Shown: positions 1 through 64,000 of the stretch, piece after piece
Layout of the letters: every line of letters starts with the position of its first letter
Numbering within the stretch: position 1 is the first letter of the stretch
Origin: an uncultured Veillonellaceae bacterium
Lineage (GTDB): Bacteria > Bacillota > Negativicutes > Veillonellales > Negativicoccaceae
Assembly (NCBI GenBank): GCA_945876385.1
Contig: CAMCNU010000003.1
Span: 62,001 to 126,000, forward strand
Direction: 5' to 3'
Length of the DNA stretch: 64,000 nucleotides
Notes under the pieces: model-generated
Seen by the model: only the letters and a program-made list of their open reading frames with translations
Told to the model about the DNA's origin: nothing
Database searches by the model: none
Position numbers and translations under genes: made by a program

Positions 1-754
1 AGGCCGCCGCCACCTCGCGCACCGCGGGATCGACATCGCCGACCGTCGCGCCGTCCACACGATGAATCCCGACATCGATGACCGTCGCACCCGGGCGAAT
101 CATCTCCGCCGTAATCGCCCGCGGCCGCCCCAACGCCGCCACCACGATATCCGCCCGGCGAGTGACCGCCGCGAGTTCCCGCGTATGCGAATGACAAATC
201 GTCACCGTCGCGTGGGCGGCAAGCAAAAGACGCGCGACGGGTTTGCCGATGACATCACTGCGGCCGATGACCACCGCCTCTTTACCCTCGACGGCAATCC
301 CGTAATGTGTCAGCAGTGCCAGACAGGCGCGTGCCGTCGCCGGTACAAAGGCATCTTCCCGCCCCGTCGCCAGCAGCCCCGCCTGCGTCGGCGTCAAGCC
401 GTCGATATCCTTGGCGGGATTGAGCGCATCGAGCAACGCCCGCCGATCGGCATACGCCGGCAACGGCATCAAGAGCAACACGCCGTCCACTTCGGGCGCC
501 GCATTGAGACGTCGAATCAACGCCAGTGCCTCTTCTTGCGAGTGGGCCGCATCGGGTTCGATACGGATGACGGCAATGCCGACATCACCGGCCGCTTTCG
601 CCAAAAATTCGGCATACATCCGCGCGCCCGCATCCGTACTCAACCGCACCAGCGCCAGCCCGGGCGTACGTCCCTGCGCCGCGAGCTCCGCCACTGCGCG
701 GCAGACCTCCTCCCGGCGGACACGTGCGACTTCCTTTCCGTACAATTCACGCAT
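1..754 (-). CDS. folD: Divergent FolD: methylenetetrahydrofolate dehydrogenase/cyclohydrolase (3' end outside window)
   Basis: Interconverts methylene-, methenyl- and formyl-tetrahydrofolate in the cytosol. The first 251 residues are visible and the gene runs off the left edge. The NAD(P)-binding signature VIGRSDVIGKP (about residues 162-172), the KDIDG motif (115-119) and the MPLP loop (96-99) identify the family. The start at 754 follows a GGAGGGC ribosome site that overlaps the fhs stop, so it is coupled to fhs. Odd: aligned with E. coli FolD, the catalytic lysine of the Y-x3-K motif is Leu51 (YAEFLAK), the glutamine before LPLP is Leu95, and the usual PCTP-x-G is PATARA. Dehydrogenase activity may remain, but cyclohydrolase activity is doubtful. 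Last gene seen of the operon that starts at 8845. Confidence 0.88.
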   Translation of the reverse strand, partial: MRELYGKEVARVRREEVCRAVAELAAQGRTPGLALVRLSTDAGARMYAEFLAKAAGDVGIAVIRIEPDAAHSQEEALALIRRLNAAPEVDGVLLLMPLPAYADRRALLDALNPAKDIDGLTPTQAGLLATGREDAFVPATARACLALLTHYGIAVEGKEAVVIGRSDVIGKPVARLLLAAHATVTICHSHTRELAAVTRRADIVVAALGRPRAITAEMIRPGATVIDVGIHRVDGATVGDVDPAVREVAAA

Positions 755-762
755 ACGCCCTC

Positions 763-2439
763 CTAAAACAATCCGCTGATGCGACCTTCCGCATCGACAT
801 CGATTTGTTCCGCCGCCGGTCGCTTGGGCAGTCCCGGCATCGTCATCACGTCGCCGGTCAACGCGACAATAAATCCCGCGCCCGCCGCAATCCGCAGCTC
901 CCGCACATGCAAGGTAAATCCTTCCGGTCGCCCGATACGGCTCGGGTCGTCCGAGAAAGAATACGGTGTCTTGGCGATACACACCGGCAACTCGTCGTAG
1001 CCGTACGCCGCAATATCGGCCAACGTCTTTTCCGCGGCCGGCGCCAATACGACATCCGCCGCGCCGTAAATACGTGTCGCGACGGTGCGGATTTTATCGA
1101 CAACGGACATCGACAAGGGATACAGCGGCGCAAACGCAGCATCCGCCTTCGCCAGCGTGCGCACTTCCTTCGCCAACTCGATACCGCCGGCACCGCCGTC
1201 GGCAAATACGCTCGACAGCACCGCCGGGACACCGTGACGACGGCAGCAGGCCACGACTTCTTCCCATTCTTCCCGCGTATCCGTTGCAAATTCATTCACG
1301 GCCACCACAGCCGGTACACCGAACGCCGCGATATTTTCCAAATGTTTTTCCAGATTGACACAGCCGCGCCGCACCGCCTCGACATCCGGGCGATCCAGTT
1401 CCGCCTTGGCGACGCCGCCGTGCATCTTGAGCGCCCGCACCGTCGCGACCACCACCGCCGCACACGGTGTCAGCTCACCGTACCGGCACGCGATATCAAA
1501 GAACTTTTCCGCCCCCAAGTCCGCGCCGAAACCGGCTTCCGTCACGACATAATCCGCCATATGCAATGCCGTCTTCGTCGCCGTCAACGAATTGCACCCG
1601 TGTGCGATATTGGCAAACGGACCGCCGTGGACAAAGGCCGGCACGTGTTCCAGCGTTTGCACGAGGTTCGGCTTGAGCGCCTCTTTGAGCAGCGCGGTGA
1701 GCGCTCCCTGTGCCCGCAATTCGCCCGCCGTCACCGGCCGGCCGTCCCGCCGATACGCGACAATAATCCGCGCAATCCGCGCTTTCAAATCATCCAAATC
1801 CCGCGCCAAACACAAAATCGCCATGATTTCCGAGGCCACGGTAATATCGAATCCGTCTTCGCGCGGCACGCCGTTGACCTTGCCGCCGAGACCGATGACG
1901 ATATGCCGCAAGGCGCGATCATTCAAATCGACGACCCGTTTCCAGACGACCCGCCGCGGATCGATATCCAATTCGTTACCTTGTTGCAGATGGTTGTCCA
2001 ACAACGCGGCCAGCAAGTTATGCGCGGAGGTAATCGCATGCAGGTCGCCCGTAAAGTGGAGATTGATGTCTTCCATCGGCACGACCTGCGAATAGCCGCC
2101 GCCCGCCGCGCCGCCTTTGATGCCCATACACGGGCCGAGAGACGGCTCGCGCAAGGCGATGATGACCCGTTCACCGAGTCGGGCCAGTGCCTGCCCCAGT
2201 CCGACCGTCGTGGTCGATTTGCCTTCGCCCGCCGGCGTCGGGGAAATGGCCGTCACCAAAATCAGCTTTCCTTGCGGCCGCTCCTGAACCGCGCGCAAAG
2301 CCGCATAACTCACCTTGGCCTTGTAACGGCCGTACAACTCCACATCCTCCGCACCCAGGCCGATGCCCGCCGCCACTTCCGTAATCGGCAGCAATTCGGT
2401 TTCCTGTGCAATCTCAATATCGCGTTTCATCTCTTCCAC
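763..2439 (-). CDS. fhs: Formate--tetrahydrofolate ligase
   Basis: Makes 10-formyl-tetrahydrofolate from formate, ATP and THF, the step feeding FolD. The 558-residue length is normal for bacterial Fhs. The P-loop [17 protein letters not shown] lies near residues 67-83, and the [15 protein letters not shown] and [10 protein letters not shown] blocks are typical. The start at 2439 gives [12 protein letters not shown]; an internal Met (2430) is possible. It lies 3 bp after the PBP gene and 8 bp before folD, so transcription as one unit is likely. It links serine breakdown by SdaAB upstream with one-carbon metabolism. Confidence 0.96.
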
Positions 2440-2442
2440 CCC

Positions 2443-4431
2443 TTATCTTGAAAAATAGACCGTGACGGTATCATCCGCTGTGACCGCCATCCCCGGCGGC
2501 GGGTCCTGATCGACGGCATTCCCCTGTCCCTGAGGCGCAATCGCAATCCCGCTCTCTCGTCCCCACGTCAACACGTCGAGCAAACTGTAGCCGGCAAAAT
2601 TCGGTACGACGATGCGCCCTTCCGCCGTCCGTTCAAGCGCAAGCCGCGGCATCTCCGTGTCGCCCGCACTATCTCCGGTCAGCGTATCGTCGGCGCGTGT
2701 CGGCGCGATTTTATAATAGCGCATCAACTGGCTCATCACTTCCGCAAATACCGGTGCGGCAATCTGGCCGCCGTAGTACCCCCCTTCCGGATCGTCCAAT
2801 ACCACCAGGCACACCGCCCGCGGATTTTCCACCGGGCCGAACCCGATAAACGAAGCGATGTAGCGGCCGTCATAGTACCCGCCGCCTTCATCATTCAGCT
2901 TTTGCGCCGTACCGGTTTTACCCGCCATCCGATACCCCGGCACTTGCGCTTTGACCCCGCCGCCGTGTTCGACAACCTGCTCGAGCATCGGCAACAAAAT
3001 CCGCGTCACCTGCGCCGATATCGGTTGCCCCGCCTCCACCGGGTCATGCGACTCATAGACAGTCCCGTCCGGATTATTGATGGAGCGGATAATATGCGGT
3101 CGCATCATCTTGCCGTCATTGGCCAGCGCCCCGAATGCCTGTACCATCTGCAGCGGCGTCACCGCGATACTCTGCCCGATGGACATCGTCGCCACGTCGC
3201 TGTCGCGCATGTCTTCCGTCTGAAAGAGAATCCCCGCCCCCTCACCGGGAAACTCGATGCCGGTCTCTTTACCGAAACCGAAACGTTTGGCATACTCATT
3301 CAAAATCGCACCGCCCGTCTTGAGCCCGAGTGCGGCAAAGCCGGTATTAATCGAATCGCGAATAATATCCTGCAAGCGTACCCGGCCGTACGATTCATCG
3401 TTCCAGTTGCGAATGACATGCCCCGATACATGGACTTCCCCGGGGTCGTCATACGTTTCGTCCGGCGTCACCTTGCCCGAATCGAGCGCCGCGGCCGCGA
3501 CAATCGGCTTGAACGTCGAGCCCGGCTCGTACAGATTGACCACGGCCCGATTGCGCAAGGACTCCGGCGTGCTCTCACCGAAATGATTCGGATCGTACGT
3601 CGGCCGGCTGGCCATCGCCAAGATTTCCCCCGTATGCGGATCCATGACGATAATTGTCCCGCCGGACGATTTCGTCGATTGCATCGCGCGGGAAAGCGCC
3701 CGCTCCGCGATGAATTGAATCGTCGCATCAATCGTCAGTGTCACACTGCGTTCCTTCGGTGCCATGTACGGCGCGAGCGTCGACTCCAAAATCGGCGTTC
3801 CGTGCCGCGACGTCTCAATCAGGACTTTCTGGGTATCTCCCTTAATCTTACTGTCGAGTACGCTTTCCAGTCCTTCCAGTCCGCCGCCGTCAATACCGAC
3901 AAATCCGAGCACCTGCGCCAGCAGCTCCCCGTTCGGGTAGTACCGCTTGTTTTCCTCGATGCCGCGCACCCCTTCGATTTTTTCCCGATCCAGCATGGCC
4001 TGTATCTCGGCTGCGCGGTCGGCATCCACCATGCGCTCCAACCAAACAAAACTGGTATCTTGCGCCAGACTGTCCGCCAATTCCCCTTCGCCGACATGCA
4101 AGTACGGGGCCAGCAAGGCAGCCAACGCCTCGGGCGAACGGTTAATCATGGCGGGATCGGCATAAAACGACTTGGCCATGGTGCTGACCGCCAGGACCTC
4201 ACCGTTGCGGTCACAAATCGTCCCCCGCGGCGACTGCAGAATGCGCACCTCTTGCGCCTGTGCCGCATCCCGGCTCGCAAATTCCGCGCCGCGAATGATC
4301 TGAATCTCAATCAAGCGCACGCCGATCCACACCGCCAGCGCGATCATGAACAGCGCGACGACGGCACTGCGTTTCCGGTCATTGATTCGTTCCGCCCGCG
4401 GCGGTGTCGATGATATTCGCTTTTCTTTCAT
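2443..4431 (-). CDS. Class B penicillin-binding protein (SpoVD/FtsI type) with C-terminal PASTA domain
   Basis: Peptidoglycan transpeptidase, membrane-anchored with its catalytic domain outside the cytoplasmic membrane. 662 residues: short basic N-terminus, one membrane helix (about 23-43), PBP dimerisation domain, then transpeptidase with STFK (Ser305, Lys308), SIN (360-362) and KTG (505-507). The last 60 residues, starting RIVVPNFAGYSLLDVL, form one PASTA repeat, as in SpoVD and some FtsI proteins. The start at 4431 overlaps the cca stop as ATGA, with GGAAAGG upstream; a longer open frame into cca is a shadow. PASTA domains usually bind peptidoglycan. SpoVD and FtsI cannot be told apart by sequence alone, and the gene does not prove sporulation. 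Confidence 0.9.
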   Translation of the reverse strand: MKEKRISSTPPRAERINDRKRSAVVALFMIALAVWIGVRLIEIQIIRGAEFASRDAAQAQEVRILQSPRGTICDRNGEVLAVSTMAKSFYADPAMINRSPEALAALLAPYLHVGEGELADSLAQDTSFVWLERMVDADRAAEIQAMLDREKIEGVRGIEENKRYYPNGELLAQVLGFVGIDGGGLEGLESVLDSKIKGDTQKVLIETSRHGTPILESTLAPYMAPKERSVTLTIDATIQFIAERALSRAMQSTKSSGGTIIVMDPHTGEILAMASRPTYDPNHFGESTPESLRNRAVVNLYEPGSTFKPIVAAAALDSGKVTPDETYDDPGEVHVSGHVIRNWNDESYGRVRLQDIIRDSINTGFAALGLKTGGAILNEYAKRFGFGKETGIEFPGEGAGILFQTEDMRDSDVATMSIGQSIAVTPLQMVQAFGALANDGKMMRPHIIRSINNPDGTVYESHDPVEAGQPISAQVTRILLPMLEQVVEHGGGVKAQVPGYRMAGKTGTAQKLNDEGGGYYDGRYIASFIGFGPVENPRAVCLVVLDDPEGGYYGGQIAAPVFAEVMSQLMRYYKIAPTRADDTLTGDSAGDTEMPRLALERTAEGRIVVPNFAGYSLLDVLTWGRESGIAIAPQGQGNAVDQDPPPGMAVTADDTVTVYFSR

Positions 4432-5891
4432 GACCTTTCCTTTCCCGCATGCCGCGTCAAATATCGCGCTGCCGCCGCGGCCAATGCCGTCGGCGTATTG
4501 TCCAGCGTGCCGTCTTGTACCCGTTGCAATAGACTCCGCAGCACCGCGCCGGTCTGCGCTCCCGCCTGCCGGGGCAGCGTCGCGGGATAGTGCAAATCCC
4601 GCGTATGCACCGGCATGCTCGAAAGCAGTGCCTCGATATACGCGGCAAACGCCGTGTGCCCGTCGGTATGACTCTGCGGTCGCCCGCAACCGATGACATC
4701 GGCCACGCACAGCTCGCCCAGCTCACGCATCGCTTCGCGGAGCTCGTCCGTCGTCCGAAATTGCCCGGAGCGTGCCAGCTTACGCAACCATTTGCGCGCG
4801 TCCGCCGCTTCATGTTGAACAAAATAATGATAGCGCATATGCATAGCCACCAAGAACGCCACCCGCTGTACCGTAGCGGGCGGATATCCCCAGCGGGTCA
4901 AGACGTCCCGTGCCAGTTGCGCACCGCGGACATCATGCCCGTAATCCGTGAGTTTTCCGTGCCGTACGGCACGAATCCCCGGCAATCCCTTGGCCGCATC
5001 ATGGAACAACGCCGCCCAGCGTCCCGCCAAGGTAGCGGGCGCATGTTGCACCGTCACCAAGGTATGCATCCAGGCGTTATAGGCATGGAATGCCGGCTCC
5101 TGCGGTGTATCCGGCAAATGCATCAATTCCGGCAAAATCGGCACGGCATAATCTGCTCCGTCACGACGCCCGCGACATGAGCAGGCCGCCAAGCCGCTCC
5201 GCACGAGCAAGTCCAAGCCCCGCGCCGCGGCGTCGGCGAGCAGCAGCCTCTCCGTTTCCTGCTTGACGCGCATCAGCGACAAGCCCCGCACCCTGTCAAA
5301 GGCATCCGGCATCGCCGCGCACAGCTCCCGCGTCGGACGCATATCGAGCTGCGCCGCAAATCGGCACGCCCGAAACAAGCGCAACGCATCCTCGCGAAAG
5401 CGTTCCGCAGGGGAGCCGACGGTCGCCAGCCGGCGGCGTTTGAGGTCTCGCCGCCCGTCATACGGGTCATAGATACGCCCGTCCGCATCCGCCGCCATCG
5501 CGTTGACGGTAAAATCCCGCCGCGCCAAGTCTTCGCTCAGCGAGTCGGCATAATACACTGCTGCCGGCCGATGGCTGTCCGTGCCGTACACCTCACCGCG
5601 AAAGGTCGCCACTTCGTAGGTCACGCCGCGCCAACGTACCGGCGAGACGGCAAATGTCTCCCCGACCGGCGCGATGACCGTCGCCCCCGCCGCCGTCAGC
5701 ACGCGCTCGATGTCTTCCGGCCGCGCGGCCGTCGTGATATCCCAGTCATGCGGCGCGCGACCGAGCAGGGTATCCCGCACGCACCCGCCGACCGCATACG
5801 CCTCATAGCCCGCCGCCGCGAGCACCCTCAGCAATTCCCGCACCGCTTGCGGAAGAGCCAGCCGCGACGACGTACGCAGGCGGTCAAACAT
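4428..5891 (-). CDS. cca: CCA tRNA nucleotidyltransferase with HD domain
   Basis: Adds or repairs the 3' CCA end of tRNAs. 487 residues. N-terminal nucleotidyltransferase head with YAVGGCVRDTLLG, the DWDI metal-binding acidic pair and DFTVNAMA; then the RxxxE neck region; then an HD-type hydrolase segment with ALFHDAAKG and a second half carrying MHMRYHY. The start MFDRLRTSS at 5891 overlaps the end of sdaAA by 8 bp; an upstream in-frame extension runs through sdaAA and is rejected. The HD domain and length favour a full CCA-adding enzyme over poly(A) polymerase. It overlaps the PBP gene by 4 bp. Confidence 0.92.
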   Translation of the reverse strand: MFDRLRTSSRLALPQAVRELLRVLAAAGYEAYAVGGCVRDTLLGRAPHDWDITTAARPEDIERVLTAAGATVIAPVGETFAVSPVRWRGVTYEVATFRGEVYGTDSHRPAAVYYADSLSEDLARRDFTVNAMAADADGRIYDPYDGRRDLKRRRLATVGSPAERFREDALRLFRACRFAAQLDMRPTRELCAAMPDAFDRVRGLSLMRVKQETERLLLADAAARGLDLLVRSGLAACSCRGRRDGADYAVPILPELMHLPDTPQEPAFHAYNAWMHTLVTVQHAPATLAGRWAALFHDAAKGLPGIRAVRHGKLTDYGHDVRGAQLARDVLTRWGYPPATVQRVAFLVAMHMRYHYFVQHEAADARKWLRKLARSGQFRTTDELREAMRELGELCVADVIGCGRPQSHTDGHTAFAAYIEALLSSMPVHTRDLHYPATLPRQAGAQTGAVLRSLLQRVQDGTLDNTPTALAAAAARYLTRHAGKERS

Positions 5892-6792
5892 CACTCGGCT
5901 CCGCGTCGTTTCCGCCCAGCGGATGCCGCGCCCGTCGCCCCTGAATCTTGCGGGCATAGACACACCCGGTCGGCGTCGTCGCCAGCCCCGCCTCACTGCG
6001 TTCGCGCAACGATTTCGGAATCATGCGGCCGATTTGTGCCATCGCCCCGATGACCTCATCGCCCGGCACGACGCTGTGCACCCCTGCCAACGCCAATTCA
6101 ATCGCCACCAGCGCATGCACCGCATGAAAGGCATTGCGCTTCACGCAAGGCACTTCTACCAGTCCGCCGATGGGGTCGCAGACCAGGCCGAGGACATTTT
6201 TCAAGCCGAGCGCCAGCGCATCGTCCATCTGCCCTGTCGTCCCGCCGCAAACTTCCACGCCGGCCGCCGCCGCCATCGCAATCGCTGTCCCGCACTCCGC
6301 CTGACAGCCGCCGACCGCACCGGCAATCATCGCATTTTCCGCAATGATATCGCCCACCGCCCCCGCGGTAAAGAGCGCCCGGATAAAATCCTCTTCCGGT
6401 ACGTCCAACCGGCTTTCCAAGGTCAGCAATACGGCGGGCAAAATCCCGCACGATCCCGCCGTCGGGCAGGCTACAATCCGCCGCATCTTGGCGTTCGCCT
6501 CCGAGACCGCCATGCCGTTTGTCGCCGCGCGCCACGCCGCCTCACCGAGAAACTGCGGCGTATAGCGCGTCATGCGTTGCGCATCGCCGCCGGTCAGTCC
6601 GCTCGGCGTTTTGTCCGCATCGGCGCTACCTTCCGCGGCGGACTCGTGAAAAATCCGCCACATCCCGCGCATGCGGCGGCGCAACTGCTCCGTATCGGTC
6701 GCCGTACGCTTGGCCTCTTCTTGGCAGACCCAGTCGCCCACCGGCATGCCGGCACGTGCCGCCGCTTCCCACAACTCCCGTAATGACGCCAT
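5884..6792 (-). CDS. sdaAA: L-serine dehydratase, iron-sulfur-dependent, alpha subunit
   Basis: Catalytic subunit of the [4Fe-4S] L-serine dehydratase, which deaminates serine to pyruvate and ammonia. 302 residues, normal for the two-subunit clostridial type. The IVACPTAGSCGILPAV block and later cysteines (in GGCQAECG, EVCGGTTGQ and LGLVCDPIGG) are the cluster-ligand regions of the family. The start at 6792 follows TAAGGAGGG, which spans the sdaAB stop codon, so the two subunits are translationally coupled. Pairs with SdaAB immediately upstream. Confidence 0.95.
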   Translation of the reverse strand: MASLRELWEAAARAGMPVGDWVCQEEAKRTATDTEQLRRRMRGMWRIFHESAAEGSADADKTPSGLTGGDAQRMTRYTPQFLGEAAWRAATNGMAVSEANAKMRRIVACPTAGSCGILPAVLLTLESRLDVPEEDFIRALFTAGAVGDIIAENAMIAGAVGGCQAECGTAIAMAAAAGVEVCGGTTGQMDDALALGLKNVLGLVCDPIGGLVEVPCVKRNAFHAVHALVAIELALAGVHSVVPGDEVIGAMAQIGRMIPKSLRERSEAGLATTPTGCVYARKIQGRRARHPLGGNDAEPSDV

Positions 6793-6801
6793 ACACCCTC
6801 C

Positions 6802-7461
6802 TTACACCGGCGGAAATACCCGCACCGAATCAATCGCTTCATTTTGCCCGATAGCCGCCAACAACTCCGTCGGTACGGGCGTATCCGTCTCGATAAACAT
6901 CATCGCCGCCTGGTGCCGCTCCTTGCGGTACAGGCGCATGGCGGAAATATTAATCTCCGCATCGGCGAGGATCCGCGCCACAAAGGCGACAATCCCCGGG
7001 CGGTCGTGATGCACCGTGACCAACGTATCGCTGGTCCCGTCCAAATCCACCGAGTGCCCGTCGATTTCCAGCAGGCGAATCCGGCCGCCTCCCGTCGATA
7101 CACCGACGTACTCATGCGTCACACCGGATTCACCCGTCACGGCAAATCGTGCCGTATTGGGGTGCATCGCATCTTCATCGGATGTCGTAATCGTGACCGT
7201 AAGCCCCAGCGTCGGTGCGAGCTCCAAGGCATCGCGCAAGCGCGCATCATCCGGCGCCCAGCCGAGCAACCCCGCCACACAAGCGCGATCCGTACCGTGC
7301 CCGCGATACGTCTGCGCAAACGATCCGTAAAACGTCAGCACGACACGCACCGGCGGTTCACCGAGCAAATGACGAACCAAGTGACCCAAGCGGGCGGCGC
7401 CCGCCGTGTGTGAACTCGACGGACCGATCATGACCGGCCCGATAATTTCAAATACTCCCAT
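6802..7461 (-). CDS. sdaAB: L-serine dehydratase, iron-sulfur-dependent, beta subunit with ACT domain
   Basis: Regulatory partner of SdaAA. 219 residues, beginning MGVFEIIGPVMIGPSSSHT, the conserved N-terminus of the family; the GPSSSHTAGAARLG loop is diagnostic. The last 75 residues form an ACT domain (DTLVTVHHDRPGIVAFVARI), which in this family senses serine or stabilises the dimer. The start at 7461 has AGGAGAAGG upstream; earlier in-frame codons would overlap the preceding gene and are not needed. It is 40 bp downstream of the unknown gene at 7502-8845 and 9 bp upstream of sdaAA. Confidence 0.94.
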   Translation of the reverse strand: MGVFEIIGPVMIGPSSSHTAGAARLGHLVRHLLGEPPVRVVLTFYGSFAQTYRGHGTDRACVAGLLGWAPDDARLRDALELAPTLGLTVTITTSDEDAMHPNTARFAVTGESGVTHEYVGVSTGGGRIRLLEIDGHSVDLDGTSDTLVTVHHDRPGIVAFVARILADAEINISAMRLYRKERHQAAMMFIETDTPVPTELLAAIGQNEAIDSVRVFPPV

Positions 7462-7501
7462 AGCCTTCTCCTGCCGACAAAAAGAGGCCGCACGAGGCGA
7501 C

Positions 7502-8845
7502 CTATAACCAACGCGACAAGTCAAATTCCTCGCCGATGACCGTTTTGACATACAGCTGACCGATATACATACCGAGCAGCGTCGGCACCGAACGACGCAT
7601 CATACTGCCGTTCCATGCCTCCAAGAGCGTACCGAATGCCGGCGACAGTGCCCGCATCATCCGCTCAAACGCCTCCGAATCATACTCCGCCGGACGCGAC
7701 TGCATCAACGCCTTGAGCCGCTCCTGCACCGCCTTGTCGGCAATGCCTGCACGGGCAAAGAAGCGCGGCCACCCCGAGCTGTCGACCACCGCCAATTTAT
7801 AATATCCTTCATACACGGAGCGGACAATCCATTCCGCACGCAGCGGCGTTGTCCCCAGCGCCTGTTCCAATTCGTCCTTGGTAAAGCCGCGATACGCGAA
7901 GAAATACGGATACGAATCGCGCATCACTTCGCTAAACGGCGCGTTTTCGCCGCGCAATGTCGCGCAACGCAAATATTCCAACTGCTGGAATACGCTGAAC
8001 TCCGTCGGCAACTCCGTCACCAAGGGGCGGACGTATTTGTCCGCATAACGGCGGAACGACGACGTACTGACCGTATTCGTATTGCGCGAATAATGAAACA
8101 ACAGCAGCAGCGCCAAGACCCGGAAATGCCCGTGATCCATATGCGTCATCGCCTGCAGCGCATCATAGGCCACTAGCGTCAGCGTCTCATTGCGCTCACC
8201 CAACGCCACCTGCGTGAATGCATCGGTCACCATCTCCAAGACGGCGTCATCGGGCATCATCACATACACACGCTGCATATTGACCAAGGCTTCCTGCACC
8301 ATAATATGCGACAGCGAATCCGCCAGTTCGTCCTCCGTGAGCATGTCCAATTTCGCCAGCGCCCGCTCCGTCACCCGTGTCACATCCGCTGCCAAATCCG
8401 GTGTCACCGTCGCGTAGCGTGTCAGGAAGTGGCGCACCTGCCGCCGCAACAACGAATCGGCATCGGCCAACAGTTCCGCTACGTCCTGCTCCGCCTCGTC
8501 AGCAGCCGCGTTCTCCGCCGTCGGCACGGCGACCATCGCCGTATCGCCCTTGCGGATGGAGACGGCCTGCGCCGTCAACTCTTCGCGCGAGATGACTTTC
8601 GTTGCTTCCAGATTGTCTTCGGTAATCGGCTGCGCCGGCTCGCTCGCCGCGACCGGCGACACGACCGGAATCGCCTGTGTCGACATCGACGTCGCAGGCG
8701 CCGCCCCCGCCCCCGTCACCCGCCGCCGCGGCGGATAGTGCGGCACATACGGCGCACGTCGCCGCGGTTGCGGTGTATAAAAGAAAAATCGGCAGACTCC
8801 CAAAAATAAAATCGCCACGCCGATTAATACCAAGTACGAAACCAT
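7502..8845 (-). CDS. Unknown protein, N-terminal membrane anchor
   Basis: I do not recognise a named family. 447 residues: a hydrophobic helix at about 3-24 (VSYLVLIGVAILFLGV), an Arg/Pro-rich stretch with several PRRR motifs, then a low-complexity Ala/Thr/Glu linker to about residue 115. The remaining 330 residues look soluble and mostly helical, with acidic heptad-like runs and a hydrophobic FRVLALLLLF segment. The anchor suggests a membrane protein with a large cytoplasmic or extracytoplasmic domain; orientation is unclear, though the Arg-rich stretch after the helix would favour a cytoplasmic C-terminal domain. It is the first gene of the sdaAB-sdaAA-cca-PBP-fhs-folD run and ends with TAG. 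Confidence 0.8.
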   Translation of the reverse strand: MVSYLVLIGVAILFLGVCRFFFYTPQPRRRAPYVPHYPPRRRVTGAGAAPATSMSTQAIPVVSPVAASEPAQPITEDNLEATKVISREELTAQAVSIRKGDTAMVAVPTAENAAADEAEQDVAELLADADSLLRRQVRHFLTRYATVTPDLAADVTRVTERALAKLDMLTEDELADSLSHIMVQEALVNMQRVYVMMPDDAVLEMVTDAFTQVALGERNETLTLVAYDALQAMTHMDHGHFRVLALLLLFHYSRNTNTVSTSSFRRYADKYVRPLVTELPTEFSVFQQLEYLRCATLRGENAPFSEVMRDSYPYFFAYRGFTKDELEQALGTTPLRAEWIVRSVYEGYYKLAVVDSSGWPRFFARAGIADKAVQERLKALMQSRPAEYDSEAFERMMRALSPAFGTLLEAWNGSMMRRSVPTLLGMYIGQLYVKTVIGEEFDLSRWL

Positions 8846-8900
8846 GCTGACTCTCCTTCATCCCATCGGTTCATGATGTGCTTTCGTAAAAACTCTTTTT

Positions 8901-8906
8901 ATTATA
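8901..8906 (-). promoter_or_regulatory. Extended -10 promoter of the unknown-sdaAB-folD operon
   Basis: Reading leftward, TGCTATAAT is a perfect extended -10 element. The -35 region is weak (GTGGCG), which is usual when the TG extension is present. The predicted transcript start lies about 50 bp upstream of the first gene's ATG. Confidence 0.55.
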
Positions 8907-8977
8907 GCATAAGTCGGCCGCGCCACGAGCCGGATACTGCCTGAAAACGCCCGACCGTCGTCAAAAAGTTTTCACCG

Positions 8978-9006
8978 TTGCCCGGCGTAAGGAAGAATGC
9001 TACTAT
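8978..9006 (+). promoter_or_regulatory. SigA-type promoter of cbiZ
   Basis: TTGCCC (8978-8983) and TACTAT (9001-9006) are separated by exactly 17 bp, ending 21 bp before the ATG. Confidence 0.6.
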
Positions 9007-9027
9007 AAAAGCAAAAAAGGAGGACCC

Positions 9028-9831
9028 ATGACAGCACCGACCCATGCCGCCACCGGCGGCATCATTCACGTCACGGAGGCCGGCATCGCGTGGCATTTTG
9101 ACACCGTGCGCCGCGGTATCAGCACGGGCATTTGCCGCGGCGGCCTGCGCGATTATCGACATTTTTATAACCATCGCCTGCGCCGATTTTTTGCGCATGA
9201 ACGCGACTTTCCCGGCGGCTCGGTCCCTGCCTACCTGATGACCGCCTTGCTCGAGGCCGGTCTCTCTGCCAGCGACAGTACCGCTATGATTACCTCCGCC
9301 CGGATGGACTGGCACGCCTACGCCTGCCATCGTTTCGACGACCTTATCGTCGAAGGCGTCGTGACCGCCGGCGTCGAACAAACCGCCGCCCGCGCCGGCG
9401 ACCCGGCCTATTATTATGAAAAAGACGGCGAATACCTGCCGACCGGTACGATTAACCTCATGCTCTCGACCAACGCCGCCCTCCCGGATCCGATTCTCGT
9501 CAAGGCCTGCCTCACCGCGACTGAAGCCAAAACCACCGCCTTGCAGGATACCGGCGTCGTCAGTCTGCGCAGCGGTCTGTCCGCCACCGGCACCGGCACC
9601 GACGGCATCATGATTGCCTCCGATTCGCGCGGCCCCGTGCGAACCGACGCCGGCACGCATTCCAAGCTCGGCGAGCTCATTGCCGCCGTCGTCAGAGAGG
9701 CGCTCACCTTCACTTTTGAGAATTATCCCGCGCCGTGGAACCGCTTCCCTTCCGCCCGAACGGCGCCGCCGATTTCTCAAAACAAGCTCAACGAAGCCCT
9801 CCATGCAGATTTTTACGAAAAAAATCGATAA
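9028..9831 (+). CDS. cbiZ: Adenosylcobinamide amidohydrolase
   Basis: Cuts adenosylcobinamide or pseudo-cobamide amides to adenosylcobyric acid so that scavenged corrinoids can be rebuilt with the cell's preferred lower ligand. 267 residues. The core ATGTGTDGIMIASD and the GTHSKLGELI motif near the C-terminus are the family hallmarks. The start at 9028 follows AAAAAAGGAGG. It is monocistronic here: its own promoter precedes it and a hairpin with a T-run overlaps its stop codon. No other cobalamin assembly gene lies next to it. It fits the B12-dependent mutase at 60249 and the BtuF-like protein at 56779. Confidence 0.85.
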   Translation: MTAPTHAATGGIIHVTEAGIAWHFDTVRRGISTGICRGGLRDYRHFYNHRLRRFFAHERDFPGGSVPAYLMTALLEAGLSASDSTAMITSARMDWHAYACHRFDDLIVEGVVTAGVEQTAARAGDPAYYYEKDGEYLPTGTINLMLSTNAALPDPILVKACLTATEAKTTALQDTGVVSLRSGLSATGTGTDGIMIASDSRGPVRTDAGTHSKLGELIAAVVREALTFTFENYPAPWNRFPSARTAPPISQNKLNEALHADFYEKNR

Positions 9832-9850
9832 GTTCGACTTTTTTCGTTTT
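9816..9850 (+). terminator. Rho-independent terminator of cbiZ
   Basis: The arm CGAAAAAAATCGA pairs with TCGACTTTTTTCG; the cbiZ stop codon lies in the loop. A further T-run follows. Confidence 0.65.
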
Positions 9851-9855
9851 AGGAC

Positions 9856-9884
9856 TTGCATTCTGCTCTGCCATACGTTATAAT
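9856..9884 (+). promoter_or_regulatory. Promoter of the Dps gene, with possible Fur/PerR-like site
   Basis: TTGCAT (9856-9861), a 17-bp spacer and a perfect TATAAT (9879-9884). The segment TTATAATGAGAATGT over the -10 box matches the left half of a PerR/Fur 7-1-7 box but only part of the right half, so metal or peroxide control is only a suggestion. The 5' leader to the ATG is about 95 nt. Confidence 0.6.
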
Positions 9885-9890
9885 GAGAAT

Positions 9891-9962
9891 GTACCGAGAC
9901 GAAAATATTCGATATTGAAATCGCGGTACATGGACATAAAACGATATACAAAAGGGTATATC
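9891..9962 (+). repeat. Two inverted repeats in the Dps 5' leader
   Basis: GTACCG (9891-9896) pairs with CGGTAC (9924-9929). Then GATATAC (9943-9949) pairs with GTATATC (9956-9962) across a 6-nt loop, 12 bp before the ribosome site. They could fold in the mRNA or be protein-binding palindromes. Confidence 0.4.
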
Positions 9963-9987
9963 CAATCAAAAAGGAGGAGTTTTATTT

Positions 9988-10428
9988 ATGAAAAACGTAG
10001 CATCTGTGAACTCGTATCTTGCCAACTTGGCGCTGTGGAACATCAAATTGCACAATTTGCATTTCAACGTGGAAGGCAAGAACTTCAAAAACATCCATGA
10101 ATTTTTGGAAGATATCTACGAAGAAGTATTTGAATACTATGATGCGGTAGCGGAATTGATGAAACAGCAAGACCAGATTCCGAACTGCTGCATGAAGAGC
10201 TACTTGGAAACAGCCACGATGAAAGAAATGGCTTCCGAAATCATTCCGATTCAGGACGCACTGAAGATTTTGGTCGACGACCTCGAATTGATGATTGCGC
10301 AAGCGAAACAAGTACGCGCCGAAGCCGGTGAAGAAGACAACTTCCTCTTGTCGAATATGATGGAAGACCATGTCGAATACTACGCCAAACAGCTGTGGTT
10401 TACCCGTTCCTTCTTGAGCGAAAACTAA
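9988..10428 (+). CDS. dps: Dps family ferritin-like DNA-protection protein
   Basis: Stores iron and detoxifies peroxide as a dodecamer; some members bind DNA. 146 residues, normal for Dps. The ferroxidase signature is visible near residues 22-52: LHNLHFNVEG, then the IHEFLEDIYEEVFEYYD run with its acidic ligands. AAGGAGGAG precedes the ATG at 9988. Codon use is less GC-rich (many AAA, GAA and TTG) than in most neighbours, as expected for a highly expressed gene. It is monocistronic, between its own promoter and a strong terminator. There is no lysine-rich N-terminal tail, so DNA binding is uncertain. Confidence 0.9.
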   Translation: MKNVASVNSYLANLALWNIKLHNLHFNVEGKNFKNIHEFLEDIYEEVFEYYDAVAELMKQQDQIPNCCMKSYLETATMKEMASEIIPIQDALKILVDDLELMIAQAKQVRAEAGEEDNFLLSNMMEDHVEYYAKQLWFTRSFLSEN

Positions 10429-10436
10429 GCGCCTCC

Positions 10437-10462
10437 AAAAGACCCGTTCGCGGGTCTTTTTT
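10437..10462 (+). terminator. Terminator after dps
   Basis: AAAAGACCCG, loop TTCG, CGGGTCTTTTTT: a perfect stem with a UUCG tetraloop and T-run. Confidence 0.9.
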
Positions 10463-10581
10463 ATTACCTGCATCCGATGCACACGCCGGTATATAACGGC
10501 ATATTACCGCTGTATCTATCCACCGCAGGTATATCCGCAGTACCGGTTGCATATTTTGTATACATTTTTCTGACAAACGAC

Positions 10582-10610
10582 TTGCATTTGCAAACATTCA
10601 GACGTACTAT
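10582..10610 (+). promoter_or_regulatory. Promoter of the amino-acid permease
   Basis: TTGCAT (10582-10587), 17-bp spacer, TACTAT (10605-10610). The transcript would begin about 25 bp before the ATG. Confidence 0.65.
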
Positions 10611-10641
10611 AGTAGGTAAATCAAAAAAAGGATGTGAGCTT

Positions 10642-12030
10642 ATGAGTTGGTTTCGCACAAAGGATTTACCTACGCTCCTGGCAGCGGTAGAAAATCCCGC
10701 CGACCGGCTGACGTTGCGTCGTTCGCTGTCAGCCCTCGACATCACTCTCTTGGGGCTGGGTGTCATGATCGGTACCGGCATTTTCGTCTTGACAGGAATC
10801 GTGGCCGCCCGCTACGCCGGGCCGGGGTTGATGTTGTCGTTTGTATTGGCAGCGGTGGTTTGTACGTTTGTATGCCTGGCCTATTCGGAGCTCGCATCGT
10901 TTATTCCGGTCGCCGGATCGTCGTATACGTATTCGTACGTCTCCCTCGGTGAGGTATGCGGCTGGCTGGTCGGCTGGTCGCTCATCTTGGAGTACACGGT
11001 CGGCGCCAGTGCGGTCGCCGGCGGCTGGTCGGCCTACTTTGTCAGTATTCTCAAGGATATCGGCATCACCCTGCCGCCCGCGCTGACGGCCGTACCGGCC
11101 GAGGGCGGCATCGTCAATCTGCCGGCGGTGTTAATTGTCGGCGGCGTATTGTATTTTCTGCTGCGGGGCATTCGGGAAAGTGCCGGCGCCAACCGCGCCT
11201 TGGTCTTCATCAAAATCGGTACGATTTTTCTCTTTCTCTTCTTGGCGGCGCCGTCGATTGACCCGCAAAACTGGACGCCGTTCTTGCCCTACGGCTGGGC
11301 GGGGGTGTCGGCCGGTACGGCTGTCCTCTTCTTCTCCTACCTCGGTTTCGATTCGCTTTCAACCGCCGCGGAGGAAACGAAGAACCCCGCACGGGACATG
11401 CCGATCGGAATTATCGCCTCGCTGGCCTTGACGACATTGCTGTACATTGCCGTCGCCGCCGCCATGACCGGTGTATTGCCGTACACGGAGCTCGATACCG
11501 CGGCACCTGCCAGCTATGTCTTGCAGCGACTCGGCTACCGGCTCGGTTCCGCCGTGATTGCCACCGGTGCCATCTGCGGGCTTTCGACGGTACTGCTGGT
11601 CATGATTTATGCACAGACACGGGCGTTCTTCGCGATGAGCCGCGACGGGCTGATACCCGCCTCGCTCTGTCGGATTCATCCGCAATACCGCACACCGTAC
11701 CGCATCACCCTGATTACGGGCGCGGCCGTGGCACTGATTGCCGGCTTTATTCCGATTCACATCGTCGCGGAAATGTGCAGTGCGGGAACGATTTTTGCCT
11801 TTCTGTCTTCGACGCTGGGGCTCTTGGTACTGCGCAAACGCTATCCCGACATCCCGCGGCGCTTCCGCTGTCCGGCGGCGTCCGTCATTGTCCCGCTCGG
11901 ATTCATCTCCTGCGCGTATGTGTTTTCACAGTTGTCGCTGCATACGCTGGAGCTGTTTTTCGCCTGGTTCGTACTCGGCCTGATTGTCTACGCCCTGTAC
12001 GGACACAAGCACAGCCATTTGGCCGAATAA
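10642..12030 (+). CDS. APC-superfamily cationic-type amino-acid permease
   Basis: Inner-membrane amino-acid transporter. 462 residues with about 12-13 hydrophobic helices. The first helix has the APC signature LGLGVMIGTGIFVLTG (about residues 35-50); later blocks FSYLGFDSLSTAAEETKNPARDMP and MSRDGLIP are typical of the CAT/YfnA-like subgroup. The start MSWFRTKDLP at 10642 follows AAAAAAAGGATGTGAG; the open frame extends upstream into the promoter and is rejected. It stands alone between its own promoter and a terminator. The substrate cannot be assigned from sequence. Confidence 0.88.
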   Translation: MSWFRTKDLPTLLAAVENPADRLTLRRSLSALDITLLGLGVMIGTGIFVLTGIVAARYAGPGLMLSFVLAAVVCTFVCLAYSELASFIPVAGSSYTYSYVSLGEVCGWLVGWSLILEYTVGASAVAGGWSAYFVSILKDIGITLPPALTAVPAEGGIVNLPAVLIVGGVLYFLLRGIRESAGANRALVFIKIGTIFLFLFLAAPSIDPQNWTPFLPYGWAGVSAGTAVLFFSYLGFDSLSTAAEETKNPARDMPIGIIASLALTTLLYIAVAAAMTGVLPYTELDTAAPASYVLQRLGYRLGSAVIATGAICGLSTVLLVMIYAQTRAFFAMSRDGLIPASLCRIHPQYRTPYRITLITGAAVALIAGFIPIHIVAEMCSAGTIFAFLSSTLGLLVLRKRYPDIPRRFRCPAASVIVPLGFISCAYVFSQLSLHTLELFFAWFVLGLIVYALYGHKHSHLAE

Positions 12031-12041
12031 TATGACCGCAC

Positions 12042-12074
12042 AAAAGGACCGAACGTTGCCGTTCGGTCCTTTTT
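12042..12074. terminator. Bidirectional terminator between permease and YhaN-like gene
   Basis: The arm AAAAGGACCGAAC, loop GTTGCC, and the matching arm ending in TTTTT give a T-run on both strands, serving the two convergent genes. Confidence 0.88.
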
Positions 12075-12084
12075 CCTGTCCCTT

Positions 12085-15066
12085 TTATTGCGCGGTCAAT
12101 GTCCCTGCCGTCAATTGATAATAATGTCCGCGCCGCTCGGTATCGACTTCCCGTGCCAGTTCCGCGGTACGCGCATGACAAGTAAAGAGCAATACCTGCC
12201 GCGTCCGTGCGAAATCGAGCAGAAAGCGCAAGGTATCCCGCTGGCGCGTTTCATCGAAGCGCACGAAGATGTCATCTAAAATCAGCGGCATTTCTTCCGT
12301 ACGTTCGGCAAAGTTCACCGCCAATGCCAGACGCAGCGCCAAATACACCTGATCGCCCGTGCCGCTCGACCAAATCTCCGCACTGCGCCACTCGTGCGCA
12401 CTGTCGACCGTCTGCAACCGTCCCTCGGCATCGATCGTGAGTGTATAGCGATCCGCGGTCATTTGTTGCAGGTAGCGACCCGCCCGTGCGACGACTTCGG
12501 GCCGCCCGCCCGCTTCATAGCGACTGCGCGCAACCTCCAACACGCGCGCGGTAAACGCCAACTCCAAGTACGCATCCAGCGCATCGTCCAGCTCGCTTTC
12601 CACGGCCGTACGACGTTGCAACGCGTCCGCCATCCGGTCGTCATCGAGCAGGCGTTTGAGCTCCGCTGTCAGTTCCCCCTGCCGCTGGCGCAAGCGGGTC
12701 AGCTCCCGCTGGTATTCGGTCAGTGACGCGGCATAGCGATCGCGCCGCTCCAGCCACGCTTGATACTCACCGCTCTCCAATTGTGCCCAAAGGCGGTGGA
12801 ACGCCTCTTCACTGCCCGCATACAAGCGCAGACTGCGGCGGATATTTTCGTAGTCCTTTTGCAAGCGGTCGCATTGCTCGTAGGCGGTCACCTTGTCGGC
12901 AAATTCTTCCGCATCCTTGGCATCGACCAGTGCCAACAATGCTTGCATTTCTTTTTCGCACATACCCCAGCGTTCGTCCAGCACCGCTTTTTCCGCCGCG
13001 AGCGTTTCGTACTGACGATTGCGTTCCGCGACGCTCTGCCACGCCAATTCCTGCTCGCGATAGGTTTCCGCCAGTGCCGCCACACTCGCCGGTACCAACG
13101 GATAGTCCGCCCCCAATGTTTCCAGCAACTGTTGCAGCCGATTTTCAAATGCGGCGAGTTTGGCGCGAATGCGTTCCAAGCGGACCGTCAATACCTGCCG
13201 CTCGCCGGTGTGGGTAAACAACGCCTGCCACTGGTCTTTACGCAAGTCCAGCTCGTCCGCCTCGGTCGGCGGTAATCGGCTGTCCTTCAGCCACTGAGTC
13301 CACGCCGATTCGCTTTGGCGACGGTCGGCGGCGAGTTTTTCTCCGCGCGCTTCCCAGAGCGCATGGTCTTCCAATTGGCGGCGACGGCTTTCCGATTGCC
13401 AGGAGCGCGCCTGCACCGCCGCCTGATACCGATAAAACTCCCGCCGTGTCGTCGCCAGCTCACCGGCGACAGCTGCCACGTCTTCCTCGGTTTCAGGGAC
13501 CTCGACACCCGCCGCCAGCGCGTATTTCTCCCGCTCACGGCAAAGCGTTTCCGCCTCCCGGCCGAGTTTGGCCAAGCGTATTTCATTGCGGTGACTGCGC
13601 CGATGATTGACATACAGTGACAATACGGACAGCAGTGTCAACGCCCCCGCACCGTACAAGCCTTCTATCCCGACCGTCCCGGCCCAAAAGGCATACAAAG
13701 ATCCGGCCGCCGCCGCCAGCAAGGCAAACCCGATCCAAAAGAACGTCGCATAGCGCCGCACGGGCAGCGCCGCCACCCGCTCCATCTCCGCTTGGATGGC
13801 GTCCCGCTCACGTACGACCCGCAGCAGATTTTGCCCCGCCTCTTCCCACGCGGCAAACTCCTCTTCCGTTTGGATTTGCGGTACCGCCGGAAACTCTTCC
13901 GCCGTGACCTCCTCGACCTGCGGCTCGTCGTGCTTCCAGTAATACAACTCGTTATCCCGACGCCGCAAGGCATCGGCCAACTCTCGCCCCTTTGTCCAGT
14001 CCACCTGCACGGGCGCCAAGACCTGTTCCCGCGTCCAATCGGGGTAAGCCGCCACCAAGGCGTCGCACTGTTCCTGCCAGGCCGCCAGCGCGGCGGTCTT
14101 CTCCGCTTCTTCCGCCAGCAAATCCTCCCAGCGCGCCCCGTCACCGAAGAGCGCGGCAATCGCCGCCTGCTGTGCCGCCCACGGCACGACCTCCGCCCGC
14201 GACTGCGGTGTCAGCGGCGCCATTTTCTCGGCCAACTGCGTCCGCTGTTCGTTCAAGGTCGCCATCCGCCGCACCAAATCGTTCCAGCGTTCCTTGCCGT
14301 CAGCGGGGAACGAATGAATCCCCCGACACAAATCCAGCCGCCGTTTCGTTTCCATGCCCTGCTCGTAATACTTCCACGCCCCGAGCTGCTTGTCCAGCGT
14401 GCGGTCGCGCGTGTCGAGCGCATTGATTTTTTCTTCTACCGCGGCGATGCGTTCGGCGACCTCTTCCTGCTCCGAGCGTACCGCCGCAAATTCAGTCTCC
14501 TGTGAGGACAATTGCCCGACAGCGTACACCGCTTCCTGCCGCGCCTGCAAGAGCTGATTAATTTTGCGCTTGCCCTGCGGCGACGCCACCAAGAGCTCTC
14601 CCATCTCGGCCTCCACCGCCAGTTTCGCATCGGCGAGTTCTTCCCCGCCCTGCATTCCCATGAAGCGCGAACGCACATCATCTCTGCCGATGAGCTCCGC
14701 CCCTTGCAAATCTTCCAACCCGACGGCAAATACCTGTTCATACGTCTTGCGGTCCAGCCCGTACCACCACAACTCGGCCGGCTCACCGCGCACCGTTTCC
14801 CCTCGGTCATTGCGCAGCGAGGTTTCGCCTTCATGCCGATAAATCCGATAGCTGCGACCGTTGTCACGCGTGATGCCCAAGTTTCCGTAGCGGCCTTTGC
14901 GTAGGCCGCGGCGATACCCGAACAGCATATCGCGGATAAATCTCAGCAGCGTCGTCTTGCCGCTTTCATTCTCGCCGGTCACCACGCACAGCCCCCGTTC
15001 GGGCGGTTGCCAGGAAATGTTTTCATAAATCCCGTAGCGTTCCAGTTGTAAATCAGTCAGCTTCAT
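12085..15066 (-). CDS. YhaN-like SMC/Rad50-type ATPase
   Basis: Large coiled-coil ATPase presumed to work with the phosphoesterase encoded just upstream, as Rad50 with Mre11 or SbcC with SbcD. About 993 residues. Walker A is GENESGKTTLLRFI (about 33-46), the central 700 residues are long Glu/Gln/Arg-rich coiled coils broken by two adjacent hydrophobic segments (FFWIGFALLAAAAG and GALTLLSVLSLYV), and the C-terminus has the signature SSGTGDQVYLALRLALA and Walker B MPLILDDIFVRFD. The two membrane-like helices in the coiled coil are characteristic of YhaN rather than SbcC. The start at 15066 (MKLTDLQLERYG) overlaps the partner gene by 14 bp; an ATG 6 bp upstream is possible. Confidence 0.87.
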   Translation of the reverse strand: MKLTDLQLERYGIYENISWQPPERGLCVVTGENESGKTTLLRFIRDMLFGYRRGLRKGRYGNLGITRDNGRSYRIYRHEGETSLRNDRGETVRGEPAELWWYGLDRKTYEQVFAVGLEDLQGAELIGRDDVRSRFMGMQGGEELADAKLAVEAEMGELLVASPQGKRKINQLLQARQEAVYAVGQLSSQETEFAAVRSEQEEVAERIAAVEEKINALDTRDRTLDKQLGAWKYYEQGMETKRRLDLCRGIHSFPADGKERWNDLVRRMATLNEQRTQLAEKMAPLTPQSRAEVVPWAAQQAAIAALFGDGARWEDLLAEEAEKTAALAAWQEQCDALVAAYPDWTREQVLAPVQVDWTKGRELADALRRRDNELYYWKHDEPQVEEVTAEEFPAVPQIQTEEEFAAWEEAGQNLLRVVRERDAIQAEMERVAALPVRRYATFFWIGFALLAAAAGSLYAFWAGTVGIEGLYGAGALTLLSVLSLYVNHRRSHRNEIRLAKLGREAETLCREREKYALAAGVEVPETEEDVAAVAGELATTRREFYRYQAAVQARSWQSESRRRQLEDHALWEARGEKLAADRRQSESAWTQWLKDSRLPPTEADELDLRKDQWQALFTHTGERQVLTVRLERIRAKLAAFENRLQQLLETLGADYPLVPASVAALAETYREQELAWQSVAERNRQYETLAAEKAVLDERWGMCEKEMQALLALVDAKDAEEFADKVTAYEQCDRLQKDYENIRRSLRLYAGSEEAFHRLWAQLESGEYQAWLERRDRYAASLTEYQRELTRLRQRQGELTAELKRLLDDDRMADALQRRTAVESELDDALDAYLELAFTARVLEVARSRYEAGGRPEVVARAGRYLQQMTADRYTLTIDAEGRLQTVDSAHEWRSAEIWSSGTGDQVYLALRLALAVNFAERTEEMPLILDDIFVRFDETRQRDTLRFLLDFARTRQVLLFTCHARTAELAREVDTERRGHYYQLTAGTLTAQ

Positions 15067-16327
15067 ACTCATCGTCTCCCAATAACCGCTCCGCCCCGCG
15101 CAGGCGAGCCGCTTCCCATGCCGCTTGCAGGCGTGCATCGTCGACCGTCGCAAAGTAGCGGGCGTACTTCGCCCATTCGGGAATCTCCAGTAGCCACTCC
15201 CGCAACGTCGCGGCCGGCGTCGTCCCCATCTCCCCGCTCAGCGCCGCGTACGTACGCAAGTACGCCCCCGCCGCGTCCGGAAGTTGCGCCCGCCGGTCCC
15301 AATCCATGTCCGCTTGGGTGGCGTTCTCCGTCCGATACCAATAGACGAAAATATGCTTATAATACTCCTGCTCGTTGAGCCGCTGTGCCAACGCCGCACA
15401 CGCCTCCGCATCGCACAGGACGGCATGGAGCGGTCCCCGTCCGGTAAATCGGATTGATACCAGTATCGGTTTGCGGACGGCATCACGCCGCTCCTTGCGG
15501 CGCTCGGAAACCACCGTCAGCAGCGCCTCCGTATCGGGTATCGCATCGATGGCAATCTCCCATTCTTCCCGCCGCACGGCATCGGTCTCGATGAATTCCG
15601 TCATCGTCGTCCCGTGACTGCCGACCTCGACCAGGTAGCACCCCCGCGCCCCGGTTTCCTTGCGATGCAGACTCTGCGGATTGCCCGGATAGACGATATA
15701 CGGCTCCTCTCCCAGTATGGCGCGCGTATGGACATGCCCCAGCGCCCAATAGTCAAATCCGCTCTCTGCCAATACCGCGGCCGTCGTCGGCGCATACTGC
15801 CCGCCCTCGCCGGTCGGTCCTTCCGTATGTAAGAGCGCAATCGCATACGGCGCGTCGTCATCACGCTGAAACGACGCCGCCCAATCTTCCTGTACATGTG
15901 TCGCGGCATAACTGCGTCCGTACACCATCGCCGCCGTCTCGCCGTCAATCACCAGCGGCACCGCATCGACCTTGTCACTGCCGAATACCGCCGCATTCGG
16001 CGGCAACGGCACGTTGGCGCGCCACGCGTCCATCGGATCGTGATTGCCGTGAACGATAAACGCGCGAATCCCCGCCTCCGCCGCGCGAAACAGCTCCCGC
16101 GCAAACGCCAGCTGCGCCGCCAGACTGTGGTCGGCGGCTTGGTAGACATCACCGGCAATCAACAAGGCATCGACCCGCTTGTCAATCGCCACATCGACAA
16201 TCTGCTCAAACGCCCGAAAAGTCGCCTCCCGCAAGGGTTTATCCCAATGCGCATGGCCGCCCGCCTGCGCAATCGGCATCCCCAAATGCAAATCCGCGCA
16301 GTGGATAAATCGAAACCGCTTGCCCAT
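15053..16327 (-). CDS. YhaO/SbcD-like DNA repair metallophosphoesterase
   Basis: Calcineurin-type nuclease, Mre11/SbcD relative. 424 residues starting MGKRFRFIHCADLHLGMP; metal-binding motifs DLHLG, GDVYQ, HGNHDP and the later GHVHTR are all present, so it should be active. The start at 16327 follows GAGGAGG; a 79-codon upstream extension overlaps the MocR-type gene and is Arg-rich noise. The C-terminal 150 residues are a helical region typical of YhaO. It is 1 bp from the stop of the MocR-type gene and overlaps its ATPase partner, so the three may be co-transcribed. Confidence 0.9.
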   Translation of the reverse strand: MGKRFRFIHCADLHLGMPIAQAGGHAHWDKPLREATFRAFEQIVDVAIDKRVDALLIAGDVYQAADHSLAAQLAFARELFRAAEAGIRAFIVHGNHDPMDAWRANVPLPPNAAVFGSDKVDAVPLVIDGETAAMVYGRSYAATHVQEDWAASFQRDDDAPYAIALLHTEGPTGEGGQYAPTTAAVLAESGFDYWALGHVHTRAILGEEPYIVYPGNPQSLHRKETGARGCYLVEVGSHGTTMTEFIETDAVRREEWEIAIDAIPDTEALLTVVSERRKERRDAVRKPILVSIRFTGRGPLHAVLCDAEACAALAQRLNEQEYYKHIFVYWYRTENATQADMDWDRRAQLPDAAGAYLRTYAALSGEMGTTPAATLREWLLEIPEWAKYARYFATVDDARLQAAWEAARLRGAERLLGDDEYEAD

Positions 16328-16328
16328 A

Positions 16329-17708
16329 CTATTCCTCCTCATCCGCCTTTGTCGCCGTCCGCAACGCGCGCGCCGCCGCCAAAAACAGTTCCTCTCGCAT
16401 ATGCCCGAACACCAATCGGAACGACACCTCACCGCGGTGCCCGCCGTCACGGACCGGCTCGTCACGCAAGCCGATACCGACTCGGCGCGCCCGTGCCAGG
16501 CACTCTTCGCGCGAGCGTGTCGTCCGAATATGCACCGTACAATAAATCCCGGCGATCGGCGCATCGATGCGGATATCCTCGCCGAATACGTCCGCCAACG
16601 CCGCCGTCAACCGCTCCCCCTTGTGCCGGTACAACTTGCGCAAGCGACGCATCTGCTTGCGCAACTCGCCCCGTCGGATATACTCCGCCAGTGCCAACTG
16701 CTCCGCCACCGAGGCCGTTTGCCGATGCAACATACGCCGCTGCTCGTACCGCGCCGACAACGACGGCGGCAAAATCATATACGCCAAACGAAACGACGGC
16801 GGCAACACGCGCGACAACGAGCCGATATACACGACCTGTCGGCCGTCGCTCATGCCTTGCAGCGACGACAACGGCCGCCCGTAGTAACTCAATTCACTGC
16901 CGAAATCGTCCTCGATAATCCAGCCGCCCGTCCGCTCCGCCCAGGCCAAGAGCTCCGTCCGCGCCCGCGCCGGCAAGACGCCTTCCGCCCGATACGTGTA
17001 CGACGGCACCACATACAGCAGTTGCGTCCCGTACCGCTCCGGCTCCTGCCACCACTCCGTGCCGTCGCCGATGGACGCATCCAGCGACCGGACGCAATAC
17101 CCTTCATCGGCAAATGTCGCCGCGCCGATGGCAAACGCCTCTTCCGCAAAATGAATCGTCCGCGCCTCGGCGGGAATCAAACGTGCCAACAGTCGCAGCA
17201 ACTGCTGCACCCCCGAACCGATGACGATATCCTCCGGCCGTGCTTTCGTATCCCGCGCATCCGCTCCGTAGCGGGCAAGCGCATCACGCAGCTCCCATTC
17301 GCCGCGCTCGTCGCCGTAATCCAAAAGCCGCTCCTCATTGCGCCACACCCGATACATATACGGCCGCCATTCGCTGAACCGAAATCCGCGCGGATCCATG
17401 GCCGCCGTTTGGAAATCATAGACAAACGACGCTTCTCGCGGCCGCGTCACGGCGCTCTCGCCCGGCCGCTCGGCCGGCAGCGGCAACCCGCGCACCTCGT
17501 ACCGCGACCGATTGTGCGCCTTGAGATACCCTTCCGCCGCCAATTGATTATAGACCCGCTCGACGGTAAACTTGCTGACCCCGAGCCGACGCGCTTCTTC
17601 CCGCACCGATTCCAGCCGCATACCCGCCGGCCACACACCCGTTTCTATCCGCTCCTGCATGCTGCGGTAAATACGCAAATAAAGCGGGACTTTTCGTTGT
17701 TCCGCCAT
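16329..17708 (-). CDS. MocR/PdxR-type regulator with arginine in place of the PLP lysine
   Basis: GntR-type winged helix (about residues 8-75; VSKFTVERVYNQLAAEG) fused to a fold-type I aminotransferase domain, 459 residues. The family normally binds pyridoxal phosphate through a lysine in S-x-S-K-x-L-x-P. Here the motif reads GSLSRVLPPSFRLAY, with Arg300 (CGC) at that position, while the EDDF acidic residues (266-269) and GRPLSSLQG remain. PLP cannot form the usual internal aldimine, so this may bind PLP non-covalently or sense another ligand. It is divergent from bioB, which makes biotin metabolism or itself possible targets; the usual MocR partners (PLP synthesis genes) are absent. Confidence 0.87.
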   Translation of the reverse strand: MAEQRKVPLYLRIYRSMQERIETGVWPAGMRLESVREEARRLGVSKFTVERVYNQLAAEGYLKAHNRSRYEVRGLPLPAERPGESAVTRPREASFVYDFQTAAMDPRGFRFSEWRPYMYRVWRNEERLLDYGDERGEWELRDALARYGADARDTKARPEDIVIGSGVQQLLRLLARLIPAEARTIHFAEEAFAIGAATFADEGYCVRSLDASIGDGTEWWQEPERYGTQLLYVVPSYTYRAEGVLPARARTELLAWAERTGGWIIEDDFGSELSYYGRPLSSLQGMSDGRQVVYIGSLSRVLPPSFRLAYMILPPSLSARYEQRRMLHRQTASVAEQLALAEYIRRGELRKQMRRLRKLYRHKGERLTAALADVFGEDIRIDAPIAGIYCTVHIRTTRSREECLARARRVGIGLRDEPVRDGGHRGEVSFRLVFGHMREELFLAAARALRTATKADEEE

Positions 17709-17727
17709 GACTCCCTCCGTTGCTTCT

Positions 17728-17757
17728 ATTGTACGTCATCGAGCGCCTCTCCCGCAA
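17728..17757 (-). promoter_or_regulatory. Promoter of the MocR-type gene
   Basis: Reading leftward: TTGCGG, 18-bp spacer, TACAAT, then a GGAGGGAG ribosome site before the ATG at 17708. Confidence 0.5.
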
Positions 17758-17777
17758 ATCGGGGATGTTTGACAGCA

Positions 17778-17809
17778 TTGTAAACTTATAATTCATGCCT
17801 CGTTGACTA
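17778..17809 (+). promoter_or_regulatory. Candidate BirA operator overlapping the bioB promoter
   Basis: TTGTAAAC (17778-17785) and GTTGACTA (17802-17809) are near-inverted half-sites 16 bp apart, close to the BirA pattern TTGTAAAC...GTTTACAA (8/8 and 6/8 matches). The right half overlaps the -35 box, where a repressor would block RNA polymerase. Confidence 0.55.
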
Positions 17810-17831
17810 TTCGTCTCCTATTCGTTATAAT
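17803..17831 (+). promoter_or_regulatory. Promoter of bioB
   Basis: TTGACT (17803-17808), 17-bp spacer, perfect TATAAT (17826-17831), then AAGGGAGGG before the ATG. Confidence 0.75.
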
Positions 17832-17856
17832 CAATATTAAATCAAGGGAGGGTACT

Positions 17857-18876
17857 ATGGACACCAATTGCACACACATCATCACACTGGCCGAGCGCGT
17901 CCTTGACGGCGGCGAAATCACCCGCCAAGAAGGCGAACTGCTCATCCGTACCAAAGACCGGGACACCATGCTGCTGCTGGCCATGGCCGACAAAATCCGC
18001 CAACGCTACAACGGCGACCGCGTCGATTTCTGCGCCATCATCAACGCGCGCAGCGGCAAATGCCCCGAAAACTGTAAATTTTGCGCCCAATCCGCTTGCT
18101 ATCAGACGGGCGTCAAAGAATACCCGCTGCTCGACGAAGAATCACTCGTCGAAGCGGCACGCCAAGCCAAAGCCGCCGGCGCGGTCCGCTTTTCTATCGT
18201 CACCAGCGGCCGCAACCAAGGCAATCCGAATGAGTTTGAACAAATCCTGCGGGCGCTCACCCGCATCCGCCGCGAAGTCGGGATTGAGATTTGCTGCTCG
18301 CTGGGACTTCTCACCAAGCGCAATGCGCAGCGCTTGAAGGCCATCGGCGTGACCCGCTACCACTCCAATATCGAAACTGCGCCGAGTCATTTCCCGGATA
18401 TCTGTCAGACACACTCCTATGAAGACAAGATGTCCACCATTGAAAACGCCAAGGAAGCCGGCATCCGTGTCTGCTCCGGCGGCATCCTGGGACTGGGAGA
18501 AACCCCCGAACAACGGGTCGAAATGGCGTTTGAACTCAAACGTTTGGGCGTCGATTCCGTGCCGCTCAATATTCTGAATCCGATTAAAGGCACGCCTTTT
18601 GAACACAACGAACGGCTCGCACCGCTGGAGATACTGCGCACCTTTGCCGTCTTCCGTTTTGTCTTGCCGCGCGCGCTCATCCGTACGGCCGGCGGCCGTG
18701 AAGTCAATCTGCGCGACCTGCAGGCCTTCGCCCTCTCCGGCGGGCTCAACGGCATCATGGTCGGCAACTACCTCACCACCGGCGGCCGCGCCCCCGAAGA
18801 GGACCGCCGCATGGTCTCCGATCTCGGACGCGGATTTACCCGGCCGCATCTGCCGGCCGCCGTCATGGACGCCTGA
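17857..18876 (+). CDS. bioB: Biotin synthase
   Basis: Radical-SAM enzyme that inserts sulfur into dethiobiotin. 339 residues. The cluster motif CPENCKFCAQS (about residues 70-80) gives the C-x3-C-x2-C triad; YHSNIETAP and GGILGLGET are conserved BioB blocks. The start MDTNCTHIITLAE at 17857 follows AAGGGAGGG, while the longer frame runs through the promoter. No other biotin gene is adjacent, so dethiobiotin must be made elsewhere or imported. The candidate BirA site over the promoter suggests repression when biotin is plentiful. Confidence 0.95.
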   Translation: MDTNCTHIITLAERVLDGGEITRQEGELLIRTKDRDTMLLLAMADKIRQRYNGDRVDFCAIINARSGKCPENCKFCAQSACYQTGVKEYPLLDEESLVEAARQAKAAGAVRFSIVTSGRNQGNPNEFEQILRALTRIRREVGIEICCSLGLLTKRNAQRLKAIGVTRYHSNIETAPSHFPDICQTHSYEDKMSTIENAKEAGIRVCSGGILGLGETPEQRVEMAFELKRLGVDSVPLNILNPIKGTPFEHNERLAPLEILRTFAVFRFVLPRALIRTAGGREVNLRDLQAFALSGGLNGIMVGNYLTTGGRAPEEDRRMVSDLGRGFTRPHLPAAVMDA

Positions 18877-18896
18877 CAATCACATACTCTACACGA

Positions 18897-18947
18897 CAAC
18901 CCCGCACCGACCGCTCACGACGGGCATCGGTACGGGGTTGCTTTTTT
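18897..18947 (+). terminator. Terminator after bioB
   Basis: CAACCCCGCACCGA pairs with TCGGTACGGGGTTG (one mismatch), followed by TTTTTT; the T-run abuts the stop codon of the convergent ABC-2 permease. Confidence 0.85.
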
Positions 18948-20068
18948 CAACGCGTCAGGATACGGCGGAATCGCTGTACACTGAAAGTCAGCATTACGGC
19001 GGCAAACGCCAGTAAAAACAGCGTCGGTTGCCACAAGTACGACCAGCCGATTCCCTTGAGCATAATCCCGCGGATAATCTGCAGATAGTGCGTCATCGGT
19101 ATGACCGTACTGAGATAATAGAAAAACGACGGCATGGCTTCTCTCGGAAACATAAAGCCGGAAAGCAATACACTCGGCAAAAGAACGAAGAACGACATCT
19201 GCATCGCCTGCATCTGATTTTTCGCCACAGTGGATATCCCGATACCCAGTCCCAGCGACGCCAAAATAAACGGCAACGTCAACAGATACAGTGTCAACAC
19301 GTGACCGGCAAACGGAATCTCGAAAATCCAGCGGCCGACCAGCAGTGCCACCGTGATTTGCATGTACCCGACCACGATGTACGGTGCGATTTTTCCTAAA
19401 ATCAGCTCACTCGGACGCAGGGGCGTGACCAAGAGCTGCTCCAATGTGCCCTGCTCTTTTTCACGCACAATCGCCATCGACGTGAGCATAATCAACGTCA
19501 TCGTAATGACAACCCCCATAATCCCCGGAATCAGATTGTAATCGCTGACAAAATCGGGGTTGTACCACGGGCGAATGCGGATATCATACGGCAGGGCCGC
19601 CGCATCACCGACACCGATACGCTCCGCCAAAATTTCCTGCGACTTGAGTTGACCGACCAATTGCGCCGTGCTGATTGCCGACGACGCCGCCATCGTATCG
19701 CTGGCATCGACGATGACTTGTAACTGTGCCGGCTCGTGCCGATCCAAGCGGCGGGCAAAATCCGGCGGAAAGACGATACCGACTTTCGCCTTGCCGGACG
19801 CGATATAGTCCTCGACTTGCGCAAAACTCGTCGCGACATAGGTCATCTCATAGTAGCCCGTCCCGACAAAAGTATCCAACAACTCCCGCGAGGCTTCTTC
19901 CCGACACTGATCGAACACGACCGTCGGCAAATGTTTGACCTCGGTACGCACGGCAAATCCGAGCAGCAACAGCTGAACAATCGGCAATACTACCATCACG
20001 CCCAACAGCATCCGATCCCGCCACATTTGGGCAAACTCTTTGCGCAACATTGCTCGCAAGCGGTTCAT
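18947..20068 (-). CDS. ABC-2 type exporter permease (YhhJ/YbhR-like)
   Basis: Membrane subunit of an efflux ABC transporter. 373 residues: one N-terminal helix (about 20-40), a 140-residue extracytoplasmic domain, then five C-terminal helices, the standard ABC2_membrane_3 layout. The cytoplasmic motif VREKEQGTLEQLLVTPLRPSELILGK is typical. Only one permease gene is present, so it probably works as a homodimer; the related E. coli Ybh system has two. The start at 20068 overlaps the ATPase stop by 4 bp. Substrate unknown (drugs, bile acids or cell-envelope compounds are common in the family). Confidence 0.88.
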   Translation of the reverse strand: MNRLRAMLRKEFAQMWRDRMLLGVMVVLPIVQLLLLGFAVRTEVKHLPTVVFDQCREEASRELLDTFVGTGYYEMTYVATSFAQVEDYIASGKAKVGIVFPPDFARRLDRHEPAQLQVIVDASDTMAASSAISTAQLVGQLKSQEILAERIGVGDAAALPYDIRIRPWYNPDFVSDYNLIPGIMGVVITMTLIMLTSMAIVREKEQGTLEQLLVTPLRPSELILGKIAPYIVVGYMQITVALLVGRWIFEIPFAGHVLTLYLLTLPFILASLGLGIGISTVAKNQMQAMQMSFFVLLPSVLLSGFMFPREAMPSFFYYLSTVIPMTHYLQIIRGIMLKGIGWSYLWQPTLFLLAFAAVMLTFSVQRFRRILTR

Positions 20069-20955
20069 CGTATCGCCTCCCGTTCCCGTCGGATGGCCTG
20101 TACAAACGCATCCTCCAATGTCGGCGCGACCTTGTGCCAGCCGTCTGACGCCGTCGGTGCTTCACCGGCGGTGTGTACCCGCAAGGCATGCCCCTGTCGG
20201 TATGCCGCCGGCCCCCACTGCCGCAACAAACGGCGGCGCTCCTCCTCGGGCGCATCCGCCCGCTCCCAGACCGTACCGGTCGTTGCGGCAATCAGCGCCT
20301 GCGGTGTCCCCGTCGCAATCAATCGCCCCGCATGCATCAAGCATAGGCGGTCACAATACATGGCTTCATTCATGAAATGCGTCGTCACCACCACGGTCGT
20401 CCCCGCTGCCGCCAAGTCACGAATCAGCCGCCAAAACAACACCCGCGCCGTGACATCCGCCCCGCTGGTCGGCTCGTCCAAAAACAGCAGCGCCGGCCGA
20501 TGCAGCATGGCCGCCGCCAGTGCCAGCCGCTGCCTCCATCCGCCCGGCAATGTCCCCGTCAGCCGCTTGCGCATCGCACTCACGCCGGCCAGCTCCATCA
20601 TCGCCTCACCGCGTGTAGCGGCGGTCGCATCATCCAGGCCGTAGATGCCCGCATAAAAACGCAGATTTTCCTCGACGGTCAGATCCGCATACAGACTGAA
20701 CTGCTGTGACATGTAGCCGATGCGTTGCTGTACCTGCCGACTCTCCCGAACGACATCATAGCCCAAGACCGATGCCTGCCCCGCCGTCGGCGGCAGCATG
20801 CCGCACAGCATACGAATCGTCGTCGATTTGCCGCAGCCGTTTGACCCCAAAAATCCGTAGATTTCTCCCGCTTTGACCGTCAAGTCCAAGCGGTCCACCG
20901 CCGTGAAGTCACCGAAGCGACGTGTCAATCCCTCCGTCCGTACCGCCTCTCTCAT
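20065..20955 (-). CDS. ABC exporter ATPase
   Basis: ATP-hydrolysing subunit for the permease downstream. 296 residues: Walker A GSNGCGKSTT, Q-loop YMSQQFSLY, signature LPGGWRQRLALAAA (a variant with P-G-G-W instead of S-G-G-x), Walker B ALLFLDEPTSGAD, and the switch histidine in VVVTTHFM. The last 80 residues are an extension typical of the YbhF C-terminal half. It overlaps its neighbours on both sides by 4 bp. Confidence 0.9.
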   Translation of the reverse strand: MREAVRTEGLTRRFGDFTAVDRLDLTVKAGEIYGFLGSNGCGKSTTIRMLCGMLPPTAGQASVLGYDVVRESRQVQQRIGYMSQQFSLYADLTVEENLRFYAGIYGLDDATAATRGEAMMELAGVSAMRKRLTGTLPGGWRQRLALAAAMLHRPALLFLDEPTSGADVTARVLFWRLIRDLAAAGTTVVVTTHFMNEAMYCDRLCLMHAGRLIATGTPQALIAATTGTVWERADAPEEERRRLLRQWGPAAYRQGHALRVHTAGEAPTASDGWHKVAPTLEDAFVQAIRREREAIR

Positions 20956-21659
20956 TCATCCCTCCGTGCCGCTTGCGCCAAGGCGGCTTCCAGATTGTCC
21001 GTCCCCGTACGGCGCAGCCATTCCGCCGGCGTGTATGTGCCGCAGATTCGCCCCTCCCGCAAGTAGGCCACGCGCTCGCAGTAGACCGCCTCGCCGGTAT
21101 CGGGCGTGGCCACCGCCAGCGTCACGCCTTCCTCATGCACCGCTTGCAAGAGTCCCCAAAACTCCCGCCGCGCCAACGCATCCACGCCGACCGTCGGCTC
21201 ATCGAGCAATAACAACCGCGGGCGATGCAACAGCGCCGTTGCCAGCGCCAACTTTTGTTTCATCCCGCCCGACAGCGCACCGACCGACTTCTCCCGATGT
21301 GCCGCCAAACCGACAAACGCCAGCAGTTCCTCCGCTCGTCTTTGCCCTGCCGCACCAAGTCCGAACAGCGCCCCGCTCAACCGAAGTTGCTCGGCGACCG
21401 TCAGATTACGATACAAACTGAACCGTTGCGGCATATAACCGCAGCGGTCCGCCGACGCGACCTCCGGCGCGCGCACGATTGTCCCGCTGTCCGGCCGCTC
21501 CAGGCCGACAGCCAAGCGCAGCAACGTCGTCTTGCCGCTGCCGTCCGCACCGACCAACGCTACCGACGTGCCGGCCGCAATCTCCCAATTGACCCCCGCC
21601 AGCGCCGTCACCTCGCCGTACCGTTTGCCGACATCGCGAAACACCATCATCGCGGCCAC
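20952..21659 (-). CDS. ABC exporter ATPase (second copy)
   Basis: 235 residues: Walker A GADGSGKTTLLRL, Q-loop YMPQRFSLYRNL, signature LSGGMKQKLALA, Walker B RLLLLDEPTVGVD. The switch histidine position reads VATPDTGEA rather than a T-H pair, so this site may be degenerate and the two ATPases may form an asymmetric heterodimer. It resembles the N-terminal half of the two-domain ATPase YbhF, split here into two genes. The start at 21659 overlaps the HlyD stop by 13 bp. Confidence 0.88.
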   Translation of the reverse strand: MAAMMVFRDVGKRYGEVTALAGVNWEIAAGTSVALVGADGSGKTTLLRLAVGLERPDSGTIVRAPEVASADRCGYMPQRFSLYRNLTVAEQLRLSGALFGLGAAGQRRAEELLAFVGLAAHREKSVGALSGGMKQKLALATALLHRPRLLLLDEPTVGVDALARREFWGLLQAVHEEGVTLAVATPDTGEAVYCERVAYLREGRICGTYTPAEWLRRTGTDNLEAALAQAARRDE

Positions 21660-22624
21660 ACATCCGCCGGCATCCCCGGCTTGAGGAGATGATTCGGATT
21701 GTCTACCCGTACCTTGACCCGGAAAACCATATTGGCCCGTTCTTTCGACGTCATGCTTTGCCGCGGATTGAACTGCGCCTCCTCGCTGATTTCTTCAATC
21801 ACACCGGTAAAGACCCGGTTCGGAAATGCATCAATTCGTACATCGACAGATTCTCCCGGCGACAGAAGCGCCAAATCCGTCGACGCGACATAGATACGGA
21901 TCGACACGACATCCAGCTCCGCCACGGTCAACACGACCGTGCCTGCCCGCACACGTTCGTTATTTTCGACGGCCGTACGCAGCACCACGCCGTCTGTCGG
22001 GCTGACCAATTGCATGTCCTGCGCCTGCACCGTCGCCCGCGCCAATTGTGCCCGCCAGCGATCCACCTCCGCTTGCCGCACGGCAATTTGCTCTTGTGTC
22101 GCGCCTTCCTTGGCCAAATCGTATTCTTCTTGCGCCGTTTGCCATTCCGACCGCGCGACATCCGCCTTCACCCGCGCATGATCGAGCAATTGCGCGGACA
22201 CCGCATCCTGCCGATACAGTTGCGCGTACCGCTCATAATCCGCCGCCGCCTGCCGATACAACGCCTCGCTCCGACTCACCCGATTGGCTAATGCGCGCAA
22301 CTCCTGCGGCCGTGCCCCGTTTTATGCCTGCGCCAGTGCCGCCTCCGCCCCGCGCAAGGCGGCCGCCGCCGCATCTTCCTGCGCGGCCATCTCACTCCGT
22401 TCCACCGTCGCCAAGACCTCGCCCGCCCGCACCGTATCCCCCGCACGGACAGTCAGACGGCGCACATCGCCGCCCCAGCGCGAACTCACCTCGTACGTCG
22501 TCGCCTCTACCGTTCCCGTCGCCTGCCACGGCGGTGCGACCGGTTGCGCCCGCCAAACCGCCGCTCCTACAATCCCGACCGCCGCCAGCAGACCGATGAG
22601 CCAATGTTTCCGTGTTATCTCCAT
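21647..22624 (-). pseudogene. HlyD/YbhG-like membrane-fusion protein, interrupted by an in-frame TAA
   Basis: Periplasmic adaptor that would join the ABC-2 pump to an outer-membrane channel. The N-terminal piece has an anchor helix (WLIGLLAAVGIVGAAVW) and first lipoyl half (SSRWGGDVRRLTVRAGDTVRAGEVL). After AALAQA comes TAA at 22322-22324, then the same frame continues NGARPQELRALANR through the coiled coil, second lipoyl half (SPTDGVVLRTAVENNERV) and beta-barrel. Both halves align end to end with the family with nothing missing, so one base (for example TTA to TAA) explains it. Start chosen at ATG 22624; an earlier GTG (22642) is possible. No good restart site is visible. A sequencing error or readthrough are alternatives. 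Confidence 0.85.
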
Positions 22625-22669
22625 CTCGTTCACCCGTTTCACTCACGACCGCTTACCCTCATTGCCTTG

Positions 22670-22675
22670 ATTATA
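22670..22675 (-). promoter_or_regulatory. Extended -10 promoter of the exporter operon
   Basis: TGCTATAAT reads leftward about 45 bp upstream of the HlyD start; the -35 region (GTGGCT) is weak. Confidence 0.5.
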
Positions 22676-22700
22676 GCACGCTTACCGCGAGCAGCCACAG

Positions 22701-22740
22701 GAAGCAAAAAAACGGACGCACCGCGTCCGTTTTTTGCTTC
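22701..22740. terminator. Terminator ending the TonB/ABC import operon
   Basis: GAAGCAAAAAAACGGACGC pairs with GCGTCCGTTTTTTGCTTC across a 3-nt loop: a long perfect stem with T-runs on both strands. Confidence 0.9.
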
Positions 22741-22761
22741 CTGTAACCCTCTATATCGTTG

Positions 22762-24909
22762 TTACCATTGTGCCGACAACGATACCATCGCCGTCCGACC
22801 GGGGTTGAGCATGAGCCCTTGGTTGCCCCACGGCACGGCTGTCGTCGACCAATAATGTTTGTCAAAGACATTGTAGACCATTGCCCGCAATGTAAGCGGC
22901 GTCCGTTCCGTGCCGAACCGATACGTCGCACCGAGATCCGTCCGTACCCAGCTCGGCACCTTGATTTCGTTCATCGCGTCCGCATAACTGCTGCCGACAT
23001 ACTGCACACGCGAATCGACGGACAAGCCCGCAATCGGCGTATCCCAGGTCAATCCGAGCGTCGCATTCAGCTTCGCCACACCCTGTGCGTCTTTCCCGTT
23101 CAACGCGGGATTGGTCATTTTCTTCATATCCGTCGTAATCAGCATCATACCGCCTTGCACGCGCAACGTATCCGTCAACTGTCCGAATACATTGAGTTCG
23201 AGGCCCTGGTACACGGCACTGCCGTCCATCGCATAGACCGGTTTGTCTTCGATGACCTGCCCGGTCTGAATCATCTGCGGCTGATCGACGCGAAATGCCG
23301 ACAAGCTCCCTGCGATATCGCCGTATTCCGCTTTGACACCGACTTCATATTGTTTCGTCACAAACGGTTTGAAAGTTTGCCCTGCATTGGCCGCATCTTT
23401 CGGTGCGGACTTCGTATCCAGACTTTCCGCATACGCTCCGTACACCGATACATGCGGGTTGACACGATACACGATGCCCAGCGTCGGTACCCATTTGGAC
23501 TTATCAAACGACATCGTATCAACGGTCTGATGCCGTGCTCCCGCCAACACGTGCAAGCGGTTATCCGCCAAGCTCATATAATCTACCAAATAAAAACTCC
23601 GATATACATCGTCATTTCCTTTGTAGTAATTTGCCGGTGCCACGACCGGTTTGGTGAATTTGGCCAGCGGCGACGCGTCATAGATATTGCCGTCCGTCAT
23701 GGTAGACGTCGTGCCGCCTTTGCCGTTCGACCATTCATTCATACTGCTCAGGCGGTCATAGCCGACGGTATAGCGATGCTCGATATCCCCCGTATGCAAA
23801 GTCCCCTTCACGCCGACCGACAAACTGTGCCGCAAGAATTTACTCTGCGAGCCGTTGCCGCCGATGGACAATTTATAATCACCTTTGTCATTCAAGAGTT
23901 CGGGCTTGCTGTCCAAGTAGCCGTAATAATTGATGCTCTGCATCCCGAAACGCACAAACGCCGACATCGAATCGCTCAAATTGCGCTCATGCTGAATCAA
24001 CATCAGCTTGCGCGTCCGCGAAAGTTCCGACCAATCCGGCATGAAATTGTCAATCACCTTGTCGGCATCCGGCAATTTTGTAACAGTATTGTTCCACACG
24101 TTATTTTTCAGCATCAAAATTTCCGGCATCCCGTAGTGCTTGGAATCTTCATAGCCGGCCAGTACGGATGTATAGCTGTCCGCCGTACGATAGTCCGCAT
24201 TGACAAAAATATTATTCAGCTCAATGTGCTCACGCGAGATACTCGTATCCCCTTTGCTCAACTGTCCGTTGATACGGATTCCCATCCCGTTGTCACCGAC
24301 GGGCGTACCGATATCAATCGCATGTGTCCAAATGTTTTTACCGGAAAACGTCTCCGTGAATTTCGCCATCGGCGTTTCCGTCGAGCGTTTCGGTACCATG
24401 TTAATCGCACCGGTCGCACTGCGATATGCGGTCGCGCCCTGCAGTGCCGCATTCGCTCCGGCGGTCACTTCCACGCGTTCCACCCAGTTGAGCGAATTAT
24501 TCGCCATCGCCATGAGTCCCGGCATGCCGTCCACCAGTACATCATACGTATTGAATCGCACTCCGCGAATGGCCAGCTCGACGTTGTTGTCCGTACTGCA
24601 GCCGCCGACCAATACGGACGGATGGCGTGTCACGGTATCAAAAAACGCTCTCCCCGGTTGCGCATTTTGTTCCAGTACTTGTTGTGTCAAGGCTATCGAA
24701 TTTGTCGGCGCTGCCATAAAATCGACATTGCCCAACACTCCCAGACGGCTTTCCCGATACACGTCGCCTCCGGCAAACGCTTGGCTCCGTTGTTCGGTCA
24801 CCAACACCCGCGGCAACTCATACGCCGTATCCGCGGCATTAGCCGCTGTCGGCGCCAACGGTGCCCACACTCCCAGCGCCAATACGGCCGCTACATACTT
24901 GTAATTCAT
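22762..24909 (-). CDS. TonB-dependent outer-membrane receptor
   Basis: Active-transport beta-barrel. 715 residues: signal peptide (about 1-25, ending TAANAAD), a plug domain with VELAIRGVRFNTYDVLVDGMPGL and VERVEVTAGANAALQG, and a 22-strand-type barrel ending in an aromatic residue (VSLSAQW). It resembles the siderophore-receptor class. The start MNYKYVAAVL at 24909 follows AGGAGGAG. It is the last gene of the import operon, 21 bp after the methyltransferase. The ligand cannot be read from sequence, but the Nik-type ABC genes upstream point to a metal chelate or small peptide-like chelator. Confidence 0.92.
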   Translation of the reverse strand: MNYKYVAAVLALGVWAPLAPTAANAADTAYELPRVLVTEQRSQAFAGGDVYRESRLGVLGNVDFMAAPTNSIALTQQVLEQNAQPGRAFFDTVTRHPSVLVGGCSTDNNVELAIRGVRFNTYDVLVDGMPGLMAMANNSLNWVERVEVTAGANAALQGATAYRSATGAINMVPKRSTETPMAKFTETFSGKNIWTHAIDIGTPVGDNGMGIRINGQLSKGDTSISREHIELNNIFVNADYRTADSYTSVLAGYEDSKHYGMPEILMLKNNVWNNTVTKLPDADKVIDNFMPDWSELSRTRKLMLIQHERNLSDSMSAFVRFGMQSINYYGYLDSKPELLNDKGDYKLSIGGNGSQSKFLRHSLSVGVKGTLHTGDIEHRYTVGYDRLSSMNEWSNGKGGTTSTMTDGNIYDASPLAKFTKPVVAPANYYKGNDDVYRSFYLVDYMSLADNRLHVLAGARHQTVDTMSFDKSKWVPTLGIVYRVNPHVSVYGAYAESLDTKSAPKDAANAGQTFKPFVTKQYEVGVKAEYGDIAGSLSAFRVDQPQMIQTGQVIEDKPVYAMDGSAVYQGLELNVFGQLTDTLRVQGGMMLITTDMKKMTNPALNGKDAQGVAKLNATLGLTWDTPIAGLSVDSRVQYVGSSYADAMNEIKVPSWVRTDLGATYRFGTERTPLTLRAMVYNVFDKHYWSTTAVPWGNQGLMLNPGRTAMVSLSAQW

Positions 24910-24930
24910 ACTACTCCTCCTCATATGTTT

Positions 24931-25686
24931 TTATCTCAACGACACATAGGCCGTCATGACCGTTTCTTCAAGCAGACGATACGCACCGTGCGCATCTTCC
25001 CCGTCGATGCGGATGGCGATGTCTTCCCCGCCGTCCGCATAGTACTTGCGCATGAACGGAAACGCCCGAATCTCCACCGGCAAACCGTGCGCCCAGAGCA
25101 TATTCACCATCAGGTAAAAATCCGGATGGACATGACCCTTTGCCCCCGCATATCGCTGTAATGCGCTTTCCCGATACTGCAATGTCCGCACCAGTACCAG
25201 GGCCTCGCGCGTCGTGTGCACCATCTTGTCGATAGCCTCTTGCAAGCGCTCGATACGATAGAGCGAATTCACCGCGAGCAGCACGTCCGCCGGTTCGTCG
25301 ATGACAATGTCCTCCCATTTGCCCGAGCGGATGTGTACATGCGTCCAGCCGGCCGCGGCAATCTTTTTCTCGACTTGACGTTGCATCGGCGGGGCAAACT
25401 CGATGCCTTCCCAGCGCGCCGCCGTCCGTGCGAGCGGCATCGTAAAGTTGCCCGTGCCCGGTCCGATTTCCCGGACGAAACGCCCTGCTCCGAGCACTTG
25501 TTGCAAATAGTCCACCAGTCCGGGGACTTCTTCATTCAAGCGGTGCCGCGTATCATACTGCGGTGCCAGCCGCTCCCAAAACGCCAGCTCGACCGCATCA
25601 TCGCGCAAGCGTTTCCCTTGTGAGGCTTCCCGGGCGGCGAATTCTTCCGCCCATACCGCCTGCCAATCCATGTGTGTCCAGTCCAT
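24931..25686 (-). CDS. Class I SAM-dependent methyltransferase
   Basis: 251 residues. Motif I is REIGPGTGNFTMPLA (about residues 72-86), followed by an acidic motif II region (WEGIEFAP) and motif post-II (DVLLAVNSLYRIE); the rest is a Rossmann-type fold. Substrate unknown. It is placed between the ABC ATPase (1 bp gap) and a TonB receptor (21 bp gap), so it is almost certainly co-expressed with the importer. It may modify or release the imported chelator; this is inference from position only. The start at 25686 follows GGGAGATG; a second Met five codons in is possible. Confidence 0.85.
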   Translation of the reverse strand: MDWTHMDWQAVWAEEFAAREASQGKRLRDDAVELAFWERLAPQYDTRHRLNEEVPGLVDYLQQVLGAGRFVREIGPGTGNFTMPLARTAARWEGIEFAPPMQRQVEKKIAAAGWTHVHIRSGKWEDIVIDEPADVLLAVNSLYRIERLQEAIDKMVHTTREALVLVRTLQYRESALQRYAGAKGHVHPDFYLMVNMLWAHGLPVEIRAFPFMRKYYADGGEDIAIRIDGEDAHGAYRLLEETVMTAYVSLR

Positions 25687-25687
25687 C

Positions 25688-26461
25688 CTACATCTCCCGA
25701 AATGCCGCAATCAGTCGCTTCGTGTACTCTTCTTGCGGATGTTCATAGAATTCGTCCGCCGGTTGTTGTTCAATCAGCCGTCCGCGGTACATCACGGCGA
25801 TGTCGTCACTGTAGGCCCGCACCAAATCCAAATCGTGCGAAATGAAGAGGTACGAGATTCCCTGTTCATGACGAATCCGATTCAGCAGATTCATCACCTG
25901 CGCCTGCACGGACACATCGAGCATGGAGGTCGGTTCGTCCAGCACGATGCACCGCGGCGACAACAGCAACAAGCGCGCCAGACACAGCCGCTGCAGCTGT
26001 CCGCCGGACAATTGATGCGGATAGCGGTCAAGCAAGGCCGGATCCAGCGAGACGACCGCCAACTGTTGCGCAATCGCATCATCCCAGTCTTGCGGGTCGA
26101 TCAGACCGCGATGCAAGCGCAACGGTTCGCGCATACTGTCGCGCAGAAGCAACCGCGGGTGCAGCGCCGCCGTCGGATGCTGAAACAGCATCTGCAGTTC
26201 CCGCGCCCGCGCCCGTCGAGCGGCGCCCTTTTCGTGGGTGATATCCTCGCCGTCAAAATGAATCGTCCCGCTATCCGGCCGAATGAGCCCCATCACCAAT
26301 CGGGCCAGGGTCGATTTCCCCGATCCGCTCATTCCCACCAGACCGAGCGTATGACCCTGCTCGACTGCCAGCGACACATCATCGACCGCGACGATACGAT
26401 GATTGCCCCACAAACCGCTGCGAAATGTCTTGCACAGTCGGGACACCTCAAGCATTGCCAT
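25688..26461 (-). CDS. Nickel/peptide ABC importer ATPase (NikE/DppF type)
   Basis: 257 residues. Walker A GMSGSGKSTLARLV, signature LSGGQLQRLCLARL, Walker B CIVLDEPTSMLD, switch LFISHDLDLV; the C-terminal tail HPQEEYTKRLIAAF is the standard end of DppF/OppF/NikE proteins. The frame extends upstream through nikD but only in Arg/Cys-rich noise. The start is taken at 26461, 14 bp inside the end of the partner gene; ATG 26455 is an equal alternative with better spacing to GAGGTGG. Confidence 0.88.
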   Translation of the reverse strand: MAMLEVSRLCKTFRSGLWGNHRIVAVDDVSLAVEQGHTLGLVGMSGSGKSTLARLVMGLIRPDSGTIHFDGEDITHEKGAARRARARELQMLFQHPTAALHPRLLLRDSMREPLRLHRGLIDPQDWDDAIAQQLAVVSLDPALLDRYPHQLSGGQLQRLCLARLLLLSPRCIVLDEPTSMLDVSVQAQVMNLLNRIRHEQGISYLFISHDLDLVRAYSDDIAVMYRGRLIEQQPADEFYEHPQEEYTKRLIAAFREM

Positions 26462-27260
26462 AGGCCACCTCGTTTCTCTTGGCGGCCAGCACATCCGGCC
26501 GCGCCGCCAACAGCATCTGCATGTACGCCGTCTGCGGCCGGGCAAACAGCTCCGCCGCCGGCCCTTCTTCAACGATTGTCCCGTCGCGAAGTACGGCAAT
26601 CCGGTCACACAACGCCTCAGCCAAATGCAAATCATGCGTCACCATGAGCATGCTCACGCCCTCGCGCCGCAGTTTGCGGAAAATCGTCGCGACCTGTTGC
26701 CGTAAAATCGCATCCAAGCCCTTCGTCGGTTCGTCGGCAATCAGCCACTGCGGCCGCTGGATGGTTCCCAAGGCGCACAACGCCCGTTGCGCCATGCCGC
26801 CCGACAGTTCAAACGAATATGACGCCGCCACCGCGCGAGGGTCGTCAAATCCCAACTCCGCCAAGCGCGTCAGCATCCGTTCCTGCGCCTCTGCCTTCGC
26901 CATCCCGCGAGCCGTCAGCGGCTCGGTAATCTGTTCGCCGACCTTGCGCAACGGATCGAACGCCGTCCGCGGATTTTGCGGAATAAAGGCAATCTCACTG
27001 CCGCGCAACGCGCGATACTCGTCTTCCGTCAGCGCCAGCATGTCTCTGCCGCGATACCCGATTGAACCCGTAATCTGCGCCGTCGGCCCGAGCAGTCCCA
27101 AGACCGACATGCCCAAGACGGATTTACCGCTACCGGACTCACCGATGAGCCCGGTAATCTGTCCCGCCCGGCACGTCAACGAAACATGCTTGACCGCCTG
27201 CACCACCGTGTGCGGCAAATGAAAACAAACGCTGACATCGTGCATCACCAAATCGTTCAT
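26448..27260 (-). CDS. Nickel/peptide ABC importer ATPase (NikD/DppD type)
   Basis: 270 residues. Walker A GESGSGKSVLGMSV, Q-loop FIPQNPRTAFDPL, signature ELSGGMAQRALCAL, Walker B WLIADEPTKGLD, switch VTHDLHLAEA. The QNPRTAFDPL block is typical of the D-type subunit of Opp/Nik importers. The start MNDLVMHDV at 27260 follows GGGAGGGG and lies 2 bp from the permease stop. Works as a heterodimer with the next gene. Confidence 0.9.
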   Translation of the reverse strand: MNDLVMHDVSVCFHLPHTVVQAVKHVSLTCRAGQITGLIGESGSGKSVLGMSVLGLLGPTAQITGSIGYRGRDMLALTEDEYRALRGSEIAFIPQNPRTAFDPLRKVGEQITEPLTARGMAKAEAQERMLTRLAELGFDDPRAVAASYSFELSGGMAQRALCALGTIQRPQWLIADEPTKGLDAILRQQVATIFRKLRREGVSMLMVTHDLHLAEALCDRIAVLRDGTIVEEGPAAELFARPQTAYMQMLLAARPDVLAAKRNEVAYGNA

Positions 27261-27262
27261 CT

Positions 27263-28093
27263 TCACCCCTCCCGCCACGGTTCTTCATCAATTGACAAAT
27301 AATCGCGCAACTCGTCGCCCCACAACTGAATGGCAATCGAGAGTGCCGCAATGCACGCTCCCGGCGCTAAGAGCAGCCACGGATACGTCCTAAAGTACGA
27401 CTTGGCGTCAAAAATCATCACGCCCCAGTCCGCATCGGGCGGCTGTACCCCCAATCCCAAAAAGCTCAGAGAAGCGACCGACAAGAGCACGGTCCCGATA
27501 CGGACCGTCCACAACACAATCAGCGACGGCATGATATTCGGCAAGATATACCGCCACAACACATACCCGTGTCCCGCACCGAGCGCGCGTACCGCTTCGA
27601 CGTACTCGGCATAGCGCACGCGCAATACCTCCGCCCGCACCAGCCGGGAAAAACTCGTCCACGAGGTCAGCGTCACCGCCAGCAAAATACTGAACGTGCC
27701 CGGCCCCATGACCCCGGCCAGTGCCACCATCAGGCTCATCCCCGGCAGACCTTGGAAAATATGCACCCCGATCTGAATCAGGCGGTCGGTCACACCGCCG
27801 AAGTAGCCGCCGATGACGCCCAAAAACGCGCCGAGCAACATCGTGCACGCCGCACCGGCCAGCGCAAAAAACACCGACACCCGCGCGCCGTAGAGCAACC
27901 GGCTCCAGACATCACGCCCGAGCGCATCCGTCCCGAGCCAATGCGCCGACGACATCGGCGCCAGAATCGCATCGCGGGAAACCGCGTTCGGATCATACGG
28001 CGCCAACCACGGCGCGAGCAAGGCCACCGCCATGAACACCAGCAACACCGCTCCCGTCCCCGCAAACAGCGGGGTTATCCGTCGCCCCGTCAT
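27263..28093 (-). CDS. Nickel/peptide ABC importer permease (NikC/DppC type)
   Basis: 276 residues with six hydrophobic helices. The N-terminal motif HWLGTDALGRDVWSRLLYGARVS is the C-subunit hallmark, and the EAVRALGAG segment near residue 175 is the ATPase-contacting EAA loop. The start at 28093 overlaps the B-type permease stop as ATGA. Forms the inner-membrane channel with the upstream permease. Confidence 0.92.
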   Translation of the reverse strand: MTGRRITPLFAGTGAVLLVFMAVALLAPWLAPYDPNAVSRDAILAPMSSAHWLGTDALGRDVWSRLLYGARVSVFFALAGAACTMLLGAFLGVIGGYFGGVTDRLIQIGVHIFQGLPGMSLMVALAGVMGPGTFSILLAVTLTSWTSFSRLVRAEVLRVRYAEYVEAVRALGAGHGYVLWRYILPNIMPSLIVLWTVRIGTVLLSVASLSFLGLGVQPPDADWGVMIFDAKSYFRTYPWLLLAPGACIAALSIAIQLWGDELRDYLSIDEEPWREG

Positions 28094-29037
28094 CGCGGAT
28101 CACCCGTGCGCAGACGCGGATTGAGAAAGAAATAACTCAAATCCACCAGCCAGTTAATCACGATGACCAAGAACCCGACAAACAGGACATAGCCCTGAAT
28201 CGCCGGATAGTCACGCCCGCGAATCGCCGCCAACACATAGCTGCCCAGTCCCGGCAACGAAAAAATCGACTCAATGACAATCGAACCGCCCAAGATGCCG
28301 ACCGAATACGTACCGATGAGCGTCACCACCGACAGCCATGAATTGGGAACGGCATGCCGCCACAAAATCCGTCGCGGACTGAGCCCTTGCGAACGTGCCG
28401 TCAAGATAAACGGCTGTTCCATCACTTCCAAGAGCGAGGTGCGTTGCAAGCGCAACATCGCCGCCATCGTCCCCGCCGCGAGCACAAACCCCGGCAATAC
28501 CATCTGCTCCCAACTGCCGTACCCGCTCGACGGCAACAGCCGCCACCGCTCGGCAAAATAATGAATCAACACAATCGCCAGCCAAAATCCCGGTATCGCA
28601 GACGCCACCATGGCGATGGTCCGCAGCGACCGGTCCTGCCAGCGATTGACCCGCACGGCCGCCCAAATCCCTGCCGGTATCGCCAGCGTCACGACCCACG
28701 CCAACGCTACCAATGCCAGCGAAAGCGTCACCGGAAACCGATATAGCAGCGACTCGAGTACCGGAATCCCCGTGATGTACGACGTCCCCAGCTCACCCTG
28801 AAAGACGCGCCCGGCCCACGCGGCAAACTGCACCGCCAACGGCTCATTGAGTCCCATTTGCTCGCGCATCGCGGCCAACTCCGCCGCCGACGGCTCCGAC
28901 GTCCCGTCCAGTGTCAACACCACCAGTGCGGGATCGCTCGGGGCAATGACGCCGAGCAAAAACGCCCCCAGCGTCACCCCGAACAAAATCGGCAATGCCA
29001 ACAATAGCCGCTCCGCCATAAAATGTAACAACTTCAT
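28090..29037 (-). CDS. Nickel/peptide ABC importer permease (NikB/DppB type)
   Basis: 315 residues, six helices, with the B-type N-terminus (RLLLALPILFGVTLGAFLL) and C-terminus (RGRDYPAIQGYVLFVGFLVIVINWLVDLSY). The EAA-like loop is ARSQGLSPRRILWRHAVPN. The start at 29037 follows GAGGA, 16 bp after the lipoprotein gene. These features are shared by Nik, Dpp and Cnt systems, so the substrate class is not fixed by this subunit. Confidence 0.92.
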   Translation of the reverse strand: MKLLHFMAERLLLALPILFGVTLGAFLLGVIAPSDPALVVLTLDGTSEPSAAELAAMREQMGLNEPLAVQFAAWAGRVFQGELGTSYITGIPVLESLLYRFPVTLSLALVALAWVVTLAIPAGIWAAVRVNRWQDRSLRTIAMVASAIPGFWLAIVLIHYFAERWRLLPSSGYGSWEQMVLPGFVLAAGTMAAMLRLQRTSLLEVMEQPFILTARSQGLSPRRILWRHAVPNSWLSVVTLIGTYSVGILGGSIVIESIFSLPGLGSYVLAAIRGRDYPAIQGYVLFVGFLVIVINWLVDLSYFFLNPRLRTGDPR

Positions 29038-29053
29038 GCTTCGTCCTCGATTC

Positions 29054-29194
29054 TTACTCCGTCCACTCCGTTTCCGACAGCGTCACCCCGTAAATCGTCG
29101 GTGTGAATCCGCGAATCTTTTTGTTGTGTACGAGCAGGTTTTCATCCTCAAACAGCGGCACCGTCACCGGACGCTCCAGTGCGATTTCCTGCAA
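29054..29194 (-). repeat. 141-bp near-identical 3' end shared by the two binding-protein genes (copy A)
   Basis: Matches 30623-30763 with one mismatch (29172), starting at the stop codons. The genes diverge clearly upstream of this block. Confidence 0.92.
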
Positions 29195-30622
29195 ACGGTC
29201 ATATACCTTACGTCGGGCGTCCGGTGTATGCGCCTCCGCAATCGACTCCAACAATGCCTGTGCATCGTCGCGCGAATAGCCGATACAACGGGAAATATTC
29301 GCCAAACCCCGCTCATCGTTGCTCATCCACTCCCAAAATAAATCGGCCGGATCCATACTGGACAGCCCGCGAATATGCAATGTCAAATCATGCTCGCCAT
29401 TGCGCAATGCCTGCGAGTACGCCGCACCGTCCAACAAGACAATCGTGACATCCAGTCCCAGCGGACGCAATTCCGCTTGAATCCATTCCGCCATTTCTTT
29501 ATACGGATACCGCTCCGCACTCGATTGTGAAATCAGCAGCCGCACCGCTTGTCGCCGATCGCCCAGCACCTGGCGTGCCAACGTCTTCGCTTCCTCCGGT
29601 GCATAGCGGGGTGCGACCACCCGCCCGAACGGACTGACGCTGTTAATCAGATTGATTGTCGGCGTCGCGTGCCCGTAAAAATAGTTGTTGACCAGCGCAT
29701 CGCGATCAATCGCCAACGACACGGCGCGTTTCATCCGTTCGTCGGCAAATACACCGTCATTGCCCCGCAAGGTCAAATAATGCGTAATCGTCATCTTGTT
29801 GTGCACAAGGGCAAAATGCTCATCCTGCGCCAGCTCCTGCGCCAACGCCGGCGTAATCGCCCCCAAGTCGACCACACCCATGATTTCCTCCGCTTTCAAC
29901 GCGGAAAATCGTGTCTGCGCATCCGGTATCACCCGCACACGAATCGTCTTGGCGCGTGCCTTGTCACCCCAATACGCATCATTACGGGTAATCACCGTAT
30001 ATTGGTCCTGTGCATGCGCCGTCAGTCGAAACGGACCCGTACCGATATCCGTCGAGATAAAATCCCACGTTTCCGGATCGATGGCCTTCGGATTAAACTG
30101 CGCACTGTTCCAACCGCCCATCAAGTACGGCAACGTCGGCATCGGTTTGGCAAATGTCAGCCGCACGGTATAGTCATCGACCGCCTCCCATGTCTCCAAG
30201 GAAGGATACATCAACCGCAGCGCCATATTGTAAAACTGCGACCCGCGAAAACCGACTCCCGCGATACGGTCAAAATTGGCCACGACACTCGCGGCGGTAA
30301 AGGGCGTCCCGTCATGAAACGACACCCCCTGCCGCAAGTGAAACGTCCACGTCTTCGCATCCGCCGACGACTCCCACGACGTGGCCAGCACCGGCACCGG
30401 TTCACCCTGATTGTCGATTTCAATCAGCGGCTCCCACACCTGCAACAGCTTGCTGCAATAAAACGCATCATGCGGCCCCGGTGACAAATCACGCGCCGCC
30501 GCCAGCACAATCTCGTCGTCCGGTGCATGCGAGGTGCCGGCACCGCAACCGGTCAGCAATGTCAACAGGATACCCAGGCAGACAATCCAGACCGGCCACT
30601 TGTTTCGGACTAATGTCGTCAT
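29054..30622 (-). CDS. NikA/DppA-like substrate-binding lipoprotein (copy 2)
   Basis: 522 residues. Lipoprotein signal with lipobox LLTGC (Cys about residue 26). SBP family 5 fold: the LQVWEPLIEID, LRQGVSFHDGTPFTA and LTLRGND blocks resemble NikA/CntA-type nickel or metallophore binders more than long-peptide OppA. It starts directly after the TAA of copy 1 (no spacer), its ribosome site lying in the last codons of copy 1. The last 47 codons are almost identical in DNA to the end of copy 1, far above the rest of the gene pair. Confidence 0.9.
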   Translation of the reverse strand: MTTLVRNKWPVWIVCLGILLTLLTGCGAGTSHAPDDEIVLAAARDLSPGPHDAFYCSKLLQVWEPLIEIDNQGEPVPVLATSWESSADAKTWTFHLRQGVSFHDGTPFTAASVVANFDRIAGVGFRGSQFYNMALRLMYPSLETWEAVDDYTVRLTFAKPMPTLPYLMGGWNSAQFNPKAIDPETWDFISTDIGTGPFRLTAHAQDQYTVITRNDAYWGDKARAKTIRVRVIPDAQTRFSALKAEEIMGVVDLGAITPALAQELAQDEHFALVHNKMTITHYLTLRGNDGVFADERMKRAVSLAIDRDALVNNYFYGHATPTINLINSVSPFGRVVAPRYAPEEAKTLARQVLGDRRQAVRLLISQSSAERYPYKEMAEWIQAELRPLGLDVTIVLLDGAAYSQALRNGEHDLTLHIRGLSSMDPADLFWEWMSNDERGLANISRCIGYSRDDAQALLESIAEAHTPDARRKVYDRLQEIALERPVTVPLFEDENLLVHNKKIRGFTPTIYGVTLSETEWTE

Positions 30623-30763
30623 TTACTCCGTCCACTCCGTTTCCGACAGCGTCACCCCGTAAATCGTCGGTGTGAATCCGCGAATCTTTTTGTTGTGTAC
30701 GAGCAGGTTTTCATCCTCAAACAGCGGCACCGTCACCGGATGCTCCAGTGCGATTTCCTGCAA
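30623..30763 (-). repeat. 141-bp near-identical 3' end shared by the two binding-protein genes (copy B)
   Basis: Partner of 29054-29194; 118 bp identical, one mismatch, then 22 bp identical. Confidence 0.92.
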
Positions 30764-32197
30764 TGCCGTGTAGATTTCCCGCCGTGACTCGATAGTCGTC
30801 GCATTCGGGATTTGATTAATCAAGGCCTGCGCCGCGATATTGCTGAAACCGATATGATTTTCCTTGTTAATCGTGCCGCGCTCGTCATTGCTCATCCACT
30901 CCGTCAAAAGCCGCGACGGATCCATCGTCGAAAGGCCGCGGGTGTGGATGGCGATTTCATAATCGCCGTCCCGCATCGCTTTCTTGTAGGCCGCGCCGTC
31001 GAGTATCTGGATATTTGCTTCGATACCGATGGCCGCCAGCTCCGCCTGAATCCATTCCGCAATCTCTTTGTACGGATAACGTTCCGTACCGTACTGCGGT
31101 ACCAGGAACCGCACCCGTACCGGCGCTTTGCCGGCCGCTTCTTGCACCAAGGCGCGCGCCCGTTCTACATCATAAATCGGCTCGACAACCTTACCGAACG
31201 AGCTGGCACTGTTAATCAAGTTGCGCGTCGGCACGGCATGGTCATAGAAATATTGGCTCGTAATCGCCCGGCGGTCAATCGCCAACGAAATCGCCTGCTT
31301 CAAACGTTCATCCGCCAGCGGCCCTGCATCGCCGCGAATCGTCAAATAATGGGTAATCGTCATCTTGTTGGACACCAGCGCAAACTGCTCGTCTTTGACC
31401 AGCTCATTGGCCAGTGCCGGCGTCAACGCGCCCAAGTCGACCACGCCCATAATTTCTCCGGACTTGAGTGCCGAAAAGCGGGTTTCCGGTGTCGGAATCA
31501 CCCGCACCCGGATGGTTTTTGCTTTGGCTTTTTCGCCCCAATAATCGTCAAACCGCTCAATCACACAGTATTGGTTCGGCACGACCTCTTTCACTTTGAA
31601 CGGGCCCGTCCCCTGTGCCAATCCGGTGAAATCGCCTGTCTTAGGATCCAGGCATTTCGGGCTGAACATCGCCGAGCTCCACGACGCCATCATGTACGGC
31701 AGCGTCGGCATCGAATCGGCAAAGGTCAATCGCAGCGTATACTCGTCGACCGCTTCCCATTTTTCAATCGACGGATACATTTTTTCGAGCGACGTCCCGT
31801 AAAACGGCGATGTCTTGTATCCCATCACGGCCCAGCGGTCAAAATTTGCCACCACCGCCGCCGCATTGAACGGCTCCCCGTCATGGAATTTCACGCCCTG
31901 CCGCAAAGTAAACAGCCACACCTTGCCGTCATTTTCCGAGCGCCATTCCGTCGCCAAAGCCGGTTTCGGTTCGCCGTCATTGCCTAGCGCAACCAGCGGC
32001 TCCCACACCTGCAAAATCGAACTGGTAAAATACGGATCTTTCACCCCCGGTGCCAAGTCGCGCGCCGCCGCCAGCACAATCTCATTGTCGCCGCCGGTCG
32101 GTGTCGCCGTACTCCCGCACCCCGTGAGCAAGAGCATCATCGCCGCAATCGCCGCCATGAGCGCTCCCCATACCGTACTCCGTCTACTGCTGCTCAT
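30623..32197 (-). CDS. NikA/DppA-like substrate-binding lipoprotein (copy 1)
   Basis: 524 residues. Signal peptide with lipobox LLTGC (about residues 23-27), then the same SBP-5 architecture as the next gene: LQVWEPLVALG, LRQGVKFHDGEPFNA, YRVRVIPT-like segments and the C-terminal FEDENLLVHNKKIRGF block. The start MSSSRRSTVW at 32197 follows GGAAAGGAG. Two tandem binding proteins for one permease suggest two related ligands or chelate forms. It is preceded by a short hairpin after the TonB receptor gene. Confidence 0.9.
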   Translation of the reverse strand: MSSSRRSTVWGALMAAIAAMMLLLTGCGSTATPTGGDNEIVLAAARDLAPGVKDPYFTSSILQVWEPLVALGNDGEPKPALATEWRSENDGKVWLFTLRQGVKFHDGEPFNAAAVVANFDRWAVMGYKTSPFYGTSLEKMYPSIEKWEAVDEYTLRLTFADSMPTLPYMMASWSSAMFSPKCLDPKTGDFTGLAQGTGPFKVKEVVPNQYCVIERFDDYWGEKAKAKTIRVRVIPTPETRFSALKSGEIMGVVDLGALTPALANELVKDEQFALVSNKMTITHYLTIRGDAGPLADERLKQAISLAIDRRAITSQYFYDHAVPTRNLINSASSFGKVVEPIYDVERARALVQEAAGKAPVRVRFLVPQYGTERYPYKEIAEWIQAELAAIGIEANIQILDGAAYKKAMRDGDYEIAIHTRGLSTMDPSRLLTEWMSNDERGTINKENHIGFSNIAAQALINQIPNATTIESRREIYTALQEIALEHPVTVPLFEDENLLVHNKKIRGFTPTIYGVTLSETEWTE

Positions 32198-32222
32198 ACC
32201 GTCTCCTTTCCGCAAATGACAA

Positions 32223-32247
32223 ATAGCCGTGCAAGCGGCACGGCTAT
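32223..32247 (-). terminator. Intercistronic hairpin between TonB receptor 2 and the binding-protein genes
   Basis: ATAGCCGTGC and GCACGGCTAT form a perfect 10-bp stem with a 5-nt loop. Only a short, interrupted T-tail follows (TTTGTCATTTG), so it is more likely a partial terminator or mRNA-stabilising hairpin than a full stop. Confidence 0.5.
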
Positions 32248-32260
32248 CGTCTACTCTGCA

Positions 32261-34456
32261 TTAAAAATCAAATTGTGCCGACAACATCACTGTCCGCGGC
32301 AAGGACAAGTACACTTGGTCTCCGCGAGACGCCATCCAGTAGTCTTTGTCCAAAAGGTTATAGACCGTCACGCCCAACGTCGCGTCGTGTCCCGCCACGT
32401 CAAGGGTATGCCGCAGTCCGAGATCCCATACCCAGTACGACGGTACGGTAATTTCTTTTTTCGCCCCCTGCGTACGGATAATGCTGTCACCTGTGTAGTT
32501 ACCGCGCAGGAATACATTGGTCTTATCCGTCGGCTGATAGGACACGCCCATGGTCGCTGTCCAGTACGGTTGCGCAAACAAGCGCTTGCCTTCCAAGCGT
32601 TTGTCCGTATTTCTCGAGAACTTCGCATCCATGTACATGACGCCGCCGAACGCGCTGACTTTGTCGGTAATCTTACCCTGTACGTTGAGTTCCGCGCCTT
32701 TCATGCGTTGTTCGCCGTCTTGGAACCAAGTCAGTGCTTCATCGCCAATCAATTTTTCAAAACGTTTTTCCGGCATCTTCAAGTCAAATACCGCCGCCGT
32801 GACCAGCAGACCGTCTTTGTAGTACTTGCCGCCGAATTCGATTTGTTTCGTCTTCATCGGCGAGAATACTTGGCCCGCATTCTGGTAGCTCGGACCGACG
32901 ATTTCACCTTCGTTGAAATATTCGGAATAGCTGCCGTACACGGAGAATGCATCCGTCGGCGAGTACACCACGCCGAACGTCGGACTCCAGCCGCTCGTCG
33001 TCAGGCTCTTCGTGTATACGCCCTTGCTCATGCTCGTGTTCGTCGCTCTGTGATAATGACCGCCGATCATGATTTGCCAATTGTCGATTTCCATGCGGTC
33101 GACCAAGGAGAAGCCCCACATCCGCTGTTTGGCAGTCTGCATTTCTTGCGGATTCGAAACTAACGGATTAAACGAAATAATCCCGTTATAGATATTCCCT
33201 GCACCGACCGGCGGGGTATCCTTACCGTACGGTGTCGATCCCGGCAACGTGCCGCCGCGATTACGCCACGAATGGTCATGCAAGAACACAATGTTGTGCT
33301 TGATGTTACCGGTTTCGATTTCGCCGCGGACACCCACGCCGACATAGGACGAATCCATCCGGTTCAAGCCGTCCATGACTTTGATTTTGTAATTGCCGGC
33401 CGTGTCGTCAATCTCAAATGCGCTTGCCCAGCCCGACGTGTTTTTCGAGAGGTTGTTGTGGTTGGTACCTGCATTGATGAACGCTTTCCAGTTGTCACTG
33501 ACTTTTTGTTCGTGATTCAACGCAAAAATATAACCCAACGTCTCTTTCGCCATACCGGGGAAGCCGACATGCGTATCGCCGGACGGCGGTTTCAACAGTG
33601 TCGGTGCCGTATCGCCTTCAAATTGCGCTTCATACGATTTGCTCAACTTGAACCAACGATGGCCGTTTTGAAGACGCATGTCGCGATAGCCCGCCAGGAA
33701 GTTCGTCGTGGCGTCGTCCGTCTGCCGGTCAACGTTAATGTACACGCTGGACGCTTTGTAATTTTCCTTTTGGACACTCATTTCACCGTTTGCCCATTCG
33801 GTATTGATGCGCACGCCCCACTCTTTGTTGTCCCCGAAACGATGCGACAAGTCCATGTAGTTCGCCCAGTGGCCTTTGCCGATATGCTGTACGGTAATCC
33901 GACGTACATCTTTGCCCGGTGCACGTTTCGATACGAAGTTGACGATACCGCCGCCGGCATTCGATTCATACTGCGTACCCGTGCCCATAAATCCGCCGGC
34001 AGGACCGGAGGTCACTTCCACGCGATCCGTAAAATGTGTCGGCAGCTGGAACTGCGTAAACATCCCCGGGATACCGTTCAGGAACATGCTGGTGCCGTTG
34101 GAACGGACACCGCGAATCGTAAAGTCACTGTGCCAGACAGAGCCCGCCGAACGTACGGACGGGTTGGTTCTGAGCACGGTATCGATCGGCTGCGCGGACG
34201 CACCGAAGGTTTCCATCAGTTTGGACGTATAATTCATCTGCGAAAACGGCACTTTCATGATATTCGTATCACCCAAAATACCGACCGTACCGTTCATATC
34301 CGCATAACCGCCCGGCAAGATACCGCGGTCACGGACATCCGTGACAACGATACCTTCCAAGTTGATAATTTCCTGCGCAGCGGCCGGTTGCAACCCGCCG
34401 AGCGCCGCCAGTCCGACCGCGGTCAGGACGGCGAGTGTCAATTGTTTTTTCATCAT
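32261..34456 (-). CDS. TonB-dependent siderophore-type receptor
   Basis: 731 residues: signal peptide (about 1-30, ending PAAAQE), a plug beginning GIVVTDVRDRG with VGILGDTNIMKVPFSQMNYT, which matches the TonB-siderophore receptor plug, then DFTIRGVRSNGTSMFLNGIPG and VEVTSGPAGGFMGTG; barrel ending MLSAQFDF. The start at 34456 (MMKKQ) follows GAGGAAT; the second Met is equally possible. It is 23 bp downstream of the first TonB receptor gene, with which it shares plug design but moderate sequence identity. Confidence 0.92.
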   Translation of the reverse strand: MMKKQLTLAVLTAVGLAALGGLQPAAAQEIINLEGIVVTDVRDRGILPGGYADMNGTVGILGDTNIMKVPFSQMNYTSKLMETFGASAQPIDTVLRTNPSVRSAGSVWHSDFTIRGVRSNGTSMFLNGIPGMFTQFQLPTHFTDRVEVTSGPAGGFMGTGTQYESNAGGGIVNFVSKRAPGKDVRRITVQHIGKGHWANYMDLSHRFGDNKEWGVRINTEWANGEMSVQKENYKASSVYINVDRQTDDATTNFLAGYRDMRLQNGHRWFKLSKSYEAQFEGDTAPTLLKPPSGDTHVGFPGMAKETLGYIFALNHEQKVSDNWKAFINAGTNHNNLSKNTSGWASAFEIDDTAGNYKIKVMDGLNRMDSSYVGVGVRGEIETGNIKHNIVFLHDHSWRNRGGTLPGSTPYGKDTPPVGAGNIYNGIISFNPLVSNPQEMQTAKQRMWGFSLVDRMEIDNWQIMIGGHYHRATNTSMSKGVYTKSLTTSGWSPTFGVVYSPTDAFSVYGSYSEYFNEGEIVGPSYQNAGQVFSPMKTKQIEFGGKYYKDGLLVTAAVFDLKMPEKRFEKLIGDEALTWFQDGEQRMKGAELNVQGKITDKVSAFGGVMYMDAKFSRNTDKRLEGKRLFAQPYWTATMGVSYQPTDKTNVFLRGNYTGDSIIRTQGAKKEITVPSYWVWDLGLRHTLDVAGHDATLGVTVYNLLDKDYWMASRGDQVYLSLPRTVMLSAQFDF

Positions 34457-34479
34457 TATATTCCTCATTTCCCTCGTTA

Positions 34480-36651
34480 TCAGAAGTTGAATTTCGCCGA
34501 TACGACGAAGGTGCGCGGCCAGGAGAGACCGAAGGTCGTCGAGCCGCCGCGGCCCATCCAGTAGCTCTTGTCAAAGAGGTTGTAAACCATCGCATGGACT
34601 TCGACCGGCTGTTCGCCGACGGTCGTGCGCCAGTTCGCGCCCAAGTCTACCGTCGTGTAGCTCGGCAAGGTGCCGCCGTTATCATTAATCTTCGTGCTGC
34701 CGTTGTACATCAGGCGACCGATGATATCGACATTGTCCGACGCTTCATAGGTCAGCCCCAGCACCGCCGAGAAGTCGGCTACGCCGTGGACGTACCAGCC
34801 GTCCCTTGCGCCGTCCTTGGTGCGTTTGCGTTCCGCATCCATCTTCAAGAACCCGCCGGTCACCGTCAAGCGATTGCTGACTTTGCCGTTGACCGTGAAT
34901 TCAAATCCCTTAAATTCATTTTCGCCGTCTTGTTTTTGATTGTACTTTTTCACATCGACCAATTTGCCTTCTTTATCGGCCTCTTTTACCGTGCGTGTGT
35001 ATACGTCGACGGTATTTCCGTCATTCGTACTGAAATACGCCAGTGTGGCCAACCAATTGCCCGCATCATACTTGACGCCGACTTCCTTAATGGTCTGTTT
35101 GACCGGCGGCAATACTTCACCGACATTGTCGTACTTGCTGTTCGTTACCTGACGGCCGCGGGAAATATTTTTCGCATAGCTGCCGTAGATGGAGAGCTGT
35201 TCTGTCGGATGATAGACAAGACCGTACGCCGGCAAGTTGTCGGTCGTTTTGAACTTTTCTTTATTCGTACCGCCTCGATAATCCGCTTTGCGATGCGACC
35301 AGCCGAGCAATACATCGAAATCGCCGATACGCATCATATCGTTGATGACGAGCGAGTCATTGTATTCTTTGTAGTTCAGCGGTCGACCTTGGCTGGCCGG
35401 CAACGGGTAATATCCTTCTTTAAAAATGATACCCTTGTACAAGTTGCCGCCGATTAAGCCTGCCGTAGGCGAGTAGTTTGCTTTATTCCAATACGCCATG
35501 TACGATTTGTCGTACGCAATGACCAATTTGTGTTCGATGTCACCCGTCTTGAAGTCACCGCGGACACCGACCTGCACATAGTTATTCGTCGATTTTTCTT
35601 CTTGGAAATTGGACTTATTCTTGGAAGTAAAATCGCCTTTTTCATCAAAATTCAAGTTGGCACCGTTATTGTACTTGTAGCCGCTCCAGGTCGCCGCGCC
35701 CGTGTTCAGGAACGCCGTCCAGTCGGTCGACAAATCCTGTTCGTGATTGAGCGTCGTCACCCACCAGTGCGCCCACTTGGTTTCTTCCGGGAAATCGTAT
35801 GCCATGCTGTGGTCCGGCACTTTGGGCATGACTTTGCCATCAAAGGTAAACCAGCGTTGCGAGCCGTCGACACGCAGGTCGATATGGCCCGCAAAGAAAT
35901 TCGTCCGGCTGTTGACGCCGCGATGGTCGATATTGAGCCCGATGGTCTTTTCCGTCTTGCCGGAGTAATCCAGAGCGAGCTTACCGTCGAGCCAGCCGGC
36001 CGTCAGACGGGCACCCCACTCGTTATGATCGCCGAAACGTTCGCCGATATCGAGATAGGTACCGATATTTTTCTTGCTCGTGTAATTCAATGTCAACGAG
36101 CGCACCGGTGTATCCGTCGCCCGCTTGGAAATGGCGTTGACCATCCCCGGTGCCGCACTTCTGCCGCTATTCGTCCCGTTCGACGAGGCCTGCGTACCGT
36201 TGAGCACCGTCGCCGCGCCGACCGCCATATCCAGCCGTTCAATCATATGGTTCGGGGCGGTGCGGAACTGCGAAAAGAGACTCGGCACGCCGTTGAAATA
36301 CATATGGGTCCCGTTCATATTGACCCCGCGCACGGAAAAGTCCGAGTACATCGGCGACGAGCTCGATGACCGTACGGCCGGGATATTCACCAATACCTGC
36401 TGCAACGGCAAGGCCGGCGTCGCATAATCATTGATTGCCTTTTCCGTCACACTTACCTGCGTAAACGGTACATCCATGACATCCGCCGTACCGAGCAAGC
36501 CGACACGCGAATTTTCATAGACATAGCCGCCCGCCTGCACATCCCGCTCCGCCGTCACAAATACGGGGTCGAGGGTCTGCAGATCCACCGCCGACGCAGC
36601 GCCCGGCGCCGCCAGCGCCGCCGCTACGACCAGCCACAAATAGTTTTTCAT
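34480..36651 (-). CDS. TonB-dependent siderophore-type receptor, first gene of the import operon
   Basis: 723 residues: signal peptide (about 1-20, ending AASAVD), a plug with VGLLGTADVMDVPFTQVSVT and DFSVRGVNMNGTHMYFNGVP, barrel ending FVVSAKFNF. The start MKNYLWLVVA at 36651 follows AAAGGAGTG. The open frame upstream runs through the leader RNA and is not coding. First of ten genes reading to 22762 with gaps of 64 bp or less between all except the terminal region. Expression is probably set by the attenuator-like leader at 36671-36770. Confidence 0.92.
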   Translation of the reverse strand: MKNYLWLVVAAALAAPGAASAVDLQTLDPVFVTAERDVQAGGYVYENSRVGLLGTADVMDVPFTQVSVTEKAINDYATPALPLQQVLVNIPAVRSSSSSPMYSDFSVRGVNMNGTHMYFNGVPSLFSQFRTAPNHMIERLDMAVGAATVLNGTQASSNGTNSGRSAAPGMVNAISKRATDTPVRSLTLNYTSKKNIGTYLDIGERFGDHNEWGARLTAGWLDGKLALDYSGKTEKTIGLNIDHRGVNSRTNFFAGHIDLRVDGSQRWFTFDGKVMPKVPDHSMAYDFPEETKWAHWWVTTLNHEQDLSTDWTAFLNTGAATWSGYKYNNGANLNFDEKGDFTSKNKSNFQEEKSTNNYVQVGVRGDFKTGDIEHKLVIAYDKSYMAYWNKANYSPTAGLIGGNLYKGIIFKEGYYPLPASQGRPLNYKEYNDSLVINDMMRIGDFDVLLGWSHRKADYRGGTNKEKFKTTDNLPAYGLVYHPTEQLSIYGSYAKNISRGRQVTNSKYDNVGEVLPPVKQTIKEVGVKYDAGNWLATLAYFSTNDGNTVDVYTRTVKEADKEGKLVDVKKYNQKQDGENEFKGFEFTVNGKVSNRLTVTGGFLKMDAERKRTKDGARDGWYVHGVADFSAVLGLTYEASDNVDIIGRLMYNGSTKINDNGGTLPSYTTVDLGANWRTTVGEQPVEVHAMVYNLFDKSYWMGRGGSTTFGLSWPRTFVVSAKFNF

Positions 36652-36670
36652 TGTACCACTCCTTTGAACT

Positions 36671-36705
36671 AAAAAACAAACTATACCATCGTGGCAGTAT
36701 TGTTT
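36671..36705 (-). terminator. Terminator-like hairpin in the TonB-operon leader
   Basis: Reading leftward, AAACAATACTGCCA, loop CGA, TGGTATAGTTTGTTT with two small bulges, followed by more T residues; it ends 5 bp before the AAAGGAG ribosome site. Position and form are those of a transcription attenuator. Confidence 0.6.
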
Positions 36706-36710
36706 CTGCA

Positions 36711-36770
36711 GGAGCGGTGATTTCCCTGTGTGTGTTTCCTCGTTTCCACAACACCTGTCGCCACGGCTCC
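36711..36770 (-). promoter_or_regulatory. Candidate structured 5' leader (possible riboswitch or attenuator)
   Basis: On the transcript, GGAGC (36770-36766) pairs with GCTCC (36715-36711), and directly inside the 3' arm CACC pairs with GGTG (36755-36752), with a 10-nt bulge on the 5' side. An alternative GTGTT/AACAC pairing exists within. It is followed by the terminator-like hairpin. I could not fit it to the cobalamin, NiCo, THF, TPP or FMN consensus. Confidence 0.4.
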
Positions 36771-36813
36771 GTTTATTATGTGAAATAATAATCAGATTCA
36801 ATACGCCAGTTTG

Positions 36814-36843
36814 ATTATAATTGTTTTTTCATACAATAGTCAA
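36814..36843 (-). promoter_or_regulatory. Promoter of the TonB/ABC import operon
   Basis: Reading leftward: TTGACT (36843-36838), 18-bp spacer, perfect TATAAT (36819-36814). The transcript would have a leader of about 155 nt. AT-rich imperfect palindromes just downstream (TGAAATAATAATCA on the plus strand at 36781) could bind a Fur-type protein, but the match is poor. Confidence 0.65.
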
Positions 36844-37037
36844 GTTCTCTTTTATAAACAATCTGCATTTATCGTTACTGTTTTCGCATGTATTCATCAA
36901 AATCACATACGTACTCCACCTTGTTTATCATTTTATTTTCATTTTTAGCCAACGCTACGCGTCTCCCTTTTGTTCAGATTCCCCGTGCAGCGACAGCGAC
37001 TGCACATGCCGGCGGCATAGCTTGCCCGCGCCCGGAA

Positions 37038-37066
37038 TAGACTTATACAGGCGGATATGATAAAAT
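37038..37066 (+). promoter_or_regulatory. Promoter of the DUF1934-argS-pyrG operon
   Basis: TAGACT (37038-37043), 17-bp spacer, TAAAAT (37061-37066), 24 bp before the ATG. Confidence 0.5.
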
Positions 37067-37090
37067 ATACCAGTTAATAGAGAGGTGCAC

Positions 37091-37515
37091 ATGGACAAGG
37101 TCACGATTTCCATACATTCATTACAACGCGATGGGCGCGGCGACGATGAGCGCATGCAATTGGTCACGAAGGGCACGTATGAAGAATGCGACGACCTTCG
37201 TATTTTGCGTTATGAAGAAACGGAGTTGACCGGCATGGAGGGCACCAAAACCACAATCGAACTGCGACCGGATGCGGTGGCGCTGATTCGCACGGGCACG
37301 GTGCTGATGCGACAGGAGTTTCGCCCCGGACGCACGGACGGCATGACATACCGTACGTCGTACGGCGACTTGCGGCTACAGATGCATACGTATGAGATCA
37401 ACGATCAGCTCCGCGACGGCAACGGTACGCTGATGCTCCGGTATGATGTCTCGGTCACCGGCATGGATACGCGGTACCACGAACTGACGATTCACTTACG
37501 AAAGGATACGCACTG

Positions 37516-37516
<1 letters not shown>
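37091..37516 (+). CDS. DUF1934 (YwiB-like) beta-barrel protein
   Basis: 141 residues. Small predicted beta-barrel: alternating strands such as VTISIHSLQRDG, LRILRYEETEL, TTIELRPDAVALIRTG and MLRYDVSVTG match the YwiB family, whose fold is lipocalin-like and whose function is unknown. As in Bacillus subtilis (ywiB-argS), it lies directly upstream of argS, overlapping by 1 bp (TGATG), so it is translationally coupled. The start MDKVTIS at 37091 follows GAGAGGTG; a GTG two codons upstream is possible. Confidence 0.85.
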
Positions 37517-40789
<3,273 letters not shown>

Positions 40790-40800
40790 TAATACACGGC

Positions 40801-40839
40801 ACACAAAAAGCCGGCAGCGTAGCTGCCGGCTTTTTGTGT
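40801..40839. terminator. Bidirectional terminator after pyrG
   Basis: ACACAAAAAGCCGGCAGC and GCTGCCGGCTTTTTGTGT form an 18-bp perfect stem with a 3-nt loop, with T-runs on both strands. Confidence 0.92.
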
Positions 40840-40874
40840 CCGTATACGAGTAGTGCACGATTTCTTGTGTGCGA

Positions 40875-41993
40875 TTACTCCTCGCTGCCGGCGACCCGCC
40901 GCAATCCCTGCAGCAAGATGACCGGTATCATCAATACGCCGAGTTGACCGGCGAACGGGTACAAAATCCCGATTAATTTACCGAACCCGATTTGTGCACC
41001 GAAGTACACGACCACACCGAGTACGAATGTCAGCACCAAGAGCGCCGCACCGCGCAAGCCGAATCCTTGCATCCAATTAATCACGAGCCAAAACATCGGC
41101 GCGGCCGTCGAGTAAATCCCGAGCAGCAAGACAACGGAGAAAATCAACGCCAGTACGGGCGCATTTTGTTCCGCCAAGAACAGATTCGGCACTTCCCGTA
41201 CGACGACGGCATCCGGGTAGCAGAGCATCGACAGCACGATGACGATGACCGACAGCATCAGGAATACGCCGCCGAAGATACCGCCCAAGACAGCCTCTTT
41301 CTTGCTGTTGGCACGCGTCCCGAGCCCGCTCAAAAACGGTATCCCGCCCAAAATCATGCACGCCGCATAGAGCAGTCCGCTGAACCAGGCCGTATCCAAG
41401 AGCTCATATTCGCCGAACCACCAGCCCGCCGTCGCACGCATCTGCCAAAACGCATCCGTCTGCGCGGCGGTCAGTTCTGCCGGCCAGCCGCCCGCATTCG
41501 CCAAGGTGAGCACCCCGATAAGAATGGTAAACACCGTAATAACCGGCCCGATCATACCCACGACATCCACCAAGTGGCGCAAGCCCAAGAGCACGGTCAC
41601 CACGCACAAAATCGCCATGGCGATTTTGCCGATTTCCGGCGATACGCCGAAATACTCGCCCGCGACGGCCCCCGTCCCCGCAATCATGACGGACACGACA
41701 CAAAACAGAAAGACGACGGTAAATACCTCCAGCGCCGTACCGATGTACTTCCCGCAGTAGTAGCGGAACACGCTCGTCTGGACCTCGAGCTGCATTTCAT
41801 AGCCTTTGCCCATCAAGACGGCGCCGAGTGCCGCAAAGAGTACCATCCCGACCAACGCCCCGATGACGCCGTTCATACCGTACGCTGTGAAAAATTGTAA
41901 TACTTCCTGTCCTGTCGCAAATCCCGACCCGATGGTAAACGCGATGTACGCGCCCGCCAGCTTGGTGACATTGGCCCAACTTACCCGTTCCAT
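40875..41993 (-). CDS. YkvI-family membrane carrier
   Basis: 372 residues, about 10-11 helices. The N-terminal helix AGAYIAFTIGSGFATGQEVLQFF resembles the first unwound helix of LeuT-fold sodium-coupled carriers and is characteristic of the YkvI family (related to branched-chain carriers and SpoVB-like nomenclature in some databases). Substrate unknown. The start MERVSW at 41993 follows GAGGGA and lies 2 bp after the aminotransferase stop, so the two are co-transcribed; the amino-acid enzyme next to it suggests an amino-acid-like substrate. Confidence 0.82.
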   Translation of the reverse strand: MERVSWANVTKLAGAYIAFTIGSGFATGQEVLQFFTAYGMNGVIGALVGMVLFAALGAVLMGKGYEMQLEVQTSVFRYYCGKYIGTALEVFTVVFLFCVVSVMIAGTGAVAGEYFGVSPEIGKIAMAILCVVTVLLGLRHLVDVVGMIGPVITVFTILIGVLTLANAGGWPAELTAAQTDAFWQMRATAGWWFGEYELLDTAWFSGLLYAACMILGGIPFLSGLGTRANSKKEAVLGGIFGGVFLMLSVIVIVLSMLCYPDAVVVREVPNLFLAEQNAPVLALIFSVVLLLGIYSTAAPMFWLVINWMQGFGLRGAALLVLTFVLGVVVYFGAQIGFGKLIGILYPFAGQLGVLMIPVILLQGLRRVAGSEE

Positions 41994-41995
41994 AG

Positions 41996-43099
41996 TTATC
42001 CCTCTAACTCTTTCTGTGCCGCCAGCAATCGCCGTAAGCACTCATCCAACTCACGCGGTACGCGGAAGCGGACATGACGACGGCCGATGCCGTCAAAATC
42101 CTCGCCCCGCTCCGCTTTGATTCCGTGTCGTAACAGCAGTGCATACAAATCCGTATCCTGCTCCGTATACAAAAGCACAATCGGTACCGTGTCCGTCGTC
42201 ACCGACGCCTTGAGCGTCGTCAGGTGCGCCAGCACGACCTGTTTATTGGCCGCAATCTTGGCCCGACTCTGCGCGATATGCTCGCGGTCGCCCAAGGCGA
42301 TCGGTGCCATCTGCGCCGCCATCTCGGTAATCGCCATCTCGCCCGGGAGCTTCGCCATGACGGGCGCAAACTCGCGTGCAAACACCGCATACCCCGTGCG
42401 AATCCCCGCCAGACCGAAGCCTTTGGACAGCGTCCGAACCACGATGACATTCGGATACTCATTGACCAAGGTCACCGCGGAATTGGTCAGCTCCATAAAA
42501 TCGCCGTACGCCTCGTCCACGATGAGATAGGTGTCTTGCGCCAATGCCTGCCGCGCCAACTCACGCAATCCGTCAATCGGAATGACTTGCCCCGTCGGGT
42601 TGTTCGGATTGTCCAAATAGACGATGCGATGCGACGGCGTCAAGCGCGCCGCAATCTCCGTCAGATTGACTTGAAAGGCATGCGACTCGCGGAGCTCGAC
42701 CGTATCGATGACCGCCCCCATCGCGCGCATGTCGCTCGTCGCCGAGGAAAATGTCGGCGCCACCGACAGCACCTGCGTCCCGTCCTCAATCAAGAGCCGG
42801 TCCAAGTCCCAAATCATCCCCATCGAGCCGGTATGAATCGCCAGCTGCTCCGGCACAATCGTCGCCGCCGGAGCGAGATATTCGCAAATCGCTTGCCGCA
42901 GCACGGGATACGGATAACTCGGATACCCCGCCATACCGCCGAATGTGGCCGCATATACGTCCGAGGTAATACGGTCTGTGCAACCGAAGGGATTAATCCC
43001 CAACGAGCAATCCACCACGTCTGCCGGAATCACTTCATCCGGATGGATATAACTTTTGACTTCATACGATTCCATCGACTTGCGAATTTGGTACTTCAT
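41996..43099 (-). CDS. PLP-dependent aminotransferase, HisC/CobD-like
   Basis: 367 residues, fold-type I. LDNPNNPTGQ (about residues 155-164), the aspartate/tyrosine of VDEAYGDF and the PLP lysine in RTLSKGFGLAGIRTGY are present, as is the C-terminal arginine region RFRVPRE. The N-terminus (VVDCSLGINPFGC, YPSYPYPVLRQAI) is shared by histidinol-phosphate aminotransferase and CobD threonine-phosphate decarboxylase. No his or cob genes are adjacent, so which it is remains open. The start MKYQIRKSME at 43099 follows AAGGAGGG. Co-transcribed with the YkvI-like carrier. Confidence 0.85.
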   Translation of the reverse strand: MKYQIRKSMESYEVKSYIHPDEVIPADVVDCSLGINPFGCTDRITSDVYAATFGGMAGYPSYPYPVLRQAICEYLAPAATIVPEQLAIHTGSMGMIWDLDRLLIEDGTQVLSVAPTFSSATSDMRAMGAVIDTVELRESHAFQVNLTEIAARLTPSHRIVYLDNPNNPTGQVIPIDGLRELARQALAQDTYLIVDEAYGDFMELTNSAVTLVNEYPNVIVVRTLSKGFGLAGIRTGYAVFAREFAPVMAKLPGEMAITEMAAQMAPIALGDREHIAQSRAKIAANKQVVLAHLTTLKASVTTDTVPIVLLYTEQDTDLYALLLRHGIKAERGEDFDGIGRRHVRFRVPRELDECLRRLLAAQKELEG

Positions 43100-43134
43100 A
43101 CGCCCTCCTTGTGAAATAAGGTTAAATTTCATCT

Positions 43135-43163
43135 ATTATATCGAAACGAAAACCTGAATGCAA
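43135..43163 (-). promoter_or_regulatory. Promoter of the aminotransferase-carrier pair
   Basis: Reading leftward: TTGCAT (43163-43158), 17-bp spacer, perfect TATAAT (43140-43135). Confidence 0.75.
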
Positions 43164-43331
43164 GAAAAAAATCATATTTAAGGTATATATTTTCCGCTTT
43201 TTTCTCTCCCCTTCTCACTTTATCGTTTTGGTAAATATTTTGCTCGGATTGTATCAATACTGTTGATTTTTCTTAATTTTCCCGTCAATATTTCCCTAAA
43301 AAATATAATCAAAAAAACGATGCCTTTTTGA

Positions 43332-43361
43332 TTGACTCCGATTCATTCGTCTTGGTATACT
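43332..43361 (+). promoter_or_regulatory. Promoter of the trimeric autotransporter
   Basis: TTGACT (43332-43337), 18-bp spacer, TATACT (43356-43361); the leader to the ATG is about 85 nt. Confidence 0.65.
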
Positions 43362-43454
43362 ACTATCACAATTTAGAAACGTTTTCGGATAAACGTTTAA
43401 TTCATTTGTGCAAACATTCATGTGAAAACGATTTATTTCAGGAGGAGTACTATC

Positions 43455-44855
43455 ATGAAACATCAACGCAAACAACTCAAAATCGCGGCCGCACTCATCG
43501 GCCTGTCCGTATTCGGCGCAGCGCATGCCGATGCATTTACTGTCGATGAGGCTATCAACATTGCCAATGCCGCCCAACAAAATTCCGTTCAAGCGAAAAA
43601 TGATGCGGCGAATGCTAAACAAATTGCCAACGCTGCCAAAGGCGAAGCCGGAGCGGCGAAAGCGTCCGCACAAGCAGCCGGACAAACCGCCAACGCCGCG
43701 CAAGAAACCGCCACCCGTGCGGAAACAAAAGCCAACAATCTGGAAAATCAAGTCTCGACCGCTACGGAAACGGCACGGCAAGCCGCCACATCCGCGCAAC
43801 AGGCCAATGATAAAATCGCAGCGGTAGAAGGAAAAGCCGATGCTGCCTCAGAGCAGGCGACTACCGCGTACAATAAAGCGGAAGAAGCGGTCGCGACCGC
43901 CGCGGACAAAGTCAGCAAGACCGAAATGGGGAACACCCTGCGCCAAATCAAGCAGGAGCGCGAGCAGGCACTGGGCGAAATCCGCCAAGCGGCCACCGAG
44001 CAGGACCGCAGCCTGAAAGAAAAAATCGATGCCAACAAGCAATCGATTGAGCAAACAAAAACCGAATTGCAACAGTCGATTGACCGATCTGCGGAAGCAG
44101 CGCGCACGGCGATTCAAGAGCTCCGCAATGCCGGTGCAGATGCCGCACAATTGCGCAAGGAAATCAAAGATAATACGAGCATGATTGAGTCAAATACCCG
44201 CAGCATTGCCGCCAATGAAAACGACATTGACGCCAACAAGGCCGCCATCGCCGCCAACACCAAGGGTATCGCCACGAACAAAGCCGCCATCGACACCAAC
44301 ACGAAGGGTATTGCCGCCAATAAAACCGCGATTGACACCAATACCAAGGGTATCGCCGCGAACAAAACTGCCATTGACACCAACACCAAGGGTATCGCCG
44401 CGAACAAAGCGGAGATCGGCGCGCTGTCACAACGTATCGGCAGCATGCGCGATGACATGCATCGCATGGGTGCGCTGAACGCCGCGCTGTCCGGCCTCAA
44501 GCCGATGCAATTCGACCCGATGGCACCGACCCAGGTCATGGGCGCGGTCGGCACGTACGAAGGCAAACAGGGTTACGCACTGGGCGTGGCACACTATGCC
44601 AAAGAAAGCCTGATGGTCCATGCGGGTGTGGCCTATGACGGCGACGACAAGCTCATGGGGCATGTCGGCATCACCGCCAAGATCGGCAGCGGCGCTGACC
44701 GCAACGTACCGGCACGCTACCAAGCCGGCCCGATTTCCTCCATCTATGTCATGCAGCAGGAAAACGACGCATTGCGCCGCCAAGTCGCCGAAATGCAGCA
44801 GGCGATGGACCGGATGCAGGCCCAACTGCAAGCCTTGGCCGAACGGGCGAAATAA
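43455..44855 (+). CDS. YadA-type trimeric autotransporter with C-terminal coiled coil
   Basis: Surface adhesin, 466 residues. Signal peptide (about 1-25, ending AAHADA), then a long Ala/Gln/Lys-rich coiled-coil stalk (NAANAAQ, AKNDAANAK-like heptads) and a stretch of 14-residue repeats (TNTKGIAANKTAID). The YadA anchor with four short strands follows (GTYEGKQGYALGVAHYA, HAGVAYDGDD, MGHVGITAKIG). Unusually, about 50 residues come after the last strand: AGPISSIYVMQQ, then a heptad coil to the end. The same arrangement is seen at 63344. The start at 43455 follows AGGAGGAG. Confidence 0.92.
   Translation: MKHQRKQLKIAAALIGLSVFGAAHADAFTVDEAINIANAAQQNSVQAKNDAANAKQIANAAKGEAGAAKASAQAAGQTANAAQETATRAETKANNLENQVSTATETARQAATSAQQANDKIAAVEGKADAASEQATTAYNKAEEAVATAADKVSKTEMGNTLRQIKQEREQALGEIRQAATEQDRSLKEKIDANKQSIEQTKTELQQSIDRSAEAARTAIQELRNAGADAAQLRKEIKDNTSMIESNTRSIAANENDIDANKAAIAANTKGIATNKAAIDTNTKGIAANKTAIDTNTKGIAANKTAIDTNTKGIAANKAEIGALSQRIGSMRDDMHRMGALNAALSGLKPMQFDPMAPTQVMGAVGTYEGKQGYALGVAHYAKESLMVHAGVAYDGDDKLMGHVGITAKIGSGADRNVPARYQAGPISSIYVMQQENDALRRQVAEMQQAMDRMQAQLQALAERAK
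44208..44420 (+). repeat. 42-bp tandem repeats in the autotransporter stalk
   Basis: About five copies of a 42-nt unit encoding T-N-T-K-G-I-A-A-N-K-x-A-I-D; the third to fifth copies are almost identical in DNA, so copy number may vary by slippage without breaking the frame. Confidence 0.85.
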
Positions 44856-44863
44856 CCCCCCGA

Positions 44864-44891
44864 CGAGTACTCTTCGGAGTACTCGTTTTTT
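44864..44891 (+). terminator. Terminator after the autotransporter
   Basis: CGAGTACTC, loop TTCG, GAGTACTCG, then TTTTTT. Confidence 0.9.
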
Positions 44892-44911
44892 CTTGCGCCG
44901 CGTCCTCTGCC

Positions 44912-45595
44912 CTACGCGCCGTAGACAATCCGTGCAGCCACCGCACTCGCCGTGCCGATGACAATCGCACCGATGACCGCATAGTCCGCCGCCCGCGGTA
45001 CGACCGATACGGCAAAGCGTTCCCGCCCGCCGCCGAAACCGCGCAACTCCAGCGACAGTGCCATCGTTTCCGAACGCGCCAGCGACTTCAGCACCAGCGG
45101 CTGGATGACCGCCGGGTACATCTTCAACCGGCGGAAGAAATGCCCTTTCAAGACCAGGCCGCGGCATTCCTGCGCTTCAAAAATCGCACGGTTTTCCGCC
45201 AAAAAGTCCGGTACGAAACGGAGCGCCGCCGTAAACATAAATGCATAGGTATAGGGAATCTTGAGCTGGGTCACCATGGCGGCCGTCAAATCCTGCAGGC
45301 GCGTCGTGACCAGCAGGAATAAAAACACCGTCGTCATCGCCAGCATCCGCAAGCCCGTCACGTAGGACGACTCGACGGAGCCGCCGCCGAGGTACTGCAC
45401 CGCGCCCAAGATGACCGCAAACAGCACCAGCCCCGCCACCGCGCGTGCTTGTCGACAAAGGACGCCGGTCACGAACAGCACCAGCAGTTCCCCCAGTACC
45501 AACGCCGCCAGCGCACTCGGTCGCGTCAACACGATGGCCGCCACCGACACGCCCAACGTCAGGATAATTTTCGTCAACGGTACCAATCGATTCAT
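44912..45595 (-). CDS. ecfT: ECF transporter transmembrane component T
   Basis: 227 residues, about five to six helices. The ATPase-coupling motifs appear as ALRFVPDFLAENRAIFEAQECRG and SLARSETMALSLELRGFGG (the second A-R-G-type helix pair). The start at 45595 overlaps the ATPase stop as ATGA. It connects the S component to the ATPases in the fused-gene operon upstream; with only one S component in this operon it is likely dedicated rather than a shared module, although RibU at 51936 has no T component beside it. Confidence 0.9.
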   Translation of the reverse strand: MNRLVPLTKIILTLGVSVAAIVLTRPSALAALVLGELLVLFVTGVLCRQARAVAGLVLFAVILGAVQYLGGGSVESSYVTGLRMLAMTTVFLFLLVTTRLQDLTAAMVTQLKIPYTYAFMFTAALRFVPDFLAENRAIFEAQECRGLVLKGHFFRRLKMYPAVIQPLVLKSLARSETMALSLELRGFGGGRERFAVSVVPRAADYAVIGAIVIGTASAVAARIVYGA

Positions 45596-46398
45596 CGTAC
45601 ACCTCCCGCCACCAGGCGCTGCACCACATCACTCATCCGCGGACAATACGGCGCGCCGGGCAGTTGTCGCCCGATTCGTACCGATACGGGGACAGCCAGT
45701 CCCCATGCGTCCGGCATGGTCTCTTGGGTAAATAATTGCTCCGGCGTACCGTCAAAGACGATATCCGCATCCGCCAGCACGATGACCCGATCGCAATAGC
45801 CGGCGATGATTTCCATGTCGTGCGTGACGAACAGCACACCGATACCTGCTTCTTTGAGCGTGGTCAGCAGCGCCAGCAGGGTATCGCGGTCACCGCCGTC
45901 CTGCCCGCTCGTCGGCTCGTCCAAAATCAAAAACCGGGTGCGCATCGCCAGTGCCGAGGCAATCGCGACGCGTTGCTTTTCGCCGCGGCTCAAATGGAGC
46001 GGATAGGCATCGCGCCGCTCCGTCAACCGCGTCGCCGCCAGCGCCTCCCCGACCCGTGTCTCGACTTCCTCGGCGGAAAGTCCTTGCAATTGCGGGCCGA
46101 AGGCGACCTCTTCCGCCACCGTCGCGCGGAACATCTGCCGCTCCGGCTGTTGAAATACATAGCCGATATAGCGGCTGCGCTCGCCTGCGGAATCTGCCGT
46201 CACATCGACGCCGTCATACACAATCCGTCCCGCCGTCGGCTGCTCCAGCCCCATGAGTAGCCGTGTCACTGTCGTCTTGCCGCTGCCGTTACGACCGGCA
46301 AACGCCACAAATTCGCCCGCCGTCAGCGACAGACTGACCTTGCGCAAAATCGGATGCCGCCGTTCATACGCGAAATCGACCTGCTCCATACTCAACAT
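45592..46398 (-). CDS. ecfA: ECF transporter ATPase A
   Basis: 268 residues. Walker A AGRNGSGKTTVTRLL, Q-loop YVFQQPERQMF (the FQxPExQ form is typical of ECF ATPases), signature LSRGEKQRVAIASAL, Walker B FLILDEPTSGQD, switch LFVTHDMEII. It overlaps the fused S-ATPase gene by 7 bp and ecfT by 4 bp. It pairs with the ATPase domain of the fused protein. Confidence 0.92.
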   Translation of the reverse strand: MLSMEQVDFAYERRHPILRKVSLSLTAGEFVAFAGRNGSGKTTVTRLLMGLEQPTAGRIVYDGVDVTADSAGERSRYIGYVFQQPERQMFRATVAEEVAFGPQLQGLSAEEVETRVGEALAATRLTERRDAYPLHLSRGEKQRVAIASALAMRTRFLILDEPTSGQDGGDRDTLLALLTTLKEAGIGVLFVTHDMEIIAGYCDRVIVLADADIVFDGTPEQLFTQETMPDAWGLAVPVSVRIGRQLPGAPYCPRMSDVVQRLVAGGVR

Positions 46399-47873
46399 GT
46401 GACCGTCTCCTTTCCGTGCGCGATGGCGACAATCTCCTCGGCCGCCTGCGCATACGACGACGCCTCGCCGTAGCCGGCATCCGCCAGCGCCAACCGCGCC
46501 GCATAGACCTCCGGCACCGCCGCCGCGTGAACCCCCGTCCGATACATCAGCGTCAGCACCTCTTCGGGTGTGCCGTCCGCCATAATCGTCCCCTCATTCA
46601 TCAAAATCAACCGATCCGCCAGCGGCAATACCGCATCCAAGCGATGCTCGACTACCACGACGGTAATCCCGTCACGCCGGTTCAATTCCCCGACCAATTC
46701 GTAAAACGACTGAATGCCGTCCGGATCGAGTGCGCTGGTCGGTTCGTCAAAGACCAAAATCTCCGGCTCCGTCGCCAGCACCGAAGCAATCACCAAGCGT
46801 TGCCGCTGGCCGCCCGACAGACTCGCCACACTGCGGTATTCCATGCCGCGCAGGCCGACTTTGGCCAGTGCCGCCGTACTGCGCGCCTCGATTTCCGCCG
46901 CGGTCAGACCGCGATTTTCCAAGCTGAACGCCATTTCCTCACCGACGGTCATCGTCACCAGCTGGGCATCATAATCCGCCAATATCGTACCGACTGTAGT
47001 TGCCGTCTCGGCAATCGACTGCTGCGTCGTCGCGCGTCCGTCGATGAATACCACGCCGCGCTGCGTCCCGCCGTAATAATGCGGAATCGCACCGATGAGC
47101 GCGCGCATGAGTGTGGTCTTGCCCGCTTCCGCCGGGCCCGTCACCACGACCGCCTCGCCCGCCTTGACCGCCAGCCGGATATCATGCAGGACATCCTGCG
47201 TGCTGTCGGGGTACCGATACGACAATGCATCCACGACGATGACAGCGTCGCGGCTCGGCGCCAGATGCAGCCCGCGATGATCCGTCTCCTCCGCCGTCGT
47301 CGGCCGGTACTCACCGTGCGCGGAAAGCAGCTTGCGCGCCGGCAGGTACAACACCGGCGTAATCGCCGCATTGACCGCCGCCACCGCAACCACCGCCGGC
47401 AACATCGCATAGAGCAGCACCGTCATCGGCAAGTCCAGCACATACACCAAAATCGTCACAAACGCACCGCCCGACAGCAGCGTCGCCACAAATCCCGCCA
47501 CTATCGGCACCAGTGAAAACGACCGCCGCATCGGGACATAATGCGCAAACAGCGCCACCGTGAGCGCCCCGATCGGCTCACTGATGAGATTGCCGTACGG
47601 GAATCCCGACTTCGACGTAAAGACCTCAATCATCGCCGCCACCAGACCGATACCCAAGCACTGTCCGTACGTCGGCCGCGTCAGCAAAATCGCCACGCAA
47701 TACGTCGCAATCATCCAGTTCGGGGTAAATCCCGCAAAGGACGGCGATACCATGTGCAAAATCGTCCCGATAGCCAGCAACAATGTCGCCACCGTCAACC
47801 AGCGAAATTCACCGCCACGCTCTCTGTGAAAGACGACCGTCTCCGCCGCCTGCGGTCTCAACTCTTCATTCAT
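46392..47873 (-). CDS. Fused ECF S component (TrpP-like) and ATPase
   Basis: 493 residues. Residues about 25-185 form six helices resembling the TrpP tryptophan-uptake family (LLLAIGTILHMVSPSFAGF, then a FPYGNLISEPIGALT loop). Residues 210-490 are an ECF ATPase: Walker A TGPAEAGKTTL (about 245-255), signature SLSGGQRQRLVIAS, Walker B ILVFDEPTSALD, switch VVVEHRLD. S components are normally separate proteins, so the fusion is unusual. The start MNEELRPQAAE at 47873 follows AAGGAGGAG; the upstream frame runs through the T-box RNA. Controlled by the T-box leader whose specifier reads UGG, consistent with tryptophan uptake. Confidence 0.9.
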   Translation of the reverse strand: MNEELRPQAAETVVFHRERGGEFRWLTVATLLLAIGTILHMVSPSFAGFTPNWMIATYCVAILLTRPTYGQCLGIGLVAAMIEVFTSKSGFPYGNLISEPIGALTVALFAHYVPMRRSFSLVPIVAGFVATLLSGGAFVTILVYVLDLPMTVLLYAMLPAVVAVAAVNAAITPVLYLPARKLLSAHGEYRPTTAEETDHRGLHLAPSRDAVIVVDALSYRYPDSTQDVLHDIRLAVKAGEAVVVTGPAEAGKTTLMRALIGAIPHYYGGTQRGVVFIDGRATTQQSIAETATTVGTILADYDAQLVTMTVGEEMAFSLENRGLTAAEIEARSTAALAKVGLRGMEYRSVASLSGGQRQRLVIASVLATEPEILVFDEPTSALDPDGIQSFYELVGELNRRDGITVVVVEHRLDAVLPLADRLILMNEGTIMADGTPEEVLTLMYRTGVHAAAVPEVYAARLALADAGYGEASSYAQAAEEIVAIAHGKETVTC

Positions 47874-47905
47874 ACCCGTCTCCTCCTTTGTCGGATACGG
47901 CAAAT

Positions 47906-48199
47906 AAAAAAGCCCTTCGTCGTATCCATATCTGTCGATATGGGGACGAAAGGTTACCTTCCGCGGTGCCACCCCGCTTGACCCCGTACGGGATCCTCCT
48001 CTACGTACGGCCGAAGCGATACGCGCTTTTTTGATAACGGTGAAAGACACCGACGACGCCTACCCCGCTCGCGCGGATCGGATCGTATCTCACGGACCCA
48101 TTCCCCTCACCGTCCGGCATCGGGCTCACACCTGCCCCGACTCGCTTTGGCCATTCGCATTGAGGATACTCTTTCCGTTCATCGATGATGATTGTAATT
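47906..48199 (-). ncRNA. T-box riboswitch, probable tRNA-Trp specifier
   Basis: The antiterminator core GCGGGGTGGCACCGCGG (47977-47961) is the conserved T-box. The 5' stem I contains AAAGAGTA and the distal-loop GGTGTGAGCCC; its 3' side has GGGGAATGGGTCC, where the codon after GAA is TGG (48100-48098), followed by a purine as usual. The terminator hairpin 47953-47906 (CCTTTCGTC/GACGAAGG with an inner CCATATC/GATATGG) ends in TTTTT. Uncharged tRNA-Trp should bind and switch on the fused ECF transporter. Confidence 0.93.
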
Positions 48200-48205
48200 G
48201 AATGC

Positions 48206-48234
48206 ATTGTAGCATATCCGTTTGCCGCTGTCAA
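48206..48234 (-). promoter_or_regulatory. Promoter of the T-box/ECF operon
   Basis: Reading leftward: perfect TTGACA (48234-48229), 17-bp spacer, TACAAT (48211-48206). Confidence 0.85.
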
Positions 48235-48321
48235 TCCCCGTTTGTTTTTTCTTCTCCGTCGACTGTCGCCGATGTGATTCCGATTTACCGCAATACATCC
48301 CGTCAGCGCCGCTGTCGCATC

Positions 48322-48349
48322 TTGCTTTTTCCCGCCGTCAGCGTATACT
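48322..48349 (+). promoter_or_regulatory. Promoter of mntH
   Basis: TTGCTT (48322-48327), 16-bp spacer, TATACT (48344-48349). No clear MntR palindrome was found around it. Confidence 0.5.
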
Positions 48350-48415
48350 TTGAGTAGCCGCACGGCGCATGACGCAGCGTTCACAAGCGCCGCCGCGAGC
48401 AAAGGAGTGATTACA

Positions 48416-49993
48416 ATGGACGACAAGCACATGCCCGCGCATCATCAGCAACGTCTGCTGACCTATGCCAACGGACCGTCGCTCGAAGAGATTAACAGTA
48501 CGGTCGATGTCCCCGAGGGCAAAGGATTTTGGCGAATGCTGATTGCCTATTCCGGCCCCGGCGCGCTGGTCGCGGTCGGCTACATGGACCCGGGCAACTG
48601 GTCCACGTCGATTACCGGCGGGCAAAACTTCGGGTACTTATTATTATCCGTCATCTTACTCTCCAGCCTGATTGCAATGTTGTTGCAATACATGTCCGCC
48701 AAGCTCGGCATCGTCACCCGCCACGACTTGGCGCAGGCGATTCGCGCCCATACCGGCCGCCCGCTCGGCATCGTGCTGTGGATACTCACGGAGCTGGCGA
48801 TTATGGCGACCGATGTCGCGGAAGTCATCGGTGCGGCGATTGCGCTCTACCTCCTGTTTGACATACCGCTGGTCATCGCGACGTTTATCACCGTCTTTGA
48901 TGTCCTGTTGCTGCTGCTGTTGACGCGCGTCGGCTTTCGCAAAATCGAAGCCCTCGTCGTCTGCCTGATTATGGTCATCTTCTTTGTCTTTATCTACCAG
49001 GTCGCTCTCTCGGACCCCCAATGGGGCGAAGTCGCCCGCGGCCTCATCCCGACGACGCGCACCTTTGCCACGGAGCCGTTCATCGGCGGACAAACCCCGC
49101 TGCTCGGCGCGCTCGGCATCATCGGCGCCACCGTCATGCCGCACAATCTGTACCTGCATTCGGCGGTCTCGCAAACACGCAAAATCAACTACCGTGATGA
49201 AGAGCGCGTCGCGGAAGCCGTGCGTTTCTCGACGTGGGACTCCAATATCCAGCTGACGATGGCCTTTTTTGTCAATGCACTCCTCTTGATTACGGGGGTG
49301 GCGGTATTCAAAACCGGCGTCGTCGAAGACCCGTCCTTTTTCGGACTGTATCAGGCACTCTCCGACCCGTCGATGCTGCGCAACGATACCCTCATCGGCG
49401 TCGCCCGGTCGGGCCTGCTCTCGACGCTGTTTGCCTTGGCACTGCTCGCCTCCGGCCAAAACTCGACGATTACCGGTACGCTGACCGGCCAAATCATCAT
49501 GGAAGGATTTATCCGCATGCGGCTCCCGATGTGGCTGCGCCGGCTGGTCACCCGCCTGATTTCCGTGATTCCCGTGCTGATTTGCGTCGTCATGACCGAG
49601 GGCAAAGGCACCATCGCCGAGCATGTCGCCCTGAACAATCTGATGAACAATTCGCAAGTCTTTCTCGCCTTTGCGTTGCCCTTTTCCATGATTCCGCTGC
49701 TGATTCTGACCGGCAGCGCACGGGAGATGGGCCGACGCTTTAAAAACGGCATCATCGTCCAGACGCTCGGCTGGCTCTCCGTCATCTCCCTGACCTACCT
49801 CAATCTCATCGGCCTGCCGAGCCAAATCCGCGCGTTCTTCGGTGACGACGCAAGCCCCGCCGAGCTCATGACGGCCGACATGCTGGCCTACGGCTTGATT
49901 GCCGCCGTCCTCGGTCTGCTGCTCTGGACTATCTGCGAACTGTATACGCACCGCCCCGCTGTGACGGTAAAGGAGGTATCCGATGACAATTGA
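48416..49993 (+). CDS. mntH: Nramp-type divalent metal transporter
   Basis: Proton-coupled Mn2+/Fe2+ uptake across the inner membrane. 525 residues; about 11-12 helices. The metal-site motif of helix 1 is DPGNWSTS (about residues 60-67) and helix 6 has the MPHNLYLHSA motif, both fully conserved. It is longer than the usual 410-residue MntH, with a 40-residue N-terminal tail and C-terminal extra helices. The start MDDKHMPAHH at 48416 follows AAAGGAG. Overlaps the universal stress gene by 11 bp. Confidence 0.93.
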   Translation: MDDKHMPAHHQQRLLTYANGPSLEEINSTVDVPEGKGFWRMLIAYSGPGALVAVGYMDPGNWSTSITGGQNFGYLLLSVILLSSLIAMLLQYMSAKLGIVTRHDLAQAIRAHTGRPLGIVLWILTELAIMATDVAEVIGAAIALYLLFDIPLVIATFITVFDVLLLLLLTRVGFRKIEALVVCLIMVIFFVFIYQVALSDPQWGEVARGLIPTTRTFATEPFIGGQTPLLGALGIIGATVMPHNLYLHSAVSQTRKINYRDEERVAEAVRFSTWDSNIQLTMAFFVNALLLITGVAVFKTGVVEDPSFFGLYQALSDPSMLRNDTLIGVARSGLLSTLFALALLASGQNSTITGTLTGQIIMEGFIRMRLPMWLRRLVTRLISVIPVLICVVMTEGKGTIAEHVALNNLMNNSQVFLAFALPFSMIPLLILTGSAREMGRRFKNGIIVQTLGWLSVISLTYLNLIGLPSQIRAFFGDDASPAELMTADMLAYGLIAAVLGLLLWTICELYTHRPAVTVKEVSDDN

Positions 49994-50447
49994 CGATATC
50001 CGTACGGACATGACATCCGACGACACCATTCACTGTATCCTGGTCGGCGTGGAGGACTCTCCCAGCGCCCACCGGGCCTTTCGCTACGCCGTGCGACTGG
50101 CGGTCAAGGAACAAGCCGCCCTCGTGATTGCCGGCGTCTTGGAGTATGACGATTTGAATATTTACCAGGCGCTCAACCACCGCATCATGCGGGAAAAACG
50201 CGACGCGCTGGCCGCCCACCTGCGGGCCTGCCATGATGAGGCCGTACGCTGCGGCGTGCGCGCCGTGCGCCTCATCAGCGCGGAGGGCGACCCCGCCAAG
50301 CGGATTTTGCAGGACATCCTGCCGGCGGCCGAAGCGGATTTGCTTGTCATCGGTCACCGCTCGCGCAACCCGCTCACTGCCTATTTCGGGACGACCGCCA
50401 GTGCGCTGGTACAGCATTCGCCGATTTCCGTCATGGTCGTCAAATAA
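49983..50447 (+). CDS. Universal stress protein family (UspA-like)
   Basis: 154 residues. CILVGVEDSPSAHRAFRYAV at the N-terminus and VIGHRSRNPLTAYFGTTASALVQHSPISVMVVK at the C-terminus define the Usp fold. The ATP-binding G-2x-G-9x-G[ST] motif is only partly kept (G-H-R-S in place of G-x-x-G), so nucleotide binding is uncertain. It is translated from within the end of mntH (11-bp overlap), the common Nramp-UspA pairing in Firmicutes, which suggests it regulates or protects the transporter. Confidence 0.88.
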   Translation: MTIDDIRTDMTSDDTIHCILVGVEDSPSAHRAFRYAVRLAVKEQAALVIAGVLEYDDLNIYQALNHRIMREKRDALAAHLRACHDEAVRCGVRAVRLISAEGDPAKRILQDILPAAEADLLVIGHRSRNPLTAYFGTTASALVQHSPISVMVVK

Positions 50448-50452
50448 CACCT

Positions 50453-50481
50453 CGCCGCATGAATTGCCATGCGGCGTTTTT
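50453..50481 (+). terminator. Terminator after mntH-uspA
   Basis: CGCCGCAT, loop GAATTGCC, ATGCGGCG, then TTTTT. Confidence 0.85.
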
Positions 50482-50527
50482 GTGTCCGCAATGTGTCCGC
50501 GCCGGCTATCGATTCGGCATGGACCGA

Positions 50528-50536
50528 TGCTATAAT
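50528..50536 (+). promoter_or_regulatory. Extended -10 promoter of the symporter-ribU pair
   Basis: TGCTATAAT, 35 bp before the ATG; the -35 region has no good match. Confidence 0.55.
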
Positions 50537-50570
50537 AAATACAATCTATCTATTGCAAAGGAGAATCACT

Positions 50571-51926
50571 ATGCTCTCCCTCGGACACTGGCTCGGACTC
50601 ATTCTCGCCGCCTGCGCCGTCTTTGCCGCGCTGGGGACGTCGGCACGCACGCGCCGCTCGGTCGACGGCTTCAGTGTCGGCGGGCGTGCCGCCTCGCCCC
50701 GGCTGGTCGCCGGTGCGCTCGTCGGCACCATGCTCGGCGGATCGGCCACCATCGGTACCGCGCAAGCCGCCGTCACGGTCGGCTTTTCCGCGTGGTGGTT
50801 CACCTGCGGCGCGACGCTCGGATTTTTGCTGTTGGCGTGGTGCTACGCCGTCCCGTTGCGTCGTAGCGGGATGCGTACCGTCGCGGAGTACATGACCTGT
50901 CACTACGGGCGGGCGGCCGGTATCGCCACCTCCGCCGTCTCCGTCCTCGGTATTTTCTTTTCGCTCGTCGCCAGCGGTCTGGCGGGCATTCATTTCATGC
51001 AGATGATGCTGCCCGTCTCCCGCGGCGGCGCGACCGTCCTCCTGCTGGTGACCGTCGTCCTCTACGTACTGGCCGGCGGTATCAAAGGCACCGCCGTGTC
51101 CGGCCTCGTCAAGACAGTGCTGCTCTACGCCACCGTCGGCTGGGCCGGCCTGATGGCCTGCACGCTGATTGAAATCCCGCCACTCGGCGAGATGCTTCGC
51201 GCGGTCTCTCCCGCCACGGCGGAATCGTTCGGCGGCCGTGCGCTGTCCGTCGTCATCGGCGCCGTCGTCACCCAATCCTACGCGCAGGCCGTGTACAGCG
51301 CCCGTGACACCGCAAGCGCCGTCCGCGGTGCCCTGCTCGCCGCCGCCCTCTGTGCTCCCATCGGCCTGCCGCTCATCACTATCGGTATCGCCGTCGGGCA
51401 GACGGTGCCCGACCTTGCACCGGTACAGGCGCTCCCCTACTTTTTACTGACCGCTCTCCCGCCCGTCGTCGGCGGCCTCGGTCTGGGGGCACTCTTGCTG
51501 GCGATTATCGGCTCGATTGCGGGGCTCTCTCTCGGCGCGGCCACCTCCGTTGCCGTCGATATCGTCCGCGGCGCCTGCGGCCGCCAAGACGACCGTACCG
51601 TGCTGACCGTCCTGCGCCTGTCGCTTGTCGCGATTACCGCCGGCGCCTTTGCCCTCTCCCTCTACTACTATCACTCCCAATTGCTGTACTGGAATTTTCT
51701 CTCCTTCTCGCTGCGCGGCGCGGGGCTCTTCTTTCCCTTTCTCGCCGCCATTCTCTACGGCCGTCGCTATGCGCACACACACATCACCGCCAACATCGTC
51801 GTCAGCACCCTGCTCGCCGTCACCGCCGCCCTCACTGACGCCGCGGTGCTGAACCCGCTCTACCTCGGCATGACCGTCAGCCTGCTGTGGCTGACACTGG
51901 AAATCATCTATCATCGGATTCGGTAA
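50571..51926 (+). CDS. Sodium:solute symporter family transporter
   Basis: 451 residues with about 12-13 helices. The N-terminal VDGFSVGGRAASPRLVAGALVGTMLGGSATIGTAQ block and the later GLGLGALLLAIIGSIAGLSLGAATSVAVDIV correspond to the SSS fold (SglT/PutP-like). The substrate is not evident. The start MLSLGHWLGL at 50571 follows AAAGGAGAA; a 34-codon upstream extension lies in the promoter. It is 10 bp upstream of the RibU-like gene and probably co-transcribed. Confidence 0.85.
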   Translation: MLSLGHWLGLILAACAVFAALGTSARTRRSVDGFSVGGRAASPRLVAGALVGTMLGGSATIGTAQAAVTVGFSAWWFTCGATLGFLLLAWCYAVPLRRSGMRTVAEYMTCHYGRAAGIATSAVSVLGIFFSLVASGLAGIHFMQMMLPVSRGGATVLLLVTVVLYVLAGGIKGTAVSGLVKTVLLYATVGWAGLMACTLIEIPPLGEMLRAVSPATAESFGGRALSVVIGAVVTQSYAQAVYSARDTASAVRGALLAAALCAPIGLPLITIGIAVGQTVPDLAPVQALPYFLLTALPPVVGGLGLGALLLAIIGSIAGLSLGAATSVAVDIVRGACGRQDDRTVLTVLRLSLVAITAGAFALSLYYYHSQLLYWNFLSFSLRGAGLFFPFLAAILYGRRYAHTHITANIVVSTLLAVTAALTDAAVLNPLYLGMTVSLLWLTLEIIYHRIR

Positions 51927-51935
51927 AGGAGACCC

Positions 51936-52499
51936 ATGCATTCATTTATCACATTTGCGGCCCGCGTCGGGCTCTTCGGCGCCATCGCCGTCGTACTCAG
52001 CTTTTGGCAATTTCCCGTGCTCTTTATGCCGTCATTTCTGACCCTCGACATCAGTGACGTCCCCGTCCTCATCGGCGGCCTGCTGGGCGGCTGGCACGCC
52101 GCGCTGGCGATTGCCGCCGTCAAAAACACCCTCCGCCTCTTTGCCTCGAGCAGCTTCGGTATCGGCGAACTGGCGAACTTCCTGCTCTCACTGACCTATG
52201 TCACCGTCGCGCTGGGCCTGCGCCGCTACGGCCGCCTCGCCTATGTCGCCGCCACCCTTGCACTGGCTGCCGTCGCCGTCATACTCAATTTCACCGTCCT
52301 GCTCCCGCTGTATCAAAGCGCCTTCCGCATCTCGAGCGACCAACTTCTCGCGCTCACGCGCGCCGCGGGCAACCGCGTCTTTACCGTATGGGATTTTATG
52401 TGGTGGGTCATCGTCCCCTTCAACCTGCTGAAAGGTCTCCTCGTCGCGCTGATTGCCCTGCCGATTTATCGCCGCCTGCGCATCCCTTTCGGTCGCTGA
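51936..52499 (+). CDS. ribU: ECF transporter S component, RibU-like
   Basis: 187 residues, six helices. The motif TLDISDVPVLIGGLLGGWHAAL and the late VPFNLLKGLLVALIALP match the RibU riboflavin/flavin family. It needs an ATPase-T module supplied in trans, possibly the one at 44912-46398. AAAGGAG precedes the ATG. No FMN riboswitch is seen upstream, so the exact flavin substrate is an inference from homology. Confidence 0.82.
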   Translation: MHSFITFAARVGLFGAIAVVLSFWQFPVLFMPSFLTLDISDVPVLIGGLLGGWHAALAIAAVKNTLRLFASSSFGIGELANFLLSLTYVTVALGLRRYGRLAYVAATLALAAVAVILNFTVLLPLYQSAFRISSDQLLALTRAAGNRVFTVWDFMWWVIVPFNLLKGLLVALIALPIYRRLRIPFGR

Positions 52500-52589
52500 C
52501 ACCGCCACCGCATTGCCCGTGCATACGGTATATGTAATCAAAATTCGAAATTTTTTGTATTCGGAAAAGCAAAACAACTGCTACAAGTA

Positions 52590-52618
52590 TTGAAATCAGA
52601 TGTGTGATTGATTATAAT
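52590..52618 (+). promoter_or_regulatory. Promoter of the RHH gene pair
   Basis: TTGAAA (52590-52595), 17-bp spacer, perfect TATAAT (52613-52618). Confidence 0.8.
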
Positions 52619-52633
52619 TGACGTAATAGTCAA
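52618..52633 (+). promoter_or_regulatory. Palindromic operator candidate for RHH autoregulation
   Basis: TTGAC, six bp, GTCAA: a perfect inverted repeat immediately downstream of and sharing a base with the -10 box, where repressor binding would block transcription. Confidence 0.5.
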
Positions 52634-52668
52634 ATTGCACGAGTGACCGGGAAAGGAGATTGATAAGA

Positions 52669-52859
52669 ATGTTGGTCATGCGTACATTTCGTCCGGATTC
52701 GAACGCGACAAAAAACAATTTGCCATCGCCTGCCTGAAGATGGATATGACCATGGCGGAAGTACTGACACAGGGAATTGAAGAGTATATAGAAGCGCATC
52801 AAGAACCGCGGACGCGTCAATTTTTTCTGAGAGGTACCCATCATGATGAATCCGAATAA
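52669..52859 (+). CDS. RHH (Arc/CopG-type) small protein read through a -1 frameshift at A AAA AAC
   Basis: ATG 52669 has AAAGGAG 8-13 bp upstream, but in-frame translation stops at TGA 52735 after 22 codons. A -1 shift on the heptamer A AAA AAC (52710-52716, in the correct zero frame) joins the next frame and yields a 63-residue protein: MRTFRPDSNATKN followed by QFAIACLKMDMTMAEVL and EEYIEAH, a strand-helix-helix pattern like the next gene. An unshifted product would lack all helices. GCCAT (52722-52726) can pair with ATGGC (52752-52756) 5 nt after the heptamer. Alternative: a one-base deletion in the A-run, making this a pseudogene. The shifted frame overlaps the next gene by 17 bp. Confidence 0.65.
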
Positions 52860-53019
52860 CAACGATGTCGAAAAAATTAACTTTCAGATTGAAGAGGATT
52901 TGTACACCGAATTCAAATCCCTTTGCGAAGAAAATTTCGATACACCGTCAGCGGTCATGCGTGCCGTTGTCCACGATTTCATCGAGTACGTCCGCCTGCA
53001 GGAAGGCGATCGCTGGTAA
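52843..53019 (+). CDS. Ribbon-helix-helix (CopG/Arc-type) small protein
   Basis: 58 residues, MMNPNNNDVEKINF onward. EKINFQIEEDLYTEFKSLCEE is a beta-strand plus first helix, TPSAVMRAVVHDFIEYVRL the second helix, as in dimeric RHH DNA-binding proteins. GAGAGGT precedes the ATG; the second Met is equally possible. It overlaps the preceding RHH frame and probably shares its operator. No toxin gene is adjacent, so an antitoxin role is not supported. Too short for most gene callers, yet it has promoter, ribosome site and conserved fold. Confidence 0.78.
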   Translation: MMNPNNNDVEKINFQIEEDLYTEFKSLCEENFDTPSAVMRAVVHDFIEYVRLQEGDRW

Positions 53020-53038
53020 TCATAGCATCATATGCAAA

Positions 53039-53069
53039 CCAAAAAACGGCTCACTGATGTGAGCCGTTT
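53039..53069. terminator. Convergent terminator between RHH genes and tRNA-Gly
   Basis: AAACGGCTCAC, loop TGAT, GTGAGCCGTTT; the T-run is good on the minus strand (TTTTTT), weak on the plus strand. Confidence 0.8.
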
Positions 53070-53080
53070 GCGTTTGCCAT

Positions 53081-53155
53081 TGGAGCGGGTGAAGGGAATC
53101 GAACCCTCTACATTCAGCTTGGGAAGCTGACGTTCTACCGATGAACTACACCCGC
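53081..53155 (-). tRNA. tRNA-Gly (anticodon CCC)
   Basis: 75 nt including an encoded CCA. Acceptor GCGGGTG/CACCCGC, discriminator U, anticodon arm TCAGC-TTCCCAA-GCTGA giving anticodon CCC (reads GGG), T-arm GGGTTCGATTCCC. Has its own promoter and terminator; no integrase or attachment repeat was seen next to it. Confidence 0.96.
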
Positions 53156-53166
53156 CTATGTAGGTT

Positions 53167-53195
53167 ATTTTATCACAACCCGCTGCATTTGCCAA
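53167..53195 (-). promoter_or_regulatory. Promoter of tRNA-Gly
   Basis: Reading leftward: TTGGCA (53195-53190), 17-bp spacer, TAAAAT (53172-53167), 12 bp before the tRNA. Confidence 0.6.
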
Positions 53196-53197
53196 TG

Positions 53198-54628
53198 CTA
53201 TTTTGCGATTTTCGGTAAGGCTGCCCGTCGACTGCGCTCGCGCTGTATCTCGGCGTACGAGGCAAGCAATTCCTGCGCCGCGGCAAGTTGGCGCTCGACT
53301 TGCGCCGGTGCGGTGCCGCCGTAGCTGTCACGCGCCGCGATACACGCCTCGACGGAAATCGCATCGAGGACATCGGGCGTGAGCAGCGGACTGAGTGCCG
53401 CAAGCTCGTCTTCGGTCAAGTCGGCCAGTACCTTATCCTGCGTAATCGCATACTGTACCGCCTCCCCGACGACGCGATGCGCTTCGCGAAACGCCAGTCC
53501 CTTGCGTACCAGCCAGTCCGCCATGTCGGTCGCATTGGAAAAATCATCATCCAGCACGGCCCGCATACGCTCGCGATTGACGGTCATCGTCCGCAAGAGA
53601 TCGCGATAGACGCGCAACGAAAACAGCAGGGTATCAATCGTATCGAATACGCCTTCCTTGTCTTCCTGCATATCCTTATTGTACGCCAGCGGCAAGCCTT
53701 TGAGTGTCGTCGCCAGCGCGATGAGATGCCCGTAGACCCGACCGGTCTTACCCCGCACCAGTTCACTGATGTCGGGGTTTTTCTTTTGCGGCATAATCGA
53801 CGAACCGGTGCTGTACGCATCGGAGAGTTCGATGAATCGATATTCCGACGACGCCCACAGGATGATTTCTTCCGACAAGCGCGACAGGTGCATCATGGTA
53901 ATCGCCGCCATGGAGAGATACTCGAGCAGGTAGTCCCGATCGCTGACCGCGTCCATGCTGTTGCCGTAGACGGCACCGAATCCGAGCAGCTCCGCGGTAC
54001 GCTGCGGCCGGGTCGGATACGTCGTCCCCGCCAGCGCCCCCGCACCGAGCGGCGAGATGTCCGCCCCCTGCCAGCATCCTTCCAAACGCCGAAAATCGCG
54101 CGCCAGCATCCCGAAATACGCCAGCAAGTGATGTCCGAGTAAAATCGGCTGTGCCCGTTGCAGGTGCGTATATCCCGGCAGTACGACATCACGATACCGT
54201 GCCGCCAGCGCCGCCAATTCCTGTAAGAGTGCGAGCAAAGCCTCGCCGGTCTCGACGATGACCCGCCGCATGTACAGATGCATGTCCAGCGCGACTTGGT
54301 CGTTGCGGCTGCGCGCCGTATGCAATCGTTTGCCCGCCTCGCCGATCCGCTCGGTCAGCGCACTTTCGATATTCATATGGATATCTTCGAGCGCAACGGT
54401 AAACGGAAACGCATCCGCCTCGATCTCCGCGGCAATCGCCGCCAGCCCCGCCGTGATTTGCTCACGGTCGGCGGCGGACAGGATACCGCATTCTTCCAGC
54501 ATCGTCGCATGAGCGATACTGCCCGCAATATCCTCGCGCCAGAGCCTGCGGTCAAACCCGATCGACGCATTGAACCGATCGACTTCCGGCGCGGTGTCTT
54601 CCGTAAACCGACCGCCCCACAGTTTCAT
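53198..54628 (-). CDS. argH: Argininosuccinate lyase
   Basis: Splits argininosuccinate to arginine and fumarate. 476 residues, with the fumarase-superfamily signature GSSIMPQKKNPD (about 275-286), the TARSRNDQVALD block (about 105-116) and HLQRAQP. The start MKLWGGRF at 54628 is the standard N-terminus. It lies 3 bp after argG, as an operon, and is under the argG promoter. Followed by the tRNA-Gly gene on the same strand. Confidence 0.97.
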   Translation of the reverse strand: MKLWGGRFTEDTAPEVDRFNASIGFDRRLWREDIAGSIAHATMLEECGILSAADREQITAGLAAIAAEIEADAFPFTVALEDIHMNIESALTERIGEAGKRLHTARSRNDQVALDMHLYMRRVIVETGEALLALLQELAALAARYRDVVLPGYTHLQRAQPILLGHHLLAYFGMLARDFRRLEGCWQGADISPLGAGALAGTTYPTRPQRTAELLGFGAVYGNSMDAVSDRDYLLEYLSMAAITMMHLSRLSEEIILWASSEYRFIELSDAYSTGSSIMPQKKNPDISELVRGKTGRVYGHLIALATTLKGLPLAYNKDMQEDKEGVFDTIDTLLFSLRVYRDLLRTMTVNRERMRAVLDDDFSNATDMADWLVRKGLAFREAHRVVGEAVQYAITQDKVLADLTEDELAALSPLLTPDVLDAISVEACIAARDSYGGTAPAQVERQLAAAQELLASYAEIQRERSRRAALPKIAK

Positions 54629-54631
54629 CGC

Positions 54632-55879
54632 TTACTCCTTCGGGGCGTTTTGTTGCATGAGCGCCCGAATGACCAGCGGCAGACCGAACAGATTGATAAA
54701 TCCGTCGGCATCCGCCTGATTGTAGACTTCATCTTCGCCGAACGTGACGAATTCTTCGTTGTACAGCGAATACGGCGAGGTCGCCCCGTGGCTCATGATA
54801 TTGCCCTTGTAGAGTCGCAGCGTCACCTCACCGGTGACCGTTTCCTGCGTCGCGCCGATAAACGCCTGCAGTGCCTCTCTGAGCGGCGCAAACCACATGC
54901 CGTCATAGACCAGCTCGCCGTAGCGGATCGCGACCTGTTCTTTGTAATGCAGTGTCGCCCGATCCAGACACAGGTATTCCAATTCCCGATGTGCGTACAT
55001 GAGCAGCGCGCCGCCCGGATTTTCATACACGCCGCGCGATTTCATCCCGACCAGACGGTTTTCCACGATATCGGCAATACCGATGCCGTTTTCCGCCCCG
55101 ATGCGATTGAGCTCATGCATCATCGTCACCGCATCAATCGCGTTGCCGTTGAGCGTCGTCGGAATCCCCTTGGTAAATCCGATGGTCAGCAGCGTCGCTT
55201 CGTCCTTGGCATGAATCGGATCGCAAGTCACCATGTACATATCATCATGCGGGGGATTGGCGGGATTTTCCAAATCCGCTCCTTCGTGCGACAAATGCCA
55301 AATATTCCAATCCATGCTGTACGGATACGGCTGTTTCGGCTTACTCGGATCGTCGCTCGCATACATATTAATCGGTACATGATGCGCCTCGGCATACGCG
55401 ATGGCATCTTCCCGCGAGCGGATATCCCAGAGCCGCCACGGCGCGATGATTTGAAGTTGCGGCGCGAGTGCCTTGACCGTCAGCTCAAACCGTACCTGGT
55501 CGTTGCCCTTGCCCGTCGCGCCATGCGCCACCGCGTCCGCGCCTTCCGCCAGCGCGACGTCCACCAGTGCTTTGGCAATCACCGGCCGAGCAAACGACGT
55601 CCCCAACAGATACTTGCCTTCATACACCGCGCCCGATTGTACCACGGGCCATGCATACTGCGTCAAAAATTCATCCTGCAAGTCCAAGATAAAGGCCTTG
55701 CTCGCACCGCTGGCCAGCGCCTTTTTCTCAATCGCGGCAAAATCCTCCGGCTGACCGAGATTGGCGCAAACGGCGATGACCTCGCAATCATACGTTTCTT
55801 TGAGCCACGGAATAATGACGGATGTATCCAACCCGCCCGAATACGCCAATACGACTTTGTTTACTGTGTGCTGTTGCAT
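54632..55879 (-). CDS. argG: Argininosuccinate synthase
   Basis: Condenses citrulline and aspartate with ATP. 415 residues: PP-loop [16 protein letters not shown] (about 11-26), GNDQVRFE (about 126-133) and a TGKGNDQ motif. The start at 55879 ([13 protein letters not shown]) follows GAGGAGGA. Expression is likely repressed by ArgR through the ARG box that overlaps its promoter. Confidence 0.97.
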
Positions 55880-55914
55880 GTGTTGTCCTCCTCTGTCCTA
55901 CTCTAATGACAATA

Positions 55915-55943
55915 ATTATACAACTCATTGCATAATATTGCAA
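55915..55943 (-). promoter_or_regulatory. Promoter of argGH
   Basis: Reading leftward: TTGCAA (55943-55938), 17-bp spacer, perfect TATAAT (55920-55915). Confidence 0.75.
55929..55942. promoter_or_regulatory. ARG box (ArgR/AhrC operator) of argGH
   Basis: TGCATAATATTGCA matches TGMATWWWWATKCA at 13 of 14 positions, is a near-perfect palindrome, and lies over the spacer and -35 box. Confidence 0.75.
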
Positions 55944-56014
55944 GCAATACTTATCTTTTTCTTTTTTCTCGTCGACCGTCAAAAATATTGTACAATAGAG
56001 CCAAGGAGATTACG

Positions 56015-56782
56015 ATGAAAAAACTGTTATTATTCCTGCTGATTCTCGGCGGTGCCTACTACTGGGGCGCCGACCTCGCCGCGCCGCCGGCCGCCATACC
56101 GACACCGGCCCGCACGCAGGCGCCGGCGGATACGCTGACGCTGCGCGATGTCCGCGAACAATACCGCCTCTGGCATGATTTTCGCGGCGCGTTTGAGGCG
56201 CATCTCGACCGCAGTCGCTTCACCCCCGTCGAGGAGTTGCCGCTGTTTTTACGCCAAGCGATTATCGCGACGGAAGACCGCCGTTTTTATGAACACGGAG
56301 CGGTCGATTTGATGAGCATTGCGCGGGCCGCCGTCAGCAACTACCAAGCGGGCGACGTCCAAGAAGGCGCCAGCACGATTACCCAGCAAGTCGTCAAGAC
56401 CGTCCTGCTGAGTGATGAACGCACCTGGCTACGCAAGGGACAGGAAGTGCTCTTGGCGATTCGCATGGAGTACGCCTACGACAAGGACGAAATCCTGGAG
56501 ATTTATCTCAACACGATTTATTACGGCAGCGGGGCGACCGGTATCGGCGAGGCGGCACGTACGTACTTCGATACGACGCCCGCCGCCCTCTCGCTGGCCC
56601 AATGCGCCATGCTGGCGGGATTGCCGCAAGCACCGAGCGCACGCAATCCGTTCAGCGACTACGAAGGCGCCAAGGAGCGTCAACGGACCGTGTTGACACT
56701 GATGGTCAGGCAGGGCATGATCAGTCCGACGACGGCGGAAAACGCCTATGCGGAGGATTTGGGATTGGCGGCGGCACCATGA
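56015..56782 (+). CDS. Monofunctional GT51 peptidoglycan glycosyltransferase
   Basis: Polymerises lipid II into glycan strands. 255 residues: one N-terminal membrane helix (about 2-18), a short Pro/Ala linker, then the GT51 domain with the catalytic Glu in IIATEDRRFYEHGAV, EGASTITQQVVK, and the second Glu in KDEILEIYLN. No transpeptidase domain follows, so it is MtgA-like. The start MKKLLLFLL at 56015 follows CAAGGAG. Overlaps the binding-protein gene by 4 bp (ATGA), an unusual partner. Confidence 0.93.
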   Translation: MKKLLLFLLILGGAYYWGADLAAPPAAIPTPARTQAPADTLTLRDVREQYRLWHDFRGAFEAHLDRSRFTPVEELPLFLRQAIIATEDRRFYEHGAVDLMSIARAAVSNYQAGDVQEGASTITQQVVKTVLLSDERTWLRKGQEVLLAIRMEYAYDKDEILEIYLNTIYYGSGATGIGEAARTYFDTTPAALSLAQCAMLAGLPQAPSARNPFSDYEGAKERQRTVLTLMVRQGMISPTTAENAYAEDLGLAAAP

Positions 56783-57672
56783 AACGCACACTGATTTGGC
56801 TGCTGACAGCGCTGTGCTGTTTCTTGGCGGCGGGCTGCGGACAAATGACCGACACGACGCCGCACCGCCCGCAGCGTATCGTCTCGCTCAATCTGGACGC
56901 CGATGAAATCCTGCTCGATTTGGTCGCGCCGGAGCGTATCGTCGCCGTCACCGAGCTCGTCGATAAGTCGGAAATGTCGTACTCCGTCGAGAAAGCGCGC
57001 GCCGTCCCGAAACGGGTCGAGGCCTACACCGTAGAAGAAATCCTCTCACTCCGTCCCGACCTGCTCATCGTTTCCGAGTGGATGGACGAGGGACAACGCC
57101 GCACCTTGACGGATATGGGCATCACCGTCCACACGTACCGGACGGCGACGACGCTGGCGGAGATTCCCGCCGTCATTCGCGGGATTGCCGCCGCCTGCGG
57201 TGAACCGGCACGCGGCGACGCGCTGATTGCCGCCTACCAGGACGAGTGCGATACCGTGCTGGCGGCCGCTGCCGCCGTCCCCGCCCCGGCACGACCGCGG
57301 CTCTTTCTCTGGGCGTACCGTACCCCCTACGGCGCGGGCGATATGCTCTTCGGCGACATGGTGCGTCACCTGGGCGTCACCAATACGCTTGACGCCTACA
57401 CGCAGGCCGAGCTCGCATCTTTCCCCGAAGAAGCACTGATTACCGCCGCGCCCGACTTGATTTTACTCACGCGCTGGCATTTTGCCGACGAATCCGCGGC
57501 CGAATTGGCTCGTCACTTCACCGACGATCCCGCCTGGTCGACCGTCCCCGCCGTCGTAAACGGCCGCTTTGCCGTCGTGCCGGGACGCGCGCTCTTTTGT
57601 CCCAATCATTACGCCGCACAGGGACTGCGCGAGCTCTACGCTGCCATCTATCCCGACCGGCCGCTCCCCTGA
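56779..57672 (+). CDS. Periplasmic binding lipoprotein, BtuF/FepB-like
   Basis: 297 residues. Lipobox LAAGC (Cys about 22), then a two-lobe metal-chelate or cobalamin binding fold: PQRIVSLNLDADEILLDL at the start, LRPDLLIVSEW, and APDLILLTRWHF in the second lobe. It resembles BtuF and siderophore-binding proteins. No permease or ATPase gene is beside it, so it must feed an ABC transporter encoded elsewhere. The start at 56779 overlaps the transglycosylase stop as ATGA. Could be the corrinoid-binding partner of CbiZ-dependent salvage; not provable from sequence alone. Confidence 0.86.
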   Translation: MKRTLIWLLTALCCFLAAGCGQMTDTTPHRPQRIVSLNLDADEILLDLVAPERIVAVTELVDKSEMSYSVEKARAVPKRVEAYTVEEILSLRPDLLIVSEWMDEGQRRTLTDMGITVHTYRTATTLAEIPAVIRGIAAACGEPARGDALIAAYQDECDTVLAAAAAVPAPARPRLFLWAYRTPYGAGDMLFGDMVRHLGVTNTLDAYTQAELASFPEEALITAAPDLILLTRWHFADESAAELARHFTDDPAWSTVPAVVNGRFAVVPGRALFCPNHYAAQGLRELYAAIYPDRPLP

Positions 57673-57679
57673 CCGCGCC

Positions 57680-57712
57680 AAAACGCGACTCTCTGCAGAG
57701 TCGCGTTTTTTT
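57680..57712 (+). terminator. Terminator after the GT51-lipoprotein operon
   Basis: AACGCGACTCT, loop CTGC, AGAGTCGCGTT, then TTTTT. Confidence 0.9.
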
Positions 57713-57717
57713 GATTC

Positions 57718-58608
57718 CTATAGCAAATCCGCGGGCAAATAGTCGTGAAAACGTAAAAAATTATAGGCGACTTTCGTCAGCGGACGGTCGCGCACGATGA
57801 CCAGACTGCGATACACCGAGAGCGGCGGATTGACCAGGGGGTGAGTGCGCAAGCCGCGGACACGACTGTCCGATTGTTTCGGTACGACGGCACAGGCGCG
57901 GTTTTCCTGCGCCCACACCAGCGCCGCCGTCCGTGTCGTGCAGATACTGAGCACATGCGGATGCAGGGCGCGCGCATCACACGCCTGTAAAAACAACTCC
58001 GCACACCCGCGCGACAAGACGACCGGCACATGGTGCAATTCATCAAGCGGGACGGGTGCTTCATCATAGCCGAAACGTTCGGAGGAAACACCCGCCGCCA
58101 GGACAAAATGTTCCTGCTGTTTGTTCAGGATACGGAAATTCTCCTGTTGCAACAGCGGCGCATTCGTCACACCGATTTCCGCTTCACCTGCCAGCAAGAG
58201 CTCCGTCTGCCGCGAAATGGACACTTCTTCCACGCGGTAGGTGACCTGCGGATACGCCCGCGAAAACGGGATGAGCCGCCGCCGCAAAAACGGTGCGGCC
58301 GTCGACGGCGACAACACCAACGAGAGCATGCCTGCCGTACCGTCGACGCGTTGCATGACCTTGCGCTTGAGATTGTCCTCGGTCGCCAGCAGGTATTGCG
58401 CGCTTTCATAGAGAAAATGCCCCGCCTCCGTCATCTCCACCTTGCGGCCGCCGCGCTTCGTCGCCAAAATCGGCGCCCCGAGATAGTCTTCGAGCATCTT
58501 CAACCGATACGTCAATGCCGGCTGGGCGAGATTCAGTCGCCGGGCTGCCTCGGCAATCGTCCCTGCCTGCACCACCGTCAAAAAATTACGATAATATTCC
58601 AAATCCAT
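57718..58608 (-). CDS. LysR-type transcriptional regulator
   Basis: 296 residues. Helix-turn-helix at about 18-40 (GTIAEAARRLNLAQPALTYRLKMLE), then a two-lobe effector domain. It is divergent from, and 118 bp from, the CoA-transferase/mutase operon, the classic LysR arrangement, so it most likely controls that operon in response to a pathway acid or CoA ester. The start MDLEYYRNFLTVV at 58608 follows GGGGGGA; a longer upstream frame overlaps the promoter and is rejected. Confidence 0.9.
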   Translation of the reverse strand: MDLEYYRNFLTVVQAGTIAEAARRLNLAQPALTYRLKMLEDYLGAPILATKRGGRKVEMTEAGHFLYESAQYLLATEDNLKRKVMQRVDGTAGMLSLVLSPSTAAPFLRRRLIPFSRAYPQVTYRVEEVSISRQTELLLAGEAEIGVTNAPLLQQENFRILNKQQEHFVLAAGVSSERFGYDEAPVPLDELHHVPVVLSRGCAELFLQACDARALHPHVLSICTTRTAALVWAQENRACAVVPKQSDSRVRGLRTHPLVNPPLSVYRSLVIVRDRPLTKVAYNFLRFHDYLPADLL

Positions 58609-58638
58609 ATGTATCCCCCCGTACCAGCATATCACATC

Positions 58639-58678
58639 CAAATATTTTTTGTATATGAATGATAAAACAAATATTTTT
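58639..58678. repeat. Direct repeat in the LysR-operon control region
   Basis: CAAATATTTTT at 58639-58649 and again at 58668-58678 (start-to-start 29 bp, nearly three helical turns), both AT-rich with T-N11-A character. A likely binding region for the LysR protein. Confidence 0.45.
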
Positions 58679-58694
58679 ATTCTTTCTCCGTCAA

Positions 58695-58703
58695 TGCTAG
58701 CAT
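58695..58703 (+). promoter_or_regulatory. Weak promoter of the CoA-transferase operon
   Basis: TGCTAGCAT is an extended -10-like element with no clear -35 box, consistent with activator dependence. Confidence 0.35.
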
Positions 58704-58726
58704 GAACACAGAAGGAGATGATGAGC

Positions 58727-60238
58727 ATGTTGGATGCCACACGTTTACGTCATCCGGCATTGTTCGCCAAAACGGTCAGTCCCGATGAGGCCGCCTCGCT
58801 CATCACCGACGGCATGCACGTCGGGGTGGGCGGATTTACACCGTCAGGCTATCCCAAGCAGACGACGCTGGCACTCGCCGAGCAAATCCGTCGCGGCAAG
58901 CAATGTCGCATACACATTTGGAGCGGCGCCTCTCTCGGGCCGGAAGTGGAGGAGTCTCTCGCCGCCGTCCACGGCGTTTCCGGGAGAGTCCCCTACTACG
59001 CCGCCGCCAACCGAACCATGCAGGAACAAATCAACCGGCGCGAGATTGATTATGTCGATGTCCATTTGAGTGAATTTGCCCAACAAATCGATTACGGCTT
59101 TTGGGGCGACGTCGATGTCGCTATCGTCGAAGCGGCCGCCATTACGGCAAACGGCGATATCGTGCTCGGCTCGGGCGTGGGCAATATCCCGATGTTCGTC
59201 CGCCACGCCAAACGCATCATCGTCGAGGTCAACACCTCGATTCCGCCGGAAATTGAAGGCATGCACGATATTTTCGTGCTCGCCAAGCCGCCGTATCGGC
59301 GCGAGATTCCGATTTATACGCCGACCGACCGCATCGGGACACCCTATCTCTCCTGCGGTATCGACCGCATCGATGGGATTGTAGAGTCGGATATCCCCGA
59401 CCACGTCCGCACGCTGGCCGCACCGCCCCCCGCGACCGAAACCATCGCCGCCTACCTCGTCGAATTTCTCGAGCATGAGGTCGCCCGCGGCCGCATCCCG
59501 CACGAGATGCTCCCCATCCAGTCGGGTGTCGGCACGATTGCCAATGCCGTCCTGATGGGACTGGCCAAATCGCATTTCCCCGCGCTCACGATGTACTCGG
59601 AGATTTTGCAGGACGCGGTCTTTCATCTGATTCGCTCGGGACATGTCCGCGCCGCCTCGGGATGTGCGTTTACCCCGTCGCCGGTCGTGTGGCGGATGTT
59701 TCGCGAGGATCCCGAACGCTACCGGCGCGCCATCGTGCTGCGGCCGCTCGATATTTCCAACAGTCCGGAGGTCATTCGCCGCCTGGGCGTCATCGCTATC
59801 AACACGCCGATAGAGTTTGACATCTACGGTCAGGCCAATTCGACCCACGCCTTCGGCCGCAAAATGATTAACGGCATCGGCGGCTCGGGCGACTATATGC
59901 GCAACGCCTACTTGTCGATATTCACGACCCCGTCGACCGGCGCGGCAGGGACGATTTCCAAAGTCGTCCCCATGGTCAGCCACGCCGACCACACCGAGCA
60001 CGACAGTCAGATTTTCATCACGGAATACGGCATCGCCGATACACGCGGGCTCGCACCGGTCGCCCGCGCCGAAACGATTATCGAGCATTGCGCGCATCCG
60101 GATTTTCGGCCGCTATTGCGTGACTACCTGCGCAGCGCATTGCGCCACGGCGGGCATGAGCCGGTCGATTTATCCCGTGCCTTTGCCTTATCCGTTCCAT
60201 CCGAGGCGGCCAAGTCGCCCCGCTCGTCAACACACTGA
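58727..60238 (+). CDS. Succinyl-CoA:acetate/propionate CoA-transferase family
   Basis: Class I CoA-transferase of the acetyl-CoA hydrolase/transferase family. 503 residues. The [12 protein letters not shown] start region, a catalytic-Glu block [11 protein letters not shown] (about residues 290-300), and the C-terminal [15 protein letters not shown] and [10 protein letters not shown] blocks fit AarC/Cat1/ScpC-like enzymes. In propionate formers such as Veillonella it makes propionyl-CoA into propionate while activating succinate. The start at 58727 (MLDATRLRH) is 9 bp from GAAGGAG; two upstream ATGs are too close to it. First gene of the operon with the mutase and MmgE/PrpD. Confidence 0.9.
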
Positions 60239-60248
60239 GGAGGACACC

Positions 60249-61904
60249 ATGTACAATACAGAAGAACGTTTTCGGGCTGCACAAACGCAATACGAAGCCC
60301 GCGTCGAAAAGGCCTTGGCACGATTTCCCGAGCGCAAGCCTTTTGCCGCGGCGCGTCTGTACACCCCGCAAGATATCGCCGCTACCGACTACACGGGCGA
60401 CATCGGTTTTCCGGGGGCATACCCCTTCACGCGCGGTATTCAGCCGACCATGTACCGCGGGCGCCTCTGGACGATGCGCCAATACTCCGGCATCGCCTCG
60501 GCGGAGGAAACCAACTCGCTCTACAAGTACCTGCTGAGCATGGGTACGACGGGGCTGTCCGTCGCGATGGACTTGCCGACCCAAATCGGCCTCGATTCGG
60601 ACTCGCCGCTGGCGACGGGTGAAGTCGGCAAAGTCGGCGTCGCGATTGATTCCTTGCAAGACATGGAGGACATTTTCGAGGGCATTCCGCTGGCCAAGGT
60701 GTCCACCTCCATGACCATCAACGCACCCGCCGCCGTACTGCTCGCCATGTACATCGCCGTCGGCCGCAAACAGGGCGTCCCGACAAACGAATTGCGCGGG
60801 ACGATTCAAAACGATATTTTGAAAGAGTACATCGCCCGCGGTACGTATATTTTCCCGCCGCGGCCGTCCATGCGACTGGTGACGGATACTTTTGCCTACT
60901 GCTCCGCGCAGATTCCGCATTGGAATACCATCAGCGTCGGTGCGTACCATATCCGTGAAGCGGGCGCCTCGATGGTGCAGGAAGTGGCGTTTGCCTTTGC
61001 CAATGCGATTGCCTATATCGAGGCCTCGCTCGCCGCCGGCCAAAAGGTCGACGACTTTGCACCCAATATCTCCTGGATTTTTACCGCGGGGCTCGATTTC
61101 TTCCCGGAAATCGCCAAATTCCGTGCCGCCAGACGCCTCTGGGCCAAGCTCATGAAAGAACGCTTCGGCGCGACCAAGGAAAAAGCGCAAATGCTGCGCT
61201 TCCACGTCCATACCGCCGGCTCCGTCCTCACCGCCCAGCAACCGGACAACAACATCGTCCGCATCACGTGGCAGGCGATGGCGGCCATCCTCGGCGGTAC
61301 CCAGTCGCTCGCCACCTGCGCCAAGGACGAAGCGCTCTCCATCCCGATCCGCGAGTCGGCGACGCTGGCCTTGCGTACCCAGCAGCTGCTGGCGCACGAA
61401 AGCGGGATTGCCGATACGATTGACCCGCTCGCCGGCTCGTACTACATCGAGCATCTCACGAACGAGATTGAAGCGCAGGCGACGGAGTACATCCGCAAAA
61501 TCGACAAACTCGGCGGCGCGGTCGCCGCGATCGAGCAGGGCTACATGCAAGCGGAAATGGCCGCCCACGCGTACGCCCATCAGCAATCGATTGAACACAA
61601 AGACCGCATCGTCGTCGGCGTCAACGAATTCGTCAAAGAACAGGAGGCAACACAGGGCGAGGTGCTCCACGTCGATCCGGCCGTCGGTGTCCGCCAAATC
61701 GACAAGCTCCGCCGACTCAAAGAAAGCCGCGACAATCATGCCGTACAGTTTGCGCTCGATCGCTTGCGGCGCACTTGCCGCACCGACGAAAATCTAATGC
61801 CCTGTCTGATTGATACGGTCGAAACATACGCCACACTGGGCGAAATCTGCGATGTATTACGGCAGGAATTCGGCGAATATGTCCAGCCGAAATCCGCTTT
61901 GTAA
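60249..61904 (+). CDS. Methylmalonyl-CoA mutase, large (catalytic) subunit without B12 domain
   Basis: 551 residues, the TIM-barrel substrate domain only. RQYSG (Tyr), PPRPSMR (Arg) and AYHIREAG (His) match the substrate- and cobalamin-contacting residues of true methylmalonyl-CoA mutase rather than isobutyryl-CoA mutase. The family normally carries a C-terminal cobalamin domain with DxHxxG, or a separate B12-binding subunit next to it; neither is in the window after this gene. The start [10 protein letters not shown] at 60249 follows GAGGA. It connects succinyl-CoA and propionyl-CoA metabolism with the CoA-transferase. Confidence 0.93.
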
Positions 61905-61914
61905 GGAGGTCAGC

Positions 61915-63276
61915 ATGAACGATACTGCCGCATTAAGCCGCTTTGCCGCGACCTTGCGCGATGACGAAGTACCGGAGCAAACACGCCGCCACGCCCGCCG
62001 TGCCCTGCTCGACTGGACCGGTGTGGCGATTGCCGGCGCGGCCGAGCCGTCCGTCCGCATCCTGCGCGAGGTCGTCCTCGACGGCGCGGTCGGCCACCGC
62101 TACCGGCTGGCGGGTACATCACAGGCGACGGACTCCGCACCGCTGGCCGCCTTGCTCAACGGTGCCGCCTCCCACGCACTGGATTTTGACGATTTGCACA
62201 ATCCGTCCGTCATTCACCCGGGCACCGTCGTCATTCCGGCCGCACTCGCGGCGGCCACCGCCAACCGTGCGTCCGGACGCCGGTTGCTGACGGCGATTGT
62301 CGCGGGATTTGAAGTCGGCGGACGTGTCGGGGAAAGCATCATCCCCGAATCGTACTACTATTGGCATACCACCGGCACGGCCGGAGTATTCGGTGCGGCC
62401 GCGGCCGCAGGTGTCCTCTACGGCTTGGACGCGACGCAAATGCAACACTGCCTCGGTACCGCCGGCACACAGGCCGCAGGGCTGTGGGAGTTTCTCGCCG
62501 ACGGCGCGATGAGCAAAGTCGTTCACGCCGGCAAGGCGGCGATGGCAGGCGTCTTGTCCGCCGCACTCAGTGCCCGCGGCATGACCGGCGCGACCGCCAT
62601 CCTCGAAGGTGAAAAGGGATTTTGTCGCGCCCTCTCCGGCGCGCCGCATTGGGAACGGCTCACCGCCGGCCTCGGACAGCCCCCCTACGCCGTCGACAAC
62701 AACTCGTTCAAGCCGTATCCCTGTTGTCGACACGCGCATGCGGCCATTGCCGCCGCCATCGAACTGCGCGAAGAAGGCGCGGGCATTGCCCGTGTCACAC
62801 TGCACGCCAATGCACTGACGCGTACCCTCATCGACAATCCCGACCCCCGCACCGCCTACGGCTGTAAATTCAGCGTCCAGTACTGTCTCGCCTGCGCCCT
62901 GCGCGACGGCAACGTCACCCTGTCGCATTTCACGGAGTCCTCCCGTCGCGACAAGACATTGCGCGCACTCATGCGCCGCATCACCGTCGTCCCCGCCCCC
63001 GATTTGGACGAACTGCGCGCCGCCGATCCCGGGAAGATGCCCGCCCGCCTGACCGTACACATGACCGACGGCCGCACGGCGGAGACGACTGTACTGTATC
63101 CGCCGGGAGACCCTGCTGCCCCCTTGACGGATGAACAACTCACGGCCAAGTACCGCGCCCTCGTCGCGCCGTACATCAGCCGCCGGCGGGCGGATGCGCT
63201 GTACGACTGCATCCGTCACACGGAAACCTGTCCCGATTGGGACACCGCCTGGCGTCAAGCGGCCGAGATTGACTAA
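61915..63276 (+). CDS. MmgE/PrpD family dehydratase or decarboxylase-like protein
   Basis: 453 residues. HALDFDDLHNPSVIHPGTVVIPAALA (about 82-107) is the family active-site region; later blocks KPYPCCRHAHAAI and AYGCKFSVQYCLACALRDG are also typical. Members include 2-methylcitrate dehydratase, cis-aconitate decarboxylase and iminodisuccinate epimerase; the window has no methylcitrate synthase or lyase, so the substrate is unassigned. It follows the mutase by 10 bp with TAAGGAGG, occupying the place where the B12-binding mutase subunit would often be. Confidence 0.88.
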   Translation: MNDTAALSRFAATLRDDEVPEQTRRHARRALLDWTGVAIAGAAEPSVRILREVVLDGAVGHRYRLAGTSQATDSAPLAALLNGAASHALDFDDLHNPSVIHPGTVVIPAALAAATANRASGRRLLTAIVAGFEVGGRVGESIIPESYYYWHTTGTAGVFGAAAAAGVLYGLDATQMQHCLGTAGTQAAGLWEFLADGAMSKVVHAGKAAMAGVLSAALSARGMTGATAILEGEKGFCRALSGAPHWERLTAGLGQPPYAVDNNSFKPYPCCRHAHAAIAAAIELREEGAGIARVTLHANALTRTLIDNPDPRTAYGCKFSVQYCLACALRDGNVTLSHFTESSRRDKTLRALMRRITVVPAPDLDELRAADPGKMPARLTVHMTDGRTAETTVLYPPGDPAAPLTDEQLTAKYRALVAPYISRRRADALYDCIRHTETCPDWDTAWRQAAEID

Positions 63277-63295
63277 GCACATACCCGTACACACA

Positions 63296-63323
63296 AAAAC
63301 GGAGTCCGAAAGGACTCCGTTTT
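63296..63323. terminator. Terminator after the mutase operon and second autotransporter
   Basis: AAAACGGAGTCC, loop GAAA, GGACTCCGTTTT; short T-run, works for both convergent genes. Confidence 0.75.
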
Positions 63324-63343
63324 GCATTACACATAAGGGAATA

Positions 63344-64000
63344 TCACCCCAAACGCGCCAGTATTTGCCGGATTTGTGCTTGTAACTCCTCGATTTGTGC
63401 CGACTGACGGGCGATGGTCCGGTCCTGCGCCGCCAATTGCTCTGCCTGTGCCGCATTGCGCGATTGCAACGTCGCGACTTCATCTTGCAAGACATAGACC
63501 GAACTTATCGGCCCGACCGCATACTGCGGCAAGCGGGCATTGCGGGTCTCTTTCGCCGCACGATCCGCCTTGTCGCCGAAGCGCCAGCTGATGCCGGCAT
63601 TCGCCATCAGCTCCGAGCTGCCCGCATAGGACAGCCCCGCATGAATCAACGTGTCTTCGTTCGAATAATGCGCCAATCCCAACGCAATCGCCTGCTTGCC
63701 GCGATACGTGCTGACCCCCGCCATCATCTGACTGCGCTGCAGCGGGTCGAAATCAAGCGGCTTGAGCGCGGCGAGCGCCGCATTCATCGCATCGCCTTCA
63801 CGGCTTTCACTGCGCGCCTCGGCGATATCGCCGCCCATCCGATTCACGGTCTGTTGCAAGCTTGTAATTCGTTCCCCTTGCGCCGTGATATGGATGGTGT
63901 TGTCCTCGATTCGTTTCACATTATTCTCAATATTCACCGTATTGGTCGTGACATGTTCATTGGTCGCAAAGAGCTGGGAGCCGTTCACCGCGTCAGTGCT
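63344..64000 (-). CDS. YadA-type trimeric autotransporter, C-terminal part (5' end outside window)
   Basis: The frame is open through the right edge (…STDAVNGSQLFATN, a typical stalk-collar motif), so the N-terminus is missing. Visible: neck and coiled coil (ITAQGERITSLQQTVNRMGG), YadA anchor with GVSTYRGKQAIALGLAHYS and HAGLSYAGSS, then, as in the protein at 43455, an extension after the last strand: VGPISSVYVLQDEV followed by heptads to the end. The conserved GPISSxYV hinge in both proteins implies a shared function for the tail. Confidence 0.92.
   Translation of the reverse strand, partial: STDAVNGSQLFATNEHVTTNTVNIENNVKRIEDNTIHITAQGERITSLQQTVNRMGGDIAEARSESREGDAMNAALAALKPLDFDPLQRSQMMAGVSTYRGKQAIALGLAHYSNEDTLIHAGLSYAGSSELMANAGISWRFGDKADRAAKETRNARLPQYAVGPISSVYVLQDEVATLQSRNAAQAEQLAAQDRTIARQSAQIEELQAQIRQILARLG

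Follow-up and report, generated by a model that had tools for sequence, protein, structure and literature searches.

The question raised by the minus strand of the 64-kb window (i.e., the whole stretch of DNA that was analysed) is which RNA heads its TonB-receptor operon and what this RNA responds to. The operon encodes two TonB receptors, two SBP_bac_5 binding proteins, two permeases, two ATPases, a methyltransferase-like protein, and a third receptor (the first two receptors, the binding proteins, and the permeases were assigned via Pfam, the remaining genes were judged from their translations). Between the promoter and the ATG of the first receptor gene lies a leader of about 155 nt (Table 1), which the initial annotation had read as a transcriptional riboswitch of no known class, with a metal or a metallophore as its suspected ligand. 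An upstream TTG start (36801), whose frame is open through the leader, was rejected in favor of the signal-peptide-like start at 36651 with its Shine–Dalgarno (SD) sequence.

Table 1. Features of the operon leader and its first gene, in window positions
Feature	Position	Strand	Basis or remark
Sigma-70-type promoter, TTGACT-18-TATAAT	36814..36843	minus	11/12 consensus positions, near-consensus
Transcription start	~36807	minus	inferred from promoter
P1 5' strand UGGCGUAUUG (UGGC-g-UAUUG), inferred transcript 5' end	36799..36808	minus	duplex with 36692-36702
P2 hairpin/palindrome TTATTAT-TTCAC-ATAATAA	36773..36791	minus	RNA stem, or DNA operator
Lower stem 5' strand GGAGC	36766..36770	minus	fold; equivalent helix covaries in 18 ompM leaders
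Core hairpin GUG-GAAACGAGGAAA-CAC, 12-nt loop 36746-36735	36732..36749	minus	models, loop counts, apical covariation, Cyano-1 loop
Lower stem 3' strand CACCGCUCCU, also anti-SD	36710..36719	minus	window -16.9 kcal/mol, z -3.5, rank 0.01
P1 3' strand CAAUACUGCCA (CAAUA-cu-GCCA), overlaps 5' arm of terminator-like hairpin	36692..36702	minus	duplex energy
Terminator-like hairpin with T-run TTTGTTTTTT (36680-36671)	36671..36706	minus	-8.6 kcal/mol; weak, A+U-rich
Shine-Dalgarno region AAAGGAGTGGT	36655..36665	minus	minimum-energy fold pairs region with 36710-36718
SD AAAGGAG	36665-36659	minus	sequence
TonB-dependent outer-membrane receptor, operon gene 1, ATG 36651	34480..36651	minus	Pfam TonB_dep_Rec_b-barrel and Plug

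The stem GGAGC (36770–36766)/GCTCC (36715–36711), the CACC strand, and the unpaired purine-rich loop described by the initial annotation were all recovered, as was the hairpin that ends in the T-run next to the ribosome site. Terminator-like as this hairpin is in form, its A+U-rich stem is weak, and a terminator pattern scan of the window leader gave no match. Two parts had been overlooked: the apical GUG/CAC hairpin with its 12-nt loop, which is the part conserved in the class and lies about 95 nt before the receptor ATG, and the complementarity of CACCGCUCCU to the ribosome site. In agreement with the view that no known class matched, an Rfam scan of the window leader found no family at threshold, cobalamin or other riboswitches included; elsewhere in the window, a T-box leader (RF00230, 102 bits) was detected at 47939–48191 on the minus strand. 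Scanning the window for Fur boxes yielded none near the promoter and counts at chance. Searches with the leader DNA returned the self match and chance-level fragments in its own genome, genus, and family and nothing in a plasmid collection, and a one-mismatch pattern search gave mostly noise at background level. The fold energies were only weakly better than those of shuffled sequences (full leader, z −1.6; core, z −1.8) and unremarkable by themselves; the window sequence was thus insufficient on its own, and significance could come only from relatives.

The closest relative of the operon was found in genome G001 (receptor 80% identical), where the leader folds strongly (z −4.5) into a junction closed by a 5'-terminal P1; this P1 analogue at the 5' end (L018) has an energy of −22.6 kcal/mol (p 0.0002), and a near-palindrome stands at the place matching P2. 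Orthologous operons in other families mostly carry at their head a cobalamin riboswitch (RF00174), an element of different sequence and structure, and lack this hairpin, which speaks against metallophore sensing by it; the operon has therefore come under different controls in different lineages. An RNA common to the metallophore-type operon orthologues of the class was considered and rejected, as the exact loop occurred only in the window, G001, and G058 (about 20 loci plus the window). The cobalamin riboswitches heading the TonB/opp-type operon in several families (L081–L095) suggest that cobalt or a corrinoid is relevant to its substrate. By eye, an TTGACTTTATAGCgnCTATA dyad resembling a MerR-type operator was noted before the first gene (a methyltransferase) of the G104 and G110 operons (L089, L098), possibly with a divergent MerR-like gene beside it. 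Near-palindromes around AATGATTTC adjoin the promoters of two TonB loci, the G001 operon (L018, ~2847–2870) and a further TonB gene in the window genome (G000:C8; L022, ~300–330), and are possible candidates for metal-repressor operators.

The operons of the window, G001, and G058 share a common hairpin with the loop GAAACRMGGAMA. A model built from these three TonB leaders (R1) was searched in 380 genomes and gave further matches, many of them directly upstream of ompM-type SLH-porin genes. The ompM genes of the order were then gathered by protein homology alone, and their upstream DNA was inspected (84 distinct leaders, many from related paralogues). The motif GGAAACNNGG was present in 67 of these leaders, 70–126 nt ahead of the start codon (0.4 expected by background), and was found 0 times on the reverse strand of the same 84; the remaining 17 leaders lacked it. 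Three of the four ompM leaders examined in the window genome carry the motif. The ompM leaders of family f3 (L184–L200) show a 13-nt loop with a nearly invariant ACUCGCC on its 3' side. Within the window, the loop motif GGAAACNNGGA occurs once only, in the TonB leader; the window also encodes a coiled-coil protein whose C-terminus is YadA-like in look (43422–44855, plus strand). Viral contigs contained 3 and 13 exact matches to the loop patterns, given here as raw counts.

That the same hairpin heads porin genes without a link to metals tells against the proposed metal or metallophore sensor of this operon. A transcriptional riboswitch specific to the operon, for a metal, a metallophore, or cobalamin, would agree with the multi-branched leader, with the mutual exclusion of P1 and the terminator-like hairpin, and with the frequent control of orthologous operons by cobalamin riboswitches. 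It is nevertheless very unlikely given the general porins headed by the same hairpin, the lack of a cobalamin or other Rfam match in the leader of a genome that has five RF00174 elements (all outside this leader), and the fact that P1 and P2 are so far known from two sequences.

Members of the family were defined here by a 12-nt loop GAAACNNGGANA closed by at least three pairs, located in the 5' UTR of an outer-membrane-protein gene approximately 50–130 nt before its start; the window hairpin has this loop, stem, and 5'-UTR position. Model R2, searched in 13 genomes, gave 45 matches with E < 0.05, and all those with a checked downstream gene precede outer-membrane-protein genes (for a few matches in ompM clusters, e.g., G005:C1:65424, the next gene was not translated individually). 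The downstream genes were ompM, plain beta-barrel porins in G139, and TonB receptors in the window, G001, and G058. Among the weaker R2 matches were one at a further TonB receptor of G001 (E 0.06), one at a further ompM (E 0.2), and apparent chance matches; a weak hairpin match (E 0.11) was also seen upstream of an acid-phosphatase-like gene (L136, G321). The window hairpin scored 30.0 bits with R2, in whose training set it was included. A held-out model (R3) was built from ompM leaders only, with the window never in training: its best match in the 64-kb window was this hairpin (E 0.013), and it recovered the G001 TonB leader (E 0.009 in ~308 kb) and the plain porins of G139 (E 2e-5 to 2e-3), all E-values being rough for such short models. 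The R3 search did not detect the TonB element of G058. The modest R3 score of the window is explained by its stem, which is GUG/CAC, whereas nearly all ompM leaders have GAG/CUC. The window hairpin very probably belongs to a family of outer-membrane-protein leaders in Negativicutes.

Conservation and covariation in relatives, whose absence the initial annotation had named as a refutation, were both present. In 18 ungapped leaders of one ompM family, the lower helix was 69.7% paired, versus 58.4% in shuffled and at most 46% in slid sequences, and 16 pairs were altered on both sides; pair 9-57 occurred as CG7/UA5/AU4. The TonB leaders are few, each with a lower helix of its own, and the lower-helix covariation was seen in the ompM leaders. 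In the apical stem, the pairs were GC25/AU4/CG2/UA1 and AU23/UA9 with no broken cell, while the outermost pair of the alignment (A6) was unpaired in 13 of 32 sequences. The lower-helix test is the cleaner of the two because some rows of the apical alignment came from the structure-based R1 search, which favors pairing. When the leaders were folded freely, the hairpin formed in 58 of 79; under constraint, the mean energy was −13.4 kcal/mol versus −8.0 kcal/mol for shuffled flanks. Across the family, the three apical pairs alternate between GAG/CUC, GUG/CAC, AUG/CAU, CUG/CAG, and UUG/CAA around a nearly constant loop. Since 5'-proximal stem-loops can slow decay and porins are abundant, as is textbook knowledge, the hairpin could merely stabilize highly expressed mRNAs without a dedicated regulator; such a role needs no conserved loop, yet in this family it is the stems that vary and the loop that stays constant, which makes such a role highly improbable.

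The conserved core resembles a known RNA outside the class. Cyano-1 (RF01701), i.e., Yfr2, likewise has a 12-nt loop (GUG-GAAACAAGGAAA-CAC), a long stem, and a bulge at −4; the window core is identical to its consensus in 17 of 18 letters, differing at one loop position, and has a U bulge at −4 in the fold. Yfr2 has been described with this loop, the long stem, the bulge at −4, and RsmA-like GGA motifs (PMC2662882), and its loop as containing a GGAAACA repeat (PMC1242208). A search of 15 Negativicutes genomes with the Cyano-1 model placed all 15 matches with E ≤ 0.5 at outer-membrane-protein leaders (one lies in an ompM cluster whose genes were not translated one by one). The best ompM leaders reached 36.5 and 36.6 bits (E ~1e-4), the G001 leader 28.5, and the window 18.4 bits, all below the gathering threshold of Cyano-1 (41 bits). 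Yfr2 is an independent sRNA whose 5' motif is conserved and unpaired, whereas the Negativicutes elements are 5' UTRs of outer-membrane-protein genes; the window element, unlike Yfr2, belongs to an operon leader that has an SD and an ATG of its own, and in the favored prefix fold the 5' part of the element is predicted to be paired. The likeness of the loops may reflect common descent or convergence. CsrA/RsmA-binding hairpins likewise present GGA motifs in a 5'-UTR hairpin loop, a resemblance already noted for Yfr2 (PMC2662882), and the 12-nt loop here holds two GGA blocks. A CsrA/RsmA-type site is nonetheless hardly tenable, as CsrA (PF02599) was not found in the element-bearing genomes G000–G003, G058, G104, and G119; with the gene absent from the window genome, CsrA was excluded as its loop-binding factor.

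A second published RNA bears on the ompM leaders. The SLH motif of Stav et al. (2019) is a structured RNA reported, with 80 examples, ahead of genes for SLH-domain proteins in Synergistaceae, Clostridia, and Negativicutes and proposed as a riboswitch candidate without a known ligand (PMC6429828). The present family also precedes SLH-domain genes in Negativicutes, whereas the window gene is a TonB receptor without SLH; TonB receptors, plain porins, the Yfr2 loop, and an SD-pairing strand go unmentioned in the text consulted (PMC6429828). The SLH motif and this hairpin family may be the same class, and the family is therefore not called categorically new. In the literature searched, TonB receptors and plain porins were not found as further targets, nor was the sharing of the Yfr2 loop or a strand that pairs with the SD.

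How the hairpin might act is suggested by the alternative folds of the leader. CACCGCUCCU and the ribosome site AGGAGUGGU are complementary, and in the minimum-energy fold of the full leader the former pairs with the SD around the terminator-like hairpin, whereas a transcript ending at the T-run favors the P1-closed element fold instead. The P1 duplex (36808–36799 with 36702–36692; −12.2 kcal/mol, shuffle p 0.0074) lends modest support to the upstream antiterminator that had been proposed, and in the predicted folds of the window leader P1 and the terminator-like hairpin are mutually exclusive. In G001, the 3' strand of P1 (GCAUCUUC) has a pairing partner in GAAGAUGC, which lies between the SD and the ATG; this 8-mer was picked after the fact (unbiased test rank 0.095). 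CU-rich strands easily pair with SD sequences. Complementarity of the 3' flank to the SD was at shuffle rank ≤ 0.05 in 25 of 76 leaders (~4 expected, the leaders not being independent), with a mean z of −1.31 versus −0.47 for the 5' flank; it was not significant in most Veillonella-like leaders. These predictions favor a two-state leader, with the element folded and the SD open or the element opened and the SD closed. As the 3' strand of the element can, with this statistical support, probably switch to pairing with the ribosome site, the folded element would leave the mRNA translatable and the alternative fold would close it. Because the alternative fold of the window leader includes the terminator-like hairpin, early termination is possibly part of the control. 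Of the proposed riboswitch layout, a conserved cis-regulatory RNA with predicted exclusive folds extending to the terminator-like hairpin and the ribosome site is supported; the operon-specific metal or metallophore aptamer is not.

The balance between the two folds would be shifted by a putative trans-acting factor that recognizes the loop GAAACNNGGANA. Alternatively, all outer-membrane-protein leaders could have in common a small-molecule riboswitch, with c-di-GMP or a cell-wall signal as examples of its ligand: a conserved loop with an alternative SD-pairing strand is a riboswitch-like layout, and the SLH motif was put forward as a riboswitch candidate (PMC6429828). Such a shared riboswitch is unlikely, however, as the conserved part is a single 12-nt hairpin loop, small for an aptamer, and the same loop occurs in free-standing Yfr2 sRNAs (PMC2662882). 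The loop could instead be the kissing-loop site of an antisense sRNA, like Yfr1 on the cyanobacterial porins; sRNA control of porins is common, and Yfr1 targets those of Prochlorococcus (PMC6778093). A perfect antisense sRNA fits poorly because the middle two loop positions (6 and 7) vary freely among the paralogues of one genome, and this reading is accordingly quite unlikely. The preferred factor is an RNA-binding protein that would read the two GGA blocks and set the translation and the stability of outer-membrane-protein mRNAs together. The full mechanism, factor and two-state leader combined, is at best somewhat more probable than not.

Judged from the sequences compared, a 5'-UTR hairpin family appears to mark outer-membrane-protein mRNAs across the Negativicutes, namely those of ompM/SLH porins, plain porins, and some TonB receptors. 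The hairpin common to the porin leaders, together with the loop of the cyanobacterial sRNA, points to one shared putative regulator of outer-membrane proteins and not to an operon-specific metal sensor. Cyanobacterial SLH-porins are related to the Negativicutes ones. An ancestral diderm system, in which a conserved protein reads the GAAACNNGGAAA hairpin both in Negativicutes porin and TonB-receptor mRNAs and in cyanobacterial Yfr2 sRNAs, can be put forward only tentatively. No reported partner of the Yfr2 loop was found in the literature searched, and what binds the loop is a question shared by both fields. In diderm Firmicutes, OmpM is the principal porin as well as the principal tether (PMC10628300), and no account of the control of its synthesis was found in the literature searched. 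Shared among ompM, further porins, and TonB receptors, such a hairpin would define an RNA-level outer-membrane-protein regulon, and the ancestral system, if true, would mean global post-transcriptional control of outer-membrane proteins that is independent of sRNA pairing and CsrA.
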